64,000 bases of DNA. It comes from Prauserella aidingensis (lineage in GTDB: Bacteria; Actinomycetota; Actinomycetes; Mycobacteriales; Pseudonocardiaceae). A program made the position numbers and the translations under genes. Below the pieces are notes generated by a model. That model ran no database searches, was not told the origin of the DNA, and saw nothing but the letters and a program-made list of their open reading frames with translations. Shown here piece after piece: positions 1 through 64,000 of this stretch. The stretch covers positions 1 to 64,000 of the forward strand of contig NZ_JAMTCN010000004.1 of NCBI RefSeq assembly GCF_024171865.1. The letters run 5' to 3'. Numbering within the stretch: position 1 is the stretch's first letter; each line of letters opens with the position of its first letter.

Positions 1-89
1 GGTGATCCACACCGAACCCGGAGGCCCTCACCCATATCAAGATCATCCACCGCGTGCCGAACCGTCACCAACGTGCCCGAACAGCACAG

Positions 90-2252
90 CTAGCGGCGAG
101 GGAGACCCAGCAACCGCTGCGCCACCACGGTGAGCAGCACCTGCGTGGTCCCGCCCGCGATACTCAGGCACCGGGACAGCAGGAACTCGTGCTGCGCGGA
201 CCCCGTCTCCTCGTCGGCCACGACACCCCGCGACCCGAGGACGTCCAGGGCCGTCTCGGCGACCTCCTGCCGGTGCCGCACGCCGAGCAGCTTCTGCACG
301 CTCGACTCGGCGCCCGACTGACCACCGCCGAGCCTGCGCACCGTGTCGCGGACACCGAGCACCGACACGGCCGATCCGCCGACGACGAGACCTCCGAGCC
401 GCTGTGCGTCGATGTCCGGTTCCGCGGCCAGGAGCTGCTCCACCGCCTCGCCGACCGCCGACCCGCCGCCGAGTGCAACCCGCTCGTTGGCCAGCGTCGT
501 GCGCGCGAGCGCCCACCCGCCGTTCACCTCCCCCACGACGTCGGCATCCGGCACGAACACGCCGTCGAGGAACACCTCGTTGAACCGGACCTCCCCGGTG
601 ATCTCACGCAGCGGCCGTACCTCGATGCCGGGCGAGCGCATGTCGACGAGGAAGTACGTGATGCCCCGGTGTTTCGGGGCGTCCGGGTCCGTGCGGGCCA
701 GGCAGATGGCCCGGTCCGCCTCGTGTGCGAGTGAGGTCCAGACCTTCTGCCCGGTCAGCCGCCATCCGGGGACGCCGTCGCGGTCGGTCCGCTCCGCCGA
801 GGTGCGCAGGGACGCGAGATCCGACCCGGCGCCGGGCTCGCTGAACAGCTGGCACCACGTCACGTCGCCGCGCAACGTCGGCAGGACGAACCGCTCACGC
901 TGCTCCTCGGAGCCGTGCTCCAGGATCGTCGGCAGCGCCCACGCGCCGACCACCAGATCGGGCCGCGTCACGCCGGCACGGCCGAACTCGGCGTCGATCG
1001 CCACCTGCTCGGCGGGCGTGGCGTCGAGACCGTACGGCCGCGGCCAGTGCGGTGCGAGGTGACCGCTCTCGGCCAGCCGCACCCGGGCGGCGCGCTCGTC
1101 CAGGCCGGCCACCTCGGCCGCGACCGCAGCCGCCGCGTGGCGCGTCACCGCCAGATCTCCACCGGCGTGGGCGTCGACGTCGACCTCGACGCCACGCCGC
1201 ATGCCGACCCGGGTCAGCTCGCCCGCCCTGCGGCGCCACGGCTCGCTGCCGCCGAGCAGCTGACGCAGCGACACCGCGCGGCGCAGATACCGGTGCGCGT
1301 CGTGTTCCCACGTGAAGCCGATTCCGCCGAGCACCTGGATGCAGTCCTTCGCGGTGTCGACCGCGGCATCGAGTGCGCCCGCCGCCGCGACCGCCGCGGC
1401 CACGGCGAACTGGTCGCCGTCGGCCGTGTCGGCGGCCCGCGCGGCGTCCCACGCCAGCGCGGCCGCCGTCTCCGACCGGCACAGCATCTCCGCACACAGG
1501 TGCTGCACCGCCTGGAACGCGCCGATCGGACCGCCGAACTGTTCGCGCACCCGTGCGTACTCGCTCGCGGTCCGCACGCACCACTCCGCGACCCCGGCAG
1601 CCTCCGCGGCCGCCAGGGTCGCCGCCAGTTCCGGTACCGCGACGCGGCCGAGCACGTCCGTGGCCGGCACGGCCACCCCGTCGAGTCGCGCCGTCGCGAC
1701 CCGGCGACTCGGGTCGAAGGCCTCGTGCTCGGTCCGCCCCGTCCGTCCGGCGTCGACCGCGAACCACACCGTGTCCGTGGCGCTCGCACTCGCGACGGAC
1801 CCGCCCGTGGCGTCGGCACCGGTCCGGGCGGCGAGCAGCAGCACGTCGGCCTCCGGCCCGTCGGGCAACACCGGCGTGGTCCCGTCGACGACGAAGCCCC
1901 CGTCCCGGTCCGGGCGGGCGACGAGCTCCCCCGCGTCGATTACCACGGCGGCCCGCGCCGAGCCCGCGGCCACCATCGGCGCGTGTTCCTTGGTCACGAC
2001 CGCCTCCGGCCGTCGTGACCACGCCAGCCCGGCCAGGATCGTGCCGAAGCCGACGTCCGCCAGTTCACCCGCTCCGGCCGCGACCCCGGTGACCAGGTCC
2101 GTGACGCCGCCACCCGCACCGCCCAGCACCTCCGGCAGTGCGATCGCAGGCAGGCCGATCCCGGCGATCGCCGGTGCCGGGTCGGCGGAGCGCGCCGCGG
2201 CGCTCACGGCGTCGGCCAGTGCTCGTTGCTCGTCCGTCATCGCGATACCCAC
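90..2252 (-). CDS. fadE34: Fused (double-length) acyl-CoA dehydrogenase, FadE34/ChsE3 type
   Basis: The 720-residue protein carries two acyl-CoA dehydrogenase folds in tandem. Family members of this size include M. tuberculosis FadE34 (ChsE3), which oxidises a cholesterol side-chain CoA thioester using FAD. The N-terminal half has the FGGPIGAFQAVQH core and LGGIGFTWEHDAHRY. The C-terminal half has WCQLFSEPGAGSDLA, the flavin/substrate stretch LTGQKVWTS, and the closing motif SIAGGTTQ. The GTG at 2252 gives MGIAMTDEQ, which fits the usual N-terminus of the family; an ATG at 2240 is possible and neither has a strong ribosome-binding site. The gene is divergent from kstR, as fadE34 is in mycobacteria, and a KstR-like box (2264-2277) lies 12 bp upstream of the start, so repression by KstR and induction by sterol-derived CoA esters are likely. 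The sterol substrate is inferred from family and context. Confidence 0.9.
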   Translation of the reverse strand: MGIAMTDEQRALADAVSAAARSADPAPAIAGIGLPAIALPEVLGGAGGGVTDLVTGVAAGAGELADVGFGTILAGLAWSRRPEAVVTKEHAPMVAAGSARAAVVIDAGELVARPDRDGGFVVDGTTPVLPDGPEADVLLLAARTGADATGGSVASASATDTVWFAVDAGRTGRTEHEAFDPSRRVATARLDGVAVPATDVLGRVAVPELAATLAAAEAAGVAEWCVRTASEYARVREQFGGPIGAFQAVQHLCAEMLCRSETAAALAWDAARAADTADGDQFAVAAAVAAAGALDAAVDTAKDCIQVLGGIGFTWEHDAHRYLRRAVSLRQLLGGSEPWRRRAGELTRVGMRRGVEVDVDAHAGGDLAVTRHAAAAVAAEVAGLDERAARVRLAESGHLAPHWPRPYGLDATPAEQVAIDAEFGRAGVTRPDLVVGAWALPTILEHGSEEQRERFVLPTLRGDVTWCQLFSEPGAGSDLASLRTSAERTDRDGVPGWRLTGQKVWTSLAHEADRAICLARTDPDAPKHRGITYFLVDMRSPGIEVRPLREITGEVRFNEVFLDGVFVPDADVVGEVNGGWALARTTLANERVALGGGSAVGEAVEQLLAAEPDIDAQRLGGLVVGGSAVSVLGVRDTVRRLGGGQSGAESSVQKLLGVRHRQEVAETALDVLGSRGVVADEETGSAQHEFLLSRCLSIAGGTTQVLLTVVAQRLLGLPRR

Positions 2253-2263
2253 GACGCCGATTG

Positions 2264-2277
2264 TAGAACATGTTTCA
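2264..2277. promoter_or_regulatory. KstR-type operator, fadE34-proximal
   Basis: TAGAACATGTTTCA fits the TNNAACNNGTTNNA pattern described for KstR operators at all six fixed inner bases and both outer bases. It sits 12 bp upstream of the fadE34 start, where a bound repressor would block its promoter. The adjacent gene encodes a KstR-like protein, so the pairing is well supported by context. Confidence 0.75.
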
Positions 2278-2339
2278 CTTAACCGGGTGTAACCCGAGGA
2301 TCGCTTTCAGCAGAAGTTGGGTAGACTGCCACTCAGGAC

Positions 2340-2353
2340 TGGAACAGGTTCTT
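2340..2353. promoter_or_regulatory. Second KstR-type operator, kstR-proximal
   Basis: TGGAACAGGTTCTT matches the KstR pattern except for the last base (T instead of A). It lies just upstream of the kstR ribosome-binding site (AGGAG, 2359-2363), so it would act in the kstR leader and support autorepression. The two boxes together would let the divergent genes be controlled separately. Confidence 0.55.
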
Positions 2354-2371
2354 CAACCAGGAGAGATGCCG

Positions 2372-3016
2372 ATGGCAAGCAAGCCCAAGGCGCCGGCCTC
2401 GTCGAAGACGGCGTCCCGGAGCTCCACCGCTCTCGGCCCGATGGGCGGGGACGAACCCGGGACGGCAGCCCAGCGCGACCGGCGCAAGCGCATCCTCGAC
2501 GCGACCCTCGCCCTCGCGGCGAAGGGCGGCTACGACGCCGTGCAGATGCGCACCGTCGCCGAACGCGCCGACGTCGCCCTCGGCACCCTCTACCGCTACT
2601 TCCCTTCCAAGATCCATCTGCTCGTGTCCGGTCTCGCGCGCGAGTTCGAACGCGCACAGGAGAAGCTCGACCGGGGCAGCATCCCGGGCGAGACGTCCAC
2701 CGAGCGACTGCTCGTGGTCCTGGGCCGCAACACCCGGATGATGCAGCGCGATCCGCACCTCACCGAGGCGATGGTGCGGGCGTTCATGTTCGCCGACACC
2801 ACCGCCGCGGCCGAGGTCGAACAGGTCGGCGCCATGATGGAGAACATGTTCGCCAAGGCGATGGGCATCGACGAGCCCACCGACCACGACCGCGACGTCT
2901 TCCACGTGATCGCCGACGTCTGGATGGCCAACCTCGTCGCCTGGGTCACCCGCCGCGCCTCCGCCGCCGACGTCGCCAAACGCCTCGAACTGTCCGTCCA
3001 CCTGCTCCTCGACTGA
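2372..3016 (+). CDS. kstR: TetR-family repressor KstR (cholesterol catabolism)
   Basis: This is a 214-residue TetR-type regulator. The N-terminal helix-turn-helix contains QRDRRKRILDATLALAAKGGY followed by VQMRTVAERADVALGTLYRYFPSK. The ligand-binding half (LTEAMVRAFMFADTTAAAEVEQV, then VIADVWMANLVAWVTRRASAADVAKRLE) closely follows the sequence I recall for mycobacterial KstR, which represses sterol-degradation genes and is released by a 3-oxo-cholestenoyl-CoA ligand. Two ATGs lie close together (2366 and 2372); AGGAG at 2359-2363 is 8 nt from the second and only 2 nt from the first, so 2372 is chosen. The divergent partner is the FadE34-like gene and two KstR boxes lie in the spacer. A 12-bp hairpin follows the stop. 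Confidence 0.93.
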   Translation: MASKPKAPASSKTASRSSTALGPMGGDEPGTAAQRDRRKRILDATLALAAKGGYDAVQMRTVAERADVALGTLYRYFPSKIHLLVSGLAREFERAQEKLDRGSIPGETSTERLLVVLGRNTRMMQRDPHLTEAMVRAFMFADTTAAAEVEQVGAMMENMFAKAMGIDEPTDHDRDVFHVIADVWMANLVAWVTRRASAADVAKRLELSVHLLLD

Positions 3017-3040
3017 GCATCCCGGCGACACACCCGCCCG

Positions 3041-3078
3041 CGCGTGCCCCGGACCCTTCGCCGGGCCCGGGGCACGCG
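3041..3078. terminator. Bidirectional hairpin terminator between kstR and the LLM oxidoreductase
   Basis: CGCGTGCCCCGG (3041-3052) pairs perfectly with 3067-3078 across a 14-nt loop. It lies between two convergent stop codons (3016 and 3100). There is no U-tract, as is common for actinobacterial terminators. Confidence 0.75.
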
Positions 3079-3099
3079 TGTGTCGTGTGCGCGGTGGCG

Positions 3100-3933
3100 T
3101 CAGCCCGCGTAGCGCTCGGCGAACGCGGCGAACTCGTCGAGTTCCCGCAACGTGTCGGACTCCGGCGCGGTCTCGAGCATGAACGTCACGTGGTCGACCC
3201 CGGCCTCGGCCCACCCCGCGATGGTCTTCTCGTCGGCGGGCGCCCCGAAGATCGCCATCGGCACGTCCGGCTTGCCGTGGTCGGCGAACCACGCCTGCGC
3301 CTGCCGGATCTGGTCCGGTGTGGTGTGCGGCCGCGGCAACCAGCCGTCACCGAAGGCGACGGTCCGGCGCAGTGCCGCCGGGCTCTCCCCGCCCACGTAG
3401 ATCGGCGGGTGCGGCGTCGCGGCGGCCTTCGGCCACGCGTACACGGGGTCGAAGTCCACGAACCTGCCGTGGAACTCGGCCTGCTCCTCCGTCCACAGTC
3501 GCCGCAACGCCTCCAGCTGCTCGTTCATCAGCGCGCCGCGCGTCGCCGGGTCCACCCCGTGGTTGCGCATCTCCTCGCGGTTCCACCCGACCCCGACACC
3601 GAGGACGAACCGGCCGCCGGACACCAGGTCCAGACTCGCCGACTCGTTCGCGGTGTGGATCAGGTCACGCTGCGGCAGCAACGCGATCCCGGTGCCCACG
3701 GTCAACTCCCGCGTCGCCGCGGCGGCAGCTGTCAGCGCCACGAACGGGTCGAGCGTGCGGTAGTACTTGCGCGGCAGGTCACCACCGTCGGGATACGGCG
3801 TCTCCCTGCTGGCCGGGATGTGGGAGTGCTCGGCGAGGAACAGCGAGCTCAGGCCCCGCTGCTCCAGCGCCGCACCCAACGGCCCCGGACGGACTCCCTC
3901 ATCGGTCACGAACGTCGAAACACCGAACTTCAT
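3100..3933 (-). CDS. LLM-class F420-dependent flavin oxidoreductase
   Basis: The 277-residue protein is a luciferase-like monooxygenase of the TIGR03619-like F420 group. It opens with MKFGVSTFVTDEG, continues with FLAEHSHIPASRETPYP, and has LVSGGRFVLGVGVGWNREEM, the hallmark cofactor-binding region of F420-dependent relatives, then PPIYVGGESPAALRR and GDGWLPRP. The ATG at 3933 is chosen because the family begins at MKFGVST; a GTG two codons upstream is possible. Such enzymes transfer hydride between F420H2 and organic substrates; the substrate cannot be read from sequence. Its position beside kstR/fadE34 suggests, but does not show, a link to steroid or lipid catabolism. It converges on kstR. 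Confidence 0.85.
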   Translation of the reverse strand: MKFGVSTFVTDEGVRPGPLGAALEQRGLSSLFLAEHSHIPASRETPYPDGGDLPRKYYRTLDPFVALTAAAAATRELTVGTGIALLPQRDLIHTANESASLDLVSGGRFVLGVGVGWNREEMRNHGVDPATRGALMNEQLEALRRLWTEEQAEFHGRFVDFDPVYAWPKAAATPHPPIYVGGESPAALRRTVAFGDGWLPRPHTTPDQIRQAQAWFADHGKPDVPMAIFGAPADEKTIAGWAEAGVDHVTFMLETAPESDTLRELDEFAAFAERYAG

Positions 3934-4056
3934 ATCCACGACCAACCCGCCGGCAGCGGCGTGCATTCCCGGACCGGACAGCCCGTGACGATCGCGCCCT
4001 CCCGACCGCGGGCGCCCGCCCACGGTCGGGCGCCCTGCGGCCGTCGCGGGCGGGCC

Positions 4057-7000
4057 TCAGACGTTGCGCCGGTACTGGCCGCCCACCTCGAAGAACGCCT
4101 CGGTGATCTGACCGAGCGAGCACACCCGCGCGGCGTCCATGAGCACGGCGAACACGTTCTCGCCCCGCGACGCCGCGTCCCGCAGCCGCGCCAGCTGCAC
4201 CTGCGCCTCGCCGTGGTTCCTCGTCTGGAACTCCTCGAGCCTCCGCAGCTGCGAACGCTTCTCGTCCTCCGTGGCGCGGGCCAGCTCGACCTCCCCGCCG
4301 GCCTCGTCGTCGTCCGGATTGCGGAAGGTGTTCACCCCGACGATCGGCAGCTCACCGTTGTGCTTGAGCCGCTCGTAGGTGATCGACTCGTCCTGGATCT
4401 TGCCGCGCTGGTAGCCGGTCTCCATCGCGCCGAGCACGCCCCCGCGTTCCGAGATGCGCTCGAACTCGGTGAGTACGGCCTCCTCCACGAGGTCGGTCAG
4501 CTCGTCGATGATGAACGAGCCCTGCAACGGGTTCTCGTTCTTCGACAGGCCCCACTCCTTGTTGATGATCATCTGGATCGCCATCGCGCGGCGCACCGAG
4601 CTCTCGGACGGCGTCGTGATCGCCTCGTCGTAGGCGTTGGTGTGCAACGAGTTCGCGTTGTCGTACAGCGCACACAGTGCCTGCAACGTCGTGCGGATGT
4701 CGTTGAAGTTCATCTCCTGCGCGTGCAGCGACCGCCCCGAGGTCTGGACGTGATACTTGAGCTTCTGCGACCGCTCCCCAGCGCCGTAGCGCTCGCGCAT
4801 CGCCACCGCCCAGATCCGCCGCGCCACCCGGCCCAGCACCGAGTACTCGGCGTCCATGCCGTTGGAGAAGAAGAACGACAGGCTCGGCGCGAACTCGTCG
4901 ATGTCCATACCGCGGGCCAGGTAGGACTCGACGTAGGTGAACCCGTTGGCGAGCGTGAAGGCCAGCTGCGAGATCGGGTTCGCTCCGGCCTCGGCGATGT
5001 GATAGCCCGAAATGGACACCGAGTAGAAGTTCCGGACCCCGTGTTCGATGAACCACTCCTGGATGTCGGACATCATCCGGAGGCTGAACTCCGTGGAGAA
5101 GATGCAGGTGTTCTGGCCCTGGTCCTCCTTGAGGATGTCGGCCTGCACCGTGCCGCGGACCTGCCGCAGCGTCCACTCGCGAATCTCCGCGGCCTCGTCG
5201 GCGTTCGGCTCCCGTCCGTGCTCGGAGCGGAACGCGTCGATGCGCTGGTCGATCGCCGTGTTGAGGAAGAACGCCAGGATCGTCGGGGCGGGGCCGTTGA
5301 TGGTCATCGACACCGACGTCGACGGCGCGGTGAGGTCGAACCCGTCGTAGAGCGCCTTCATGTCGTCCAGCGTCGCGATCGAGACGCCCGAGGTGCCCAC
5401 CTTGCCGTAGATGTCCGGCCGCGTGTCCGGGTCGAAGCCGTACAGCGTCACCGAGTCGAACGCCGTCGACAGGCGCTTGGCCTCCGAATCGGCCGACAGG
5501 TACTTGAACCGGCGGTTGGTCCGGAACGCGTCGCCCTCGCCGGCGAACATGCGGGCCGGATCCTCACCGTCGCGTTTGAACGGGAAGACGCCCGCGGTGT
5601 ACGGGAAGTAGCCGGGCAGGTTCTCGCGCCGCAGGAACGACACGAGCTCGCCCTTGTCCTTGTACCGGGGCAGGGCCACGCGCGGAATCCTGCTGCCGGA
5701 CAACGTGTCGCGCCACAGCTCGGTGCGGATCTCGTTGCCGCGCACCGTGAACGAGAGCTCCTCGCCGCGGTACGACTCGGCCAGCCCCTCCCACCGGCCG
5801 AGCAGCTCGGTCGTCCTGCCGTCGACATCGGACTCGGCGCGTTCGAGGAGCCGGTCGAGTGCCGCGGCGTCCCCGCCGTCGGCGGCGAGCGCATCCCTGG
5901 CCACGGCGAGGTGCTCCCGGGTGCGCACCGCATCGGCCTGCCGTTCGGTCTCGGCGTGGTAGCCGCGCACGGTCTCGGCGATCTCCGCCAGATACCGGAC
6001 GCGGTGCTGCGGAATGATCGTCGCCGTCTGCGTCGAGACCTTGCCCTCGACCGGTGCGAGCGTCCCCGCCGACACCGACAGTCCGGCGTCGGCCAGCATG
6101 TCGCGCAGCCCCTGGTACAGCGCGGTCACGCCGTCGTCGTTGAACGTCGCCGCACTCGTCCCGTAGACCGGCATGTCCTCGGGATCGGAACCGAAGGCCT
6201 CCCGATTGCGCACCAACTGCCGTGCGACGTCGCGCCGGGCGTCCTCCGCACCGCGGCGTTCGAACTTGTTGATCGCCACGACGTCGGCGAAGTCGAGCAT
6301 GTCGATCTTCTCGAGCTGCGAGGCCGCACCGAACTCGGGTGTCATCACGTACAGCGAGTGGTCGACGTGGTCGATGATGCCCGCGTCGCCCTGGCCGATG
6401 CCCGGCGTCTCGACGACGACCAGGTCGAACCCGGCAGCCTTGCAGGCGAGTACGGCCTCGTCGAGCCCCTGCGGGATCTCCCCGCTGGTCGTGCGGGTCG
6501 CCATCGACCGGAAGTACACGCGGTCGCCGTCGAGGCAGTTCATCCGGATGCGGTCACCGAGCAGCGCACCGCCACCGCGGCGCCGTGTCGGGTCGACGGC
6601 CAGCACCGCGATCCGGAGCTTGTCCTCCTGGTCGTTGCGGAAGCGGCGCACGAGCTCGTCCGTGAGCGACGACTTGCCGGAACCGCCGGTACCGGTGATA
6701 CCGAGCACGGGCACCGTCCGAGTGCCTGCGGCCTCACGAACGGCGGTGAGCCACTCGTCGGGCAGGACACCCTGCTGGAGTTGCGAGATCGTCCGCGACA
6801 GCGTCCGTGTGTCCCCCGCCAGCAGCTGGTCCAGGTCGCCGGCCTGCTCACGGGCCAGGTCGACGTCGCATTCCCGGATCATGTGGTTGATCATGCCGGG
6901 CAGGCCGAGTTCCAGCCCGTCCTCCGGGGAAAAGATCCGCGCCACACCCCGTGAGTGCAGCAGGTCGATCTCGTCCTGGACGATGACGCCGCCCCCACCG

Positions 7001-7293
7001 CCGAACACCTTCACGTGCCCCGCCCCGCGCTCCCGGAGCAGTTCGACCAGGTAGGAGAAGTACTCGACGTGGCCGCCCTGGTAGGCACTGATGGCCACGC
7101 CCTGTGCGTCCTCCGCGATGGCCGCGGTCACGACCTCGTCGACGGACCGGTTGTGCCCGAGATGGATCACCTCGGCACCCTGCGCCTGCAGGATGCGCCG
7201 CATGATGTTGATCGAGGCGTCGTGTCCGTCGAACAGGCTCGCCGCCGTGACGAACCGGACGGGGTGCACAGGCTGGTGCAGCTCGGTGGTCAT
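4057..7293 (-). CDS. icmF: Fused isobutyryl-CoA mutase IcmF (B12 domain, G-protein chaperone, mutase)
   Basis: This 1078-residue protein interconverts isobutyryl-CoA and n-butyryl-CoA using adenosylcobalamin. Domain order is diagnostic of IcmF. An N-terminal cobalamin-binding domain carries DGHDAS, with His24 as the expected lower axial ligand. A central MeaB-like GTPase has a P-loop GTGGSGKSS near residue 205, then AVDPTRRRGG, VETPGIGQGD and NKFE. A C-terminal mutase TIM barrel contains GKVGTSGVSIATLDDM and VSMTINGPAPTILAFF. Length is normal for the family. It differs from methylmalonyl-CoA mutase, which is two-subunit with a separate MeaB. The ATG at 7293 has almost no leader; the promoter elements at 7300-7327 predict a leaderless transcript. 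It would link branched- and straight-chain C4 CoA pools, relevant to valine catabolism and fatty-acid or polyketide precursors. Confidence 0.94.
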   Translation of the reverse strand: MTTELHQPVHPVRFVTAASLFDGHDASINIMRRILQAQGAEVIHLGHNRSVDEVVTAAIAEDAQGVAISAYQGGHVEYFSYLVELLRERGAGHVKVFGGGGGVIVQDEIDLLHSRGVARIFSPEDGLELGLPGMINHMIRECDVDLAREQAGDLDQLLAGDTRTLSRTISQLQQGVLPDEWLTAVREAAGTRTVPVLGITGTGGSGKSSLTDELVRRFRNDQEDKLRIAVLAVDPTRRRGGGALLGDRIRMNCLDGDRVYFRSMATRTTSGEIPQGLDEAVLACKAAGFDLVVVETPGIGQGDAGIIDHVDHSLYVMTPEFGAASQLEKIDMLDFADVVAINKFERRGAEDARRDVARQLVRNREAFGSDPEDMPVYGTSAATFNDDGVTALYQGLRDMLADAGLSVSAGTLAPVEGKVSTQTATIIPQHRVRYLAEIAETVRGYHAETERQADAVRTREHLAVARDALAADGGDAAALDRLLERAESDVDGRTTELLGRWEGLAESYRGEELSFTVRGNEIRTELWRDTLSGSRIPRVALPRYKDKGELVSFLRRENLPGYFPYTAGVFPFKRDGEDPARMFAGEGDAFRTNRRFKYLSADSEAKRLSTAFDSVTLYGFDPDTRPDIYGKVGTSGVSIATLDDMKALYDGFDLTAPSTSVSMTINGPAPTILAFFLNTAIDQRIDAFRSEHGREPNADEAAEIREWTLRQVRGTVQADILKEDQGQNTCIFSTEFSLRMMSDIQEWFIEHGVRNFYSVSISGYHIAEAGANPISQLAFTLANGFTYVESYLARGMDIDEFAPSLSFFFSNGMDAEYSVLGRVARRIWAVAMRERYGAGERSQKLKYHVQTSGRSLHAQEMNFNDIRTTLQALCALYDNANSLHTNAYDEAITTPSESSVRRAMAIQMIINKEWGLSKNENPLQGSFIIDELTDLVEEAVLTEFERISERGGVLGAMETGYQRGKIQDESITYERLKHNGELPIVGVNTFRNPDDDEAGGEVELARATEDEKRSQLRRLEEFQTRNHGEAQVQLARLRDAASRGENVFAVLMDAARVCSLGQITEAFFEVGGQYRRNV

Positions 7294-7299
7294 GCCACC

Positions 7300-7327
7300 A
7301 AAATACTTGGACTTCCTACTAATTCAA
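7300..7327 (-). promoter_or_regulatory. icmF promoter with an overlapping 18-bp imperfect palindrome
   Basis: Read on the minus strand, TTGAAT (-35, 7327-7322) and TATTTT (-10, 7305-7300) are 16 nt apart, placing the transcription start at or next to the A of the icmF ATG (7293). Filling the spacer is the near-palindrome 7304-7321 (on the plus strand TACTTGGACTTCCTACTA; half-sites match at 6 of 8 positions), a natural place for a repressor. Confidence 0.55.
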
Positions 7328-7400
7328 AGACGGCCTCCACCGTGACGACGGTCTCTCCCGACTCCATCGGCGAGGAGCTACCGCCGGGGCGGCGACCCCG

Positions 7401-8024
7401 TCACCCGACCGGGTTCGGGGTCGCGGCGCCGCGGACCGCCAGCCACTGCTGCATGGCGTACTCGACCATCGTGATCAGCGTCTGCTTCGTCGACTCCCGT
7501 TGGCGGGCGTCACACCGCACCAGCGGGATACTCTCGTCGATCGACAGCGCCTCGCGCACGTCGTTCAGATCGTGCTGCAGCACGCCGTCGAACGTGTTCA
7601 CACCGACGATGTAGGGCAGGCCCCTGTCCTCGAAGAAGTCGATCGGGGCGAACGAGTCGGCGAGGCGCCGGGTGTCCGCCAGCACGACCGCGCCGATCGC
7701 GCCGCGCACCAGGTCGTCCCACATGAACCAGAAACGCTCCTGGCCGGGCGTGCCGAACAGGTAGAGGATCAGGTCCTCGTCGAGGGAGACACGGCCGAAG
7801 TCCATCGCCACCGTGGTGGTGGACTTGTTCGGCGTCGCCGCCGTGTCGTCGATGCCGGTGCTCGCGTCCGTCATCATCGCCTCGGTCGTCAACGGCACGA
7901 TCTCGGACACCGAACCGACGAACGTTGTCTTGCCCGCGCCGAATCCGCCTGCCACGACGATCTTCGCCGAGGTCATCGTCTTCGGCGCTGCCTGGCGCGG
8001 TGCCTTAAAGCCGACGGAGTCCAC
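7401..8024 (-). CDS. cvnD: Conservon small GTPase, CvnD-like
   Basis: The 207-residue Ras-like ATP/GTP-binding protein is typical of actinobacterial conservons. The P-loop GGFGAGKTT is at residues 26-34, LFGTPGQERFWFMWD supplies the G3 region (DxxG replaced by GTPG, as is usual in this family), and VNTFD stands where NKxD would be. It starts with GTG and overlaps the end of cvnC by 20 nt, so translation is probably coupled. It is the last gene of the cvnABCD operon and is expected to act as the switch that receives the signal from the CvnA/B/C membrane complex. No cytochrome P450 (CvnE) follows; the next gene downstream is icmF. Confidence 0.9.
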   Translation of the reverse strand: MDSVGFKAPRQAAPKTMTSAKIVVAGGFGAGKTTFVGSVSEIVPLTTEAMMTDASTGIDDTAATPNKSTTTVAMDFGRVSLDEDLILYLFGTPGQERFWFMWDDLVRGAIGAVVLADTRRLADSFAPIDFFEDRGLPYIVGVNTFDGVLQHDLNDVREALSIDESIPLVRCDARQRESTKQTLITMVEYAMQQWLAVRGAATPNPVG

Positions 8025-8664
8025 TCAACACCCTTTCCATCAACATAAAATGCGCTTCGGCGTTCTCGCTGCCCGCCACGGTGCGGTGCACGGTCACCAA
8101 CCCCGTGTCCGCCGCGTCGCTGATCAGCACTCGCGCCACCCCGAGCGGCACCTGGAGGACCGCTGCGATCTCGGCCACCGAACGCGGAGTCCGGCATTCT
8201 TCCATGATGACCTGATGCTCGACCTGATCGGGGACCGGGAGGACCGCCGCATCGCGGGTCGAGATCAACGTCTCGAGTTCCAGCGGGTAGTTCGCTTTCG
8301 TCCGGCCGCCGGTGATGGCGTAAGGACGGACGAAACCGGTTTCCTCAGCCGCCGGCGGCGGCGCCACCGGCTCGACGGGGATGGGTTCGGCCGACACAAA
8401 CTGCTCCTCTCCGGTCCATGACCGGTCGTGGTCCTCCTCACCCGGCCACACCACGTCGGTGGGTTCGGCCGGTGAGGACGACGCTGCTTCCCGGCTCTCC
8501 TGCTCGCCGGTTGCTTCCCGACCGTCGTCGGGGTCGTCCCTACGCTCGCCGCGTTTCCGGCGGCGCAGTCCGGACGTGAGCGCGAAGCCGTTGAGCACGT
8601 CAGCGATCGCGCCCTCCTCGTTCCCGCTCCCGAATCCGGAGTCCGTGTTCATCGTTACGGTCAT
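8005..8664 (-). CDS. cvnC: DUF742 protein, CvnC-like
   Basis: The 219-residue protein has a charged, low-complexity N-terminal half (SGLRRRKRGERRDDPDDG region) and a C-terminal DUF742 winged-helix-like domain: VRPYAITGGRTKANYPLELETLIST, VEHQVIMEECRTPRSVAEIAAVLQVPLGVARVLI, and AHFMLMERVLSGLRRL. The ATG at 8664 overlaps the cvnB stop as ATGA, which settles the start; the family domain is usually about 120 residues, so the acidic N-terminal extension here is long. In conservons this protein bridges the roadblock protein and the small GTPase. DNA binding has been suggested for the fold but is not visible as a clear motif. Confidence 0.88.
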   Translation of the reverse strand: MTVTMNTDSGFGSGNEEGAIADVLNGFALTSGLRRRKRGERRDDPDDGREATGEQESREAASSSPAEPTDVVWPGEEDHDRSWTGEEQFVSAEPIPVEPVAPPPAAEETGFVRPYAITGGRTKANYPLELETLISTRDAAVLPVPDQVEHQVIMEECRTPRSVAEIAAVLQVPLGVARVLISDAADTGLVTVHRTVAGSENAEAHFMLMERVLSGLRRL

Positions 8665-9113
8665 CCCACCGATCCGCCGACCAGCGGGCCACCCGCGCCC
8701 TGCAGCTGCGCGCGCAGCTCGGGCGTCAGGATCTGCCCGACCCGGTCGACGAGGAGCGTCATCTCGTACGCCACCTGACCGATGTCGCAGTTCGGCGCCG
8801 CCAGCACGGCCAGGCACGAACCGTCACTGATGGACATCAGCACCATGATGCCGAGCTCCATCTCGACGACCGTCTCGTTGACGGCCCCCGCCTCGAAGCA
8901 GCGGGCGGCACCCTGGGTCAGGCTGATCAGCCCGGAGGCGACGGCGGCGAGCTGGTCGGCGCGGTCGAGTGGCAGCCGGTTCGACGCGGTGAGCAACAGC
9001 CCATCCGCCGACACGACGACGGCATGCGCGACGCCCGGCACTCGCTCCGCGAAGTCGTTCACCAGCCATCCGAACTGGTTCTGTTGGGGCTGAGCCCGAT
9101 CCGGCGCGGTCAT
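8661..9113 (-). CDS. cvnB: Roadblock/LC7 protein, CvnB-like
   Basis: The 150-residue roadblock/LC7 domain protein has FGWLVNDFAERVPGVAHAVVVSADGLLLTAS near the N-terminus and a long middle helix (ADQLAAVASGLISLTQGAARCF). The final strand region is MSISDGSCLAVLAAPNCDIGQVAYEM. It is the probable GTPase-activating or scaffold partner of CvnD, by analogy with MglB/MglA. The start overlaps cvnA's stop and its stop overlaps cvnC's start (both ATGA), so all four genes look translationally coupled. Confidence 0.92.
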   Translation of the reverse strand: MTAPDRAQPQQNQFGWLVNDFAERVPGVAHAVVVSADGLLLTASNRLPLDRADQLAAVASGLISLTQGAARCFEAGAVNETVVEMELGIMVLMSISDGSCLAVLAAPNCDIGQVAYEMTLLVDRVGQILTPELRAQLQGAGGPLVGGSVG

Positions 9114-12100
9114 TCACCCTCCACTTTCTGTTCACTGCTGTCGCTCGCCCGAGCGGTCCGATGCCGGCCTCGGCGAATTCCCTGCTGGAAACTGCTGAGC
9201 CTGCCCTGCACGTCGGCGGGGTCACGCTCGCGCCGCGGCCGGCCGCCGGCCGGTCCCGTCGACGTCGCACTGCCCGGCATGAGCTGCTCACCGCGTTGGC
9301 GGCGCGGCAACCCTGCCGGGGTGTAACCGGTCGGCGACGCCTCCCCGACCTGCCCGCTGTCGTCGGTGGCGAACATCCACTCGGACGTACCGCTCGCCGA
9401 CTCCTCCTGCACCTCGGCAGTCGCCGCCTCGGCGACGCCCGCCTCCGCCGCTGCGGACTGCGCGACTCCCGAGCCCGCCGGGGCGGAGGACGTCTCGCCG
9501 GTCGCGTCACCGGTCGTCGCCGGTTCCGCGGTCGCGGTGTCGGCCGCCGCCTGCTCCGGAGCGGGTGCCGCCGCATCGGTGCGTTCGCCGCCGGGCGACG
9601 AGCCGTGCACCGCCGTGCCGTTGACCCGTGGTTGCGGGCTCGGCGCCGGGGCCGGGCGTGGTTTCCGCTGCCGCTGCGGCAGGCCTGCCGCGGTCGTCGG
9701 CGCGTCGGCACCGGAACGGCGGGGCTGGGGGCCGCGGCCACCAGACGCCGTCCGGTCCGTGTCCCGCGCCGAGGCCCCCTGTACCGGGCTGTCCTGCCCC
9801 GGGGTCTCGGCTGCCGGGCTGTCCTGTACCGGGGTCTCCTGGGCCGGCGTCTCCTGGGCCGGGCTGCCCTCGGATGTCGGGGCCGCCTCGGGCTCCGCGG
9901 TACCGGACGGCCCCGCGCCGGGAGACTCGGTCCGCGCAGTCTCCACGCCCGCAGTCTCCGCGGGCGCAGTCTCGCCGCCCGGAGCCTCGCCGCCTGACGC
10001 GCCGGCGCCCGACGACTCCCCGCCCGGAGCGGCAGCCGCATCGGGCGAGGCCGCACCGGCCACCCCGGTCGCGGGGGTCGCGGACGTCGCGCCGCCGGCG
10101 ACCGCGGTGGCGTCGGACTCGTCCTCCGGGTTCTGACGGCGCTTGCCTCGACTGACGCCGTGCTGGAAGCTGCTCAACCGGCTACGCACGTCGGAGGGGT
10201 CCCGCTGCGGCGGCTTCGCCGGTGCAGCCTGTTCGTGCGACACGCCGTTCACGCCCCGGCCCGCGGCGCCGTCCGACGCGCTACCCGGCATCAGTTTCCG
10301 GCCCCGCTCCCGCCGGGGCAGGCCCGCCGGCGTATAGCCCGCCGGTTCGCCTCCGCCTGCGTTTCCGGCCGCCGAGCGGTGCGGGTTGGCCGACGAACCC
10401 CAGCCCTGATCCTCGTCGGCGTCGGAGGCGCGGAACCAGGCCGACAGCATGTCGTTGAAGATCGGCGTGCCTTCGGAGCCGTCCTGCCGCTGCGGTGTCG
10501 GCTCGGGGGCCGGTGGTTCCTTCGCGGACGTCGCGGCGTTCCACCAGTCGGTGACCTCGGTGTCCGGCACGGCGAACAGCGCGGATCCACCGAGGTCCGA
10601 GCTCTGCGCGGGTGCCGCGTTCGCGTCACCGTCGCCGTTCGACACGCCGTCGCGGTTCGACGCTCCGTCGGCATCCGCAGCACCACCGGCGGAACCGTCG
10701 GCTCGCGAGGCGCCGTCGCGGGACGTGCGGCTCGCACCCGGCTTGCGCCGTGGGAGTTCCGGCTTCGCGCTCCGGGCATCGGACTCGGTGTCGCTGTCCG
10801 TGCCCTCCGAGGCAGCGGCGTCGCCGTTCTGTGTACCGGGATCGTCGGCCGGTCCGCCCTGGTGCGGGATCGGCAGGCCGCCGTCGGCACCCGATCCGCC
10901 GTTGCGACCACCGCCCGCGGGCGTGGAACCGGTCGCGTCGCCATCGCCGGTGCCGGCCGCACCGGTGCCGTTCGTGCCGCCGCTCCCCTGGTCGCCGCCG
11001 GTGACCGGGTTGAACAGGGCCGTACCCGAGACCTCGGTCTCCGACGGAGCGTCGCCGCCACGCGTCAGCGGAGCGAACGACCCCGCCGCCGCGGATCCGG
11101 ACGCCCGCCGCTGCGGCAGGCCACTGCTCGTGGTGGCGGATCCGCCACCGGCGGCCGGCGCGGTCCCCGCGGCACTGCCGTTCACGGCGCCCGTTCCGTT
11201 CGCGGCGCCCGTTCCGTTCACAGCGCCTGCGGTGCCGTTCACGGCCGCGGTTCCGGAGGCAGCAGTGCCGGAGGTCGCCGTGGCGCCCGCCGCACCCGGG
11301 GCGCCCGTGGGCCGCGCGGCGCTCCCCGGCAGGGTTGCCGGACCCGCCTGCGCGAGCACCTCGGTCGGTGCGTGCTGTTCGACGATGACGACCTCGGACG
11401 GGACCGTGACGACCGCCGTGACTCCGGTCGAGGCCGGGCCGGACTGCAGCGCGACGCCGAAGCCGTGCCGCTCGGCGAGCCTGCCCACGACGAACAGGCC
11501 CATCCGCCGGGACGTGGCGATGTCGACGGGGCCGACGTCGCGCAGCCGACCGTTGGCCTCCTCCAGTTCGGCGTCGTTCATCCCGATGCCGCGGTCGGAG
11601 ATGTCGACCTGCAGCGATCCGTCGTCGAGCAGCCTGCTCGAGAGCGTCACGCGGGTCTCCGGGGCGGAGAACGCGGTCGCGTTGTCGAGCAGCTCGGCGA
11701 CGAGCCGGACGAGGTCGCCCGCGGCGTAGCCGACGACCCGCGCGGACGGCGGGGTGTTCACCACGACCCGCTGGTACTGCTCGATCTCCGACACCGCGGC
11801 ACGGAGCACGTCGGTCGCCGACACCGGCCTGCCCGACCGCCTGCCCGGCTCGTCGCCGGACAGCACCATCAGGTTCTCGTTGTTGCGGCGCATCCGCGTG
11901 GCGAGGTGGTCGAGCTGGAACAGGGTCGCCAGCTGGTCGGCGTCCTCCTCGTCACGCTCGAGCCGTTCGATGAGCTGCAGCTGCCGCTGCACGAGGCTCT
12001 GGCTCCGCCGCGACAGGTTGACGAACACAGCCGCGAACCCGGCCCGCATGCCCGCCTGTTCCACCGCGAGCCGGAGCGCCTGGTTGTGCACGGCGTCGAA

Positions 12101-13324
12101 CGCACGCGCGACCTGGCCGATCTCGTCGTCGGTGGACACGGGGACCGGCCGCACGACCGGGTTCTGCGACTGACCGTCCTGGATCGACCGGACGGCCTCG
12201 GGCAGCGCCCGGTCCGCCACATCGAGCGCCGCGGTGCGCAGCACGTTCAGCGAGCGCAACAGCTGCCGGGTGATGACGAACACGACCACCGCGGCCAACG
12301 CCAGTGCCAGCACGAACAGCACCGCCAGCCACAGCACGGCCGCGTGGGCACCGCCCGCGGCGTCGTCGGCGTCGGTCGTCACCTCGGTACCGAGCCGGTC
12401 GGAGAACTGCCCCGTGGAGGTGAACACCCCGTCGGAGGCGTCGCGCCACTGTGCCGGGCGGATGTCGCCGAAGGCCGCGTCACCGTCCTGGCCCGCGAGC
12501 AGTCCGCGCATGATCCGTTCGCGGCTGTCGAACGCCTCGCCCCGCACGGTCTCGTTGAAAGCGGCGCGCTGGCCGACGGTCGCGGTGCTCCGGAACTCGG
12601 TGAGCCGGTCGTCCAGCCGCACGGCCGAGGTGCGGAGCTGGTCGAACTCGCTGGGGGCGAGTCCGCCCCGATCGATGCCGTGAGCCACGAGCGCCTGCTG
12701 GATCGACACCTCCTCGCGGGCGACGAGGATGTCGTGCAGCGTCGTGGGTGTGCCGCCGACGGCACGGTCGCCCATCCCGGACACCGCGGCGACGTCCACG
12801 GTCAGCAGCGCCGACGTGATCACCGAGTAGGACTGGGTTGCCTGGATCGCGCCCAGCTGGCCGGTGCTCACCCGTTCCCTCAGTGCGGAGAGGCGGTCGA
12901 GTTGTTCGTTCAGCCCCGCACGGGGTTCGGCCAGCGCTTCGAGGTCGGCCCCCTCCGTGGCCAGCGCGGCACGCACCGGGCCCACCGCGCGGTCGACCTC
13001 GTCGCGCAGGGCGTTCAGCTGCTCCGAATCGGCCCCGTTGCCGCGCGTCAGCGCCGCCGCGGTGGCGGTCCGCTCCCGCTGCAGGGCGTCGAGCAGCGTG
13101 CGTGATGCGGAGTTGAGCTGCGCCAGCTCCGCCACCCGGTCGTACCGGTCCGCACGGTCGAGCTGTGTCGCGAGCGTCAAGCCGCCCAGCACCAGCGCGA
13201 TGACGATGGGAATCAGCGTGACGGCTCCGAGCTTGGCGGGCAGTTTCCAGTCCCGCCAGCGCGCCAGAGCCTTCCACGGGGACGGCTTCGGGGCGTCCTC
13301 GCCGAGCAGCTGTCCCACAGGCAC
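9110..13324 (-). CDS. cvnA: Conservon membrane sensor kinase-like ATPase, CvnA-like, with duplicated C-terminal tail
   Basis: About 1404 residues. TM1 lies at about 31-53 and an external nitrate/nitrite-sensing-type helical domain with QRERTATAAAL follows. TM2 is at about 326-350 and is followed by HAMP. The HATPase_c domain carries an N-box LVAELLDNATAFSAPE (about 536), DISDRGIGMND (about 571) and RRMGLFVVGRLAERHG (about 605). There is no standard phospho-acceptor histidine box, as in other conservon sensors. The remaining half is a Pro/Gly/Ala/Ser-rich tail. The start is the GTG at 13324, 8 nt after AGGAG; the frame stays open about 400 nt further upstream, but that stretch is Arg/Gly-rich and unlike the family. 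The conserved tail signature (TPAGLPRR, LMPGSA, RLSSFQxG) appears twice, at 10130-10345 and 9150-9335. Stop and cvnB start overlap. Confidence 0.9.
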   Translation of the reverse strand: MPVGQLLGEDAPKPSPWKALARWRDWKLPAKLGAVTLIPIVIALVLGGLTLATQLDRADRYDRVAELAQLNSASRTLLDALQRERTATAAALTRGNGADSEQLNALRDEVDRAVGPVRAALATEGADLEALAEPRAGLNEQLDRLSALRERVSTGQLGAIQATQSYSVITSALLTVDVAAVSGMGDRAVGGTPTTLHDILVAREEVSIQQALVAHGIDRGGLAPSEFDQLRTSAVRLDDRLTEFRSTATVGQRAAFNETVRGEAFDSRERIMRGLLAGQDGDAAFGDIRPAQWRDASDGVFTSTGQFSDRLGTEVTTDADDAAGGAHAAVLWLAVLFVLALALAAVVVFVITRQLLRSLNVLRTAALDVADRALPEAVRSIQDGQSQNPVVRPVPVSTDDEIGQVARAFDAVHNQALRLAVEQAGMRAGFAAVFVNLSRRSQSLVQRQLQLIERLERDEEDADQLATLFQLDHLATRMRRNNENLMVLSGDEPGRRSGRPVSATDVLRAAVSEIEQYQRVVVNTPPSARVVGYAAGDLVRLVAELLDNATAFSAPETRVTLSSRLLDDGSLQVDISDRGIGMNDAELEEANGRLRDVGPVDIATSRRMGLFVVGRLAERHGFGVALQSGPASTGVTAVVTVPSEVVIVEQHAPTEVLAQAGPATLPGSAARPTGAPGAAGATATSGTAASGTAAVNGTAGAVNGTGAANGTGAVNGSAAGTAPAAGGGSATTSSGLPQRRASGSAAAGSFAPLTRGGDAPSETEVSGTALFNPVTGGDQGSGGTNGTGAAGTGDGDATGSTPAGGGRNGGSGADGGLPIPHQGGPADDPGTQNGDAAASEGTDSDTESDARSAKPELPRRKPGASRTSRDGASRADGSAGGAADADGASNRDGVSNGDGDANAAPAQSSDLGGSALFAVPDTEVTDWWNAATSAKEPPAPEPTPQRQDGSEGTPIFNDMLSAWFRASDADEDQGWGSSANPHRSAAGNAGGGEPAGYTPAGLPRRERGRKLMPGSASDGAAGRGVNGVSHEQAAPAKPPQRDPSDVRSRLSSFQHGVSRGKRRQNPEDESDATAVAGGATSATPATGVAGAASPDAAAAPGGESSGAGASGGEAPGGETAPAETAGVETARTESPGAGPSGTAEPEAAPTSEGSPAQETPAQETPVQDSPAAETPGQDSPVQGASARDTDRTASGGRGPQPRRSGADAPTTAAGLPQRQRKPRPAPAPSPQPRVNGTAVHGSSPGGERTDAAAPAPEQAAADTATAEPATTGDATGETSSAPAGSGVAQSAAAEAGVAEAATAEVQEESASGTSEWMFATDDSGQVGEASPTGYTPAGLPRRQRGEQLMPGSATSTGPAGGRPRRERDPADVQGRLSSFQQGIRRGRHRTARASDSSEQKVEGE
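9150..10345 (-). repeat. Internal duplication of the CvnA C-terminal signature
   Basis: Two divergent copies, about 0.9 kb apart, encode the same order of motifs: GYTPAGLPRR, then LMPGSA, then DPxDV, then RLSSFQ, then a basic run. Copy 1 is at about 10130-10345 (RLSSFQHGVSRGKRRQ) and copy 2 at about 9150-9335 (RLSSFQQGIRRGRHR). The DNA between them encodes low-complexity sequence. Confidence 0.75.
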
Positions 13325-14488
13325 TCGGCCTTCTCCTGCAACGGTCACGTACGTGACTCCCTCTCCGGCTCGCTCACGGCCACGACGATCTCCGGCCCGG
13401 TACCGCGCGGCACGCCGACTCCGGCCTCGTGCCGGGACGAACCCGGGAGGGCCCGGGCGGTGCACCGCGCGCTGTACCGCATGTCTGGTCGTTCCTCCGT
13501 ATCCGGCGTCTCCGGGACGGGCGCCGGCACCGTCCGGCATGTACCGGACACCACCGCGGCGCCGCGACCCGGCCGGCACGGCCGGGCACGCGACAGGCGC
13601 CGCCGACGCTGTCGCCACCCACCCGGCAGGCGGGACGGCCGCTGTCGTTTCCGTCCGCCCCGGCCACGGCCGTCCTCCCCCAGGACACCGGCCGGCGAGT
13701 TGCGATCTGCAGGTTGAAACCGCAGATCCGTGCCGTGGCACTCAATTCGCTTGGTCGGGGCGCCAGAAATCGTACAGCCAATCGGGTTGTCACCAAATGA
13801 TCTCGCCGACCGGAGCATGACCAGCGGAAATCGCCATTCACCCGACCCGGCGGCGCGCCGTTTCCCCGCCACCGGAAACACCGCGCCGGAATGCGGTTAC
13901 CGAAATGGCAGCGGGATCACGGTCAAGGCTCACCCACATGGCTCAGACACCCCGTAGGGATCGCCCGAACAGACCACCACTCCACCTCGTGCGACTACGC
14001 AACGAGTTCGAAGAGTCCCCGATCTTGTGGCGCCCGCCGATGCACCCGACCGGCCGGTGTCCCTCGACCCGGTGGTCCAGCCCTCTCACCCGCCCAGGGG
14101 AGACAGACTTCCTCACCCATCCGCCGGACCCGCCGTGGAGCCCGTCCCACACGGCGGTCGACTGCGCCACCTCGGCCCGACCACTACGGAGCGCGATCGA
14201 AATCGGGAAGTCAACCCTCAGATGTGTCACCCGATCCAGCGGGCTTCGACGTTCGGAATACGACCGAGTGCACAATTCCTCGGCGTTCCGCCCGCAACAC
14301 CGCAATGCGGACAGAAATCACCGATCGACCGCCGGTTTCGGTCGCGGAAATTCACCGACCGCCGCCATTCGGCGCGCGATGTCCACCCTGGGCGAATGGG
14401 CACCACCCGGACGGGTGCTCAAGTTGCACGTCGCACACCGGTCCGGCCCGCGACACGCGCCGAGGTCCGGACCTGCGAACCTCGCCTC
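13325..14488. other. 1.16-kb gene-free spacer between divergent cvnA and the polyamine operon
   Basis: No reading frame here has plausible protein composition or a ribosome-binding site; the translations are Arg/Ser/Pro-rich readings of GC-rich DNA. The stretch around 13740-13930 is less GC-rich than its surroundings and is the likeliest place for the cvnA promoter. A perfect palindrome (14463-14474) lies just upstream of the decarboxylase start. I recognise no RNA gene. Confidence 0.6.
14463..14474. promoter_or_regulatory. Perfect 12-bp palindrome upstream of the polyamine operon
   Basis: AGGTCCGGACCT is self-complementary and ends 14 bp before the decarboxylase start. A wider repeat, CGAGGT (14461-14466) and ACCTCG (14479-14484), encloses it, so it could be an operator or an RNA hairpin in the leader. 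No ribosome-binding site is visible before the GTG. Confidence 0.35.
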
Positions 14489-15676
14489 GTGAACCACCGT
14501 GACCACCCCCCGACACCGCCCCCGGCCCTACGCCGGTTCCTGGGCGAGCACGACCCGCCGACCCCGTGTCTGGTCGTCGACGTGGACACCGCCGTCGCGC
14601 GCTACCGGGCCCTCACGGCCGCGTTTCCCCAGGCCCGGATCCAGTACGCGGTGAAGGCCAACCCCGCCCCCGAGCTCCTCCGCGCACTGGCCGACGCGGG
14701 CGCCCGGTTCGACGTCGCGAGCCCGGCCGAGATCGACCTGTGCCTGGCCGCGGGATCCGACGGGGAGAAGCTGTCCTACGGCAACACGATCAAGAAACCC
14801 GCCGACATCGCCCACGCCCACGCCGCCGGTGTCACCGAGTACACGTGCGAGGCGTCCGGCGATCTGCGGGCCATCGCCGCGCAGGCCCCGGGTGCCCAGG
14901 TCTCGGTGCGCCTCCTCGTCGACGCGCCGGATTCGGCCACCCCGTTCGGCCGCAAGTTCGGCTGCAGCCCCACGGTCGCGACCGAGCTCGTCGTCGAGGC
15001 CACCGCGCTGGGGCTGGACCCGGTCGGCGTCAGCCTGCACGTCGGTTCCCAGCAGTGCGATCCGGGAGCCTGGGACGGCGCGGTCGCCACGGCGGCGTCC
15101 GTGTTCGCGGCGGCCGCCGAACGCGGCGTGCACCTGCGCAGGCTCAACGTCGGGGGCGGCCTGGCGACGAGCTACCGGGAGACCGCGCCGGCACCTGCCG
15201 ACTACGCCGCGGCGATCACCTCGGCACTGCGCACGCGGTTCCCCTCCGGCGAGCCGGAACTGGTCGTCGAACCGGGCCGCGCGATCGTCGCCGACGCCGG
15301 TCTGATCCGCGCCGAGGTGGTGCTGGTCAGCCGTAAGAGCCCCGGCGACGACCACCGATGGCTGTACCTCGACGTCGGCCGGTACAACGGCCTCGCCGAA
15401 ACGGAGAACGAGGCGATCACCTACCCCGTGGAACCCGTCGACGGCCGCGGCGGGCCGGACGGTCCGGTGATCCTGGCGGGCCCCACGTGCGACGGCGACG
15501 ACGTCCTGTATCAGCACACGCCGTACCGGCTACCCGAGTCCTTGCGCGCCGGGGACCGGGTCGACATCCTTGCCGCCGGCGCGTACACGGCGAGTTACTC
15601 GTCGGTGGCGTTCAACGGCATTCCGCCACTCCGTACCTACTGCATTCGTGAAGGGAGGCCAACCGGTGCCGACTGA
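14489..15676 (+). CDS. PLP-dependent ornithine/lysine decarboxylase (fold type III)
   Basis: This 395-residue alanine-racemase-fold decarboxylase would make putrescine (or cadaverine) for the next two genes. YAVKANP near residue 55 holds the PLP-binding lysine. Other motifs are the FDVASPAEID region, SLHVGSQQ, LNVGGG, EPGRAIVA, and, near the C-terminus, GPTCDGDDVLY, whose Cys and Asp complete the active site across the dimer in ornithine decarboxylases. The size matches the bacterial ODC/LDC group. The GTG at 14489 lacks a good ribosome-binding site, so a leaderless transcript or a nearby start is possible. Its stop lies inside the speD start region (11-nt overlap). The choice between ornithine, lysine and another basic amino acid is not readable, but coupling to speD/speE favours ornithine. 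Confidence 0.85.
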   Translation: MNHRDHPPTPPPALRRFLGEHDPPTPCLVVDVDTAVARYRALTAAFPQARIQYAVKANPAPELLRALADAGARFDVASPAEIDLCLAAGSDGEKLSYGNTIKKPADIAHAHAAGVTEYTCEASGDLRAIAAQAPGAQVSVRLLVDAPDSATPFGRKFGCSPTVATELVVEATALGLDPVGVSLHVGSQQCDPGAWDGAVATAASVFAAAAERGVHLRRLNVGGGLATSYRETAPAPADYAAAITSALRTRFPSGEPELVVEPGRAIVADAGLIRAEVVLVSRKSPGDDHRWLYLDVGRYNGLAETENEAITYPVEPVDGRGGPDGPVILAGPTCDGDDVLYQHTPYRLPESLRAGDRVDILAAGAYTASYSSVAFNGIPPLRTYCIREGRPTGAD

Positions 15677-16064
15677 CCGCAGCGACGTCGGTGTGTTCTC
15701 GGGAACGCACGTGCTCGCCGAGCTCGACGGTGTCGATCCACGGTTGCTCGACGACGAGACGTTCCTGCGCAGCACGCTGGCGCACACGCTCACCGAGGCC
15801 GGGGCGACCGTCTGCGACGTCATCGCCCACCGGTTCGAGCCGCAGGGCGTGACCGTGCTGGCGATGCTCGCCGAGTCCCACGCCTCGGTGCACACCTATC
15901 CGGAGGTCGGAGCCGCGTTCGTGGACGTGTTCACGTGCGGTGACCGCGCCGACCCCGCTCATGCCGTCCGCCTGCTCGGCGACGCCCTGGGCAGCAGGCC
16001 CGTGACCATGTCCACCGTCCGGCGCGGCGACCCCGCCCGGCAGACGACCATGACAGGAGGGTGA
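15666..16064 (+). CDS. speD: S-adenosylmethionine decarboxylase proenzyme (class 1B)
   Basis: The 132-residue prokaryotic SpeD makes decarboxylated AdoMet, the aminopropyl donor for spermidine. The self-processing site is AESHASVHTYPE. Cleavage is expected between Glu70 and Ser71, with Ser71 becoming the pyruvoyl group; His76 and Cys91 (DVFTCGD) correspond to the processing and catalytic residues of the Thermotoga enzyme. The GTG at 15666 is preceded by AAGGGAGG at good spacing and overlaps the end of the decarboxylase gene by 11 nt. Three nucleotides separate it from the aminopropyltransferase. Length is normal for this class. Confidence 0.93.
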   Translation: MPTDRSDVGVFSGTHVLAELDGVDPRLLDDETFLRSTLAHTLTEAGATVCDVIAHRFEPQGVTVLAMLAESHASVHTYPEVGAAFVDVFTCGDRADPAHAVRLLGDALGSRPVTMSTVRRGDPARQTTMTGG

Positions 16065-16067
16065 CCC

Positions 16068-16982
16068 GTGTCCCCCGTCAGCACCGATTCCGCCACCGAG
16101 ATCGTCGAACCGCTCGCCGACGGCATGACCCGCACCTGGCGGGTCGACGACGTGGTGGTCGACACGACGACCGCGTTCCAGCACGTCCTGATCGGCCGCA
16201 CCGCCCACGGCCTCACCCTCTTCTGCGACGACGAACGGCAGAGCGCCGACGCCACCCAGCTCGTCTACCACGAGGCGCTCACCGTGCCACCGCTGCTGCT
16301 GGCCGACCGGGTCCGCTCCGTGTTGATCATCGGTTCGAGCGAGGGCGTCGCGAGCGCGATGGCGGTGACCCACGGCGCGAGGCGGGTCGACCACGTCGAC
16401 ATCGACGCCGAGACCGTGCGCCTGTGCGCGCACCACCTGCCGTACGGCTACACGCCCGACGAACTCGCCGCGGCCGAGGCCCACGAGGGTCCGGTGCGGA
16501 TGCACTACCGCGACGGCTTCGACTTCCTCGACGCCGCCGAGGCCGACGGCACCCGCTACGACGTCGTGCTGATCGACCTGCCCGACGAGAGCGAGGACGC
16601 CGAGGCGCAGCACAACCGCCTCTACGAGGCCGACTTCCTCCGCCGGTGCAGCAGGCTGCTCGCACCCGGCGGCGTGGTGACCTGCCAGGGCGGCTGTCCG
16701 ACGATGTGGCGCAACCGCACGCTCGTCGCCGCGTGGCGGCGGTTCACCGAGGTGTTCGGCACCGCCGTCTACTACGGCTCGGACGAGCACGAGTGGGCGT
16801 TCCTGTCGGGCAGGCTCGACCACCTGGACGACCCGGTGACGACGATGCAGCAGCGACTCGCGGCCGTCACCGCGCGCGGCGAGGGCTACCGGCCCGAGTC
16901 GATCGACGCCGAGGCACTGCGGGGCAATACCGTTCCCCCGCACGCGGTGCGGGCGTCGGTCAGAGCTTCTTCCCTGCCGTGA
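16068..16982 (+). CDS. speE: SpeE-like aminopropyltransferase with atypical signature
   Basis: The 304-residue spermidine-synthase-family protein would transfer the aminopropyl group from decarboxylated AdoMet to putrescine. The fold is clear from LVYHEALTVPPLL, VLIIGSSEG, HVDIDAETVRLC, and VVLIDLPDES. Two signatures differ from textbook SpeE: the nucleotide loop is GSSEG rather than GGGDG, and the Asp-Glu pair before the YHE motif is replaced by Thr-Gln. These changes may alter the amine substrate. AGGAGG precedes the GTG at 16068, 3 nt after speD. The last 23 nt overlap the convergent DUF3817 gene. The family assignment is firm; the exact product (spermidine or another triamine) is inferred. 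Confidence 0.82.
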   Translation: MSPVSTDSATEIVEPLADGMTRTWRVDDVVVDTTTAFQHVLIGRTAHGLTLFCDDERQSADATQLVYHEALTVPPLLLADRVRSVLIIGSSEGVASAMAVTHGARRVDHVDIDAETVRLCAHHLPYGYTPDELAAAEAHEGPVRMHYRDGFDFLDAAEADGTRYDVVLIDLPDESEDAEAQHNRLYEADFLRRCSRLLAPGGVVTCQGGCPTMWRNRTLVAAWRRFTEVFGTAVYYGSDEHEWAFLSGRLDHLDDPVTTMQQRLAAVTARGEGYRPESIDAEALRGNTVPPHAVRASVRASSLP

Positions 16983-17337
16983 CGCGCTGGTGGACCTTGC
17001 GCTCGACCCAGAACGACAGCAGCGGTACGCACCCGGCGAGCAGCACGCCGACGGTGCCCTTCACCGACCAGCGGGCCTTGAGCGCGAGGTCCACCGCCAG
17101 CACCAGGTAGATCATGTAGATGACACCGTGGATGGGCGAGTACACCGCCGACGGCCCCGCGTTGTCGAAGCCGTAGCGGATCACCATCACCACCACCAGT
17201 CCCAGCAGGCCGATACCGGTGGCGAAGGCGGCGACGCGGAATCGGGCCAGCGGGCCGCGCAACGGTGCCGGAGCCCGATCGCCCGCCGCGGTCGTGGCCG
17301 CGGCGGGGCCGTCGGCGTCGTGGTCGGTGGTCACCAT
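16960..17337 (-). CDS. DUF3817 integral membrane protein
   Basis: The 125-residue protein has an Ala/Asp-rich N-terminus followed by three predicted membrane segments. The first is VAAFATGIGLLGLVVVMVI, the second is around SPIHGVIYMIYLVLAVDLAL, and the third is TVGVLLAGCVPLLSFWV, ending in a basic tail. The central HG in a helix and the FWVE ending are typical of DUF3817. Function is unknown; related domains are found next to transporters. It overlaps the 3' end of speE tail-to-tail and lies 4 nt from the next upstream minus-strand gene, suggesting a two-gene unit. Confidence 0.85.
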   Translation of the reverse strand: MVTTDHDADGPAAATTAAGDRAPAPLRGPLARFRVAAFATGIGLLGLVVVMVIRYGFDNAGPSAVYSPIHGVIYMIYLVLAVDLALKARWSVKGTVGVLLAGCVPLLSFWVERKVHQRVTAGKKL

Positions 17338-17341
17338 GTCG

Positions 17342-17806
17342 TCACTTCACCTCTTGATCGCGTGCGTTGAGCTCGGCCAGATACCGGTTGTACGCGGCCA
17401 GCTCGGCATCGGCAGGGTCTTCGGAATCGGCGGTGTCCTCGGGTGCACCGCCGGAGCGGCCGACGGCTTCGGGCGGACGCGTTCGGGCGGACCCTCCCGT
17501 CCCCGTCGCCGGTACCGCGGCCCGTCCACCGGACTCGGCCGCCGCCGTCCCGCCGGATGCGTCACCGGAGTCGCCGACGGCCTCCTCGGCCCGGCGGCGG
17601 CTGAGTACCCGCCACCGCCACACCATGAACGCGGGGAAGAGTCCGAACAGCGGCCACTGCAGGACGTAGCCGAGATTCTGGAACGTGCCGCCCGCGGACG
17701 AGAACCGGTCCCACTGCCACCAGGCCAGGCCGAAGCACACCACCATGGCCGCGACGCACAGCAGCGCGATACCCACGGTGCGGCCGGTGATGGAGCGGGG
17801 ATTCAC
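17342..17806 (-). CDS. Conserved membrane protein of unknown function
   Basis: I do not recognise a named family. The 154-residue product has two membrane segments near the N-terminus: TVGIALLCVAAMVVCFGLAW, followed by WQWDRF, and LQWPLFGLFPAFMVWRW. A soluble, acidic, low-complexity C-terminal half ends in ELAAYNRYLAELNARDQ. The GTG at 17806 starts the protein just before the first membrane segment; longer readings add an unlikely basic leader. It is 4 nt upstream of the DUF3817 gene and probably co-transcribed. The AAYNRYLAELNA ending recurs in actinobacterial proteins of this kind. Confidence 0.7.
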   Translation of the reverse strand: MNPRSITGRTVGIALLCVAAMVVCFGLAWWQWDRFSSAGGTFQNLGYVLQWPLFGLFPAFMVWRWRVLSRRRAEEAVGDSGDASGGTAAAESGGRAAVPATGTGGSARTRPPEAVGRSGGAPEDTADSEDPADAELAAYNRYLAELNARDQEVK

Positions 17807-17892
17807 GTCTTCGACGCTAGCACCCACGTGGTCGAGGCCGTGGTCACACACCCTGACGTGGGAGACCCCGGATCCCCGGCCGCCGCGGCGGA

Positions 17893-18816
17893 TCAGTCCC
17901 GGGAGCCCGCGGCCTGTGCGGCGTAGCCGTCGGCGAGGCCGAACACCTTCTGCGCGTACTCCACCGAGTTGTTGTAGGACATGATCCCGGCCCACCAGCC
18001 GTCGGCGCCGGACATGTCACGTCCACCCGCGCAGAGGTATCGCGCGGCGGTGACGGCGGCGTCGTCGATCTGTTGCGGATCGGCCCGTCCGTCGCCGTTG
18101 CCGTCGCTGGCATGGCGCATCCAGGTACTGGGGATGAACTGCATCGGGCCGACGGCGCGGTCGTGCCGGGGGTCCCCGTCGAGGCGGCCGCCGTCGGTGT
18201 CGGTGATGCTGCGCACGCCGGGTGAACCGTTCAGCGGCACGCCGATGATCGGGGACGACGGCCTGCCGTCCCGCCGAAGGGTCACACCGCCGTAGCGGCC
18301 GTGATCGGATTCGACCCGGCCGATACCGGCCAGGGTCGCCCAGGAGACACGGCATGCCGGCTGGTGTTCCCGCATCGCGAGTTCGGCGTGGCCGTAGGCC
18401 CGCAGCGCGCGGGCGGGCACGCCGGTGGCCGTCGCGGTGCGCTCGGCCCAGGCGTCGAGCGAGTCCGGGGGCCGCTGTGCCCCGCCGCCGGTGCTCGCAC
18501 CCGGATCGGACGGCGAGTCACCGCCCGGGTCCGGCGCCGCCGACGGGTCCTCACCGGGGGCTTCGGCACCGGGCGTCACGTGTGCCGGTTCGATGTCCCG
18601 CGCCGGCACGTCCGTCGTCGTGGGACTCGCCTGCGGTGTGGCGGCGCCCGCCACGAGCCAGATCCCGCCGGCGCCGACGGTGAGCACGGCGGCGACGATG
18701 ACCAGCCTGGCCGCCACGGGCCGCAACGTCGTCAGCAGTCCCGCCGCCACGGCTCTCGGTGCCGCATTCGTGCCGGCACGGTCCTGCCCACCGTCCCCGG
18801 TTCCCGTTGTGCGCAC
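17893..18816 (-). CDS. Membrane-anchored lytic murein transglycosylase (SLT/MltB-like)
   Basis: The 307-residue protein cleaves peptidoglycan glycan strands outside the membrane. An N-terminal membrane anchor (LVIVAAVLTVGAGGIWLVAGAA, about 38-59) is followed by a Pro/Asp/Gly-rich linker of about 60 residues, then the catalytic domain. WATLAGIGRVESDHG contains the catalytic glutamate, GPMQFIPSTWMRHASDGNGDGRADPQQIDDAA is the family core, and ARYLCAGG and YNNSVEYAQKV close the domain. This arrangement matches actinobacterial MltB-like enzymes. The ATG at 18816 is well placed before the anchor. A perfect palindrome (18870-18881) lies 54 bp upstream and may be a control site. Confidence 0.92.
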   Translation of the reverse strand: MRTTGTGDGGQDRAGTNAAPRAVAAGLLTTLRPVAARLVIVAAVLTVGAGGIWLVAGAATPQASPTTTDVPARDIEPAHVTPGAEAPGEDPSAAPDPGGDSPSDPGASTGGGAQRPPDSLDAWAERTATATGVPARALRAYGHAELAMREHQPACRVSWATLAGIGRVESDHGRYGGVTLRRDGRPSSPIIGVPLNGSPGVRSITDTDGGRLDGDPRHDRAVGPMQFIPSTWMRHASDGNGDGRADPQQIDDAAVTAARYLCAGGRDMSGADGWWAGIMSYNNSVEYAQKVFGLADGYAAQAAGSRD

Positions 18817-18869
18817 CGCCTGGCCTTTCCGTGCACCGATCCACCCGTGGGGCTAACGAACGGAGGCAC

Positions 18870-18881
18870 CGTAACGTTACG
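18870..18881. promoter_or_regulatory. Perfect palindrome upstream of the lytic transglycosylase
   Basis: CGTAACGTTACG is self-complementary over 12 bp and is AT-richer than its surroundings. It lies 54 bp upstream of the transglycosylase ATG, the position of a promoter or operator. Which factor binds is unknown. Confidence 0.35.
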
Positions 18882-18972
18882 CCCGTCCTGTGACGGGGAC
18901 GGCACGCCGAACCGGGCGGCGCCGGTGATCCGCGCGGGCCGGACGGCCGGTGGCGCGGAACGCAGGCGGCGC

Positions 18973-19476
18973 TCAGCTCGCGGCGTCGCGGCGCTGGCGC
19001 GTCAGGCGTGCCACGCACCACGCGGGGGCGCTGCCCCTGCGGAGGTGCTCGAGGACCGTGAGCGGTCCGAGCCACTTGGCGAGGTCGTCGGGAGCCAATC
19101 CGGCGGCACGGTAGTCGAGCGCACGCTGGTCCAGCGGGCTGATGCCCGCGTCCCACCAGGCCTCGGCCTCGCGCACGTCACCGATCATCTGCCACCACCC
19201 GGCAGCGGCGACGAGCAACTCGTCGGGCGCGTCCGGAAGCCGCTGCCGCATGGCGTCCAGGTAGGTGGTGTCGGCGCTGTCGAGCGCGGCCCACGTACCG
19301 GCGCCCGCCGCTCCCCGCTGCCCCGGGATCCCGGGCGGCTGCGGCGAGTTCTGTGGAGCCTGCGGGGCCTCTGCGAGCCAGGACGTGGCGATGCGGTGCG
19401 CCTCGGCCTCCTCGGCGCTCTGCTCACGCTCAGAGGTCCACTGCTGGATCACCGCGTCAACGCCGGGATCGTGCAT
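18973..19476 (-). CDS. Conserved hypothetical protein
   Basis: I do not recognise this family. The 167-residue product is soluble, without signal peptide or membrane segment. An N-terminal helical region (VIQQWTSEREQSAEEAEAHR) is followed by a Pro/Gln-rich linker and then a C-terminal helical domain with WWQMIGDVREAEAWWDAGISPLDQ and LAPDDLAKWLG, which resembles the end of proteins where a plant-type helix pair recognises a partner. The ATG at 19476 has AAGGAGG at ideal spacing, so expression is credible. It is a single-gene unit with a gap of about 380 bp upstream. Confidence 0.75.
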   Translation of the reverse strand: MHDPGVDAVIQQWTSEREQSAEEAEAHRIATSWLAEAPQAPQNSPQPPGIPGQRGAAGAGTWAALDSADTTYLDAMRQRLPDAPDELLVAAAGWWQMIGDVREAEAWWDAGISPLDQRALDYRAAGLAPDDLAKWLGPLTVLEHLRRGSAPAWCVARLTRQRRDAAS

Positions 19477-19857
19477 CCCTGCCTCCTTCTGCAACGCACA
19501 TCGGAGTCGCTTGCGGAAAGACTGTCGAGAGCAACGTCGCCTCCGGGGCGACGAAGTTCGCTGTCGAACTGTTCGCTGTCGGGCACTGCCGCCGGGCGAT
19601 GTCGCATCAGCCCGATCACGCAATGTGAGCACCGTAGGAGAGCAACTCGGCTCCACGCCAGACCCTCTCGGCGATGAATCCGTTGACCTGCGCTTCAGGC
19701 TCCGGAATCCACCCGGATGGTCCAGTCCGCGACCGGAAAAGGGCGCTGATGCACGCTGCGTAATCGCATTCTTTCCCTTGACACGACGTTTCGCCGGTAC
19801 CGGATTTCCGGCACCGGACGACGCGCTGTCCATATGGTCGATACTGCGGTGTAACCG
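19477..19857. other. Gene-free spacer
   Basis: This stretch of about 380 bp between two minus-strand genes contains one hairpin (19794-19817) and a short direct repeat of TTCGCTGTCG near 19555-19585. I see no supported gene in it. Confidence 0.5.
19794..19817 (-). terminator. Hairpin downstream of the 55-residue membrane protein gene
   Basis: CCGGTACCGGA (19794-19804) pairs with 19807-19817 with one mismatch and a very tight loop, about 40 nt after the stop at 19858. It is probably a terminator of the minus-strand gene. Confidence 0.45.
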
Positions 19858-20025
19858 TCAGGAAAAGAGCCGCTCCACGAACGTCACGAGCGCCTGGGCA
19901 CCGTCTCCGAGCCAGCTCAAAGCCGTCTGCACGGCATCGGCCGACTCGGTGGGCTTGCTGATCAACAGAAACAGGACGAGAGCGACGACGCCGAAGATGA
20001 GGAATTTCTTGAGTCCCGGTGACAT
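19858..20025 (-). CDS. Small single-pass membrane protein
   Basis: The 55-residue product has the layout MSPGLKKFL, a hydrophobic helix (IFGVVALVLFLLI), then an amphipathic tail (ADAVQTALSWLGDGAQALVTFVERLF). GTGGAG precedes the ATG at 20025. A basic residue pair before the helix suggests the N-terminus is inside and the amphipathic tail outside or lying on the membrane. Small proteins of this shape are common in actinobacteria; no function is assigned. Longer upstream reading is Arg/Pro-rich and not credible. Confidence 0.7.
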   Translation of the reverse strand: MSPGLKKFLIFGVVALVLFLLISKPTESADAVQTALSWLGDGAQALVTFVERLFS

Positions 20026-20340
20026 CGCTCCACTCAATTCTTCACATCGGCGGCCGGCCCGGCCGCGTACCGGTTCCGCCGCGCCGGAGACCGTACGCGG
20101 TGACGGCCCGATGAACACCGGTGAGCCCGCCTGCTCACGCGGCTCATTCAACAGCATCGTCACCGGGCCGTGGGCTGCCCGACCGAGTCCCACACGAACG
20201 GCGGAATCCGGTCACGGAACGTATCCCTGGGCGCCACGTCCGGGTGCACCCTAGAAGAGTGAGACGGGGGACCGCCGGAACGACACGCCGCGCGTCCCGG
20301 CCGGTTCCCCGCACTCTCCGCCGACGAGCGAGGCACGCCG

Positions 20341-20375
20341 TGACGCCGGGCCGACACCAGGCCGGCCCGGCGTCA
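20341..20375 (-). terminator. Perfect 12-bp hairpin downstream of the racemase operon
   Basis: TGACGCCGGGCC (20341-20352) is perfectly complementary to 20364-20375 with an 11-nt loop. It is about 85 nt beyond the stop at 20459, in the expected place to end the acyl-CoA dehydrogenase/racemase transcript. There is no U-tract. Confidence 0.65.
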
Positions 20376-20398
20376 CGGGCAGGGCCCGGCTCGAGGAA

Positions 20399-20434
20399 GC
20401 CCCTGTCCCAAGGCAGGCCCCTGTCCCAAGGCAG
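20399..20434. repeat. 18-bp tandem duplication
   Basis: The unit GCCCCTGTCCCAAGGCAG occurs twice head to tail (20399-20416 and 20417-20434), followed by a degenerate third start. It is in the non-coding spacer downstream of the racemase gene. Confidence 0.85.
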
Positions 20435-20458
20435 GCCCCGGCTCTGGGCGGCCCCGTG

Positions 20459-21601
20459 TCAGGCGATCGCCCCGCCGTCCCGCAACGCGCCGATGGCCGC
20501 ACCGTCGTAGCCGAACTCCGCCAGCACCTCGGCCGTGTCGGCGCCCTGCTCGTGCGAAGCCTGCGGCTCGGGTGCGGGAGTACGGTCGAACTTCGGTCCC
20601 GGCGCGGGCTGCACGGTCCCTCCGACGTCGGTGAACGTCCCGCGAGCGACGTTGTGCGGATGCTGGGCGGCCTCGTCCGGTGTGAGCACCGGTGTCAGGC
20701 ACGCGTCCGTGCCCTCGGCCTTGGCGACCAGCTCGTCGCGCGAGTACTTCCCGATCGCCTCGGTGAGGATCTCGCGGAGCTCGGGCCACCGGGACCGGTC
20801 CAGGTGCACCGGCAGCGACTCGGCGTCCAGCTCGAGCACCTCCACCAGCGCGGTCCAGAACCGCATCTCGATCGCACCCACGGCCACGTAACGCCCGTCG
20901 GCGCACGCGTAGGTGTCGTAGAACGGCGCGCCTCCGTCGAGGAGGTTCTCGCCCCGCTCCCCGCCCCACGCTCCGGCGGCCTTCATGCCGTAGAGCTGCG
21001 TGGTCAGCAGCGCGGACCCGTCCACCATCGACGCGTCAACGACCTGCCCCTGACCGGAGGACATGCGTTCGTAGAGCGCCGCGAGCACGCCCATCGCCAG
21101 GTACAGCCCGCCACCGCCGAAGTCACCGAGGTAGTTCACCGGAGCCACCGGCTTCTCCCCTGCCCTGCCGATCGTCGCCAGCGCCCCGGAGAGCCCGATG
21201 TAGTTGATGTCGTGTCCGGCCACCGGCGCGAGCGGACCGTCCTGGCCCCAGCCGGTGACGCGGCCGTACACCAGCCGCGGGTTCCGCGCGTGCGCCTGGT
21301 CCGGGCCCAGCCCCATGCGTTCGGCGACACCGGGCCGGAAACCCTCGATGAGGACGTCGGCCCGCTGCGCCAGCGACAGCACCACCTCGACGCCCTCGGG
21401 CGTCTTGGTGTCGACGCCGATGGTGCGCCTGCTCCGCGTGAGCGGGTCGTTCGGGATGCCCAGGACGTCCGCTCCCGGCCGCGCCCGATCCACCCGCACG
21501 ACGTCGGCCCCGAGATCGGCGAGCATCGTGCCCGCGAACGGGGCCGGCGCCAGTCCTGCCAGTTCGATCACCCTGAGACCGCCGAGGGGTCCGGCGTTCA
21601 T
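20459..21601 (-). CDS. mcr: Alpha-methylacyl-CoA racemase (class III CoA-transferase fold)
   Basis: The 380-residue protein interconverts (2R)- and (2S)-2-methylacyl-CoA esters, a step needed before beta-oxidation of branched chains such as sterol side chains. It begins with GPLGGLRVIELAGLAPAPFAGTMLADLGADVVRVDR. The catalytic His/Asp pair of M. tuberculosis Mcr corresponds to His in VAGHDINYIGLSG and Asp in VNYLGDFGGGG. The length agrees with the family. The ATG at 21601 lies 26 nt after the acyl-CoA dehydrogenase stop, so the two are an operon. A general CoA-transferase role is the alternative, but the motif set favours racemase. The operon is divergent from a TetR gene. Confidence 0.9.
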   Translation of the reverse strand: MNAGPLGGLRVIELAGLAPAPFAGTMLADLGADVVRVDRARPGADVLGIPNDPLTRSRRTIGVDTKTPEGVEVVLSLAQRADVLIEGFRPGVAERMGLGPDQAHARNPRLVYGRVTGWGQDGPLAPVAGHDINYIGLSGALATIGRAGEKPVAPVNYLGDFGGGGLYLAMGVLAALYERMSSGQGQVVDASMVDGSALLTTQLYGMKAAGAWGGERGENLLDGGAPFYDTYACADGRYVAVGAIEMRFWTALVEVLELDAESLPVHLDRSRWPELREILTEAIGKYSRDELVAKAEGTDACLTPVLTPDEAAQHPHNVARGTFTDVGGTVQPAPGPKFDRTPAPEPQASHEQGADTAEVLAEFGYDGAAIGALRDGGAIA

Positions 21602-21627
21602 GGTCGCCACCTTTCCGCCGCCCCGGA

Positions 21628-22785
21628 TCACAGGGACCGGGAGATGATGTCCTTCATGATCTCGCTGGTACCGCCGAAGATCCGCGAGATCCGCATGTCC
21701 GCCCAGGCCCGTGCGACGGGGTACTCCATCATGTAGCCGTAGCCGCCGAACAGCTGCACGCAGTCGTCGATGACGCGGTTGGCCCGCTCGGTGGTCCACA
21801 GCTTGGCCATCGCCGCACCCTGGACGTCGAGTTCGCCCTTGAGGTGCCGCTCGATGCACTGGTCGAGGAACGCACGGGAGACGGCCACCTCGGTGGCGGC
21901 CTCGGCGAGGGTGAACTTGGTGTTCTGGAACTTCGACAGCGGCCTGCCGAACGCCTCGCGCTCGTGGGTGTAGGCGATCGTCTGGTCCACCGCCGCCTCC
22001 ATGCCCGCGACCGAGGTGACGGCGATCAGCAGCCGCTCCTGCGGCAGTTGCTGCATCAGCTGGAAGAAGCCCAGTCCCTCCTGGTCGCCGAGCAGGTTGG
22101 CCGCGGGCACGCGGACGTCGTCGAAGAACAGCTCGGCCGTGTCCTGGCCCTTCATGCCGACCTTGTCGAGCACGCGGCCGCGGCGGAACCCGGCCGTCGA
22201 CGTCGGCACGGCGATCAGTGACATCCCCTTCGCCCCCGCGTCGGGGTCCGGGTCGGTCTTGCACGCGACGACGACGAAGTCGGCCATGGCGCCGTTGGTG
22301 ATGAACGTCTTGGCGCCGTTGATGACGTACTCGTCGCCGTCCCGCACCGCGCGGGTCTTGATGCCCTGCAGGTCCGATCCGGTGCCCGGTTCGGTCATGG
22401 CGATCGCGCCGATCCACTCGCCGCTCGCGAGCTTGGGCAGCCACTCGCGCTTCTTCTCCTCCGCCGCGTACGCGAGGAGGTAGTGGGCCACGATCCCGTT
22501 GTGCACGGACACGCCCCACGCGCTGTCGCCGCTGCGTGCCTGCTCCTCGTACAGCACGGTCTCGTGCGCGAAGGTGCCGCCACCGCCGCCGTACTCCTCC
22601 GGGACGGACAGGCACAGCAGGCCGACCTCGCCCGCCTTGGTCCAGACCTCGCGATCGATCTGCTTGTTCTCGATCCAGCGGTCCTGGTGCGGCGTGAGTT
22701 CCTTCTGGCAGAACGACCGCGCCATCTCGCGGAAGTCGTCGAGCTCCTCGGTCAGCCACGGACTCCTGGGCAGTTGCAGCGGCAC
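21628..22785 (-). CDS. Acyl-CoA dehydrogenase (single-length)
   Basis: The 385-residue FAD-dependent enzyme has the standard order of motifs. These are LCLSVPEEYGGGG, AIAMTEPGTGSDLQGIKT, YVINGAKTFITNG, DKVGMKGQDTAELFFDDVRVP, REAFGRPLSKFQNTKF, VQLFGGYGYMMEYPVARAWADMRISRIFGGTSEIM. The conserved RIFGGTSEI end is normal for the short/long-chain group. The GTG at 22785 has GGAGG five nt upstream; an in-frame GTG six codons earlier is less well placed. It probably oxidises a fatty or branched acyl-CoA processed together with the downstream racemase. Two TTCC-N4-GGAA palindromes lie 40-70 bp upstream, indicating control by the divergent TetR. Confidence 0.92.
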   Translation of the reverse strand: MPLQLPRSPWLTEELDDFREMARSFCQKELTPHQDRWIENKQIDREVWTKAGEVGLLCLSVPEEYGGGGGTFAHETVLYEEQARSGDSAWGVSVHNGIVAHYLLAYAAEEKKREWLPKLASGEWIGAIAMTEPGTGSDLQGIKTRAVRDGDEYVINGAKTFITNGAMADFVVVACKTDPDPDAGAKGMSLIAVPTSTAGFRRGRVLDKVGMKGQDTAELFFDDVRVPAANLLGDQEGLGFFQLMQQLPQERLLIAVTSVAGMEAAVDQTIAYTHEREAFGRPLSKFQNTKFTLAEAATEVAVSRAFLDQCIERHLKGELDVQGAAMAKLWTTERANRVIDDCVQLFGGYGYMMEYPVARAWADMRISRIFGGTSEIMKDIISRSL

Positions 22786-22821
22786 GGCGGCCTCCTCGAT
22801 CACCTGACACTGGAGTGGAAA

Positions 22822-22854
22822 ACATTCCGCCTGGAATGTAAGTTCCGATCGGAA
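22822..22854. promoter_or_regulatory. Two tandem TTCC-N4-GGAA operators in the divergent TetR/acyl-CoA dehydrogenase spacer
   Basis: Palindrome 1 is ACATTCC-GCCT-GGAATGT (22822-22839, perfect arms). Palindrome 2 is TTCCGATCGGAA (22843-22854, perfect). Their cores are 18 bp apart and both lie in the 117-bp spacer between the two divergent starts, as expected for TetR autoregulation together with repression of the acyl-CoA operon. Confidence 0.7.
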
Positions 22855-22902
22855 TCTACAACCACCGTCCCAGCAGGTAAAGGGGTCGCAGGTGACGCGC
22901 TC

Positions 22903-23544
22903 ATGACCACCCCACCGACGCCGCCGACACCACCCACGCCGCCCTCGTCCGCGCGCACGCACCGCACCCAGGCCGAGCGCCGGGCGCAGACGCGCGCGGC
23001 CCTGCTCGACGCGACCATCGAATGCCTGGTGGAACTGGGTTACCCGCGCACGTCGATGCAGGAGATCTGCGCCCGCGCCGGCGTGTCGAAGGGAGCGTTC
23101 CAGCACCATTTCTCGTCGAAGTCGGAGCTCATGGCCTCCGCGGTGGAGCACCTGACGACCCGGCTGCAGCGCAGGCGCGCACCCGAGGCACGGGACCTGC
23201 CCGACGGGCCCGACCGCATCGCCGCGGCGATCGACCTGCTCTGGAACTCCTACTCCGGCACGCTCGCCACCGCCGCGATGGAGCTCTGGATCGCCGCTCG
23301 CACGGACGCGGAACTGCGCCGCGCGATCCGCCCGGTCGACCGCGCGCTGGGCCGGTCGACCCTGGAACTGTTGACGGGACTGTCCGGCGACCTGTCCGAG
23401 GAGCGGATGGAGACGCTGTTCTGGTTGACGGTGAACCTGACCCGGGGCCTGGCCCTGGACGCCGAACTCGGCGGGGACCCGCGCCGCCGCGAGCAACTGC
23501 TCGCCGAGTGGAAGCACATCGCGACGCTGTATTTCGGGGAGTGA
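22903..23544 (+). CDS. TetR-family transcriptional regulator
   Basis: The 213-residue regulator starts with a TPP/TPPTPP repeat tail, then HRTQAERRAQTRAALLDATIECLVELGYPRTSMQEICARAGVSKGAFQHHFSSKSELM, a complete TetR helix-turn-helix. The C-terminal ligand domain (IDLLWNSYSGTLATAAMELWIAARTDAEL) is the TetR_C type seen in acyl-CoA-responsive repressors. The ATG at 22903 gives a complete product but no clear ribosome-binding site. It is divergent from the acyl-CoA dehydrogenase/racemase operon across two tandem palindromes, so it most likely represses that operon and itself. The inducer is inferred to be an acyl-CoA. Confidence 0.85.
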   Translation: MTTPPTPPTPPTPPSSARTHRTQAERRAQTRAALLDATIECLVELGYPRTSMQEICARAGVSKGAFQHHFSSKSELMASAVEHLTTRLQRRRAPEARDLPDGPDRIAAAIDLLWNSYSGTLATAAMELWIAARTDAELRRAIRPVDRALGRSTLELLTGLSGDLSEERMETLFWLTVNLTRGLALDAELGGDPRRREQLLAEWKHIATLYFGE

Positions 23545-23693
23545 CCCTGTACTGCGGCGAGTGACGGACGGCCGCCCATCGAGGACGTGACGGGGCGGCC
23601 GTGCACCGGCCGGACAGTGCCGGAGGCGCGGAGAGTGAGTCTGGCGACGATTCCGCCCGCCGGGATGCGAGGGTTGCGACCATCGGTAAGGTA

Positions 23694-23707
23694 TTACCCG
23701 CGAGTAA
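23694..23707. promoter_or_regulatory. Imperfect palindrome TTACCCGCGAGTAA before gabD2
   Basis: The 14-bp site has arms TTAC and GTAA and a CGCG centre, with one mismatched pair, 26 bp upstream of the chosen GTG. The 14-nt string ACCSGCGAGTAACA, covering its right side, recurs (13 of 14) upstream of fadD15 at 41851-41864, so it may be a shared regulator site. Confidence 0.45.
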
Positions 23708-23733
23708 CAGTTTCGGCTCCCCCGGAGGCTCCC

Positions 23734-25356
23734 GTGACCAGCACCGTGCCGCCCGCGCCCAGTCAGCCCGCCACCACGGCAGGCCCCGCCGATCCCGTCG
23801 GCGGCGTTCCCGGTGCGCCCGCGACGCGGCGCGCCGAGCAGCTCACCCGCCGCGTCGCCACCGGCCTGGACGGGGCGCCGGTGACGATGCCCGCGCCGTT
23901 CACCGGGCTGCCGATCGCCACACTGCCGCAGGCGGGCGACGCCGAGGTGCGCCGCGTGTTCACGCGGGCACGTGAGGTGCAACGGTCGTGGGCCGCATGG
24001 CCCGCGCGCGAGCGCCAGCGCGTGCTGCTGCGGCTGGCCGACCTGGTGCTCGCCCACCAGGACGAGGTCCTCGACCTGGTGCAGGTCGAAGCGGGCAAGG
24101 CGCGGATCGACGCCTTCGACGAGGTGAGTGCGACGGCGCTGGTGGCCTCGTACTACGGCAAGCACAGTGCGCGGCTGCTGGCCGAACGCCGGGCCGCGGG
24201 CGCGCTGCCGCTGTTGACGAAGGCCTCGGAGGTCCGGCACCCGAAGGGCGTCGTCGGCGTCGTCTCACCCTGGAACTACCCGCTCGCGCTGACGGCCATG
24301 GACGTGCTGCCCGCCCTCGCCGCGGGCAACACGGTCGTGCAGAAGCCGGACAACCAGACGGCGTTGTCGGCGCTGTGGCTGCACGAACTCGCCGAGCAGG
24401 CGGGCCTGCCCGCCGACGCGTGGCAGGTCGTGCTGGGCCGCGGCTCGGCCATCGGCGACGCGATCGTCGAGGAGTCCGACTACGTCTGCTTCACCGGCTC
24501 CACGCCCACGGGCAAGCGGCTGGCCGGGCAGATCGCGGAGCGGCTCACCGGCTACTCGCTCGAACTCGGCGGCAAGAACCCGATGGTCGTGCTGCCGGAC
24601 GCCGACGTCCGGAAGGCGGCCGCCGGAGCCGTCACCGCCTGCTTCTCGTCGGCGGGCCAGCTGTGCGTGTCGGTCGAGCGGATCTACGTGCACGAGAGCA
24701 TCCACGACGAGTTCGTCCGCGCGCTGGCCGAACGGACCGAGGCGCTCACGCTCGGGGCGGGGCTCGACTACCACGCCGGCATGGGCTCGCTGACCTCGCA
24801 GGACCAGCTGACCACGGTGTCGTCCCACGTGGACGACGCACGTGCGGCCGGTGCGACCGTCGTCGCGGGCGGCAGGCCGCGGCCGGACCTGGGCCCGCTG
24901 TTCTACGAGCCGACCGTACTCACCGGCGTCACCGAACGGGCGACACTGTTCCGCGAGGAGACGTTCGGCCCGGTCGTGGCGGTGTACTCCTACTCGGACG
25001 TCGACGAGGCGGTCGCACGCGCCAACGACACCGAGTTCGGTCTCAACGCGAGCGTGTGGACCCGCGACGCCCGCCGGGGCGAGGAGGCCGCCCGCCGGAT
25101 CAAGGCGGGCACCGTGAACGTCAACGAGGGCTACGCCGCCACGTTCGGCACGGTCGGGGTGCCGATGGGCGGGATGAAGGAGTCCGGCGTCGGCAGGCGC
25201 AACAGCGCCGAGGGGCTGCTCAAGTACACCGAGGCCCAGGCGGTCGCCGTGCAGCGCGGACTGCGGCTGCGCCCGTTCCGAGGCATGCCGCCGCGGCTCT
25301 GGGCGAAGGCCATGTCGGTCGGCATCGCGGCGCTGCGACGGCTCCCCCGCCGCTGA
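23734..25356 (+). CDS. gabD2: Succinate-semialdehyde dehydrogenase (NADP+), GabD2-like
   Basis: The 540-residue aldehyde dehydrogenase would oxidise succinate semialdehyde to succinate, feeding the TCA cycle. Motifs include GVVGVVSPWNYPLALTAMD, NTVVQKPDNQTALSALW, CFTGSTPTGKRLAG, LELGGKNPMVVLPDAD with the general-base Glu, and SSAGQLCVSVERIYVHE with the catalytic Cys. EETFGPVVAVY and GGMKESGVGRRNSAEGLLKYTE follow. KPDNQT and the SAGQLC context are typical of GabD2-type enzymes. The GTG at 23734 has CGGAGG with 5-nt spacing and a disordered N-terminal tail; upstream codons are unlikely. A perfect 16-bp hairpin follows. Substrate preference among aldehydes remains inferred. Confidence 0.88.
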   Translation: MTSTVPPAPSQPATTAGPADPVGGVPGAPATRRAEQLTRRVATGLDGAPVTMPAPFTGLPIATLPQAGDAEVRRVFTRAREVQRSWAAWPARERQRVLLRLADLVLAHQDEVLDLVQVEAGKARIDAFDEVSATALVASYYGKHSARLLAERRAAGALPLLTKASEVRHPKGVVGVVSPWNYPLALTAMDVLPALAAGNTVVQKPDNQTALSALWLHELAEQAGLPADAWQVVLGRGSAIGDAIVEESDYVCFTGSTPTGKRLAGQIAERLTGYSLELGGKNPMVVLPDADVRKAAAGAVTACFSSAGQLCVSVERIYVHESIHDEFVRALAERTEALTLGAGLDYHAGMGSLTSQDQLTTVSSHVDDARAAGATVVAGGRPRPDLGPLFYEPTVLTGVTERATLFREETFGPVVAVYSYSDVDEAVARANDTEFGLNASVWTRDARRGEEAARRIKAGTVNVNEGYAATFGTVGVPMGGMKESGVGRRNSAEGLLKYTEAQAVAVQRGLRLRPFRGMPPRLWAKAMSVGIAALRRLPRR

Positions 25357-25391
25357 GCGCGCGGACCCTGCCGAGCCAGCGGCCCGGCAGG

Positions 25392-25445
25392 CCCCTGCCC
25401 CGCCTCCGCGCCCGGACCACAGCGGGCGAGGAGGCGGGGCAGGGG
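25392..25445. terminator. Perfect 16-bp bidirectional terminator hairpin
   Basis: CCCCTGCCCCGCCTCC (25392-25407) is perfectly complementary to 25430-25445. It lies exactly between the converging gabD2 and DUF397 genes and touches the DUF397 stop codon. Confidence 0.85.
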
Positions 25446-25691
25446 TCAGGGCCGGTCGAGTGCGCCGCTGCGCGCAGCCGTCAAAAGCACGTCCCACTCG
25501 GACGCCGTCATGCGCAGCATGCCGCCGCCGGGGTTCTTCGAATCCCGGACGGCCGTGCCGCCCGGCAGGAACGCCACCTCGACGCAATCGTTGCCGCCAC
25601 CGCTGTAACTGCTCTTGCGCCACGCGAGCTCTCCGGGGTGGACCCGGTTCGAACCACCCGGCGCGGCACGGTGGGACGGGGCGTTGGCCAT
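25446..25691 (-). CDS. DUF397 protein
   Basis: The 81-residue protein has the signature LAWRKSSYSGGGNDCVEVAFLPGGTAVRDSKNP and ends MLRMTASEWDVLLTAAR, the full DUF397 domain. Such proteins are found almost only in filamentous actinobacteria, next to XRE regulators of the WhiJ type, and are thought to act as small antagonists or partners of that regulator. Here the XRE gene is 22 bp upstream on the same strand. The ATG at 25691 is clear. Function in detail is unknown. Confidence 0.92.
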   Translation of the reverse strand: MANAPSHRAAPGGSNRVHPGELAWRKSSYSGGGNDCVEVAFLPGGTAVRDSKNPGGGMLRMTASEWDVLLTAARSGALDRP

Positions 25692-25713
25692 GTGTTCTCC
25701 TTGTCGATCCGGT

Positions 25714-26574
25714 TCAGTTGTCGTGCTTCTCGAACCGCCGCGCGGCGGCCTCGATCAGGTCGAGCGAATCATCCGGTTTGGCGGCCGCGGCGCGCAAATG
25801 ATCGAACATGAGCGCGTAGCGGTGAACTTCGGCGGCGTCCTCGAGATACAGCCCACCATTCGTACTGTCGACGTACACCACGTCCTGATCCGCCTGTTCC
25901 GGAAATCCGAGAATGAGAAACGGGCCCTCCATTCCCGGGTGGGCACCGCCGCCGAACGGGACGACCTGAATCGTCGCGTGCGGCAGCGCCGCGATGTCGA
26001 GCATGCGCCACAGCTGCTCCGCCATCACCTCCGGGCCGCCCACGGCGCGCTGCAGCACGGCCTCGTCCATCACGGCCCAGTACTCGGGCGGATGCGCGTC
26101 CTGCAGCAGCGCCTGCCGTTCCATCCGCGCCTCGACCCGGCGGTCGATCTCGCTCTCGGTGGCGTCGGGCCGCATCGCCCGGATCACAGCACGGGCGTAC
26201 CGGCGTGTCTGCAGCAGGCCGGGAACGAGCAGCGCCTGGTACGCCCGCAGTGACGAGGCATCCGCCTCGAGACCGACGAACGTGCCGGTGAAGACCTCGT
26301 TGTAGGCGTGCCACCAGCCTCGTTTCCGTGCCTCCCTGGCCAGCTGGACGAGCGCGTCGGCCTCCTCACCCGTGACGCCGTACACGCTCAGCATGTCCCG
26401 CGCGTCCCGCGGCGTCACACCGACGTTGCCGGTCTCGACCCGGCTCACCTTCGACGCCGAGCATTCCAACCGCTCGGCCACGTCGTCGATCGTCAGGTCC
26501 GCGGCCTCCCGCAGTCTGCGCAATTCCCCGGCCAGCCTGCGGCGGCGCACGGTCGGTCCCTGACCACGCGTCAT
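25714..26574 (-). CDS. XRE-family regulator with DUF5753 C-terminal domain
   Basis: The 286-residue regulator has an N-terminal helix-turn-helix (LRRLREAADLTIDDVAERLECSASKVSRVETGNVGVTPRDARDML). A DUF5753-type C-terminal domain follows: LRAYQALLVPGLLQT, YARAVIRAMRPDATESEID, AVMDEAVLQRAVGGPEVMAEQL, IQVVPFGGGAHPGMEGPF, and VVYVDSTNGGLYLED. GGAGG with 6-nt spacing selects the ATG at 26574 over a GTG immediately upstream. With the DUF397 gene it forms the WhiJ-like pair common in Streptomyces and Pseudonocardiaceae, connected with developmental or stress regulation. The ligand or partner is unknown. Confidence 0.9.
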   Translation of the reverse strand: MTRGQGPTVRRRRLAGELRRLREAADLTIDDVAERLECSASKVSRVETGNVGVTPRDARDMLSVYGVTGEEADALVQLAREARKRGWWHAYNEVFTGTFVGLEADASSLRAYQALLVPGLLQTRRYARAVIRAMRPDATESEIDRRVEARMERQALLQDAHPPEYWAVMDEAVLQRAVGGPEVMAEQLWRMLDIAALPHATIQVVPFGGGAHPGMEGPFLILGFPEQADQDVVYVDSTNGGLYLEDAAEVHRYALMFDHLRAAAAKPDDSLDLIEAAARRFEKHDN

Positions 26575-26735
26575 CACTCACCTCCACCTCGTCGCGCGCC
26601 CCATCTAACCACCGAGCGCGCGAAAAAGTAGGTGCCGGGGAATCACATCGGCGACGCAGGATCACGGCATTCGCAGAACTGCAAATTGCATTTCTGCGAA
26701 TGGCTCCGGGAACGGCGCGGTACGGGCACCGCCGC

Positions 26736-27638
26736 CTAGAGGACCCGGACCAGGCCCTCCTGGACGACGGTCGCGATGTGGCTGCCGTCGTGGGCGAAGA
26801 AGCGGCCCGTCGCCAGGCCCCGCGCGCCGGAGGCGGTGGGTGAGGTGCTGTCGTAGAGGAACCACTCGTCGGCGCGGAACGGCCGGTGGAACCACAACGC
26901 GTGGTCGAGGCTGGCCCCGAGCACCGTGTCGAACTCCCAGTACACGCCGTGCTCGGCGAGCACCGAGTCCAGCAACGTCAGATCCGAGGCGTAGGTCAGG
27001 ACGCACACGTGCAACAGCGGATCGTCCGGGAGCTCGCCGTCGGCCTTCATCCACACCCGGTTCCGGCTCTCCCAGCCGCCGGTCTCGCGGGTCACCCACG
27101 GCGGCTCGTTGACGTAGCGCATGTCCAACGGCCGCGGTCCCACCCGCGTGGCGAGCGTGTCGGCGTACGGCGCGATCCGGTCGGCCAGCGTCGGCAACGA
27201 CTCCGGATCGGGCACGTCCGGCATGTCGCCCGCGTGCTCCACGCCGTCCTCGGCCAGCTGGAACGACGCCGACAGCGCGAAGATCGCCTTGCCGTGCTGC
27301 ACCGCCGTGACCCGCCGCGTCGTGAACGACCGGCCGTCGCGGACACGGTCTACCTGGTACACGATCGGCACGGCCGGGTCGCCGCCCCGGATGAAGTAGG
27401 CGTGCAGCGAATGCACGTGACGATCCGGCGGCACCGTGCGGCCCGCGGCGACGAGCGCCTGCCCGGCGACCTGACCGCCGAACACGCGCGTCGGCGAGTT
27501 CGGCGGACTGACCCCGCGGAAGATGTTTTCCTCGATCTTCTCGAGGTCGAGGAGATTCACCAGCCGGTCCAGCACCGGCTGACCACCATCCGAGTCGTCG
27601 CCGGGGTCCGATGCCGCCGCACGCGCCAGTTCCGTCAT
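26736..27638 (-). CDS. tesB: Acyl-CoA thioesterase II
   Basis: The 300-residue double-hotdog thioesterase hydrolyses acyl-CoA to free acid and CoA. It has NIFRGVSPPNSPTRVFGGQVAGQALVAAGRTV, the LHAYFIRGGDP segment, and FTTRRVTAVQHGKAIFALSASFQ. In the second domain there are LTYASDLTLLDSVLAEHG, GASLDHALWFHRPFRADEWFLYDSTSPTASGARGLATGRFF; Asp in SLDHALWFH and the Ser-Thr/Gln set are the TesB active site. The ATG at 27638 starts MTELARA. The gene is 47 bp downstream of pyruvate kinase on the same strand. Confidence 0.93.
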   Translation of the reverse strand: MTELARAAASDPGDDSDGGQPVLDRLVNLLDLEKIEENIFRGVSPPNSPTRVFGGQVAGQALVAAGRTVPPDRHVHSLHAYFIRGGDPAVPIVYQVDRVRDGRSFTTRRVTAVQHGKAIFALSASFQLAEDGVEHAGDMPDVPDPESLPTLADRIAPYADTLATRVGPRPLDMRYVNEPPWVTRETGGWESRNRVWMKADGELPDDPLLHVCVLTYASDLTLLDSVLAEHGVYWEFDTVLGASLDHALWFHRPFRADEWFLYDSTSPTASGARGLATGRFFAHDGSHIATVVQEGLVRVL

Positions 27639-27685
27639 GACCCGATTCTGGCACCGCCGGAGGCGCCGCGGCGGGTCAGGCACCG

Positions 27686-29110
27686 TCAGGCGTGGTCGTC
27701 CTCACCGAGCCGGTGGACCCTGATCAGGTTGGTCGACCCGACGGTGCCCGGGGGCGAGCCCGCGACGATCACCACCAGGTCGCCCTGCTGGTACCGACCC
27801 GTCTCGATCATGGCGCGGTCGCACTGCTGGATCATCCGGTCGGTCGAGTCGGCCTTCGGCACGAGCTGGGTGTGGGTGCCCCACGTCAGCGCGAGCTGGC
27901 TGCGCACACTCTCCAACGGCGTGAACGCCAGCAGCGGCAACCGGGTGTGCAACCGAGCCAGCCTGCGCATCGTGTCGCCGGACTGCGTGAACGCCACCAG
28001 CGCCTTCGCGTTGAGCCGCTCGCCGATGTCGCGCGCCGCGTACGAGATGACGCCCCGCTTGGTGCGCGGCACGTGCGACAGCGGCGGCACCGCCGGCAGA
28101 TCCGACTCGACGGCCTCGACGATCCGCGACATCGTCTGCACCGTCTCGATCGGGTAGCGGCCCACGCTCGTCTCGCCCGACAGCATCACCGCGTCCGCGC
28201 CGTCGAGCACCGCGTTCGCGACGTCGGAGGCCTCGGCGCGGGTCGGCCGGGAGTTGCCGATCATGGAGTCGAGCATCTGCGTGGCGACGATGACCGGCTT
28301 GGCGTTCTCCCGCGCGATCTGAATGGCCCGCTTCTGCACCAGCGGAACCTGCTCGAGCGGCAGTTCGACGCCGAGGTCGCCGCGGGCGACCATCAGGCCG
28401 TCGAAGGCCAACACGACGGCTTCGAGGTTGTAGACGGCCTCGGGCTTCTCCAGCTTGGCGATCACCGGCACGCGGCCCTTGCCGACGCGGTCCATCACCT
28501 GGTGGACGACGTCGATGTCGGCGGGCGAGCGCACGAACGACAGCGCGACGAAGTCGACGCCGAGTTCCAGCGCGAATTCGAGGTCCTCGACGTCCTTGTC
28601 GGACAGCGCGGGCACCGACACGTCCATGCCCGGCAACGACACGCCCTTGTTGTTGCTGACCGTGCCGCCTTCGGTGACGGTGCATACCACGTCCGGCCCG
28701 TCGACCTCGTCGACCGTCAGCCCGACCTTGCCGTCGTCGACCAGCAGCCGGTCACCCTGCTTGGCGTCCTCGGCCAGCCCCTTGTACGTGGTGGACACGC
28801 GGTCGTGGGTGCCGACCACGTCCTCGACGGTGATGCGCACCGTGTCCCCGGTACGCCACTCGACGGGACCGCTGGCGAACGTGCCGAGCCGGATCTTCGG
28901 GCCCTGCAGGTCGGCGAGGATGCCGACGGCCCGGCCCGTCTCGGCCGCGGCGGCGCGGACGAGGTCGTACACCTGCCTGTGGTCGTCGTGGTCACCGTGG
29001 CTGAAGTTCATCCGGGCCACGTCCATGCCCGATTCGACGAGGTCGTGGACCTTCTCCTTCGTCGCCGTCGCGGGGCCCATGGTGCATACGATCTTCGCTC
29101 GTCGGCTCAC
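27686..29110 (-). CDS. pyk: Pyruvate kinase
   Basis: The 474-residue enzyme catalyses phosphoenolpyruvate + ADP to pyruvate + ATP, the last step of glycolysis. Signature elements are RRAKIVCTMGPAT, MDVARMNFSHGDHDDH, ILADLQGPKIRLG, SLPGMDVSVPALSDKD, VALSFVRSPADI, VIAKLEKPEAVYNL, MVARGDLGVELPLEQVPLVQKR, PVIVATQMLDSMI, and SDVANAVLDGADAVMLSGETSVGRYP. The Lys in IAKLEKPEA is the catalytic residue. The length is standard. The GTG at 29110 gives the normal N-terminus. It stands upstream of tesB. Confidence 0.97.
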   Translation of the reverse strand: MSRRAKIVCTMGPATATKEKVHDLVESGMDVARMNFSHGDHDDHRQVYDLVRAAAAETGRAVGILADLQGPKIRLGTFASGPVEWRTGDTVRITVEDVVGTHDRVSTTYKGLAEDAKQGDRLLVDDGKVGLTVDEVDGPDVVCTVTEGGTVSNNKGVSLPGMDVSVPALSDKDVEDLEFALELGVDFVALSFVRSPADIDVVHQVMDRVGKGRVPVIAKLEKPEAVYNLEAVVLAFDGLMVARGDLGVELPLEQVPLVQKRAIQIARENAKPVIVATQMLDSMIGNSRPTRAEASDVANAVLDGADAVMLSGETSVGRYPIETVQTMSRIVEAVESDLPAVPPLSHVPRTKRGVISYAARDIGERLNAKALVAFTQSGDTMRRLARLHTRLPLLAFTPLESVRSQLALTWGTHTQLVPKADSTDRMIQQCDRAMIETGRYQQGDLVVIVAGSPPGTVGSTNLIRVHRLGEDDHA

Positions 29111-29201
29111 ACCTGCACAGCGTAGACCGTCGGCGCCGTCTCGTCTTGACCGATCCGGTCTCCGCGTGCCGCGTCGCGTGGTGTACCCGCGGCGGCGCCG
29201 G

Positions 29202-29864
29202 TCAGCGCCGTGGCCGTTCGCTCACCCCGACGTGGTCGCGGGCCCACTCGTTCAGCGCCCGCACCTGCCGCCAGGCGCGGCGCACCCGGTCGAGGCATTC
29301 CGGTTCGTGCAGCGTGTCGTCGGGCTCCCACGTGTGGATCGCGTACAGCCTGCGGTGACGCAGCAGTTCCAGCCGGGGATGGTCGGCGGGCACGCCACGC
29401 GGGCGCGTCTTGAGCGTCTCCCCCGCGATCTCCCAGCCCTGGCCGCGCAGGTCGGCGAGGATGCGTTCGAGGGCGCGGCCGTGGACGTCGGTGTCGACGG
29501 CCTGCCGGAACCGGGCCAGCTGATCGGCGGCGAGGTGGAAACACCCTCCGCCCGCACGCAGCCCGGCGGGTCCCACCTCCACGTAGCACGCGCCGCCGCC
29601 ACGGCCGGCCTCGATCACCCCGCCGCAGTGGGCCTTGTAGGGCGTCTTGTCCTTGGCGAACCGCACGTCACGGTACGGGCGGAACACCTTCGGCTCGCCC
29701 AGGTCGGAGAACTCGTCGGCCAGTTCGGCCAGCAACGCCTCCATCGGACCGCGCACGTCGCGACGGTAGGTCTCGACGTTGGCGTTCCAGTACGGCTTCG
29801 AGTTGTCCGCCACCAGGCCGTCGTAGAAGTCGATCGCGTACTCGCCGAATCCCGTGAACCCCAC
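29202..29864 (-). CDS. DUF2461 family protein
   Basis: The 220-residue protein begins with FTGFGEYAIDFYDGLVADNSKPYWNANVETY and continues with VFRPYRDVRFAKDKTPYKAHCG and AGGGCFHLAADQLARFRQAV, the conserved segments of DUF2461 (TIGR02453). The family has no established biochemical role. The GTG at 29864 is chosen because the conserved region begins there; extending upstream would overlap the vapB promoter. It is divergent from vapBC. The first part is well conserved and the C-terminal part is basic and variable. Confidence 0.88.
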   Translation of the reverse strand: MGFTGFGEYAIDFYDGLVADNSKPYWNANVETYRRDVRGPMEALLAELADEFSDLGEPKVFRPYRDVRFAKDKTPYKAHCGGVIEAGRGGGACYVEVGPAGLRAGGGCFHLAADQLARFRQAVDTDVHGRALERILADLRGQGWEIAGETLKTRPRGVPADHPRLELLRHRRLYAIHTWEPDDTLHEPECLDRVRRAWRQVRALNEWARDHVGVSERPRR

Positions 29865-29939
29865 GGCGAGCCACGCTAACCGGCACGGCGGCGCACGGCT
29901 GACGGCGGTGCCGTCGAGGACCGACGCCACCCGTGACAA

Positions 29940-29955
29940 TGGTAATCTGGTGCCA
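29940..29955 (+). promoter_or_regulatory. Extended -10 promoter for vapBC, probably leaderless
   Basis: TGG-TAATCT (29940-29948) is an extended -10 element ending 6 nt before the vapB ATG at 29955, so transcription should begin at the start codon. No ribosome-binding site is present. ATGG and CCAT also flank the element, possibly an operator for the VapBC complex. Confidence 0.5.
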
Positions 29956-30200
29956 TGCAGACTGCCATCGACAGTGCCGGACGCATCGTCATTCCCAAGG
30001 CGTTACGTGACGCTCTCGGTATCGCGGCAGGCCAGCCCCTCGACATCACGGAGCGGGACGGCAGCCTCGAGATCACACCTGCACCGACACCCATGCAGCT
30101 GGTCGACGACGGCGACGGTGTCGTCGCCGTGGCCGATGCCGACATGCCCGCGCTCACGGCCGACGAGGTTCGCGCCGCACTGGAGCGCAACCGCCGATGA
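29955..30200 (+). CDS. vapB: AbrB/MazE-type antitoxin of a VapBC module
   Basis: The 81-residue protein has an N-terminal swapped-hairpin AbrB domain (MQTAIDSAGRIVIPKALRDALGI, then PLDITERDGSLEITP) that binds DNA. A flexible acidic C-terminal tail ending in LTADEVRAALERNRR follows, the part that usually masks the toxin. Its stop overlaps the vapC start as ATGA, typical of antitoxin-toxin coupling. A predicted promoter sits directly at the ATG. It should repress its own operon together with VapC. Confidence 0.88.
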   Translation: MQTAIDSAGRIVIPKALRDALGIAAGQPLDITERDGSLEITPAPTPMQLVDDGDGVVAVADADMPALTADEVRAALERNRR

Positions 30201-30619
30201 ACAGCACTGCCACGATGCACGCCGTCGATTCGAGCGTCGTGATCGCCGCGTTCGCCACCTGGCACGAGCACCATGAGGCCGCGCGCAAAGCACTGGCCGC
30301 ACGCCCACGCCTCATCGCGCACGCGGCCGTCGAGACGTACTCGGTGCTGACACGCCTGCCACCCCCTCATCGCGCCCAACCGTCGCTCGTGCACGCCTTC
30401 ATCACGCAACGGTTCACCGAACCGTTTCTGACGTTGTCGGAGACCGGCTACCAGGAGCTACTGGCAACGGTGGCGGCAGGACAGGTTCTCGGCGGCCCGG
30501 CCTACGACGCCCTGATCGCATTCACGGCAGCCGAACACGACGCCACACTGCTCAGTCTCGACCGTCGTGCGACCGCTACCTACGAAGCGACCGGCGCGGC
30601 GGCCGAGCTCCTGACCTGA
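30197..30619 (+). CDS. vapC: PIN-domain ribonuclease toxin VapC
   Basis: The 140-residue toxin has the PIN acidic residues in order: Asp in AVDSSVVIAAF, Glu in HAAVETYSVLTRL, and Asp in PAYDALIAFTAAEH with Asp in LLSLDRRATATYE. The family cleaves RNA, often tRNA or rRNA, using Mg2+/Mn2+. It is translationally coupled to vapB by ATGA overlap. The downstream neighbour, pfkA, is convergent. No strong terminator hairpin is visible between them. Confidence 0.9.
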   Translation: MNSTATMHAVDSSVVIAAFATWHEHHEAARKALAARPRLIAHAAVETYSVLTRLPPPHRAQPSLVHAFITQRFTEPFLTLSETGYQELLATVAAGQVLGGPAYDALIAFTAAEHDATLLSLDRRATATYEATGAAAELLT

Positions 30620-30661
30620 CCGGCCGCCGCGATACCCGGCCCGTGCGTGGCCGTCCCCCAC

Positions 30662-31687
30662 TCAGCCGAAGAGGACCGCCGCCTCGGCGTAGCGCTCGGG
30701 CGGCACCGTCTTCAGCGCGGCGGTCGCCTCGGCCAGGGGAACCCGGACGATGTCGGTGCCGCGCAGGGCCGTCATCGTGCCGAAGTCGCCGTCGGCGACC
30801 GCGTCCACGGCGTGCAGGCCGAACCGGGTGGCCAGCACGCGGTCGTAGGCGGTCGGCGTGCCGCCACGCTGGGTGTGACCGAGCACGACCGCACGGGACT
30901 CCTCGCCGGTGCGCCGGGCGAGCTCGTCGGCCAGCCACTGGCCCACACCGCCCAGCCGCACGTGCCCGAACGCGTCCTTCTCGCCGGTCTGCAGCATCTC
31001 ACCGCCGTCGTCGGGCTGCGCGCCCTCGGCCACGACCACGATCGGCGCGTGCTCGCGGTCGAACCGGGCCTGCACCCAACAGGCCACCCGCTCCACCGAG
31101 AACGGCTGCTCGGGCACGAGGATCACGCTCGCCCCGCCCGCGAGGCCGGAGTGGAGCGCGAGCCATCCGGCGTGCCTCCCCATCACCTCGACGACGAGGG
31201 CACGATGGTGGGATTCGGCCGTGGTGTGGAGCCGGTCGATCGCCTCGGTGGCGATGTGCACCGCGGTGTCGAAGCCGAACGTGTAGTCGGTGGCGCCGAG
31301 GTCGTTGTCGATCGTCTTCGGCACACCGACGACGTTCACGCCGTCCCGCCACAGTCGCTCCGCGACGCCGAGCGTGTCCTCGCCGCCGATGGCGACCAGC
31401 GCGTCGACGCCTTCCTCGGCCAGTACCTCCGCGACCCGTTCGGCCCCTCCGCCGTCGGCGTACGGGTTGGTGCGCGAGGTGCCGAGGATCGTGCCGCCGC
31501 GGGCGAGGATCGACTCGACGTCGCCGGGGCCGAGCGGGTGCAGCGACCCGGTGAGCGGGCCGCGCCAGCCGTCGCGGAACCCGACGACGTCCCAGCCGTG
31601 CTCACCGGTGCCCTTCAGCGTCACCGCGCGGATCACCGCGTTGAGCCCGGGACAGTCGCCGCCGCCGGTCAGGACCCCCACGCGCAT
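30662..31687 (-). CDS. pfkA: 6-phosphofructokinase, actinobacterial group
   Basis: The 341-residue enzyme phosphorylates fructose 6-phosphate at C1. It has MRVGVLTGGGDCPGLNAVIRA, GGTILGTSRTNP, VAIGGEDTLGVA, VGVPKTIDNDLGATDYTFGFDTAV, MGRHAGWLALHSGLAGGA, and LGHTQRGGTPTAYDRVLATRFG. The residues corresponding to E. coli 104 and 124 are Asp (GGEDT) and Lys (PKTIDND), the pair usually linked to pyrophosphate as phosphoryl donor. Amycolatopsis methanolica has a pyrophosphate-dependent enzyme of this group, but ATP-dependent Streptomyces enzymes are close relatives, so donor choice is open. The ATG at 31687 gives the normal N-terminus. Confidence 0.93.
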   Translation of the reverse strand: MRVGVLTGGGDCPGLNAVIRAVTLKGTGEHGWDVVGFRDGWRGPLTGSLHPLGPGDVESILARGGTILGTSRTNPYADGGGAERVAEVLAEEGVDALVAIGGEDTLGVAERLWRDGVNVVGVPKTIDNDLGATDYTFGFDTAVHIATEAIDRLHTTAESHHRALVVEVMGRHAGWLALHSGLAGGASVILVPEQPFSVERVACWVQARFDREHAPIVVVAEGAQPDDGGEMLQTGEKDAFGHVRLGGVGQWLADELARRTGEESRAVVLGHTQRGGTPTAYDRVLATRFGLHAVDAVADGDFGTMTALRGTDIVRVPLAEATAALKTVPPERYAEAAVLFG

Positions 31688-31823
31688 TCCGATCCACCCT
31701 TCGTGGCCGTGACATCACTCTGCGCACTCAGGATAGCCTCGCGTCACCGGTTCGGCGCAGCGCGACACCGCGACGTCCGACGCAGCGGTTAACGACGCCC
31801 GGTCCCGAGTCGATCTTTTCGGT

Positions 31824-32225
31824 ATGCCGGATTCCCCGTCGCCCGTCCGTCCACTCGACCCGACCGGCGGCCCCACTGAGCGTCCCGCGGCGGGCGGAGC
31901 CGCAACGGCAGGCGTGATGGTGCTGCTCACGCCGGTGCACGGGTTCGGACTCGTGCTCGCGCTGCTGAGCGCGGGATCGTCCGACGCGAGCGGGCAGGGC
32001 GGCCCGTTCCGCGCCTGCACCGCCGACTCCGTGTCCTGCACCGGACCGAACGTCCCGCTGATCGTCGCCGTCGCCCTCGCGATGCTCGCCTGCCTGGGCA
32101 TCGCCGTCCGGGCGGGAATGCGCACGGGGCGGCTGCCTCCGCGGTGGCGCCACCGCGGCATGCTGTCGTGTGCCGGTGTCGCCGCCGCCGTCGTGGTGGA
32201 CACGGTGGCCGTGCTCGTCCGATGA
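31824..32225 (+). CDS. Hypothetical membrane protein
   Basis: I do not recognise this protein. Its 133 residues predict three membrane segments: TAGVMVLLTPVHGFGLVLALL, VPLIVAVALAMLACLGIAV, and MLSCAGVAAAVVVDTVAVLV. Between the first two is a short loop with two cysteines (FRACTADSVSC) that could form a disulfide outside. The ATG at 31824 lacks a ribosome-binding site, but codon-position GC and composition look coding. It is on the plus strand upstream of the aroG leader, divergent from pfkA. Confidence is moderate because of the start and the lack of a family. Confidence 0.6.
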   Translation: MPDSPSPVRPLDPTGGPTERPAAGGAATAGVMVLLTPVHGFGLVLALLSAGSSDASGQGGPFRACTADSVSCTGPNVPLIVAVALAMLACLGIAVRAGMRTGRLPPRWRHRGMLSCAGVAAAVVVDTVAVLVR

Positions 32226-32301
32226 GGACCCACCGGGAGGGCCGCGGCGACCACTTCGACGTAGACATAGGTCACTGCACCGGTAAAGCTAGGTTAGCCT
32301 C

Positions 32302-32320
32302 TGCTACGGTCCAGGGCGTG
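32302..32320 (+). promoter_or_regulatory. Candidate extended -10 promoter of the aroG leader
   Basis: TGC-TACGGT (32302-32310) is an extended -10 type element whose expected start (about 32317-32318) coincides with the GTG of the leader peptide, implying a leaderless mRNA. The -35 side is weak. A rival -10 (TAGCCT, 32295-32300) lies just upstream. Confidence 0.4.
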
Positions 32321-32383
32321 CAGCGCTATTACTGGTTTACCTGGCCGGCCCGGAGTGGGCCGGTCGGCGTGAACCTGCGCTGA
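32318..32383 (+). CDS. Aromatic-rich leader peptide of the DAHP synthase gene
   Basis: The 21-residue reading frame VQRYYWFTWPARSGPVGVNLR has five aromatic residues in positions 4-9: Tyr-Tyr-Trp-Phe-Thr-Trp. Such a density upstream of an aromatic-pathway entry gene is the hallmark of a ribosome-mediated attenuator. It starts with GTG, has no good ribosome-binding site and is probably read from a leaderless transcript. The stop is 77 nt before aroG. Segment 32345-32351 inside the frame pairs perfectly with 32357-32363 (5-nt loop). A second hairpin (32397-32404 with 32413-32420) follows the stop. Charged-tRNA supply would decide which hairpin forms. Corynebacterium glutamicum is known to use an aroR leader upstream of its DAHP synthase gene, a useful precedent. 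Confidence 0.75.
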   Translation: MQRYYWFTWPARSGPVGVNLR

Positions 32384-32456
32384 CCACCATCCACTTCGAG
32401 CCGGACGTCAAGCCGGCTCGGTGACGCCCGGGGCGGCTTGCGGAAAGGAAGTCACC
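32345..32456 (+). promoter_or_regulatory. aroG attenuator region: hairpins 1:2, 3:4 and RBS stem
   Basis: Stem 1:2 is CCGGCCC (32345-32351) with GGGCCGG (32357-32363). Stem 3:4 is CGAGCCGG (32397-32404) with CCGGCTCG (32413-32420). Segment 2 can alternatively pair with 32413-32419 with one G-U pair. GGTGAC (32420-32425) pairs with GTCACC (32451-32456), placing the aroG ribosome-binding site (about 32444-32450) in the loop. No U-tract follows, so control may be translational or Rho-dependent. Confidence 0.55.
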
Positions 32457-32459
32457 CCG

Positions 32460-33581
32460 ATGAGCACTCTGCCGACCACGGCATCCCCCGAGTCCGCGGC
32501 GCCAGGAGCGGCCGCGCACACCGGGATCCCGCTGGACGACCACCGCATCACCCACGTGAGCCCGTTGATGTCGCCCGCCCTGCTCCGCCAGGAACATCCC
32601 GTCGACGACACCGTCGCCCGGACGGTCACCGCGGGCCGGGACTCCGCCGTCGACATCCTCGCGGGCCGGGACGACCGGCTGCTGGTCGTCGCCGGGCCCT
32701 GCTCGGTCCACGACCCCGAGGCCGCGCTCGACTACGCCCGGAAACTGGCCGCCCACGCCGAGAAGGTCCGCGGCGAACTGCACATCGTGATGCGCGTGTA
32801 CTTCGAGAAACCCCGCACCACGCTCGGGTGGAAGGGCCTCATCAACGACCCCGATCTCGACGGCGGCTTCGCGGTCAACAAGGGCCTACGGCTCGCGCGC
32901 CAGTTGCTGCTCGACGTCTCCGCGCTCGGCCTGCCGGTCGGCTGCGAGTTCCTCGACCCGATCATTCCGCAGTACATCGCCGACGTCGTGACGTGGGGCT
33001 CCATCGGCGCGCGCACCGCGGCCAGCCAGGTGCACCGCCAGCTGTGCAGCGGCCTGTCGATGCCGGTCGGCATCAAGAACTCCACCGACGGCGACGTGCA
33101 GGTCGCCGTCGACGCCACACGCGCGGCGGCGGCGAGCCACGTCTTCCCCGGTATCACCACGGACGGCGTGTCCGCGCTGCTGACCACGGCCGGGAACGAG
33201 GACTGCCACGTCATCCTCCGCGGCGGCAGCGCGGGCCCGAACCACGACGCCGACACGGTCGCGGACACGCTCGCACGGCTGCGCAAGGCGGGGCTGCCCG
33301 AACGCCTCGTCGTCGACGCCAGCCACGGCAACAGCGGTAAGGACCACGTGCGCCAGGCCGGTGTCGTGGCCGAGCTGGCCGAGCGCATCGGCGCGGGCGA
33401 GCCCGGCATCTCCGGTCTGATGGTCGAGAGCTTCCTCGCCGACGGCAGGCAGGACCTCACCCTCGGGCGCGCGGCCGATCTCGACTACGGCCGCAGCATC
33501 ACCGACGCGTGCCTGGACTGGCCGACGACGGCGTCGCTGCTCGACGACCTCGCCGCGGCCGTCCGCACCCGCCGGGGCTGA
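32460..33581 (+). CDS. aroG: 3-deoxy-7-phosphoheptulonate synthase, type I (AroG/F/H class)
   Basis: The 373-residue enzyme condenses phosphoenolpyruvate and erythrose 4-phosphate, the first step of the shikimate pathway. It is clearly type I: LLVVAGPCSVHDPEAALDYA, MRVYFEKPRTTLGWKGLINDP, GCEFLDPIIPQYIADVVTWGSIGARTAASQVHRQL, SMPVGIKNSTDG, HVILRGG, VDASHGNSGKD, and IGAGEPGISGLMVESFL are those of E. coli AroG, with metal ligands Cys in GPCS, His in ASHGN and Glu in ESFL. M. tuberculosis AroG (Rv2178c) is the unrelated type II. The ATG at 32460 has AAAGGAA upstream. Regulation is probably by the leader peptide at 32318. A perfect 17-bp hairpin follows the stop. Confidence 0.95.
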   Translation: MSTLPTTASPESAAPGAAAHTGIPLDDHRITHVSPLMSPALLRQEHPVDDTVARTVTAGRDSAVDILAGRDDRLLVVAGPCSVHDPEAALDYARKLAAHAEKVRGELHIVMRVYFEKPRTTLGWKGLINDPDLDGGFAVNKGLRLARQLLLDVSALGLPVGCEFLDPIIPQYIADVVTWGSIGARTAASQVHRQLCSGLSMPVGIKNSTDGDVQVAVDATRAAAASHVFPGITTDGVSALLTTAGNEDCHVILRGGSAGPNHDADTVADTLARLRKAGLPERLVVDASHGNSGKDHVRQAGVVAELAERIGAGEPGISGLMVESFLADGRQDLTLGRAADLDYGRSITDACLDWPTTASLLDDLAAAVRTRRG

Positions 33582-33597
33582 GCGGCCTGCTCACACT

Positions 33598-33650
33598 CCG
33601 CGGGCAGGCGGGGCAGGCGGTGCCCACGGCCGCGCCCCGCCTGCCCGCGG
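33598..33650. terminator. Perfect 17-bp bidirectional terminator hairpin
   Basis: CCGCGGGCAGGCGGGGC (33598-33614) is perfectly complementary to 33634-33650, with a 19-nt loop. It lies between convergent aroG and the exonuclease gene. Confidence 0.85.
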
Positions 33651-33699
33651 ACCGGGGCCGCCCGCGAGTGCGGTCGTCCGGGCCGCGAGGTCCCGCCCG

Positions 33700-34200
33700 T
33701 CAGCGCGCGAAGCCGTCTCGCAGGCGCAGCTGCTCGATGACCTTCCACCGCTCCAGGTTGTGCCGCGCGTCGGCGAGCGCGTCGTGGGCGTCCGGGGGCT
33801 GTTTGGGCAACGCGGGCTTGCCGACGTCCTCCCAGCGCTGCCGCAGGTCCCGGGTGAACCGGGGCAACTGGCGCGGCAGCTTCGGCATCGAGCCCCACAG
33901 CTGCGCCAGGGCGACGTGGTCGTAGGCGGCGTACCAGGCCCACAGCTCGATGCCGTCGGACGGCTTGCCGAAGAACTCGAGCAGACCCTCGCGAATGCTC
34001 TCGCGGCTGCGCCACGACTTGTCCGCCGGCGACGGCAGCTTGTCGAGCACGTTCTCCCGCACCCACTTGCCCGCCTTGTCCGGGTCGAACTCGGTGGAGA
34101 CCGCGTAGAAGCTGCGTCCGGATTCGTCCACCACACCGATCGACACCAGGTCGATGGTCACGCCGTCCTCGATGAATTCGGTGTCGTAGAAGAATCGCAC
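33700..34200 (-). CDS. 3'-5' exoribonuclease, DEDDh family (Rv2179c-like)
   Basis: The 166-residue protein is an RNase T/oligoribonuclease-like exonuclease. VRFFYDTEFIEDG holds the first Asp/Glu pair, VSIGVVDESGRSFYAVSTEFD follows, and WAWYAAYDHVALAQLWG carries the second Asp. The final HDALADARHN supplies His and Asp of the DEDDh site. In M. tuberculosis the equivalent is Rv2179c, in the same neighbourhood as aroG, plsC-like Rv2182c and fadD15. The GTG at 34200 is supported because VRFFYDTEF is the family N-terminus. It is short but full length for this branch. Confidence 0.9.
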   Translation of the reverse strand: MRFFYDTEFIEDGVTIDLVSIGVVDESGRSFYAVSTEFDPDKAGKWVRENVLDKLPSPADKSWRSRESIREGLLEFFGKPSDGIELWAWYAAYDHVALAQLWGSMPKLPRQLPRFTRDLRQRWEDVGKPALPKQPPDAHDALADARHNLERWKVIEQLRLRDGFAR

Positions 34201-34325
34201 CGCAGCACCGTAACGGGCGCCCCACCGCGTCGGACGAGCCGGTCCGTACCGCCGCGGGCCGCTCGCCGAGACCCGCGTTCCGGCGGCCTGTGGGAGCGAG
34301 GTGGAGGTGTGGTGTGCCCGCCGAC

Positions 34326-35129
34326 TCAGCCCGCGCGGCTCTCCGGAACCCGTGACGACCCGGTGCTCGCCCGGGCCGCGCCCGCCGCACCGACCTCGCC
34401 CGGCCTGCCGTGCAACGGCACCGCCTCGCCGAGCTCCTCCTTGGCCTTCGCGGCGTAGACGTCGACGTACTCCTGGCCGGACAGTTCCATGAGGGCGTAC
34501 ATGATCTCGTCGGCGATGGACCGTTCGACGAACCGGTCGCCCGCGAGACCTTCGTAGCGGGAGAAGTCGAGCGGCTTCCCGAACCGGATCTCCAACCGTC
34601 GCGGCCACCACATCTTCGAACCGATGGGGTTGACCTTCTCGGTGCCGATCATCGCCACCGGGATCACCGGGACCTGTGCCTCGAGCGCGATGCGGGCGAC
34701 ACCGGTCTTGCCCTTGTAGAGCCGTCCGTCGGGCGAGCGGGTGCCCTCCGGATAGATCCCCAGCAGCCGCCCCTCTGCCAGCAACCGGACGCCGGTGTCG
34801 AGTGCGGCCTGGGCCGCCGAGGCCCCGGACCGGTCGATCGGGAACTGGCCGGAGGCGGTGAAGAACCACTTCTGGAGCCGACCCTTGAGGCCGGGCGCGG
34901 TGAAGTACTCCTGCTTGGCGGGGAACGTCACCCGCCGCGGCACGTACAGGGGCATGAAGAAGGAGTCGGCCACGGCGAGGTGGTTGCTGGCGATGATCGC
35001 ACCACCCTCGGCGGGGATGTTCTCCGTGCCGGTGACCGTGGTCGGCCACAGCAGCCGCAGCAGCGGCCCCAGGACCACGTATTTGAGCAGCCGATACACC
35101 ACCGGGCCGCGCCTCCTCGTCTCGTTCAC
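34326..35129 (-). CDS. 1-acyl-sn-glycerol-3-phosphate acyltransferase (PlsC-like)
   Basis: The 267-residue membrane-associated acyltransferase makes phosphatidic acid from lysophosphatidate or acylates a related lipid. The motif HX4D is NHLAVAD at about residues 52-58 and the acceptor-binding motif is YPEGTRSPDGRLYKGKTG. VPVIPVAMIGTEKV is the fourth conserved block. An N-terminal hydrophobic segment (YRLLKYVVLGPLLRLLWP) may anchor it. It matches Rv2182c in sequence type and position. The GTG at 35129 leads into MNETRRRG; a start slightly downstream cannot be excluded. Confidence 0.9.
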   Translation of the reverse strand: MNETRRRGPVVYRLLKYVVLGPLLRLLWPTTVTGTENIPAEGGAIIASNHLAVADSFFMPLYVPRRVTFPAKQEYFTAPGLKGRLQKWFFTASGQFPIDRSGASAAQAALDTGVRLLAEGRLLGIYPEGTRSPDGRLYKGKTGVARIALEAQVPVIPVAMIGTEKVNPIGSKMWWPRRLEIRFGKPLDFSRYEGLAGDRFVERSIADEIMYALMELSGQEYVDVYAAKAKEELGEAVPLHGRPGEVGAAGAARASTGSSRVPESRAG

Positions 35130-35331
35130 CCAACCGAGGCGATCACACTACGAACGTCGTGTTCACCGCCACAACCGCGGGGTCGTAACCACCGTCTATC
35201 TCACACCGGCCGCCCATTCCGGAACCCCACAGGTCCCCGCAGGCGGGGAGTGCGGGCGCTTCCCGCCCGTGGGTGGGGCCGCCGTGCGACGATGGCACCC
35301 GATCACCCGTGGAGAGGAAGGGACCGACGGC

Positions 35332-35625
35332 ATGCCCGTGCTCGCCGGCGCCGAGCCGTTCCAGTACACCGGGCCCAGCGGAACCGGCGTGCTGTTGTGT
35401 CACGGGTTCACGGGAACCCCGGCGAGTATGCGCCCGTGGGGACGACCCCCGGCGTCCGACGGGCACCGGGCGGTGCTCGACGGCGTCGATACCGATCCGG
35501 CACGGGTCACCGAGGTCGTCTTGCACGACAGCTGTCACGTCGCCACCCTCGATGGCGACGTGCCGCTTCTTTTCGCGCGCAGCAGCGAGTTCGCAGCAGC
35601 CGGCAGGCAGGTGGGGACCAAGTGA
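35332..35625 (+). pseudogene. Internally deleted carboxylesterase (Est30-like) remnant
   Basis: The 97-codon frame begins like a carboxylesterase (PVLAGAEPFQYTGPSGTGVLLCHGFTGTPASMRPWG), with the HGFTG oxyanion loop. After residue 37 it continues directly with the C-terminal end of the same family (VTEVVLHDSCHVATLDGDVPLLF), which holds the catalytic His. About 140-150 residues that normally lie between are missing, including the GxSxG nucleophile and the acid. The frame is intact, so this looks like a single in-frame deletion instead of accumulated decay. A ribosome-binding site (GAGAGGAAGG) and the ATG at 35332 are preserved. Its stop overlaps the next gene's GTG (GTGA), so it may survive because it couples translation of that gene. 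Confidence 0.7.
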
Positions 35626-36239
35626 GCAGACCAGGCTCCGACGGGCCGGAGAACGTCGACGCCGCGTTCGAGGAGATCGTCGCCGACCTGCGCGCGCAGG
35701 GATTCGACGACCAAGGATTCGGCGAGCAGGATCGCGACGAGCACGCGGCCGATCAGCAGCCCGCCGACGACCACGGCGGCGACGACCACGGCGACCGGGG
35801 CGGTTCCGGTGGCGACCGGGGCGGCGGCGCGTTGCTGGAACGGCCCGGTCCCGATCCGTCCGGCGACCGCGACGCCGACGCGGGCAGGACCACCGGCGAG
35901 TCCGGTTCGCGCGGCGAGGGCTGGCGGGACAGCCCGATCGCGTGGGACGAGACACTGTTCGGCCCGGCGCCCGACGACGATCCCGATGACCCCGACAACC
36001 ACTTCGTCCCGCCCGAACCGCCGCCGCTGCCGAAACCGCGCAAGGGCGCCGTACTCGTTCTCGTCCTGGTGGTCCTGGGCCTGTTGCTGTTGATCGCGCC
36101 GTCGCTCGTCGGCCTGTCCGGGGCGGTCGCCACGCCGCTGGGCATGCTCTCACTCGCGGCGGGAATCGCCCTGCTGCTGTTGCGGGTCAGGCAGGGCCCG
36201 CCGGACGGTGCCGACCCGACCAACGGCGCCCAGGTCTGA
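35622..36239 (+). CDS. Membrane protein with acidic, low-complexity N-terminal domain
   Basis: I do not recognise a named family. The 205-residue product has an N-terminal region rich in Asp, Gly and His (DDHGGDDHGDRGGSGGDRGG) that could bind metal or remain disordered. It is followed by WRDSPIAWDETLFGPAPDDDPDDPDNHFVPPEPPPLP, which looks conserved, then two membrane helices near the C-terminus (AVLVLVLVVLGLLLLIAP and GMLSLAAGIALLLL). The GTG at 35622 overlaps the stop of the esterase remnant (GTGA), so it appears translationally coupled to a broken gene. Proteins with DETLFGP..DDPDNHFVPPEPPPLP are recurrent next to this locus in actinobacteria. Confidence 0.75.
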   Translation: MSRPGSDGPENVDAAFEEIVADLRAQGFDDQGFGEQDRDEHAADQQPADDHGGDDHGDRGGSGGDRGGGALLERPGPDPSGDRDADAGRTTGESGSRGEGWRDSPIAWDETLFGPAPDDDPDDPDNHFVPPEPPPLPKPRKGAVLVLVLVVLGLLLLIAPSLVGLSGAVATPLGMLSLAAGIALLLLRVRQGPPDGADPTNGAQV

Positions 36240-36254
36240 CCGCCTGCGGCCCAC

Positions 36255-37154
36255 TCACACGGGCGTGCAGGCGTCGAGCAGCCGCCGCAGCACGGCCGGG
36301 TCGACGACGGCCGTCGCCTCCTCCGCAACGGGTTCGCGGCGCCGATCGGCGGCCGTGACCACGACGAGGTGATCGCCGGGCCCGGCCGCCCGCGCGGCAC
36401 GGACGGCCGCTCCGATTCCGCCGTCGCCGCCTGCCACGGTCTCGATGCCCGCCGCCGGCTCGATCCCCGCACCTGCCTCTCCGGGCGGGCCGCCCGCGAC
36501 CAGCACCACGTGCGGCCACCACGTCCAGTGCGCGGCCCCTGCCACACCGTCGAGGTCCAGGTCCCCCGCGACGACGCCCACTCCGGCCAGCACGGCCAGC
36601 CGGTCCCGCAGCCGCGCCACCGCACCGGCCGGGTCGTTCGTTCCGTCGCCGGCGCGCGGGCCGACCACGGAGGCGGCGTCGACCAGCAGCACGAGTCTCC
36701 GGTCGAGCTGGCCGCGCAGCTCCGGCCAGGCCGCGGCGAAGCCGCTGTGCAACGGATAGTCGGCGACGTCGGCGGGTGACACCCAGCGCAGCGCCGTGCT
36801 CTCGGCGTTGGTCACGCGGGGTCGTGCCGCATCGCCCAGCACGGTCGCCAGGACCGTCGTGTACCGCCAGGTGCCGTGCTCGTCGGCGCGCTGGGCCAGG
36901 ACCCGGAACGCCTCGCCGGGCACCGCCGTCTCCTCCTCGGTCTCCCGCGCCGCCGCCTGCGCCGACGTCTCGTCGGGCTGCACCGCGCCGCCCGGCAGCG
37001 CCCACGAGCCGCCCTCGTGCGTCCAGCCCGCGCGGTGCTGCAACAGCACGCCACGCCGGGGGTCGCTCAACAGCAGTCCGGCGGCACCGAACAATCCCCA
37101 GTGCCGCCGTCCGCAGTCGCAGCTGACGAACCCGTCTCCGTTGCCGACCAGCAT
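36255..37154 (-). CDS. NUDIX hydrolase with C-terminal NYN/PIN-like domain
   Basis: The 299-residue protein has a NUDIX domain in its first 150 residues. VSCDCGRRHWGLFGAAGLLL is followed by WALPGGAVQPDETSAQAAARETEEETAV, which fits the GX5EX7REUXEE pattern. The second half begins LVLLVDAASVVGPRAGDGTNDPAGAVARLRDRLAVL and ends VVVTAADRRREPVAEEATAVVDPAVLRRLL, reminiscent of small NYN nuclease domains (VDAANVVG...VTADRELR). In this copy the last acidic motif is altered (TAADRRR). The combination suggests hydrolysis of a nucleotide or capped RNA end plus RNA handling, which is inference. It lies alone, opposite to the flanking plus-strand unit. Confidence 0.8.
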   Translation of the reverse strand: MLVGNGDGFVSCDCGRRHWGLFGAAGLLLSDPRRGVLLQHRAGWTHEGGSWALPGGAVQPDETSAQAAARETEEETAVPGEAFRVLAQRADEHGTWRYTTVLATVLGDAARPRVTNAESTALRWVSPADVADYPLHSGFAAAWPELRGQLDRRLVLLVDAASVVGPRAGDGTNDPAGAVARLRDRLAVLAGVGVVAGDLDLDGVAGAAHWTWWPHVVLVAGGPPGEAGAGIEPAAGIETVAGGDGGIGAAVRAARAAGPGDHLVVVTAADRRREPVAEEATAVVDPAVLRRLLDACTPV

Positions 37155-37204
37155 CGTTCGAATCTAGCGTGCCCGGCCCGCGACACGCCCGTGTTCGCCG
37201 AGGA

Positions 37205-38158
37205 TCAGACCACTCGGCGGCCGCTCTCGGCCGCGAGCGTGGCGGACCCGACGATCGCGGCCTCGTCGCCCAGCTGGGCCGTCCGGATCCGCGCGTGCGG
37301 GCGGTGCTTGCCGCCCGTCACGGCGCGCAGGTACGTCTCCCGCGCGTCGTCGAGGAACAGTGGCGCCGACGCCGACACGCCCCCGCCGATGACGACGACC
37401 TCCGGGTCGTACACGTCGGCGACGAGCGCCAGCCCCTCGCCGAGCCACCGGGCCAGCTCCGCCATCGCCTTGCGCGCGAGTGGGTCGCCGTCCCGTGCAG
37501 CCCCGGCGACGCGGCGGCCCGTGACCGCGCCCGGGTCACCCGCCGCCTCCCTGGCCAGCACCGTGGAGTGCTGCGGCCGCGTGGCCAGCAGTTCGATCGC
37601 CGTCGCGGCCAGCGCCGTGCCGCTGCAGTAGCGCTCCCAGCACCCGGACTTGCCGCACGGGCACTGCCGCCCTCCCGGCACGAGACACAGGTGCCCGAGC
37701 TCCGGCGCGACGCCGTGTGCGCCACGGAACAACTCCCCTCCGAGCAGGAGACCGGCCCCGATACCGGTGCCGAGCGCGACGAACACGCCGACCGACGTGG
37801 CCCGCGCGGCACCGAACCGGTACTCGGCGAACGTGGCCGCGTTGGCGTCGTGTTCCAGGGTCACGGGCAGGCCGAGTCGCTCGCTCATCCGGTCGGCCAC
37901 CGTCGCGGTCCGCCACGGCAGGTGCGGGGCGAACATCACGGACGTGCGGTCCCGTCCGACGAACCCGGCGACCGCCAGTCCGACGGCGGCGACCTCGTGC
38001 CTGCTCCGCAGTTCGGCGACCACGCCCGCGATGGCGTCCTCGAGCGCCGCCTCCTCGTGCGGCGTGCCCGTGCGCGCGGTGTCGAGCACGTCGCCGGTCT
38101 CGTCGACGACGCCCGCGCGGATGCTCGTGCCGCCGACGTCGATTCCGATCGCGGCCAC
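37205..38158 (-). CDS. glk: ROK-family glucokinase
   Basis: The 317-residue sugar kinase would phosphorylate glucose to glucose 6-phosphate with ATP. It has IGIDVGGTSIRAGVVDE (phosphate loop), LEHDANAATFAEYRFGAA with the catalytic Asp, LGTGIGAGLLLGGELFRGAHGVAPELGHL, and the ROK zinc motif CPCGKSGCWERYCSG. The LVADVYDPEVVVIGGGVS end is normal. It is the standard glucokinase size. It overlaps closely in organisation with the next gene upstream (3 nt apart) in a minus-strand run. Polyphosphate as alternative donor cannot be excluded from sequence alone. Confidence 0.92.
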   Translation of the reverse strand: MAAIGIDVGGTSIRAGVVDETGDVLDTARTGTPHEEAALEDAIAGVVAELRSRHEVAAVGLAVAGFVGRDRTSVMFAPHLPWRTATVADRMSERLGLPVTLEHDANAATFAEYRFGAARATSVGVFVALGTGIGAGLLLGGELFRGAHGVAPELGHLCLVPGGRQCPCGKSGCWERYCSGTALAATAIELLATRPQHSTVLAREAAGDPGAVTGRRVAGAARDGDPLARKAMAELARWLGEGLALVADVYDPEVVVIGGGVSASAPLFLDDARETYLRAVTGGKHRPHARIRTAQLGDEAAIVGSATLAAESGRRVV

Positions 38159-38161
38159 CGG

Positions 38162-38854
38162 CTACTCCCCCGGTTCCCAACGCTCCCGCGGGCGCACCTG
38201 CACCCGTTGCACCCGTCGGGCCGCACCGCCCGATCCGCCTGCCGCCGAGCCCCTGCCGGGCCGTTCAGCGAACACCGACGCCCCCGACGGGTCCGGGCCG
38301 GCAGGCGGCGGGCCCGGTCGCGACGACGGGCGGTACCCGGGCATGTGCACGCCCTCGTCCGGCTGCCACCGGTCGGCGAGCACGGCCCGCAGCAACGCGA
38401 TCAGCGCGGCGGCCTGGTCCAGCACCCGCGCCGCGATCTCCGGCGTGTCACCCCGCACGACCGCGACGACGGCGCAGAACGGGCACCACGAGCACGCCGA
38501 GGCGCGGCCAGCCTCGCCGCCCGCCGCGGCACCGGACGGAGCCGTACCGGAGCCGTCCGGGGACGACGTGCCCTCGTGCGCCCCGCGCTGCGTGGCTCCG
38601 CTTCCGTCCGCTCCGGCGCCTCCCGCCGTGGCCCCGGCCGGACCGGGCCCTCCGGGACCGGAGGCGTCGCACGACTCCGGGTCGCCGCCGCCGTGTCCCG
38701 CGGCGAACACGCTCCGCAGCCACGGCTCGGCCCGCTCCGTGACGAGGTCGACCAGCAGCCGGATCTCCTCGGCCAGCCGCGCACTGTCGGCCGCGGGGCC
38801 GTCGCCCGCCGCCGGCCCATCGGCGCGGCCCGCGGGGCCGTCGGTGCCGCTCAT
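38162..38854 (-). CDS. Conserved hypothetical with CxxCxxC motif (Rv2183c position)
   Basis: The 230-residue protein has no assigned function. A helical N-terminal part (LAEEIRLLVDLVTERAEPWLRSVF) precedes a long Gly/Ala/Ser-rich insert. The conserved core is ACSWCPFCAVVAVVRGDTPEIAARVLDQAAALIALLRAVL, with three cysteines spaced CxxCxxC that might bind a metal or act in redox. The C-terminus is basic. Its ATG overlaps the ArsA-like stop (ATGA) so the pair is coupled. The location beside the ArsA-like ATPase and SRPBCC protein is the same as Rv2183c in mycobacteria, which is how I place it. Confidence 0.75.
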   Translation of the reverse strand: MSGTDGPAGRADGPAAGDGPAADSARLAEEIRLLVDLVTERAEPWLRSVFAAGHGGGDPESCDASGPGGPGPAGATAGGAGADGSGATQRGAHEGTSSPDGSGTAPSGAAAGGEAGRASACSWCPFCAVVAVVRGDTPEIAARVLDQAAALIALLRAVLADRWQPDEGVHMPGYRPSSRPGPPPAGPDPSGASVFAERPGRGSAAGGSGGAARRVQRVQVRPRERWEPGE

Positions 38855-40089
38855 TCGGTTCCCTCCAGGTGCACGAGCACGCCACGGGGATCGGATTCGG
38901 CATCCGTGATCCGGCAGGCGCGCAGTGGTTCCGGCAACGCGATCAGCCTGCGGACCCCGTCGACGGTGATCGCGAGGTCGTCGTCGACCCGCGCCAGATC
39001 GACGACGCTGTCCCGGGCGAGCGGCAGTGCCACCCGGAGCCGATAGCCGCCGTCGACCTCGAACATCTGCAACAACGGTGCACGTCCGCCCGCACCGGCC
39101 CGCTCGGAACCGTCGCCGCCCGTGGCCGCGTCGTCGCCCCGCGCACCGGTGTCGCCCGGCGTGGCAGCGTCGCCGGCCCGGGGACTGTCGTCCAGCGGGT
39201 CGGCGGTGCCGTACAGCTCCGCGGCGATCTCACGGAGCGCGCTCACCCCGACCGGCTCGTCGGCCCGGTACTCGACCGAGCGCAGCCGGTCGGCCGCGTC
39301 GCCGACCCCGGAGCGTGCCAGCTCCGCCAGGACCTCCTCCTGCTGCCTGCGCCGCTGCCGCACCCACGCGGCCGCCGCACCGCGCCACCAGCCGGGCGAG
39401 GGCATGACGCGGTTCGCGATCATGCCGTCGACCCGGATGCCGCGCAAGGCGAGCGCGGTCAGGGTCCGCCGGGTTTCGGCCACGACGACGCGCTCGGGAG
39501 TGAACACCAGGCGCACGCTCGTGCGGGCGGGATCGGTCAGGAGGTCACGCAGCGACCCGGTGTACTCGGCCAGCCGCGCCAGCGACCGCGCCAGAGCGGA
39601 ACGCTTCGCCACGGGACCGGCCATGTGTGTCAGGTACCCGGACACGGCGTCCGGCAACGCCAGGAGCCGCAGCGTCTCCGCCGTCGGACCGCAGTCGACG
39701 ACGACGACGTCCCAGCGCCCGGTTCCGGCGAGCCGCTGCACCTCCCCGAGAGCCAGCAGTTCGTCGACGCCCGGAACGACGCTCAGCTCCTCGGCCGCGA
39801 GCCCGTCCAGTCCGCCGCCGCGCACCAGCGCCGCTCGCAGCTGCTCCCGCACGCCGTCCCACGCGTCGTCGGCCAGCGCACGGATGTCGAGCTGTGCGCC
39901 GTACAGCCGGTCGGCCACCAGGACGGGGTCGCGGCCGACCGGCATGGCGACGGCGTCGGCCAGGGAATGCGCCGGGTCGGTCGACACGACCAGCGTCGCG
40001 GCACCCCGGTCCGCCAGCGCGGCACCGGTCGCGGCGGCCAGCGTCGTCTTGCCGACACCGCCCTTCCCGGTCAGCAGCAGCAGTCGCAC
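38851..40089 (-). CDS. ArsA/GET3-type ATPase (Rv2184c-like)
   Basis: The 412-residue P-loop ATPase begins VRLLLLTGKGGVGKTTLAAATGAALADRG, the deviant Walker A of ArsA/Get3. Further motifs are LVVSTDPAHSLADAV, WDVVVVDCGPTAETLRLLALPDAVSGYL, and MIANRVMPSP. The C-terminal end, LLQMFEVDGGYRLRVALPLARDSVVDLARVDDDLAITVDGVRRLIALPEPLRACRI, is the small beta-sandwich typical of actinobacterial ArsA-like proteins. These probably handle membrane or tail-anchored proteins, not arsenite. The GTG at 40089 is required by the P-loop position. It is 5 nt from the SRPBCC gene and coupled to the CxxCxxC gene by ATGA overlap. Confidence 0.9.
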   Translation of the reverse strand: MRLLLLTGKGGVGKTTLAAATGAALADRGAATLVVSTDPAHSLADAVAMPVGRDPVLVADRLYGAQLDIRALADDAWDGVREQLRAALVRGGGLDGLAAEELSVVPGVDELLALGEVQRLAGTGRWDVVVVDCGPTAETLRLLALPDAVSGYLTHMAGPVAKRSALARSLARLAEYTGSLRDLLTDPARTSVRLVFTPERVVVAETRRTLTALALRGIRVDGMIANRVMPSPGWWRGAAAAWVRQRRRQQEEVLAELARSGVGDAADRLRSVEYRADEPVGVSALREIAAELYGTADPLDDSPRAGDAATPGDTGARGDDAATGGDGSERAGAGGRAPLLQMFEVDGGYRLRVALPLARDSVVDLARVDDDLAITVDGVRRLIALPEPLRACRITDAESDPRGVLVHLEGTE

Positions 40090-40094
40090 GGGCC

Positions 40095-40538
40095 TCAGCT
40101 TTCGGCCTCGACGCGCTTCTTCAGTTCCTTCAGTGCGGTGTCCATGATCATCTTCTCGGCCTTGCGGCGCAGCATCCCGATCATGGGCAGCGCCAGTTCG
40201 ACGGCCAGCGTGTAGGTCACCTTCGTCCGGTCGCCGCCGAGCGGCTCGAGCTCGTACCGGCCGTTCTGGGCCTTCTGCATCTGCCCCTTCACGAGGTGCC
40301 AGCTCACCGACAACCCGTCGTCGGCCCAGTCGTACTCGAGCGTGTAGACGTCCTTGACCGGGCCCGAGTCGAGCGTGAACCGCACCTGCGTGGCCCGACC
40401 CCGTTCGTCGGTGCCCAGCACTTCCGTCTGCTGCACCGCCTTGGCCCACTCCGGGTAGGCGGGCAGATCGGCGATCACGGCCATGATCTGCTCCGGAGGG
40501 GCATCGACCTCGATGGACTGCGTGGACTGGTCGGCCAT
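40095..40538 (-). CDS. SRPBCC (START-like) protein, Rv2185c/TB16.3-like
   Basis: The 147-residue protein has the START-like fold: QSIEVDAPPEQIMAVIADLPAYPEWAKAVQQTEVL, TQVRFTLDSGPVKDVYTLEYDW, and LSVSWHLVKGQMQKAQNGRYELEPLGGDRTKVTYTLAVELALP. Such domains bind hydrophobic ligands in a deep pocket. In mycobacteria the counterpart is Rv2185c, beside Rv2184c and fadD15, as here. It starts at the ATG at 40538, and the following ArsA-like gene begins 5 nt after its stop, so they form an operon. The ligand is unknown; a lipid is plausible given the acyl-CoA synthetase nearby. Confidence 0.9.
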   Translation of the reverse strand: MADQSTQSIEVDAPPEQIMAVIADLPAYPEWAKAVQQTEVLGTDERGRATQVRFTLDSGPVKDVYTLEYDWADDGLSVSWHLVKGQMQKAQNGRYELEPLGGDRTKVTYTLAVELALPMIGMLRRKAEKMIMDTALKELKKRVEAES

Positions 40539-40565
40539 GGCGCTAGAGCGTAGCGGTCCGGTGTT

Positions 40566-41354
40566 TCACCATCGCAGCACGTAGGGCCGCGGGTCGCGCT
40601 GGAAATGCCCGACGTTGCGGCACTCGGTCACCCCGACCCGCTTCGCGGCCGACAACGGCTGATGCACGTGGCCGAACAACGACCACCGCGGCCGCTCGCG
40701 CACGATCAGGTCGGCGAGTGCCTCCGAACCGAGCTCACCCCGCCGCGCGACGACGTCGTAGGTCAGTTCCGGCACCGCGGGCGGGATGTGACTGCCCAGC
40801 ACGTCGACACCGGTCAGCCCGGCGACGGCCTTGTCGAACTCCTCCCGCGTACGCAGGTACGGCCGCCACGCCTGGTCACGCCGCGGTGTCGCACCCTCGG
40901 GCAGGACCGCTCCCCCGACGAACCCGAACCGCAGGCCGCCGATGTCACGGACCTCGCCGTCGACGAAGTGCAGGCCGGGCGCCTCGAACTCGGGCCAGAG
41001 CGCGGGCGCGTCGACGTTGCCGGGGATCGCGTAGGTCGGCGCGGGCAGCGCGGCGAACAGGCGGGTGTACTGCTCGCGCACGGCCTCGTCCACCGCGGCC
41101 CGCGGGTCGTCCAGACTGCCCCACAGCCGTTTCGACAGCTCCACCATCTCCCCGCGGCGGCCCTCGCGGCGCAGCCGGGCGAACGTCGCGACGTTCTCGG
41201 CACCGAACAGCGCGCCGAGGATGCCGCCGTCGTGCTCGTGGTAGTCGACGAAGTCGATCAGGTCACCGAGCACGACCAGCGCGTCCGCGCCGTCGCCGGC
41301 ACGCGCCAGCGCCTCGGCGTTGCCGTGCACGTCGGAGACCACATGAACCCGCAC
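40566..41354 (-). CDS. Metallophosphoesterase
   Basis: The 262-residue calcineurin-like phosphoesterase has MRVHVVSDVHGNAEAL (first metal motif DxH), VVLGDLIDFVDYHEH (GDxxD), IPGNVDAPALWPEFE (GNxD in place of GNHD), LGSHIPP, and LFGHVHQPL (GHxH). The GNVD change replaces the usual His by Val and may affect catalysis; several diadenosine and cyclic-nucleotide enzymes of this group are tolerant there. A start at GTG 41354, four nt after the neighbouring SRPBCC-like gene's stop, indicates coupling. The substrate is unknown. Confidence 0.88.
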   Translation of the reverse strand: MRVHVVSDVHGNAEALARAGDGADALVVLGDLIDFVDYHEHDGGILGALFGAENVATFARLRREGRRGEMVELSKRLWGSLDDPRAAVDEAVREQYTRLFAALPAPTYAIPGNVDAPALWPEFEAPGLHFVDGEVRDIGGLRFGFVGGAVLPEGATPRRDQAWRPYLRTREEFDKAVAGLTGVDVLGSHIPPAVPELTYDVVARRGELGSEALADLIVRERPRWSLFGHVHQPLSAAKRVGVTECRNVGHFQRDPRPYVLRW

Positions 41355-41358
41355 GTGA

Positions 41359-41775
41359 TCATTCTACCGTCGAGCGGGGCGGCAGCCCGGCGGCGCGACC
41401 GTCCTCCAGCGTGACCTTCAGGTCCAGCGCGATCGCCTTGGCCGCGCGTGCCCGGCGGTCGAACTCCCGCCGCAACCGCGCGCCCGACAGCCGGGTGCCC
41501 TCGGGGACCTCCGGGGTGGCGCGGAGGAAGTAGTGCAGCAGGGTGCCGTCCAGCACGGGCTCGAGCCACACCTCCATCGTGCCGACCAGCGCCCCCCGTA
41601 CGGTCCAGCGCAGGCCCTGGTCACCGCGGTCGGTATAGACTTCGAGCACCAGGTCGGGCCAGTACCTCCGCCACGCCGCCGGGTCCGCGAAGACCGCGGC
41701 GAGTGTGCTCGGAGGCACGGTCAGGAAGGTCTCGTCGACGATGTCGAGCGCAGGCTGGGATTCGGATCCGGTCAC
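41359..41775 (-). CDS. Polyketide cyclase/SRPBCC-like protein (Rv2186c position)
   Basis: The 138-residue protein reads DIVDETFLTVPPSTLAAVFADPAAWRRYWPDLVLEVYTDRGDQGLRWTVRGALVGTMEVWLEPVLDGTLLHYFLRA, a START-like fold with a conserved Trp-Pro-Asp after the first helix. The C-terminal helix is basic (RLRREFDRRARAAKAIALDLK). It stands at the place of Rv2186c between the SRPBCC/ArsA group and fadD15. It is divergent from fadD15 with a spacer of about 120 bp. Function unknown; lipid or polyketide-like ligand binding is a guess from the fold. Confidence 0.85.
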   Translation of the reverse strand: MTGSESQPALDIVDETFLTVPPSTLAAVFADPAAWRRYWPDLVLEVYTDRGDQGLRWTVRGALVGTMEVWLEPVLDGTLLHYFLRATPEVPEGTRLSGARLRREFDRRARAAKAIALDLKVTLEDGRAAGLPPRSTVE

Positions 41776-41850
41776 GGTTGCGGGATGGTATGCGCCTCAC
41801 AACATGCCCGCACCCACCCGTGGCCAGCGGTGCCGACACCGGCTAGGTTG

Positions 41851-41864
41851 ACCGGCGAGTAACA
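41851..41864. promoter_or_regulatory. Candidate operator ACCGGCGAGTAACA before fadD15
   Basis: The 14-nt sequence agrees at 13 of 14 positions with 23696-23709 upstream of gabD2. It ends 33 bp before the fadD15 GTG. With flanking bases it has a loose inverted repeat (GTTG...CAAC, 41847-41866). A common lipid-responsive regulator is a plausible reader but is not identified. Confidence 0.45.
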
Positions 41865-41897
41865 ACGTTGTTTGGAATCCCCACTGCGGAGGTTGAC

Positions 41898-43691
41898 GTG
41901 CGCGAGTACAGCGCCCCAGCACTACGGCCCATCGCCGACGACGAGAACGCCTCCGACGTCGTCTGGGCCAACGCCGAGCGGTTCGGCGACACCGTGAGCT
42001 TCCGTCGGCTGATCGACGGTTCGTGGCGCGACGTCACCGCGCGCACCTTCGCCGCCGAAGTGCTCTCCGCCGCCAAGGGCCTCATCGCCGCGGGCATCGA
42101 ACACGGCGACCGGGTCGGGCTGATGTCGAAGACCCGCTACGAGTGGACCCTGTTCGACTTCGCGATCTGGGCCGCGGGCGGCGTCACCGTGCCGATCTAC
42201 GAGACGTCGTCGGCCGAGCAGGTCCACTGGATCCTGTCCGACTCGGGGGCCAAGGCCGTCATCGTCGAGACCGCCGAGCACACCGCCGCCCTCGACGAGG
42301 TGCGGGACCGGCTGCCCGAGCTGGCCCACGCCTGGCAGATCGACGGCGACGCCCCCGCCGTCGACACCCTGACCGCGCTCGGCGCCGACCGCGCCGACGA
42401 CGACGTCCACACCCGCCGCCGCTCGGTGGGGGCCGACGACGTCGCGACGATCTGCTACACGTCCGGCACGACGGGCAGGCCGAAGGGCGTGACGCTGACC
42501 CACCGGAACCTGCTCTCCGAGGTGCGCGCCGACATCGACGCGTTCCCGGACCTGATGGAGTCCGGCAACTCGCTGCTGCTGTTCCTGCCCCTGGCCCACA
42601 TCCTCGCGCGCGCCATCGCCATCACGGCGTTCTCCTCCCGCGTGACGCTCGGCCACACCGACACCACGGATCTGGTCGCCGACCTGGGCGCCTTCCGGCC
42701 GACGTTCGTCGTCGCCGTGCCGCGCGTGTTCGAGAAGGTCTACAACTCGGCCAAGCTCAAGGCCCACTCCGAAGGCAAGGGCAAGATCTTCGACGCGGCC
42801 GAGGCGACCGCGATCGCCTACAGCCAGGCCACCGACGCCGGCAAGGTCGGCCTCGGCCTCAAACTCAAGCACGCGGTGTTCGCCAAGCTGGTCTACAGCA
42901 AGCTGCACGCCGCCCTCGGGGGCCGGTGCATCGCCGCCGTCTCCGGCGGAGCGCCGCTCGGCACCCGCCTGGCGCACTTCTTCCGCGGCATCGGCGTGCC
43001 GGTGTTCGAGGGCTACGGCCTGACCGAGACCACCGCGGCCGCCTGCGTGAACACCCGCGACGCCTTCAAGGTCGGCACCGTCGGCAGGCCCGTCGCGGGC
43101 ACGTCGGTCAAGGTCGCCGAGGACGGTGAGCTGATGCTCTCCGGTGGCGTGGTGTTCGGCGAGTACTGGCGCAACGAGCAGGCCACGGCCGAGTCCCTCG
43201 AGGACGGCTGGTTCCACACCGGCGACCTGGGCGAGGTCGACGACGAGGGCTTCGTCAAGATCACCGGCCGCAAGAAGGAGATCATCGTGACGGCGGGCGG
43301 CAAGAACGTCGCCCCGTCGACACTCGAGGACGCGCTCAAGGCGCACCCGCTGATCAGTCAGGCGATGGTCGTCGGCGACCAGCGGCCGTTCATCGGCGCG
43401 CTGGTGACGATCGACGAGGAGTTCTTCCCCACCTGGAAGGAACAGCACGGCAAGCCGGCCGACGCCACGGTCGCCGACCTGGCCTCGGACGAGAAGCTGC
43501 GGGCCGACGTGCAGTCCGCCGTGGACGACGCGAACAAGCTCGTCTCGAACGCCGAGGCGATCAAGAAGTTCAGCATCCTGCCCCAGGACTTCACCGAGGC
43601 CGGTGGTGAGGTCACGCCGAGCATGAAGCTCAAGCGGGGCGTGGTGAGCAAGAACTACGCGGGCGACATCGACTCGCTGTACGCCAAGTAG
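41898..43691 (+). CDS. fadD15: Long-chain acyl-CoA synthetase, FadD15-like
   Basis: The 597-residue enzyme activates fatty acids to acyl-CoA via acyl-AMP. Adenylate-forming motifs are ICYTSGTTGRPKGVTLTHRNL (near residue 186), PVFEGYGLTETTAAACVNT, DGWFHTGDLGEVDDEGFVKITGRKKEIIVTAGGKNVAP, and a final Lys in PSMKLKRGVV. The opening VREYSAPAL and the segment TVPIYETSSAEQVHWIL are those of mycobacterial FadD15. The GTG at 41898 with GGAGG at 5 nt is the correct start. It is transcribed toward ftsI with a strong terminator between the two. Confidence 0.94.
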   Translation: MREYSAPALRPIADDENASDVVWANAERFGDTVSFRRLIDGSWRDVTARTFAAEVLSAAKGLIAAGIEHGDRVGLMSKTRYEWTLFDFAIWAAGGVTVPIYETSSAEQVHWILSDSGAKAVIVETAEHTAALDEVRDRLPELAHAWQIDGDAPAVDTLTALGADRADDDVHTRRRSVGADDVATICYTSGTTGRPKGVTLTHRNLLSEVRADIDAFPDLMESGNSLLLFLPLAHILARAIAITAFSSRVTLGHTDTTDLVADLGAFRPTFVVAVPRVFEKVYNSAKLKAHSEGKGKIFDAAEATAIAYSQATDAGKVGLGLKLKHAVFAKLVYSKLHAALGGRCIAAVSGGAPLGTRLAHFFRGIGVPVFEGYGLTETTAAACVNTRDAFKVGTVGRPVAGTSVKVAEDGELMLSGGVVFGEYWRNEQATAESLEDGWFHTGDLGEVDDEGFVKITGRKKEIIVTAGGKNVAPSTLEDALKAHPLISQAMVVGDQRPFIGALVTIDEEFFPTWKEQHGKPADATVADLASDEKLRADVQSAVDDANKLVSNAEAIKKFSILPQDFTEAGGEVTPSMKLKRGVVSKNYAGDIDSLYAK

Positions 43692-43713
43692 GCCCGCGGA
43701 GAACGCGACACGT

Positions 43714-43749
43714 CGAGGGGGTGCTCACCGCCGGGTGGGCACCCCCTCG
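43714..43749. terminator. Strong 16-bp bidirectional terminator hairpin
   Basis: CGAGGGGGTGCTCACC (43714-43729) pairs with 43734-43749 through 16 positions with a single G-U wobble and a 4-nt GCCG loop. It separates converging fadD15 and ftsI. Confidence 0.9.
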
Positions 43750-43794
43750 TCCGTGTCGGCGTGTCCTCCGTGGCCGGGCGGTGACGATGGGCCG

Positions 43795-45732
43795 TCACTG
43801 CCGCCGGATCAGTGGCACGACGGGTGCCTTCTTGTCCGAGAGCGGGATCTCGTAGCGCTGCGCCAGGTACGACGAGATCTGCTTGAACAACGGTGCCGCC
43901 GAGCTGCCCGCGGGCAGGGTGGTGTCCGGGGCGTCGAGCCGGATGCCGACGACGAAGCGCGGATCGTCGGCGGGCAGCATCCCGGCGAAGGTGATGTTGT
44001 AGAGCTCGTTGCTGTACGCACCGGTCTCGGGATCGACCTGCTGACCCGTGCCGGTCTTGCCCGAGATCTGGTACCCCTCGATGGCGGCCTGCGGGGCGGT
44101 GCCGCTCTCGTACATGTCGCCGCCCTGCGTCGTCGCGCGCAGCATGTTGCGCACGGTCTCGGCCGTCTTCGGGCTCACGACCCGGGTGCGGTCGGGCTTC
44201 GGCTCGGGTACCCGCCTGCCGTCGGGCGTGCGGGTCGCGGCGACGACACGGGGCTCGACGCGCACGCCGTCGTTGGCGATGGCCTGGTACATGCCTGCCA
44301 TCTGCAGCACCGTCATCGACAGTCCCTGACCGATCGGCAGGTTGCCGAACGTCGTGCCCGACCATTGGTTGCGCGGCGGAACGTACCCGGGGCTCTCGCC
44401 CGGCAGGCCCGCACCGGTCCGCTGCCCGAGTCCGAACTTCTTCAGCAGGTCCATGTACCGGTCGGGACCGAGCTCCTGGGCGAGCATCAGGGTGCCGACG
44501 TTCGACGACTTGGCGAAGATGCCGGTGGTGGTGAACGGCTGCGTGCCGTGGTCCCACGCGTCCCGCACCGTGTGGTCGGCGACCTTCATCGAGCCGGGCA
44601 CCCGGTGGACATCCTTCGGGCCCGTGATGCCGTCCTCGATCGCACCCGCCGCGGTGATGACCTTGTTCACCGACCCCGGTTCGAACGGCTGCGTGACGGC
44701 CTTCTCCGTCATGAGATCCGGGTCGAGGTTCTTCGGGTCCAGCGTCTTCTCGCTGGTCAGACCGTAGATCTCGCCCGTTTCCGAATCCAGCACGACCGCG
44801 CTGCCGCCGTCCGCGCGCGACTTCTCGACGTAGTCGGACAGCATCCGCTGCACGTTGTACTGGACGTCGGAGTCGATCGTCAGTTCCAGGTCGGAGCCGG
44901 GGGTCGCCTGCTGCACCTCCCGCTCGGTACCGGGGATCACGACGTCGCTGCCCTGCTCGGTGTTGACCACCTGCCGTCCGGGTTCGCCCGTCAGTACGCC
45001 GTTGCGCGCACTCTCCAACCCGGCCAGGCCCTCGATGTTGTGCTTGGACTGGTCCGGTTCCTCCATCCGCCAGTTGGCGAAGCCCACGATGTTCGACCCG
45101 ACCTTCCCGGCCGGGTACTCGCGGCGGGCGCGCTTCTCGTAGCCGATCTCGGGGAACTTCTCCTTGATCTCCTCGGCCACGGACGGCTGCACGTCGTCGA
45201 CGAGATAGGTGAAGCTCGAATCCTCGTCATGGAAGGCCTCGAGCAACTCGGACTCGGACGTCTTGTCCGGCACCTTCTTCGCGATGTACTTCGCGATCTC
45301 CGCGACCCGCGTGTCGAAGGTCTCACCGGACTTCGGGTTCTTCCTCTCGTGCTCGGCCCAGTTCTTCCGCATCAACCGCAGGTTCGCCCACAGTGTCCGC
45401 GTCTCCACGCTGAAGGCGAGCTTCGCCCCGTTGCGGTCCACAATGGATCCACGCTGGGCCGGGATGTCGATCGTGGTCGTACGCTGCCGCTCGGCGCGGG
45501 CCGACAGCGCCTCGGCCTGGAACCCCTGCACGTAGCCGAGTTTGAGACCGGTGGCCACGAGCACCACGGCGAGCACGATCCGGCCGATGACGAACCGGCT
45601 CCGCGTGCCACGGTCGCCCGAGGCACCGGAGCGGCGCGCCTTCGCCGAGTACGTCCGGCCCGCCGGGCCGCGACCCCGCGACGGCGCCGGCCCGTTCGCG
45701 CCGTCCGGTCTGCCCGGTCGTGTCGGTGGCAT
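43795..45732 (-). CDS. ftsI: Septal peptidoglycan transpeptidase FtsI (PBP3/PbpB)
   Basis: The 645-residue class B penicillin-binding protein cross-links septal peptidoglycan. A basic N-terminal tail is followed by one membrane helix (FVIGRIVLAVVLVATGLKLGYV, about 47-68), the PBP dimerisation domain (QRGSIVDRNGAKLAFS), and the transpeptidase domain. The active-site motifs are EPGSVNK (Ser near residue 351), AKSSN (about 407) and SGKTGT (about 557). GGAGGGG precedes the ATG at 45732. It follows ftsL, rsmH and mraZ in dcw order. After it one would expect murE; instead fadD15 converges on it, so the dcw cluster is interrupted here. Confidence 0.96.
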   Translation of the reverse strand: MPPTRPGRPDGANGPAPSRGRGPAGRTYSAKARRSGASGDRGTRSRFVIGRIVLAVVLVATGLKLGYVQGFQAEALSARAERQRTTTIDIPAQRGSIVDRNGAKLAFSVETRTLWANLRLMRKNWAEHERKNPKSGETFDTRVAEIAKYIAKKVPDKTSESELLEAFHDEDSSFTYLVDDVQPSVAEEIKEKFPEIGYEKRARREYPAGKVGSNIVGFANWRMEEPDQSKHNIEGLAGLESARNGVLTGEPGRQVVNTEQGSDVVIPGTEREVQQATPGSDLELTIDSDVQYNVQRMLSDYVEKSRADGGSAVVLDSETGEIYGLTSEKTLDPKNLDPDLMTEKAVTQPFEPGSVNKVITAAGAIEDGITGPKDVHRVPGSMKVADHTVRDAWDHGTQPFTTTGIFAKSSNVGTLMLAQELGPDRYMDLLKKFGLGQRTGAGLPGESPGYVPPRNQWSGTTFGNLPIGQGLSMTVLQMAGMYQAIANDGVRVEPRVVAATRTPDGRRVPEPKPDRTRVVSPKTAETVRNMLRATTQGGDMYESGTAPQAAIEGYQISGKTGTGQQVDPETGAYSNELYNITFAGMLPADDPRFVVGIRLDAPDTTLPAGSSAAPLFKQISSYLAQRYEIPLSDKKAPVVPLIRRQ

Positions 45733-45791
45733 CGGTCCCCTCCGGTTCGCTCACGTTCTCCCTGCCCGCACCGGCGGCGGACCCGGGGGGG

Positions 45792-46622
45792 TCAGTCGGC
45801 CGTCTCCGCCGCGGCCGAGTCCGCGGGCCGGTCGCCGTCGCCGGTGGTTCCAGTGTCACCGCCCCGGCCGCCGTCGCCGTCGTTCCCGCGGTCGCCGCGC
45901 GTGTCGTCGCCGGCCTGGCTGTCACGCTGCTGAGCCCGGTCCTCCTGCGCATCGCCCGCCTGCCGGTCACGACTCTCCGCGCCGTCACCCTGGGCGCCGT
46001 CACTCTGCGCACGGTCACCCTGCGCGCCGTCACCCTGCGCGCCGCCGGGCCGCCCGGTCGACGACTGCTGCGGTGCGGGCGCGCTCGCCCGCTCCGACTC
46101 ACCGACCACGCGCACCGTGCCGTCGTCACCCACGACGAGTCGGGCCGGGTTGCCGCCCGGCACCATCCCGAGGTCCCGCGCACGCTCCGCAAGCCGCGCA
46201 GGCGCCTCGCCCGAGGCGACCGCCCGTTGCAGCTCCTCGGACCTCTCGAGCAGGGCGGCGTTGTTCTGCCGGAGTTGTTCGAGGCGGTACGAGTCGGAGA
46301 TCGCCTGGGTCGAGAGCCACAACGTCGTCGCCACCCCCACGGCCATCAGAGCCATGAGCATCAGCACGAACGAGGCGCGCGACGTCGGCCAGCCGATCCG
46401 GATCCGCAGCCTGCGCGGCTCCGGTGTCTCCCGGCGCTCGGTCTGCCGCTGCAGCGTCTCGGCGCGCTGGGCCCGCCGGGCATAGGCGCGCTCGGCCGCG
46501 GAACTGCGGCGCCGCGGCGATCCGGTCTCGGGAGCGGACGTCGGCGCCTGCCTCGCGGAGCGGCGCGGAGTCTGCCGCGGCCGCTCGACCGGCTGGGTAC
46601 GAGGACGTGCGGGTGCAGTCAT
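45792..46622 (-). CDS. ftsL: FtsL-like cell-division membrane protein with repetitive hydrophilic tail
   Basis: The 276-residue protein has the FtsL position and topology. A basic cytoplasmic N-terminus precedes a single helix ([22 protein letters not shown], about 83-104), then a short coiled coil ([25 protein letters not shown]) and [21 protein letters not shown]. After about residue 165 it becomes a Gly/Asp/Gln-rich tail containing four 5-residue repeats (GAQGD type). E. coli FtsL is only 121 residues, and the mycobacterial Rv2164c counterpart is also long. Its ATG overlaps the rsmH stop (ATGA). It should link FtsI, FtsQ and FtsB-like proteins at the septum. Confidence 0.88.
45979..46038 (-). 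repeat. 15-bp tandem repeat in ftsL (4 copies)
   Basis: Units of the form GCGCCGTCACCCTGC occur at 45979-45993, 45994-46008, 46009-46023 and 46024-46038 and encode (G-A/D-x-G-D)-type pentapeptides in the extracytoplasmic tail. Length variation between strains is to be expected. Confidence 0.85.
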
Positions 46623-47578
46623 GAGGCAGCCGCTCCAATCCGCTCGGCCGCGCGCAGCCGTACCGACGCCGCGCGCGGGTTGTGCTCGATCTCCTGCTCG
46701 CCCGCCTTCTCGGCACCGCGGGTGAGCAGGCGGAACTCGGGGCCGTGCCCGGGAAGCTCGACCGGCAACCCTTCCGGGGTCCGGGAGCTGGCACGGTCGG
46801 CGAGGGCACGTTTGACGATGCGGTCCTCGAGCGAGTGGTAGGCCTCGACGACGATCCGGCCGCCCTCACGCAGCGCGTCGAGCGCGGCCGGCACCGCGGC
46901 CCGCAGCACGTCCAGCTCCCGGTTGACCTCGATGCGCAACGCCTGGAACGTCCGTTTCGCGGGATGCCCGCCGGTACGCCTGCTCGCCGCGGGCACGACG
47001 TCGTAGAGCAGCCGCACCAGCCGGTCGCTGCGGTCGAAGGGCTCGGACTCCCGAGCCGCGACGACGGCCTTCGCGATCTTGTGGGCGAACCGCTCCTCGC
47101 CGTACTCGCGCAGGATGCGGGCCAGTTCGGCGACCGAGTAGGTGTTGAGCACGTCGGCCGCCCGCGGGCCGGTGGTCTGGTCCATCCGCATATCCAGCGG
47201 CGCGTCCTGCGCGTAGGCGAACCCGCGGTCGGCGACGTCCAGCTGCATCGACGAGACACCGAGGTCCATCAGCACGCCGTCCACATGCGACAGCCCGAGT
47301 TCGTCCAGCACGTCGGGCAACTCGTCGTAGACCGCGTGGACGTAGTCGACCCGGTCGCCGTGGCGCGACAGCCGCTGCCGGGCACGGTCGAGCGCGTTCG
47401 GATCCCGGTCCAGACCGACGAGCCGCAACCGCGGGTGGTCCGCCAGCAGCGCGTCGGCGTGACCGCCGAGGCCGAGCGTGGTGTCGACGAGCACCGCGTC
47501 GTGGTCGCTCAGCGCGGGGGCCAGCAGTGCGGTCACGCGGTCGAGCAGCACGGGCAGGTGCGCGGAATCGCTGCTCAC
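46619..47578 (-). CDS. rsmH: 16S rRNA (cytosine1402-N4)-methyltransferase RsmH (MraW)
   Basis: The 319-residue SAM-dependent methyltransferase modifies C1402 in the ribosomal decoding region. Motifs are [33 protein letters not shown] (SAM loop), [52 protein letters not shown], and [23 protein letters not shown]. Near the end, [16 protein letters not shown] is the substrate-side motif. Length is standard. The GTG at 47578 gives [15 protein letters not shown]. It is translationally coupled to ftsL and follows mraZ after a 199-bp spacer. Confidence 0.96.
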
Positions 47579-47777
47579 TGCGCCCCCTTCCGCCCCGCCC
47601 CACCGGGACTTCTCTCCCCGACGCGGGGCGGATGCCTACAGGTTGCGGGCCTGATACCGGGGAAGGTGCATCAGGGCCGCAGCCTGAGGGCATCCGCGCC
47701 CACGTCGCCTGTTCGTTGTTTCCCGTGTCCCCGACGACCCGGGAAACACCCCGCGACCGGATGTCGCGGATTCCGTG

Positions 47778-48209
47778 TCAGAAGACACCGGGCAGGATCT
47801 CCTCCTGCGCCTTGGCGTAGTTGTCCTCGTTCTCGTCCAGATAGGACTGCCACGCCTCGGAATCCCAGATCTCCAGCCTGGTGATCGCCCCGATCACCAC
47901 GCATTCCTTGTTGAGCCCGGCGTAGCGCCGCAGCTCGGGTGCGATCGGAATCCGGCCCTGACTGTCCGGCCGCTGCTCATCGGTCCCCGCGAACAGGTAC
48001 CGCTGGTAGGCCCGCACCGATTCGTTCGTGAACGGGGCCTCCGCGACCTTCCTGGCCAACTGCTCGAACTCCGCTCGCGGGAAAACGTAGAGGCAGTGGT
48101 CCTGACCTTTGGTGATCATCAGGCCCCCAGCCAACGCTTCCCGGAACTTCGAGGGCAGTGTGAGCCGCCCCTTGTCGTCCAGCTTCGGGGTGTGAGTGCC
48201 GAGGAACAC
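47778..48209 (-). CDS. mraZ: Transcriptional regulator MraZ
   Basis: The 143-residue protein has two AbrB-like half domains: [26 protein letters not shown], then [17 protein letters not shown], and [25 protein letters not shown], then [27 protein letters not shown]. The doubled DxxGR (DDKGR, DSQGR) is diagnostic. GGAGG is positioned before the GTG at 48209. MraZ binds TGGGN repeats upstream of its own operon; four such repeats at 10-bp spacing are seen at 48286-48320. It should autoregulate mraZ-rsmH-ftsL-ftsI. Confidence 0.96.
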
Positions 48210-48285
48210 CGGCCTCCACCTCCCCTGCCGAGCCCGCAGTCCTTCCCGTCGGACCTGCCGGCATCGACCACGGAGCTCCCTTCCG

Positions 48286-48320
48286 CCCCACTTGTCACCA
48301 CCGTACCCCACTTCTCCCCA
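48286..48320 (-). promoter_or_regulatory. MraZ-binding region: four TGGGG/TGGTG boxes, 10-bp periodicity
   Basis: On the minus strand TGGGG (48320-48316), TGGGG (48310-48306), TGGTG (48300-48296) and TGGGG (48290-48286) are exactly 10 bp apart, matching the TGGGN-N5 arrangement known for MraZ operators. The array ends 76 bp upstream of the mraZ start. Confidence 0.8.
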
Positions 48321-48648
48321 CAGTCAACGTGAAAACGGCGGGAACAGCCGGGTTTGCGACGAGTTCACGCAGGTCACGGCAGTGGTTCAACCGTGGGGAG
48401 GAGTGGGGGAAGATCGCCGCCCCGGGGGATGTCGCCACGACCGGGAGGAGCACCGAGCGCCGGTTTTACCCGATTCTGCGGGAGAAACCGGCGTCCGGGA
48501 CGCCCGGTGGGTGAAGGTGGGGAACGCCGTGGGGAGGGGTGGTCCGGGCCGTGGGGCACGGTGGGGGCGGCGTCGGTGGCGGGCGGAGTCGGTGGCGGGC
48601 GGCGTCGGTGGCGGGCGGCGTCGATGGGGTGCGCCGCCGCCCCGACCG
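48321..48648. other. Gene-free spacer with extra TGGGG pairs and a minisatellite
   Basis: Between mraZ control sequences and the EspG gene lie further TGGGG motifs on the opposite strand (48394-48398 and 48404-48408; TGGGT 48508-48512 and TGGGG 48518-48522; both pairs 10 bp apart) and a 16-bp tandem repeat. No gene is supported. Confidence 0.5.
48569..48628. repeat. 16-bp minisatellite, about 3.75 copies
   Basis: The unit GGCGTCGGTGGCGGGC occurs at 48569-48584, 48585-48600 (one change) and 48601-48616, with a partial fourth copy to about 48628. It ends 20 bp before the stop of the EspG-like gene. Confidence 0.85.
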
Positions 48649-49431
48649 TCAGCGGAGGCCTGTGGTCGCCGCGGTCCCGGCAGGAGAGGACTGTTCCGCG
48701 ACGAGGTCGGCGAGCCGAGTGGCCACCCGTTCGCGGTCGGCGGGAGCGACCGTCAGCCAGGAATCGTCGCCGGAACGCGGCGCGACGGTGGCGGTGTAGG
48801 CACCGACGTCGGTGAGGAACCAGCTCAGGCCGCCCTGCCGGACGAGCCGGGTGGTCTCCCGGCGGTACACGGAGAACTGCCCCGCGGCCAGCACCGGTCG
48901 CGCCTGGACGGCCAGCACCTCCCTGACCTGGTCGTCGCGTGCTCGCGAGCCGCTGCCGCCGTCGTACACGGGGTCGGCCGCCGCCTCGAGCGCGGTCGAG
49001 GGCAGGCTCACGCCGCGCCCCGGGCCCGCGTCGACCTCGGGCAGGATGGCGGCCGCCTCGGCGCACGCCCGGCCGTCGCCCACCGTGTCGAGGCCGATGG
49101 TCCGGTTCGGCTGCACGGCCAGCACTCCCCTGCCGCCCTCCGACTCCGCGACGAGGCCGCGCAACGGTTCGGGATCGGCGGCGTCGAACAGCACTTCGCA
49201 GTCGATCAGGACGGCGGCGCGGGCGATCCCGGTCAGCCGGGCCCGCAGCGTCTCGTCCAGTTCACCGGGATACAGGCCGCGGTCGGCGAGATTGGCATAG
49301 ACCTCCTGCCGGATCCGCGCGCGTTCCTCCGCGGTGCGTCCCACGCTCGGCACGGCCAGCACCGCAGGCGGCGCGCCGAGGTCGAGGTCCGACCAGAGGA
49401 CGTCGAACGCCGACGCCGACAGCCGGATCAT
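48649..49431 (-). CDS. espG: EspG-family ESX secretion chaperone
   Basis: The 260-residue protein begins MIRLSASAFDVLWSDLDLGAPPAVLAVPSVGRTAEERARIRQEVYANLADRGL, the N-terminal region of EspG. It also has GVLAVQPNRTIGLDTVG and VYRRETTRLVRQGGLSWFLTDVGAYTATVAP, as in EspG homologues of Pseudonocardiaceae. EspG binds the tip of PPE proteins and keeps PE-PPE pairs soluble for type VII export. Its start overlaps the PPE-like gene's stop (ATGA), so chaperone and presumed client are coupled. No ESX core gene (eccB-E, mycP) is nearby. Confidence 0.88.
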   Translation of the reverse strand: MIRLSASAFDVLWSDLDLGAPPAVLAVPSVGRTAEERARIRQEVYANLADRGLYPGELDETLRARLTGIARAAVLIDCEVLFDAADPEPLRGLVAESEGGRGVLAVQPNRTIGLDTVGDGRACAEAAAILPEVDAGPGRGVSLPSTALEAAADPVYDGGSGSRARDDQVREVLAVQARPVLAAGQFSVYRRETTRLVRQGGLSWFLTDVGAYTATVAPRSGDDSWLTVAPADRERVATRLADLVAEQSSPAGTAATTGLR

Positions 49432-50096
49432 GCCGGCCCTGCCAGCCGCGGCGGCACGGTGAACGATCGCACGCCCGCGGCGTCGCGCAGCGCGAGGTCA
49501 CGCGCGTGGAGCACGTCGACGGCCCTGCGCCGCGCCTCCTCCGCCTCGGCGCGGCGCTCGGCCATCGCATCGGGCAGTCCCGCGAGGGCCGCGAGATCGC
49601 CGGCACCCATGGCGTCGCGGATCATCCCGCCCGGGTCGTACGAGACCGGATCCGGCATGGCCGACCGCGCGTGCGCCGCCGCACCCGCCTGCGCCGCGAC
49701 GGCGCCACCCAGCGCGTCGGCGGTCGCGGCCGCCCGGCCCGCCCACTCCGTGGCCCGGCCCAGCGCCGCCCGTAACGCCCGGCCCGCCTCGCCCTGCCAC
49801 GCCTCCTCGGACGCCGCCGACGACGCGCCCAGCTGCTCGCTCGCCTGCTGCAACGTCCGGCCGAGACTCCGCCAGCTCGCACCGAGCTCACCCGCGGACT
49901 CCGGATCGTTGCCGGCGTCGACCATGGCCTTGAGCTGGTCGTGGCTGTACCACTCGTACCGCACGTCCGGCTGGGGAACAGAGGACTCGCCCGCGGCGCC
50001 TCCGCCTGCCCCGTCCCCCTGCGCCGGTTCGTCCTGTCGGGTTTCGTCGTGTCGGGTTTCGTCGTGTCGGGTTTCGTCGTGTCGGGATGCGCTCAT
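49428..50096 (-). CDS. PPE-like/WXG-containing ESX-associated protein
   Basis: The 222-residue protein has an N-terminal tail of DET-RHDET repeats, then DVRYEWYSHDQLKAMVDAGNDPESAGELGASWRSLGRTLQQASEQL. ASEEAWQGEAGRALRAALGRATEWAGRAA, with the WxG turn (WQG), follows. The layout of two long helices around a WxG is that of PPE/WXG100 proteins, although the Pro-Pro-Glu triplet is not at the N-terminus. The C-terminal half is a charged helix. Overlaps on both sides couple it to the lipoprotein upstream and EspG downstream. It is the likely EspG client. Confidence 0.78.
   Translation of the reverse strand: MSASRHDETRHDETRHDETRQDEPAQGDGAGGGAAGESSVPQPDVRYEWYSHDQLKAMVDAGNDPESAGELGASWRSLGRTLQQASEQLGASSAASEEAWQGEAGRALRAALGRATEWAGRAAATADALGGAVAAQAGAAAHARSAMPDPVSYDPGGMIRDAMGAGDLAALAGLPDAMAERRAEAEEARRRAVDVLHARDLALRDAAGVRSFTVPPRLAGPA
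50041..50085 (-). repeat. 15-bp tandem repeat (3 perfect copies) in the PPE-like gene
   Basis: GTTTCGTCGTGTCGG is repeated exactly at 50041-50055, 50056-50070 and 50071-50085, preceded by a diverged copy. It encodes the pentapeptide RHDET near the N-terminus. Confidence 0.9.
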
Positions 50097-50755
50097 CCGG
50101 CCCTCCCCGGCAGCTCGGGTGCGATCAGCTCCGCCACGGTGGACGCTCGCTCGCAGGACTCACGGGTGCCGCGGAAGTCCGCCGTGGACACATCGATGTG
50201 GACCGACGAGGAGGGTCCGGCGGCGAGCAACACCGTGCAGGTGCCGTCGTCGGCCGCCGTATCGGCCACCTGCTGCGCCTCGCGGCCCGCGATCCGCATC
50301 GAGGTCGCCTCCCCGTCCGGCCGGAGGTCGGCCAGCGCGGAGGCCGTGTCGAACGTGACGGTGACGCCGCCCGCACCCGGTTCCGTGTAGTCGCACGCCG
50401 CGGCCGAACCGACGGTTCGCCGTTCGCCCGGCACGGCCAGCCCCGCGGTCGACCGTTCGGCCGGTGTCAGCCACGCACACGGATCGGTCTCCGCCGGGTC
50501 CGCACTCGACGACACGCTCTCCGACGACGCCGTCTCCGCCGACGGGGCCGGGGACGCACCACCTGCGCCCACGGCGGCGTCCCCGCCCGCCGCGCCGCAG
50601 GCGGAGACCCCGACCAGGCACGCCACCGACAGCGCCGGCACGAGCGCCGCACGCAGCAGCGATCCCGGCCCACGCGACCCTGTCCCTCGCGACCCGGCCC
50701 CACGCGACCCGGCAGCGGTAGCCGTGCCGCGCGACCGCGGGACCCGGCCGTTCAC
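50093..50755 (-). CDS. DUF3558 lipoprotein
   Basis: The 220-residue product has a basic, Ser-Arg-Gly repeat N-terminus and a hydrophobic signal (LLRAALVPALSVACLVGVSACG) with lipobox VSAC, so it should be a membrane-anchored lipoprotein outside the cell. The mature part has DPCAWLTPAERSTAGLAVPGE and ACDYTEPGAGGVTVTFDTASAL. It ends TADFRGTRESCERASTVAELIAPEL, the conserved Cys and DPC features of DUF3558. The GTG at 50755 makes a GTGA overlap with the preceding stop; a further GTG/ATG-type start upstream would overlap more. It is one of four coupled genes of an ESX-associated cassette. Confidence 0.85.
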   Translation of the reverse strand: MNGRVPRSRGTATAAGSRGAGSRGTGSRGPGSLLRAALVPALSVACLVGVSACGAAGGDAAVGAGGASPAPSAETASSESVSSSADPAETDPCAWLTPAERSTAGLAVPGERRTVGSAAACDYTEPGAGGVTVTFDTASALADLRPDGEATSMRIAGREAQQVADTAADDGTCTVLLAAGPSSSVHIDVSTADFRGTRESCERASTVAELIAPELPGRAG

Positions 50756-51147
50756 CCGCCCTGACAATCGACGCCCTTCAGCTCGCCCTCTGCCTGTTCG
50801 TCCTGCTGCCGGTACTGCTCGAGCGCGTCGGTGATCCGGCTGCGCAGCTCGGCGAGCTCCCTGCCGAACGCCACGAGCGCATCCGACGCGGCGCCCGAGG
50901 ACGGCTCACCGCCGCCGGCCGGGTCGATGCCGTAGCGGGCCATGAATTCGCCGATCTCCCCGGCGTAACCGTCGCCCAGCGGCACCGACCGGCCGAGGAC
51001 CTTCGCCTCCCTGACGAGCCTGCCGACCACGTCCTGCAGCTCGCCGATCCGCTGCAGCGCGTCCTCGGCCAGATCGGGCGCGACGGCGAAGGCGCCCGCG
51101 GGAAGGTCGACCGGGCCCGTCACGGGCGCAGGCGTACCACTCGTCAT
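50752..51147 (-). CDS. Small helical protein of the ESX-associated cassette
   Basis: The 131-residue protein is not assigned to a family. It contains VAPDLAEDALQRIGELQDVVGRLVREAKVLGRSVPLGDGYAGEIGEFMARYG and ALVAFGRELAELRSRITDALEQYRQQDEQAEGELK, two long amphipathic helices joined by a Gly-containing turn. This resembles WXG100-like or EsxA-like folds without an exact WxG. It is the first gene of the four-gene unit (helical protein, DUF3558 lipoprotein, PPE-like protein, EspG). It is divergent from moxR with a 212-bp spacer. Confidence 0.7.
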   Translation of the reverse strand: MTSGTPAPVTGPVDLPAGAFAVAPDLAEDALQRIGELQDVVGRLVREAKVLGRSVPLGDGYAGEIGEFMARYGIDPAGGGEPSSGAASDALVAFGRELAELRSRITDALEQYRQQDEQAEGELKGVDCQGG

Positions 51148-51359
51148 CGCGCATGCCTCTCCGTGACCGGACGATTCCAGCCCGCAATCCTAGGCGACCG
51201 TGCGCCGCTGTCCAGCCCTCGTTCGCGGCGTACGGCCCGGTGCGACGTGTGCTCGTCGTCACCACCGCACTACGCGGGGTGAATCTCCGCGTTTCGCCCG
51301 TGTTTGACACACTTCGTGGGACCCTGGAGCAGGGCGCATGCACGGAATGTGGAGGTCGC

Positions 51360-52562
51360 GTGACGTCGAGAGGGCACTCTGCCGCAACCACCGAGGACGT
51401 CGGTGAACGCCCCGCGTACCCGCCGCCGGTCGGTCCGGGCGGGCAGTCCGGGCTCGGCGACCTGCACGACACGGCGCAGCGCATCGCGGCCAACGTGGAG
51501 CGCGTGCTGGTCGGCAAGCCCGAGGTCGTCCGCATCGCACTCGTCACGCTGCTGTCCGAGGGACATCTGCTCGTCGAGGACGTGCCCGGGGTCGGCAAGA
51601 CCTCGCTCGCCAAGGCACTGGGCCGGTCGATCGACTGCACCGTGAGCCGCATCCAGTTCACCCCCGACCTCATGCCCAGCGACGTCACGGGCGTGTCGAT
51701 CTACAACCGCCAGCAGGCCTCGTTCGAGTTCCGGCCCGGCCCGGTGTTCGCGAACATCGTGGTCGGCGACGAGATCAACCGCGCCTCCCCCAAGACGCAG
51801 TCCGCGCTGCTGGAGTGCATGGAGGAACGGCAAGTCACCGTCGACACCACGACGTACCCGCTCGACTCGCCGTTCATGGTGATCGCCACCCAGAACCCGG
51901 TCGAGATGGAGGGCACCTACGCCCTGCCGGAGGCCCAGCGCGACCGCTTCACCGCACGGGTCTCGGTCGGCTACCCGGACCCGCAGGCCGAACTGGCGAT
52001 GGTCGACGAGCACGCGGGACACAACCCGCTCGACGACCTCACCCCGGTGTCGGACGGCGAGACCGTGCACCGGCTCGCCCGCGCCGTCCAGCAGCTGCAC
52101 GTGGCGCACGAGGTCCGGCAGTACGCCGTCGACCTGGTGTCGGCCACGCGCCAGCTGCCCGAACTGCGGCTCGGCGCCTCGCCCCGCGCGACGTTGCAGC
52201 TGATCCGCACCGCCCGCGCCCAGGCCGCACTCTCCGGGCGTGAGTTCGTCGTGCCCGACGACCTGCACGCGGTCGCCGTGCCGGTGCTGGCGCACCGCCT
52301 CGTGCTGACCACGGAGGCGCTCGCCGCCCGCCGCTCGGCCTCGGACGTCGTCCACTCCGTCCTGCAGCGGGTGCCGGTTCCGCAGCGCGCCGCACCCACC
52401 GGCGGTGCGGGCGCCGGCACACCGGCGCCCACCGCAGGCGGCCACCCCTCGCCGCCCCACACCGGCAACGGCCACGCGGGCCACCCGGGCCGGCCCGGTC
52501 ACCCCGGCGGTGCGGGGCGTCCCGGCGTTCCGGACGGCCACGGCGGCCCGTACGGCTACTGA
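51360..52562 (+). CDS. moxR: MoxR-family AAA+ ATPase
   Basis: The 400-residue AAA+ protein has Walker A VPGVGKTSLAKALG (about residue 77), Walker B VVGDEINRASPKTQSALLECMEERQVT, sensor 1 VIATQNPVEMEGTYALPEAQRDRF, and a C-terminal lid with LGASPRATLQLIRTARAQAALSGREFVVPDDL. A His/Pro/Gly-rich tail follows (GGHPSPPHTGNGHAGHPGRPGHP). MoxR proteins chaperone metal insertion or complex assembly. GGAGG four nt before the GTG at 51360 fixes the start. It is the first gene of a MoxR-DUF58-transglutaminase operon. Confidence 0.93.
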   Translation: MTSRGHSAATTEDVGERPAYPPPVGPGGQSGLGDLHDTAQRIAANVERVLVGKPEVVRIALVTLLSEGHLLVEDVPGVGKTSLAKALGRSIDCTVSRIQFTPDLMPSDVTGVSIYNRQQASFEFRPGPVFANIVVGDEINRASPKTQSALLECMEERQVTVDTTTYPLDSPFMVIATQNPVEMEGTYALPEAQRDRFTARVSVGYPDPQAELAMVDEHAGHNPLDDLTPVSDGETVHRLARAVQQLHVAHEVRQYAVDLVSATRQLPELRLGASPRATLQLIRTARAQAALSGREFVVPDDLHAVAVPVLAHRLVLTTEALAARRSASDVVHSVLQRVPVPQRAAPTGGAGAGTPAPTAGGHPSPPHTGNGHAGHPGRPGHPGGAGRPGVPDGHGGPYGY

Positions 52563-52575
52563 GCGCGGATCGACC

Positions 52576-53937
52576 ATGACCAGCTACGCGGCCGGTGCCC
52601 CGGCACCGCAGGCGGCGCCCGAGCAGACCCGTCCTCCGGCGGGGCCACGCCGCCGACCGGCACTCCTGCGGGCCCTGTCGGGTCTGACCACCCGGGGCCG
52701 GTGCCTGCTCGCCGCGGGTGTCGCCGCCGCGGCCTGCGCCGTCGTACTCGACGAACGCGGCCTCCTGCGGATCGCGGCTTTCGTCGTGGCACTGCCCCTG
52801 CTGGCCGCGGCGCTCGCGACGGTGTCGAAGGTCCGCATCGGCGCCCGCCGCACCATCACCCCCGAACGGGTGCCTGCGGGCGGTGACGGCGACGTCCGCC
52901 TGGACCTGTGGCGCACCGGCAGACTCCCCGCGGGGGAGATCCTGCTCGAGGACCGGCTGCCACACCCCCTCGGCCCGCGGCCCCGCTTCGTGGTGGAGCG
53001 GCTTCCCCACCACCCCGTCACGCTGCGCTACCCGATCCGGCCCGGCATGCGCGGCGTCCACCGCATCGGCACGCTGCGCGCGACGATCACCGACCCGTTC
53101 GGGCTCTGCGAGGTCGACCGCGACCTCGTCCCGCCGTCGGGGGTCGTCGTCGTGCCGCGCGTGACCCCGCTGCGCGGACGTCCCGGCGGCGCGGGCACCG
53201 GCGGGGTCGACAGCGGCACCGTCCGTCACCACGCGGGCCAGGGCGATCCGGACGTGATGGTGCGCCAGTACCGAACCGGCGACGACATGCGGAAGGTCCA
53301 CTGGCGTTCGACGGCGCGCCGCGACGAGATCATGGTCCGCGTCGAGGAACGCCCCTGGCGGGGAGGGACGACGGTGCTGCTCGACCGGCGCGCCGCCGCG
53401 CACCACGGCGTCGGCCGTCCCGACGGCAGTCTGGAGTGGGCGGTCGAGTTCGCCGCCAGCGTGTGCGTGCACCTGAGCGGTTCCGGCAGTCCGGTGCGAC
53501 TGGCCGACGAACGCGGCCACGTCCTGGCCGACATCGCCGACGGCGCCGGGCACGCGGGCGGCGGGGTCGCCCTCGACGCGCTCGCCGCGCTGCAACCCGC
53601 GCACGAACGGGACCTGGCCGTGTCGTCGGGACCGGCGCACGCCCAGGGCCACGAGCTGATCGCCGTGCTGGGCACCGTCGGCGCCAGGGGCGTCGCGGAG
53701 CTGACCCACAGCCGCCCCCGCGGCGCGCCCAGCCTCGCGGTGCTGCTCGACACCGCGTCGTGGCAGGACGCGCCGGGGTACGAACCGGCCGCGACGGTCA
53801 CCGACACGGCGGCGCTGCTCCGGGCCGCGGGCTGGCGGGTCGTCGTCGCGGGCAGGACCGCGGGGGTCGCCGACACCTGGGCGGAGCTGTGCCGTGCCAC
53901 CACGGCAGGCCCGCTGCAGGCGGGTGGTGTCCGGTGA
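52576..53937 (+). CDS. DUF58 protein
   Basis: The 453-residue protein has two membrane segments (LLAAGVAAAACAVVL and IAAFVVALPLLAAALATV) and a cytoplasmic DUF58 domain. The signature DPDVMVRQYRTGDDMRKVHWRSTARRDEIMVRVEERPW is complete, followed by a von Willebrand-like region with TVLLDRRA. It works together with MoxR and the transglutaminase-like protein in a conserved trio. The ATG at 52576 starts 14 nt after moxR. Its stop overlaps the next start (GTGA). Confidence 0.92.
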   Translation: MTSYAAGAPAPQAAPEQTRPPAGPRRRPALLRALSGLTTRGRCLLAAGVAAAACAVVLDERGLLRIAAFVVALPLLAAALATVSKVRIGARRTITPERVPAGGDGDVRLDLWRTGRLPAGEILLEDRLPHPLGPRPRFVVERLPHHPVTLRYPIRPGMRGVHRIGTLRATITDPFGLCEVDRDLVPPSGVVVVPRVTPLRGRPGGAGTGGVDSGTVRHHAGQGDPDVMVRQYRTGDDMRKVHWRSTARRDEIMVRVEERPWRGGTTVLLDRRAAAHHGVGRPDGSLEWAVEFAASVCVHLSGSGSPVRLADERGHVLADIADGAGHAGGGVALDALAALQPAHERDLAVSSGPAHAQGHELIAVLGTVGARGVAELTHSRPRGAPSLAVLLDTASWQDAPGYEPAATVTDTAALLRAAGWRVVVAGRTAGVADTWAELCRATTAGPLQAGGVR

Positions 53938-56417
53938 ACGCGCCCGCACCCCCTGCTCCACCGCCGCCCGCCCCGGCTCCCCCCGCACCGCCGCGCAGGC
54001 GGCCACGGCTCACGCTGCACGGGGTCGTCGGCCCGCTCACGGCCGCACTCGCGACGATCGCCGTCTCCACCGCGCTCACCGGAGTCGTGCAGGGCTGGTC
54101 CTGGTTCGGCGACATCGCGGCGGCGGCGCTGCTCATCGCGGGCACCGGCATCGCCGCGCGCGCCGTGCGGCTGCACCCGTTCCTCGTCGGTGCCGCACAG
54201 CTGCTGGCGCTGCTCGTGCTCGTCACCGGATCGTTCACCACCGGCGGGGTCCTCGGGCTGCTGCCGGGGCCCCAGGCGTTCGGCGAACTGCATCAGGTGC
54301 TCACCGCCGGGTTCTCCGACATCCGCACCGGACTTCCCCCGGTCGCCGCCAGTGACGGCATCCGCTGCCTGATCATGATCAGCGTCGGGCTGGTGGCGCT
54401 CGTGGTGGACCTGCTGGCCGTGACCGCCGCCGCACCGGCGGCGACCGGTCTGCTCCTGCTGTGTGTCCACGCCGTGCCGTCGGCGCTCACCGCGGAACTG
54501 CTGCCGTGGTGGACGTTCGCGCTCGGGGTCGTGGCCTACGCGGCACTGCTCGCCGTGGACGGCAGCCACCGGCACCGCGTGTGGCGCACCCGCGCGCCGG
54601 CGCGCGGGTCGGGCGCCGGTGTGGGCGCGATGACCGCCCCGTCGGCGCTGGTCGTCACGGCCGTCGTCGCGGGCCTGGTCGCGGGCGCGACGCTGACCGT
54701 CGTCGGGACGGAGGGCAGCCTGCCCGGATCGGACTCCGAGGAACAGGCGGCGCCCGGCGGACTCGGCGTGGAACCGTTCACGTCGCTGCGCGGCATGCTC
54801 GGTGACCGCTCCCCCACCCGGATGTTCGAGGTCGACGGCCTCGGCGACGACGCGCCCCTGATGCGCGCCTTCACCCTGTCCCGCTACATCCCCGGCCAGG
54901 GCTGGGGGCTGCCCGACGGCCGCCGGATGCCCGCGGGGCGCCCCGCCGACGGTCCCCTGCCGACCGCACCGGGCGACACGGTCGCAGGAGAGTCCCGCAC
55001 CGTCCGCGTGACACCCGTCAACTGGACCGACGTCTGGCTGCCGACCTACGGCAAGATCCGCAGCATCGACCCGCCTCCCGGCGACTGGTACTACGACCGC
55101 ACCAGCGGGGCGGTGTACAGCGAGGACCGGCGCAGGCCGCGCGCCTACACGATGACCACGTCGCTGGCCGAACCGACACGCGACCAGCTCCGTGCGGCGG
55201 GAACCGTCACCGGCCCCGACCCGCGGTACCAGGAGACGCCCCGGGTCGATCCGCGTGTGCGTGCGCTCGCGCGCGACCTCACCGCCGACGCGCCGACGAC
55301 GTTCGGCAAGGCCAGGGCCGTCTGGCGGTACTTCACCGACCCGGCCAACGGATTCGTCTACGACACCGAGACCGCACCGGCCTCCGACCCCGACGCGCTC
55401 GCCGACTTCGTCCTGAACGGCAAGCGCGGATTCTGCGAGCAGTACGCCTCCGCCATGGCGGTCATGCTCCGCTCGCTCGACGTGCCGTCCCGCGTGGCCG
55501 TCGGCTTCACGCGGGGCACCACCGACGCCCGCGGCACGCGGGTACTGACGTCCGAGGACGCGCACGCGTGGGTCGAGGTGTATTTCGGCGACGACCTCGG
55601 CTGGGTCACGTTCGATCCGACCCCGCTCACCAACGGCCGCGGGTACACGCCCGACTACCTGGACACCGAGGAGAGCTCGGCACCCGACGAGCCGACCGGC
55701 TCGTCGCAGTCCCCGGAGAGCTCGTCCGCGTCCCCGGAACCGTCCCAGCCCGCCGACGGACCCGATCAGCAGGCGCAGAACGACGAGCGGTCCGGGCCAC
55801 CGCCGCAATGGCCGGGCCTGCTGGCGGGCGCGCTGCTGGCGCTGACGACCGTGGGCGTCCTGGCACTCGGCAGGCGCATCACCACCGGCCGCGCCACCCC
55901 CGGCGCGGGCATCGCCGCCGTCGTCGGCAGCTGGCTCGTCACGGTGGCACTGGCCGCCTGGCTCGTGCACTGGGCCGTCGCCCTCGGCGTGTTCCTGCTC
56001 GTCGCCTGCCTCGTCGGGCCCGCATGTGCCCGGGAACTGATCCGCGAACGCCGGATCGCCGAGGTGTCCCGACTGACCGACGCGTCGCCGGATGCCGCAT
56101 GGCGCGAAGTGCTCGCCGAATGCGCCGACCGGGGCGTCGACCTACCGTCGACGGCGACCCTCAGGCAGTCCGCGGAGACCATCGGCGACCGGCTCGACCT
56201 CGACGAGGAGGGCCGCCGCGAGCTGCAGACGATCGTCACCGTCGTGGAGCGGGCGTGGTACAGCCCGACCGGCGCGCCCTCGCCGCAGGCCGCGTCTCCC
56301 GAGCCGGAACTGCACCGCGCGCTCGCGGGACTGCGCGAGAGCGTCGCCCGCTGCGCGCCGTTGTCGTGGCGGCGACGCATCCTGCCGCGGTCACTGCTGC
56401 GCCGCCGCGAACGCTGA
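53934..56417 (+). CDS. Transglutaminase-like membrane protein (TgpA-type)
   Basis: The 827-residue protein has a Pro-rich start, about six membrane segments in the first 230 residues, an external part, then the transglutaminase core. GKRGFCEQYASAMAVMLRSLDVPSRVAVGFTRG carries the catalytic Cys (near 500), LTSEDAHAWVEVYFGDDLGW carries His (about 542), and TFDPTPLTNG carries Asp (about 560). After the core come a Ser/Pro/Glu linker, two further membrane segments and a cytoplasmic domain with DASPDAAWREVLAECADRGVDLP and LRQSAETIGDRL, as in TgpA. The GTG overlaps the DUF58 stop. A cell-envelope cysteine protease or cross-linking role is inferred. Confidence 0.93.
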   Translation: MNAPAPPAPPPPAPAPPAPPRRRPRLTLHGVVGPLTAALATIAVSTALTGVVQGWSWFGDIAAAALLIAGTGIAARAVRLHPFLVGAAQLLALLVLVTGSFTTGGVLGLLPGPQAFGELHQVLTAGFSDIRTGLPPVAASDGIRCLIMISVGLVALVVDLLAVTAAAPAATGLLLLCVHAVPSALTAELLPWWTFALGVVAYAALLAVDGSHRHRVWRTRAPARGSGAGVGAMTAPSALVVTAVVAGLVAGATLTVVGTEGSLPGSDSEEQAAPGGLGVEPFTSLRGMLGDRSPTRMFEVDGLGDDAPLMRAFTLSRYIPGQGWGLPDGRRMPAGRPADGPLPTAPGDTVAGESRTVRVTPVNWTDVWLPTYGKIRSIDPPPGDWYYDRTSGAVYSEDRRRPRAYTMTTSLAEPTRDQLRAAGTVTGPDPRYQETPRVDPRVRALARDLTADAPTTFGKARAVWRYFTDPANGFVYDTETAPASDPDALADFVLNGKRGFCEQYASAMAVMLRSLDVPSRVAVGFTRGTTDARGTRVLTSEDAHAWVEVYFGDDLGWVTFDPTPLTNGRGYTPDYLDTEESSAPDEPTGSSQSPESSSASPEPSQPADGPDQQAQNDERSGPPPQWPGLLAGALLALTTVGVLALGRRITTGRATPGAGIAAVVGSWLVTVALAAWLVHWAVALGVFLLVACLVGPACARELIRERRIAEVSRLTDASPDAAWREVLAECADRGVDLPSTATLRQSAETIGDRLDLDEEGRRELQTIVTVVERAWYSPTGAPSPQAASPEPELHRALAGLRESVARCAPLSWRRRILPRSLLRRRER

Positions 56418-56759
56418 TTCCCGCGCGGGCCCGGTCCCGCGACGCGGGCACCGGCGCCCGGGCCCGTGCACACGAGACCTCGGCGAGGCGACACGGAGGG
56501 TCCCGGCGACACCGGCACCCGGCGACACCCGCACCCGACGTCCGCACCCGGCGTCACCCGCACCCGGCGACACCCGGCCTCGGGTGACGGGGATCGGACA
56601 CGACTCGAGCAGGGCTCCGCATGCGAGAGCCCTGCTCGAGCAGACCTGTGCGATGACCGCTGACGCCGGCTGCGGCCGGGTCACGCCGCTGCGGAGAACC
56701 GTGCCGCGGGATCCGGGGTCACGGGGTCCGGTGCGACGGCGCGGACCGGCCGGACGTCG
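56418..56759. other. Gene-free spacer with GC-rich repeats and a terminator
   Basis: CACCCGGCGACACCCG-type repeats fill about 56490-56582 and a perfect hairpin lies at 56604-56640, between convergent tgpA-like and DUF3040 genes. I see no supported gene. Confidence 0.6.
56604..56640. terminator. Perfect 13-bp bidirectional terminator
   Basis: CTCGAGCAGGGCT (56604-56616) pairs perfectly with 56628-56640; the 11-nt loop itself contains a self-complementary GCATGC. It stands between the convergent genes. Confidence 0.85.
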
Positions 56760-57179
56760 TCATCTGTCGTCGAACCTCTGGCGGAGCCGGTCCTCCATCC
56801 GCTGGGAGAACGAACTGCGCCGGCGCTGTCCGGCGCCGCCGGACGAGCCGCCGCCGGAGTCCCCGGAACCGCTGCCGGATTCCTCCTCCGGCTCCCCACC
56901 TGCTCGCATGGCAGTGACGACGAGCACCACCCCCAAGAACATCGCCAGGAAGCCGAACACGCTGATCAGCGGGATCTCGGCGACCCGCACCGGCACGACG
57001 ACGCCGAGCACGAGCAGGCCGATGCCCAGCACGAACAGCGCGGCACCCTGCAGGCGCCTGCCACGCTTCGGGCGACGTACCTTCGCGCCGCGTACCGACG
57101 ATGCGAACTTGGGGTCCTCGGCATAGAGCTCGCGCTCGATCTGGTCGAGCAGCCGCTGCTCATGCTCGGAGAGTGGCAT
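56760..57179 (-). CDS. DUF3040 membrane protein (Rv2169c-like)
   Basis: The 139-residue protein begins MPLSEHEQRLLDQIERELYAEDPKFASSVRG, the DUF3040 N-terminal signature. Two membrane helices follow (LQGAALFVLGIGLLVLGVVVPV and IPLISVFGFLAMFLGVVLVVTAM), then a Glu/Ser/Gly-rich tail ending in RRSSFSQRMEDRLRQRFD. M. tuberculosis Rv2169c is very similar and also lies close to mraZ. AGGAGG is present before the ATG at 57179. Function unknown; a protein-protein role at the membrane is plausible from the charged ends. Confidence 0.93.
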   Translation of the reverse strand: MPLSEHEQRLLDQIERELYAEDPKFASSVRGAKVRRPKRGRRLQGAALFVLGIGLLVLGVVVPVRVAEIPLISVFGFLAMFLGVVLVVTAMRAGGEPEEESGSGSGDSGGGSSGGAGQRRRSSFSQRMEDRLRQRFDDR

Positions 57180-57385
57180 CTTTCCTCCTCCGGCACAGCG
57201 CTTCCCGGCGCCACCTGGCGGCACCGGACCGCATTTCATCGTGGACCCTGACAGCCCCGGTCGGGGTGTCGGACTCCAGGATACGAGCACCGCGCGTCGG
57301 CGACTACCCGATCTCCCCTTCCGGCGGCAGTGTTTCCTGCGGCGACGTCCGGCGGTGTACGGGCGGGCACGGAACGCGACGGACG

Positions 57386-58639
57386 TCACCTCTCATCGGG
57401 TGACAACAACGACGCCGGACGCACGGCGGCGGCACCGAATCGGGAACGCGCGTCGTCGGCGGCCACCTCCGCGTCCCGCCAGCGGGGTTCGGGTGCGTCG
57501 AACGTGAGCTGTTCCGCGGCGTCCCCGGCCGTCAGACCTTCCACACGCACTCCCACGAGGCGCACGGCCGCGCCGGAGGTCGCCTCCCGGAACAGCTCGG
57601 TCGCCGTGGCGTGGACCTCGTGGGCCACGTCGGTGGCGGCGGGCAGGGTGCGGGCTCGGGTGATGGTCCGGAAGTCGGAGAACCGGACCTTGATCGACAC
57701 GGTCCTGCCTTTCAGGTCTTTCCGGCGCAGGGTCGCGGCGACGCGCTGCGCCAACCGCAGCAGCTCGCGCTCGCACGCCCCGCGGTCCCGGACGTCGGCG
57801 TCGAAGGTGTGCTCGGCCCCCACCGACTTCTCCTCCGACTCCGGAACGACGTCGCGATCGTCGTGGCCGTGGGCCAACGCGTGCAGGTGCTCCCCCGCCG
57901 CCGCGCCGACACTGCGGCGAAGGCGGTCGACCGGGGCCGCGGCGACGTCCGCGATCGTCGCGTAGCCGTGACTGCGGAGTGCGTCCTCCGTGCGCGTGCC
58001 CACGCCCCACAGCGCCGACACCGGCAACGGGTGCAGGAACGACAGCGTCTCGGGGGCCGGGACGACGACCATGCCGTCCGGCTTGGCCATTCCGGAGGCG
58101 AGCTTGGCGACGAACTTCGCCCTGCCGACGCCGACCGAGCAGGTGATGCCGTGCTCGGCGGCCACCCGCTCACGGATCCGTGCGCCGATGTCGGCGGGCG
58201 TCGCGGACAGCCTGCGCAGCGCCCCGTTCACGTCCAGGAACGCCTCGTCGAGGCTGAGTGGTTCCACCAGCGGTGTGATGTCGCGGAACAGCGCCATGAC
58301 CCCGTCGGAGACCTCCCGGTAGGCGTCTCGGCTGGGCGGCAGCCACACCGCGTCGGGGCACAGCTTCCGTGCGGTCGCCGCGGGCATCGCCGATCGCACA
58401 CCGTAGCGCCGCGCCTCGTAGGTCGCCGACAGCACCACCGACCGCGGCCCCGCGCCCGCCACGACGACCGGCCTGCCGACGAGCTCCGGGCGGGTGCGCA
58501 ACTCGACGGCCGCGTAGAAGGCGTCCATGTCGACGTGCAGCACACCGCACCCGGTGTCGTCGGGCACGGCCGCCCGCGGGGCGCCGGTACGCACCAGGAA
58601 CCGCTCGTACCCGTCGGGCAGCTGCGCATTACGTCCCAC
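57386..58639 (-). CDS. dinB: DNA polymerase IV (Y family)
   Basis: The 417-residue translesion polymerase has catalytic motifs VLHVDMDAFYAAVELRTRPELVGRPVVV (first Asp near residue 37) and LVEPLSLDEAFLDVNG (Asp-Glu, about 127-128). SATYEARRYGVRSAMP and ITCSVGVGRAKFVAKLASGMAKPDG also belong to the polymerase core, and LPVSALWGVGTRTEDALRSHGYATIADVA is the helix-hairpin-helix thumb. The little-finger domain follows with EHTFDADVRDR and SIKVRFSDFRTITRARTL. No beta-clamp motif stands out at the C-terminus (LLSPDER). The GTG at 58639 is supported by the family N-terminus. A 206-bp spacer separates it from the DUF3040 gene. Confidence 0.94.
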   Translation of the reverse strand: MGRNAQLPDGYERFLVRTGAPRAAVPDDTGCGVLHVDMDAFYAAVELRTRPELVGRPVVVAGAGPRSVVLSATYEARRYGVRSAMPAATARKLCPDAVWLPPSRDAYREVSDGVMALFRDITPLVEPLSLDEAFLDVNGALRRLSATPADIGARIRERVAAEHGITCSVGVGRAKFVAKLASGMAKPDGMVVVPAPETLSFLHPLPVSALWGVGTRTEDALRSHGYATIADVAAAPVDRLRRSVGAAAGEHLHALAHGHDDRDVVPESEEKSVGAEHTFDADVRDRGACERELLRLAQRVAATLRRKDLKGRTVSIKVRFSDFRTITRARTLPAATDVAHEVHATATELFREATSGAAVRLVGVRVEGLTAGDAAEQLTFDAPEPRWRDAEVAADDARSRFGAAAVRPASLLSPDER

Positions 58640-58699
58640 GGCGCCAGACTAGCGGCCACCACCGACGATCACGGTGCGCCGCGACCGCGCGTCCTGCCC

Positions 58700-59461
58700 T
58701 CAGGCGGGGCGGCGCGCCAGCACGTGCAGCCTGCTCGCGATGTCCCGCAGCGGCGGCGTCACGGCGGCCCGGTCCTCGAACTCGGTGACCTCGCGTTCCC
58801 AGGCGGCGTCCGCACCGTCGGCTCCCGCGTCGAGCTGGTGGACCACGTCCGCGACCACGCCGTCGCCCTGCATCAGCGCCACCGCCAGTCCCGCACCACC
58901 GAGCAGCAGTTCCAGACCGGAGGTGTCGAACCGGCGCAGCACCGTCTCCGAGTCCCCGGACAGCACGCCCTCCGGGGCCGACAGCAGCGCCGTGGCCTCG
59001 GACAACCTGCCGGCCAGAGCGCGCTGCAACACCGCGGCGTGCCGGTTCGCGACGAGCACCGACACCGCGCCACCGGGCGCGGTCACAGCGGCGAACGCCC
59101 GCACCGCGGCGGCCGGGTCGTCGACGACCTCGAGCAGTCCGTGGGCCAGCACCAGGTCGGCCGAGCCCTCCGGGACGTGGCCGGCGAGCGCGTCGACGTC
59201 GTCGGCCACCACCGTGATCCGGTCGTCCGCACCCACCTCACGGGCGCGGCGACGGAGCGTGGCGACGGCGTCCGGGCTCGGCTCGACGACCGTCACGTCG
59301 CATCCCTGGCCCGCCAGTGGGACCGCCCAGCCGCCGGTGCCGCCACCGACGTCGATCACCCGCGGCCTGCCGGACCTGCGCTCGCGGGCCTGCGCCAGCT
59401 CGTCCGACAGCACTCGCCGTACGGCCGGGGACCCGTGGCCGGCCGCGTACTCCGTTCGCAT
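58700..59461 (-). CDS. Class I SAM-dependent methyltransferase
   Basis: The 253-residue protein has VIDVGGGTGGWAVPLAGQGCDVTVVEPSPDAVATLRRRA (SAM-binding motif I and following acidic residue), VVADDVDALAGHVPEGSADLVLAHGLLEVVDDPAAAVRAFAAVTAPGGAVSVLVANRHAAVL. The final two-thirds resemble CmoA/SmtA-like methyltransferases. The substrate is not readable. The ATG at 59461 is unambiguous. It is divergent from the ParA-like gene. Confidence 0.88.
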   Translation of the reverse strand: MRTEYAAGHGSPAVRRVLSDELAQARERRSGRPRVIDVGGGTGGWAVPLAGQGCDVTVVEPSPDAVATLRRRAREVGADDRITVVADDVDALAGHVPEGSADLVLAHGLLEVVDDPAAAVRAFAAVTAPGGAVSVLVANRHAAVLQRALAGRLSEATALLSAPEGVLSGDSETVLRRFDTSGLELLLGGAGLAVALMQGDGVVADVVHQLDAGADGADAAWEREVTEFEDRAAVTPPLRDIASRLHVLARRPA

Positions 59462-59619
59462 GGGCGCCCAGCGTAGTCACGCCGCCCCGCGCCCGCGCGC
59501 CCCGGCACCGGGACACGCCGAGGGCGACGTCGCGGATCACGCCGCCACCCGAGTGAGGGATCTCCCCTGTGCACGCGGCACCACCCCGTGACACTCCGCG
59601 AGCCGATACGCTGTGCGGC

Positions 59620-60480
59620 GTGCATACGGTCGCGGTACTGAGTCTCAAGGGAGGCGTGGGCAAGACGACGGTCGCCCTCGGGCTGGCCTCCGCCGCGCTG
59701 CGCCGGGGCGCCCGCACGCTGGTCGCCGACCTGGACCCGCAGGGCAACGCCACGGCCACACTCAATCCGCCGATGACGACGTCCTCGCTCACCGCCGTGC
59801 TGGACACCCCGCGCGAGGCGGTCGTCGCCGACGCGCTCGCCCCCAGCGGCTGGAGCCCCGAGCTGGACGTCCTCGTCAGTTCCGAGGACCTGGAACTGCT
59901 CAACGAGCCCGGCCCGGACAGCCGGCGGCTCGACAACCTCGCCCGCGCGCTCGAGGCACTGCGCGCACGCGGCCACGGCGCGCGAGGACAGGGCGACCGC
60001 CCGTACGAGGTGGCGATCCTGGACTGCCCACCGTCGCTGGGCAGGCTGACGCGGTCGGCACTGCTCGCCGCCGACACCGCGTTGCTCGTCACCGAACCGA
60101 CGATGTACGCCGTGTCCGGGGCCGAGCGCGCGTTCGAGGCGATCGAGACGGTCCGGCAGGGACCCAATCCGCGGCTGCAGTCGGCGGGCGTGCTGGTCAA
60201 CCGGATGCGCCCGCGCTCGTACGAACACCACTACCGGGTCGAGGAGCTGCGGCAGACGTTCGGCAGGGCGGTCATGCCCACGGCCATCCCCGACCGGCTC
60301 GCCATCCAGCAGGCACAGGGCGCGTGCCTGCCGATCCACGAGTGGAAGTCGCCCGGGGCGCACGAGATCGGGCTGACGTTCAACATGGTGCTCGCCAAGA
60401 TCCTGCGGTCCAGCCGCGCCGGACGGCATCGCCTGCCCGGCGAGCCCGACGACCCGTCCGCGCAGCCCGACTCGGCGTGA
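59620..60480 (+). CDS. Orphan ParA/Soj-family ATPase
   Basis: The 286-residue protein starts VHTVAVLSLKGGVGKTTVALGLASAALRRGARTLVADLDPQGNATATLNP, with the deviant Walker A (KGGVGKTT) and Walker A' of ParA. EVAILDCPPSLGRLTRSALLAADTALLVTEPTMYAVSGAERAFE is the Walker B area. Most of these ATPases position DNA or protein cargo by binding DNA non-specifically with ATP. No parB or parS-like sequence is nearby, so it is an orphan. The GTG at 59620 is 7 nt after a possible -10 element (TACGCT, 59607-59612), so its mRNA could be leaderless. It is followed after 3 nt by nei2. Confidence 0.9.
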   Translation: MHTVAVLSLKGGVGKTTVALGLASAALRRGARTLVADLDPQGNATATLNPPMTTSSLTAVLDTPREAVVADALAPSGWSPELDVLVSSEDLELLNEPGPDSRRLDNLARALEALRARGHGARGQGDRPYEVAILDCPPSLGRLTRSALLAADTALLVTEPTMYAVSGAERAFEAIETVRQGPNPRLQSAGVLVNRMRPRSYEHHYRVEELRQTFGRAVMPTAIPDRLAIQQAQGACLPIHEWKSPGAHEIGLTFNMVLAKILRSSRAGRHRLPGEPDDPSAQPDSA

Positions 60481-60483
60481 CCC

Positions 60484-61335
60484 GTGCCCGAGGGCGACAC
60501 CGTCTTCCTCACCGGCAGGCTCGTCGACCGGGCGCTGAGCGGGCGGACGTTGACGGCGACGGACTTCCGCGTGCCGTCGCTGGCGACCGTCGACCTCACC
60601 GGAGCCGAGTTCACCGGCGTGCGCACGGTGGGCAAGCATCTGTTCTTCCGGTTCCGCGGCGGTGGTGACGGATCACCTCGCCGCGGCGGGACCGGTGACC
60701 AGGACCGCGCGCTGAGCCTGCACAGCCACCTGCGGATGGACGGCGCCTGGCGCACGCTGCGAACCGGCGACCGCTGGGGAGCGCCCGCCCATCAGGTGCG
60801 CGTCGTGCTGACCGCCGGGGATGCGACGGCCGTCGGTGTCCGCGTGCACGACCTGGCGCTGCTGTCCACATCCGACGAACACCGGCGGGTCGGCCACCTG
60901 GGGCCGGATCTGCTCGATCCGGAGTGGACGAATGCCCACGCGGCACGTGCCGCCGCGGCGTTGTCGGCCGATCCGGGCCGCGAACTCGGCACCGCGCTGC
61001 TCGACCAGACCGCACTGGCGGGCGTCGGGAACCTGTACAAGGTGGAGCTCTGTTTCCTCACCGGCGTCACCCCGTGGACGCCGGTGTCCGACGTGGACAC
61101 CTCGAGCGTGGTCGACCTCGCACGGAGATTGCTGCGCACCAACGCCCACCGCTGGGAACAGAGCACCACGGGCCACCTCGGCCGCGGCCGGCGCACCTGG
61201 GTGTACGAGCGCACCCGGCTGGGCTGCTTCCGCTGCGGCGGCCCGGTCCGCGTGGCAACGCAGGGACCGGGCACCGAGAGCAGGCCGACGTGGTTCTGCC
61301 CGCGATGCCAACACGGCCCGGCGCCGGAACGCTGA
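60484..61335 (+). CDS. nei2: Endonuclease VIII-like DNA glycosylase Nei2
   Basis: The 283-residue base-excision repair glycosylase/AP lyase is of the Fpg/Nei family. The PEGDTV start supplies the catalytic Pro2 and Glu3, GKHLFFRF supplies the conserved Lys, LSLHSHLRMDGAWR carries the His/Arg/Met set, and ALLDQTALAGVGNLYKVELCFLTGV is the helix-two-turn-helix. The end has a four-cysteine zinc finger: GCFRCGGPVRV and WFCPRCQHG. The opening sequence (TVFLTGRLVDRAL, RVPSLATVDLTG) follows M. tuberculosis Nei2 (Rv3297). GTG at 60484 puts Pro at position 2. It is in an operon with the ParA-like gene. Confidence 0.93.
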   Translation: MPEGDTVFLTGRLVDRALSGRTLTATDFRVPSLATVDLTGAEFTGVRTVGKHLFFRFRGGGDGSPRRGGTGDQDRALSLHSHLRMDGAWRTLRTGDRWGAPAHQVRVVLTAGDATAVGVRVHDLALLSTSDEHRRVGHLGPDLLDPEWTNAHAARAAAALSADPGRELGTALLDQTALAGVGNLYKVELCFLTGVTPWTPVSDVDTSSVVDLARRLLRTNAHRWEQSTTGHLGRGRRTWVYERTRLGCFRCGGPVRVATQGPGTESRPTWFCPRCQHGPAPER

Positions 61336-61428
61336 CCGCCGGGGGCCGACGGTGCCCCGGTGCCCGCCGTCTCAGCGCGCCGTCCCCGCACGTGCGAGAC
61401 GGGACACACCGCCGGCGGGAAAAACACG

Positions 61429-61458
61429 TTGCCGGAGGCTGCCGGCCGCGCCTAGCGT
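61429..61458 (+). promoter_or_regulatory. Promoter for the tiny ORF transcript
   Basis: TTGCCG (61429-61434) and TAGCGT (61453-61458) are 18 bp apart. A start around 61465 would begin the RNA just upstream of the extended ribosome-binding site. It resembles a housekeeping sigma-factor promoter. Confidence 0.5.
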
Positions 61459-61470
61459 GGCGGGTACACG

Positions 61471-61547
61471 AGAAAGGAGGTGGTCCAGCAGTGAACAGCT
61501 ACAGGACTCGTGAGGTGGCCGTCCGCTAGGACGGTATGCGGACCACC
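61471..61547 (+). promoter_or_regulatory. Extended 16S-complementary ribosome-binding site with downstream sequestering arm
   Basis: The 20 nt at 61471-61490 (core AGAAAGGAGGTGG) agree at 18 of 20 positions with the reverse complement of the canonical 16S rRNA 3' end; one of the two differences still allows a G-U pair. GGTGGTCC (61479-61486) is perfectly complementary to GGACCACC (61540-61547), which lies after the tiny ORF, so the element could switch between ribosome-bound and closed forms. Confidence 0.6.
61491..61529 (+). CDS. Twelve-residue ORF (MNSYRTREVAVR-type)
   Basis: A GTG directly after the extended ribosome-binding site opens a 12-codon frame, encoding (M)NSYRTREVAVR and ending in TAG. 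Peptide function is unknown. The translation signal is the strongest in the window, more than a background coincidence would give. The ORF is enclosed by the complementary arms GGTGGTCC and GGACCACC, so its translation would keep the arms apart. No gene directly follows; pyrD starts about 310 nt downstream. It may be a free-standing small protein, a leader, or a ribosome-interaction RNA. Confidence is for the reading frame being translated, not for function. Confidence 0.5.
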   Translation: MNSYRTREVAVR

Positions 61548-61841
61548 GCGTGCCGCCCGGCGAATACCAGGCGGTCACCGGCCCCCGATGCTCCCGAGGA
61601 CCGGTCCACCACGGGCCCGGACGGCTGACGACGTCCGGGAGTCGCATCGGGGGTTTCCCTCATTCACCGGTCGCGCCTCGCTCGGCCACCGGCTCCGCCT
61701 CCCTCGGCGCCGGTGCTCCCTGTGATTCCGGCGCCCTCTCGACTCCGGTTTTCTCGCGATTCCGGTGCTCCCGCGGCGCAGGCACGGCCCCGGCGGGCCG
61801 GTACCGGCAGCCGGAGCGCCCGTACGGCACCATAGGCAGCC
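61548..61841. other. Spacer between the tiny ORF and pyrD
   Basis: This stretch of about 300 nt has no supported gene. GCTCCC/GGTGCTCC-type short repeats near 61700-61790 are low-complexity. It could be a long pyrD leader. Confidence 0.4.
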
Positions 61842-62891
61842 GTGCTCTTCGACAGTCTGCTCCGCCCCGCGTTGTACCGGCTGCACGGCGGCGACGCCGA
61901 ACGGGTCCACGAACGCACCGTCCGCGCGCTCGGTCTGCTGAGCGCCGCGCCAGGACCGGTGCGGGCCGCGCTGCGGCGCACCTGCGCCGCCGAGGACCCC
62001 GTCACCGCGTTCGGCGTCCGGTTCCCGGGCCGGGTCGGCCTGGCCGCGGGCATGGACAAGGACGGCTGGGCCCTGCACGCATGGCCCGCCCTCGGATTCT
62101 CGTTCGTCGAGGTCGGCACGGTCACCGCCCGGCAGCAGCCCGGGAATCTCCGTCCCCGGCTGTTCGCCCTGCCCGACAGTGACGCGGTGATCAACCGCAT
62201 GGGCTTCAACAACGCCGGCGCCGACGCCCTCGCGGCCCGGCTGACCCGCGACGGCACGCCGGACGTTCCGCTGGGCATCAGTATCGGCAAGTCGAAGGTC
62301 ACGCCGATCGACGAGGCCGTCGCCGACTACGAGGCGTCCCTGCGCGCCCTGCACCCGTTCGCCGACTACGTCGCGATCAACGTCAGCTCCCCCAACACTC
62401 CGGGACTGCGCACGCTGCAGGACCGCGACTCCCTCACCGAGATCCTCACCGCGCTGCGCGACCTCGCACCGACGACGCCGTTGCTGGTGAAGGTGGCCCC
62501 CGACCTTACCGACGACGCACTCGGCGAGCTGCTGCAGGTGTGCACCGACCACGGTGTCGCCGGGATCATCGCCACCAACACCACGCTCGCCCGTGACGGT
62601 CTGGCGACGGCCGACGCCGCCGCGGCGGCCGAGACCGGCGGTCTCTCGGGCAGGCCGCTCACCCGGCGTGCCCGGGACGTGGTGCGGTTCGTGCACACCC
62701 GCACCGCGGGCGCGCTGCCGATCATCGGGGTCGGCGGGGTCGGCGGGGCCGCCGACGCCGAGGCGATGCTGGACGCCGGCGCAGCCCTGGTGCAGCTGTA
62801 CACCGCGTTCGCGCTGCACGGACCGTCGGTAGTGCGCGCGATCAACCGCCGCCTCGCCGCCGAGCGGGCACGCTGGCCCGCCGAATACTGA
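61842..62891 (+). CDS. pyrD: Dihydroorotate dehydrogenase, class 2 (quinone)
   Basis: The 349-residue FMN enzyme oxidises dihydroorotate to orotate in pyrimidine synthesis, passing electrons to membrane quinones. It has [61 protein letters not shown], and [22 protein letters not shown] with catalytic Ser near residue 182, the class 2 type. [23 protein letters not shown], and [30 protein letters not shown] close the barrel. The N-terminal helix pair ([13 protein letters not shown] and [15 protein letters not shown]) is the membrane-associated entry of class 2. The GTG at 61842 is correct by alignment. Confidence 0.95.
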
Positions 62892-62964
62892 ACTACCGCC
62901 CCGGCTCAGGACGGCGTCACCACGACGACGTCACCACGGCGGGCGGCCTGCGACGGCGCCCGCC

Positions 62965-63942
62965 TCAGGACAGTTCGCGCAGCGCGACGGCCAGTCCGGC
63001 GAGCCGGTCGGTGGCGTCGGTGAGCGCGTCCTTCGCCGGGGTCGCGCCGTCGCTGCTCGCGGCGACCGCGCGGCCCGCCGCGGCGACGAGCGTGCCGTAA
63101 CCTTCGAGTCCCTCGTCGAGCTGCTCCCGCAGTGCGGTGACGGCCGAGTCCAGTCCGCCGCGTTCGCGCGCGGGGGCGGCGTCGCGGGCCCGCTCGATCG
63201 ATTCGAGCCGCGCCGCGAGCCCGCGCAGGGCCGCCGAGGCGTCCATCGCCGTCGCCCTGGCGTCCTCGACGTCGAACCCGGTCGCCCCCGACGGCGCCCC
63301 GTGCTGCGGTGCGGCCAGCTGGTCGAGCAGGTCGGTCAGCGTGCGTTCACTGTCGACGAGCTTCTCCATCGGCTCCCGGGCTGCCGAGTTCGCGGGCGGC
63401 AACGTGGCCGAGGGATCGGGCTTCGGCGGCGCGGCCCGCCCCAGTCGTCGCAGCTTCGTGCCGGACGACACCGCCAGCGCACCGAACACGACGGTGCCCG
63501 CCGCTCCGGTCAGCGCGCCTTCGACCCCGTCGTACACGCCGACCACGCCGAAGTACCCGGCGACCGCCCACAGCACCGCCAGAAGCGTCAGAACCGCCCA
63601 CAGGGTGAAGGCGCGGCGGGTCCAGCGCACCCGCCGCGCGTGTTTCGCCTCGGGTGAGTTCCACGCGGCGAGCTTGTCACGGACGTCGGTGACGACCGTG
63701 AGGTCCACCTTGGGCCGCGGCGCCGGACGGCCACCGGCGCGGGTGCCGTCGGACCCGGCGGTCGTCTCCCCGCTGGATTCCGACGTCCGGTCCCGACCGT
63801 CGGCAGCCCGCTGGTCCTCGGGCGGCAGGTACTTCTGGACCTTCTCCTGGGCCTTCTGCGCGTAGTCGGGCAGACGTTCGACGTGCTTACCGAGCTTCGC
63901 CGTCAGCTCGCTGAAATCCCGCCTGCCCGGCTTCCCCGCCAT
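62965..63942 (-). CDS. PspM-like envelope stress membrane protein
   Basis: The 325-residue protein begins with a basic region, SELTAKLGKHVERLPDYAQKAQEKVQKYLPPE. Two membrane helices follow (RAFTLWAVLTLLAVLWAVAGYFGVVGV and ALTGAAGTVVFGALAV), then a helical C-terminal half: MEKLVDSERTLTDLLDQLAAPQ, SAALRGLAARLESIERARDA, and LREQLDEGLEGYGTLVAAAGRAVAA. The order (two helices near the middle, then paired long helices) and the LPDYAQK, PMEKL..SE..L..LL segments fit what I know of actinobacterial PspM, partner of PspA in the phage-shock response. The gene upstream lies beyond the window edge; a possible last codon and stop (KNQA, stop at 63986-63988) would be its end. The identification is tentative. 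Confidence 0.6.
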   Translation of the reverse strand: MAGKPGRRDFSELTAKLGKHVERLPDYAQKAQEKVQKYLPPEDQRAADGRDRTSESSGETTAGSDGTRAGGRPAPRPKVDLTVVTDVRDKLAAWNSPEAKHARRVRWTRRAFTLWAVLTLLAVLWAVAGYFGVVGVYDGVEGALTGAAGTVVFGALAVSSGTKLRRLGRAAPPKPDPSATLPPANSAAREPMEKLVDSERTLTDLLDQLAAPQHGAPSGATGFDVEDARATAMDASAALRGLAARLESIERARDAAPARERGGLDSAVTALREQLDEGLEGYGTLVAAAGRAVAASSDGATPAKDALTDATDRLAGLAVALRELS

Positions 63943-64000
63943 GACCGCCTCCCGGACGTTCGTGAACCGGCCCGATCCGGCCGTGTCAGGCCTGGTTCTT

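Follow-up and report, generated by a model that had tools for sequence, protein, structure and literature searches.

The aroR leader of aroF in Corynebacterium glutamicum, reportedly described by Neshat et al. in 2014, is the nearest described system to the leader analyzed here, which lies in a 64,000-nucleotide stretch of Prauserella aidingensis DNA (hereafter, the window). In two reports, aroR is located upstream of aroF and encodes Phe-Tyr-Phe (PMC4046766; PMC11802643). The second report describes an aroR operon that answers phenylalanine limitation and on which tyrosine availability has no effect; stalled ribosomes reportedly increase its expression, and the control is described as transcriptional (PMC11802643). 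By these accounts, both systems place an aromatic-codon leader peptide directly upstream of a type I DAHP synthase gene, and the window lineage differs in encoding Tyr, Trp, and Phe, in having no U-tract terminator, and in having two extra pairings (4:5 and 5:6, defined below) at the ribosome-binding site.

Similar to trpL and pheL of Escherichia coli, the window leader has its control codons just before a chain of competing hairpins, among which a stalled ribosome would decide. Unlike them, it has no terminator, probably acts on translation, combines three amino acids in one run, and probably has a leaderless start. T-boxes, which sense tRNA directly, differ from this leader in having no leader peptide. 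The actinobacterial ileS T-boxes nevertheless resemble it as actinobacterial RNA switches that work by Shine-Dalgarno (SD) sequestration instead of a terminator (PMC1262725). The same 2005 survey of actinobacterial amino acid genes reports that phenylalanine and tyrosine operons lack conserved upstream RNA structures (PMC1262725). In Mycobacterium smegmatis, codons of upstream open reading frames (ORFs) are tied to translation attenuation of biosynthetic genes, there with cysteine codons and cys genes (PMC13236596). The uORFC-13-1 motif likewise marks a candidate ORF that contains one or more Phe codons and precedes aroF, a DAHP synthase gene; it differs in being confined to Acholeplasma, in lying beside an apparent terminator, and in its sequence (PMC8632094).

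A search of Rfam 15 with positions 32150-32600 gave one match at E up to 1, to a microRNA family and well under the gathering threshold, and 20 relative loci gave no match at gathering score. Searches of the open-access PMC literature turned up no account of a DAHP synthase leader in Pseudonocardiaceae, nor of a translational type. Lopatovskaya and colleagues' 2010 comparison of attenuation systems, cited in PMC4833913, may include some of these leaders. Two features that define attenuators are present at the locus, namely a short ORF with end-product codons upstream of a biosynthetic gene and mutually exclusive structures; a U-tract intrinsic terminator, which belongs to the transcriptional form, is absent from the window and its genus and present in other lineages.

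The leader frame and its gene

The features of the locus are as follows (positions in the window; all on the plus strand).

32305-32310, plus strand: putative -10 box TACGGT, 7 nt 5′ of the leader start codon; predicted transcription start at about 32318
32318-32383, plus strand: leader peptide ORF, 21 codons and TGA, GTG start; MQRYYWFTWPARSGPVGVNLR
32327-32344, plus strand: control codons TAT TAC TGG TTT ACC TGG (Tyr4 Tyr5 Trp6 Phe7 Thr8 Trp9)
32334-32341, plus strand: segment A, GGTTTACC; overlaps the Trp6 and Phe7 codons and, in the fold, pairs with D (32366-32375), lengthening the leader hairpin
32345-32359, plus strand: segment B, CCGGCCCGGAGTGGG; 5′ arm and loop of the leader hairpin, with C (hairpin 1:2) or segment 3 as partner
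32357-32367, plus strand: segment C; in the fold, forms the 3′ side of the leader hairpin
32390-32404, plus strand: segment 3, TCCACTTCGAGCCGG; partner B (proposed ON) or 4 (proposed OFF)
32409-32421, plus strand: segment 4 with a 5′ extension, CAAGCCGGCTCGG; partner 3 or 5
32428-32440, plus strand: segment 5, CCGGGGCGGCTTG; partner 4 or 6
32442-32449, plus strand: Shine-Dalgarno sequence of aroG, GGAAAGGA, identified by sequence
32449-32459, plus strand: segment 6, AAGTCACCCCG; with segment 5 forms the predicted ribosome-binding-site hairpin (32429-32459, -17.7 kcal/mol) that ends at the aroG ATG
32460-33581, plus strand: aroG/aroF, type I DAHP synthase of 373 aa (TIGR00034, 8.2e-145)

The GTG-initiated frame reads VQRYYWFTWPARSGPVGVNLR followed by a stop. 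A first-pass annotation of the DNA had called this 21-codon frame, with Tyr-Tyr-Trp-Phe-Thr-Trp at codons 4-9, upstream of a type I DAHP synthase gene, and both the frame and the gene are where it placed them. It also put the stop 77 nt before aroG; the count from the leader stop to the ATG at 32460 is 76 nt. In five relatives of the same genus, ATG replaces GTG as the leader start. The aroG product is the sole PF00793 match in the genome, which also encodes a type II DAHP synthase elsewhere; inspection by eye of the frames upstream of the type II gene revealed no aromatic leader. The canonical leader is likewise absent from eight examined second or third DAHP synthase copies in leader-bearing genomes (L174, L175, L177, L178, L179, L185, L186, and L192).

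In each of the six genus members, the hexamer that begins at 32305 in the window reads TACGGT or TATGGT. More broadly, 121 of 123 distinct leaders from Actinobacteria have a TAnnnT hexamer that ends 5 to 9 nt 5′ of a start codon in frame, and 98 hexamer-start pairs have a spacing of exactly 7 nt; the 5-to-9-nt arrangement is found at 6 of 987 other upstream ATG or GTG codons. In this comparison, several in-frame starts could count per leader, and background starts were scored one at a time. A promoter scan of the window region gave no sigma-70 match, and the -10 box is called from the TAnnnT test. Given this spacing, the leader transcript is probably leaderless, with its start at or beside the GTG. 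For comparison, several of eight leader peptides of Streptomyces lividans are described as leaderless (PMC8079986).

Conservation of the leader among relatives

Relatives were scored for a frame that has 3 or more aromatic residues within a stretch of 8 and lies no more than 300 nt upstream of a DAHP synthase gene. This count covers 205 loci, including 45 non-actinobacterial ones and leaving out named actinobacterial loci; the loci are a selection from the listed matches, spread over genera, and the counts apply to the examined loci. Minus-strand loci were reverse-complemented before comparison, and genus member G004, which has only contig-edge fragments (L008 and L009), was left out. The frame is present in 6/6 genus members, window included (reverse strand, 0/6; mean of shuffled controls, 1.4), in 69/73 orthologs of the family, f1 (1/73; 3.2), in 30/32 loci from other families of the order (5/32; 2.4), in 8/9 loci of family f34 (0/9; 0.2), and in 4/4 other loci of the class (0/4; 1.0). 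With a stricter cutoff of 4 aromatic residues in 8, it is found in f1 at 54/73 loci on the forward strand and 0/73 on the reverse strand, with a mean of 0.0/73 after dinucleotide shuffling, the shuffle used for f1 throughout. Because the frame is conserved relative to both reverse-strand and shuffled controls, its presence exceeds chance: the leader is conserved. The f1 orthologs that have no frame (L134, L137, L138, and L147) all belong to genus g26. The frame is also scarce in f31 (2/12), f16 (0/6), and divergent loci of the family (5/18, a mixture of paralogs and distant orthologs).

The canonical leader pattern was recognized in 145 of 189 actinobacterial loci; the other 44 comprise paralogs, families f16 and f31, genus g26, and some misses. 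Some leader counts are lower bounds, as the regular expressions missed real leaders (L227, L026, and L189). The set of 123 distinct leaders was obtained by removing identical ones and dropping L184 and L042 as miscalls; these two were excluded from the B:3 test and from the codon and start counts, and are kept in the terminator counts.

Residue order varies among leaders while aromatic content stays (YFWF, YWRF, YRWF, WYAYF, and FYFWF). Tyr, Trp, and Phe all occur near the run in 114 of the 123, in agreement with the first-pass reading that one run encodes all three; incomplete sets include four f34 leaders without Trp, four g25 leaders without Tyr, and L025 without Phe. The codons used in the core are often rare ones. 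TTT makes up 126/188 of the Phe codons in the leaders versus 6/327 in 38 window genes, and TAT makes up 112/132 of the Tyr codons versus 15/226. The final aromatic codon is TTT in 107/123 leaders.

Pairing between leader segments

To identify helices that are maintained across relatives, we compared the pairing of each sequence's own segments with that of partners permuted between sequences; the scores are ungapped, limited to the segments, and uncorrected for descent. For B:3, own pairs score 28.3 versus 23.5 for permuted pairs (mean z 8.3; 51 groups, which overlap in part, as do the named Mycobacterium loci and g53, and L063 and L207). Examples are GGCTCCGGGTGG:CCACCCGGAGCC in L223 and GTTGGCTCTGAAGG:CCTTCAGAGCCAAC in L210, and pairing in the window covers 14 of the 15 positions when G-U pairs are counted. 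In the terminator-less set alone, full B:3 gives a weak signal (mean z 1.3, median P 0.10; 25 strata), and B:3 outside its near-invariant core gives a mean z of 2.5 (median P 0.007; 25 strata).

Among 71 terminator-less sequences, own pairs exceed permuted pairs both for 4:5 (16.9 versus 14.6, z 7.0) and for 5:6 (18.1 versus 15.6, z 7.2), with 0/2,000 permutations as good in either case; a control pairing of segment 4 with the SD region is flat (z 0.28). We also drew one sequence per stratum from 76 sequences grouped into 25 strata; six strata consist of one named locus each, and four of these loci are from Rhodococcus. Sampled this way, 4:5 has a mean z of 4.6 and 5:6 one of 4.1, and negative controls range from -0.25 to 0.39. 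The 4:5 helix takes compensated forms by genus (CAAGCCG/CGGCTTG, CAGACCG/CGGTCTG, CGAGCCG/CGGCTCG, GGACCG/CGGTCC, and GACCGG/CCGGTC). At least 6 contiguous Watson-Crick pairs are found in only 37 of the 71 sequences, versus 4.6% with segment 5 shuffled. Because 3:4 is nearly invariant, the test is uninformative for it. It is negative for B:C, C:E, and A0:E (z -0.8 to -1.7), and in a loose RNAduplex swap of leader and post-leader windows, which are long and GC-rich, the own pair was best in 4/114 cases. Taken together, the tests point to B:3, to 4:5, and to 5:6 across the ribosome-binding site of aroG as maintained helices.

These helices take the place of two that had been proposed at first. 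Capture of segment 4 by segment 2, for which 8 pairs can be drawn by eye with G-U included, is not borne out across relatives (mean z 0.37, median P 0.35; 25 strata). For a proposed third stem, the complementary stretches GGTGAC (32420-32425) and GTCACC (32451-32456) exist, but their pairing finds no backing (mean z 0.84, median P 0.23); by eye, of six genus members the window alone has the stem intact, two retain it with G-U pairs, and three break it. The hairpin predicted at the ribosome-binding site (32429-32459) pairs other bases. The general idea of an aromatic leader before the DAHP synthase gene and the expected conservation of its aromatic codons hold up, and the originally drawn wiring and its 2:4 and third-stem arms do not.

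Folding and the proposed mechanism

The RNA spanning 32318-32480 has a predicted minimum-energy fold of -82.3 kcal/mol (z -3.66), and 1 of 200 shuffles folded as well. Hairpins 1:2 (core 32345-32363) and 3:4 (32397-32404 with 32413-32420), both anticipated by the first-pass annotation, are part of this fold. An alternative for segment C, in which 32362-32370 pairs with E (32377-32385), is predicted to nest within B:3. Separate subfolds give -21.4 kcal/mol for 4:5, -17.0 for 3:4, and -17.7 for 5:6. The structures compete for common bases: B:3 with 3:4, and 4:5 with both 3:4 and 5:6.

We consider it fairly likely that the leader peptide attenuates the DAHP synthase gene through ribosome stalling and that its output in this lineage is translational. 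Its translation and stalling, the order of events, starvation as the ON direction, and translational control are what we infer in the following scheme. The leader ORF would be translated from a leaderless 5′ end while the transcript emerges. Scarcity of charged Tyr-, Trp-, or Phe-tRNA would stall the ribosome at codons 4-7, where it would mask segment A, and B would then pair with segment 3, as covariation and folding suggest. With 3 occupied, 4:5 would form and bar 5 from 6, leaving the ribosome-binding site of aroG open. If the leader is read to its stop, 3:4 and 5:6 would form and close the site. A stall at Trp9, by covering B, is expected to give no switch; this codon is an extra Trp of the window's genus.

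The predicted folds appear to bear out this wiring only in part. In the window, B:3 is at 0.98 at 92 nt. When the transcript reaches slightly beyond segment 5 (124-133 nt), stalling at Tyr4 puts B:3 at 0.93-0.97 and 4:5 at 0.95-1.00, and with the ribosome at the stop codon 3:4 is at 0.98-1.00 and 4:5 at 0.00-0.02; the average of six genus sequences shows the same contrast. Without a ribosome, 4:5 also forms at 133 nt (0.92). At 104 nt, when segment 4 is out and segment 5 is not, 3:4 reaches 0.95-1.00 at equilibrium and exceeds B:3 even under stall. After segment 6 emerges, imposing B:3 does not preserve 4:5, which falls to at most 0.22 at 148 nt and to about 0 at 160 nt. In the 163-nt fold, every state has 5:6 at 0.99-1.0, and 3:4 stays at 0.61-0.84 with stalls at Tyr4, Trp6, or Phe7, a value that depends strongly on the chosen 3′ end. 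Because equilibrium favors 3:4 at 104 nt and 5:6 once segment 6 is out, the ON state would have to be kinetic and would have to be caught by an initiating ribosome. The SD sequence lies mostly in the hairpin loop and is 0.75 unpaired in every state.

Across 71 sequences, a stall raises B:3 in 60, raises 4:5 in 28 and lowers it in 11, and changes 3:4 as predicted in 22 and in the opposite direction in 19. The Amycolatopsis-like genus g16 is contrary at 4:5 (0.01 under stall, 0.49 at stop); its ribosome-binding-site hairpins nonetheless score high (L117 and L124). In silico, then, choice of structure by a stalled ribosome is clear for window transcripts of 124-133 nt, disappears when longer ones are folded, and is mixed over the relatives. 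Stall-dependent release of the ribosome-binding site is predicted only for short, growing transcripts, and the 5:6 helix over the site covaries.

Terminators and the mode of output

We found no terminator-like site in positions 32150-32500 of the window, consistent with the first-pass observation that there is no U-tract and with the translational outcome that it considered. The scan was also negative in the window's genus (0/6), g25 (0/12), g27 (0/7), g5 (0/10), and g65 (0/4). In other lineages, terminator-like hairpins with U-runs follow segment 3: Mycobacterium (3/3), Micromonospora (3/3), g53 (4/4), g20 (4/4), f15 (5/6), and f34 (4/8), among others. The strict scan misses some that are seen by eye (L025, 0/1; f34, 4/8; Dietzia, 0/2). 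The isolated hits in g16, g80, and L014 seem to be spurious. Both outputs occur within the window's own family, where g20, g11, and g30 have terminators. With terminators in some lineages and none in others, one sensor seems to be joined to two outputs, and the lack of a U-tract terminator in the window suggests that the output in its lineage is probably translational.

The strongest competitor, which we regard as unlikely but worth serious weight, is transcription attenuation without a U-tract, with 3:4 (or 5:6) as a non-canonical or Rho-assisted terminator, B:3 as a plain antiterminator, and effects on the ribosome-binding site as incidental. The intrinsic terminators directly after segment 3 in B:3-bearing relatives (Mycobacterium, Micromonospora, g53, and g20) are what it would lead one to expect, as are the near invariance of 3:4, the full-length folds with mostly 3:4 and 5:6, and the description of C. 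glutamicum aroR as transcriptional. It is at odds with the lack of terminator-like sites in the window region, the genus, g25, and g5, and it leaves unexplained why 4:5 and the 5:6 helix that ends at the aroG start codon covary. In Mycobacterium- and Streptomyces-like leaders, folding shows no helix overlap by which B:3 could oppose the terminator.

The sequence that follows the aromatic run bears on a second competitor, in which the run and a PAxGGxVG..R tail would stall the ribosome on an aromatic ligand, as TnaC does. Although the tail is conserved within the family, tail and residue order differ by lineage (PAPGG, LALEGPA, KPVTSP, and EPAMKR) while the aromatic codons stay; moreover, the tail encodes segments B, C, and E, for which RNA pairing can account in part. 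We judge such arrest-peptide control very improbable. Equally improbable is a leader that simply aids constitutive aroG translation, through ribosome delivery or reinitiation and with no sensing, which would not need to conserve the aromatic codons or their rare TTT and TAT forms and would face a 76-nt gap, far for reinitiation; both readings were considered and ranked low. The latter has a precedent in leader genes proposed as antennas for reinitiation (PMC4833913).

Returning to the stalling attenuator, we tentatively extend it to a broader proposal, whose chances we put slightly short of even. A single family of DAHP synthase leaders, present at almost every ortholog examined in Pseudonocardiaceae and in other families of the order, with echoes in Proteobacteria, would read Tyr, Trp, and Phe together via one codon run, as an OR gate at pathway entry. 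In most examined Pseudonocardiaceae and the Rhodococcus/Nocardia group, the output would have been rewired from termination to opening or closing of the ribosome-binding site by a helix relay (B:3 and 4:5 versus 3:4 and 5:6). If so, many Actinobacteria would set an enzyme at the entry to the shikimate pathway by a leader that pools three aromatic amino acids, and the clade would be a natural series in which the output of one attenuator shifts from a terminator to the ribosome-binding site. Many of these bacteria produce aromatic natural products, and the leader would then matter for the supply of their precursors.

Two relatives with small genomes, G502 and G520, which may be Corynebacterium, carry WRFYF leaders with aromatic codons and B:3-like pairing; in the small-genome relatives, this pairing is seen at loci L189 (by eye) and L190.

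Distribution and pairing of aromatic leaders

Aromatic leader frames also precede DAHP synthase genes outside Actinobacteria (upstream loci L039, L044, L048, L049, L055, L056, L061, L070, L087, and others). Two examples of the encoded peptides are as follows:
MSAKFYFYFFWYLRPLADREG
MNASCRSFYFWYYGFPMPLAEEGSRSP

At least five aromatics per eight residues are found in 24 of the 45 non-actinobacterial DAHP synthase loci, and 18 of these 24 leaders contain Phe, Trp, and Tyr together. At four aromatics per eight residues, the same set (n = 45) yielded 25 on the forward strand, 1 on the reverse strand, and 4.4 after shuffling. By eye, a hairpin with a U-run lies 3′ of the leader stop in approximately 20 of the 24 leaders, and the 5′ arm of the terminator looks able to pair with the PLAE codons.

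Across the actinobacterial leader set, control codons strongly favor TTT and TAT, both rare in the window's genes. This bias may make stalling sharper or may assist the RNA pairing of segment A, which overlaps the control codons. In L205, L222, and other terminator-bearing leaders, the pairing of the leader-hairpin segment B with segment 3, just after the leader stop, adjoins the terminator without overlap between the helices, and, therefore, the usual mutual exclusion of antiterminator and terminator was not found in these leaders.

Absence and apparent decay of the leader

Because the canonical leader is absent from the fetched DAHP synthase relatives of families f31 (L229-L239, L241) and f16 (L212-L217), control of DAHP synthase may differ there. 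In genus g26, of the window's own family, inspection by eye still shows traces of segment 3 and of the leader end upstream of four DAHP synthase orthologs (L134, L137, L138, L147). The leader frame of these loci, also judged by eye, seems to have decayed, and g26 perhaps represents a natural loss of the sensor.
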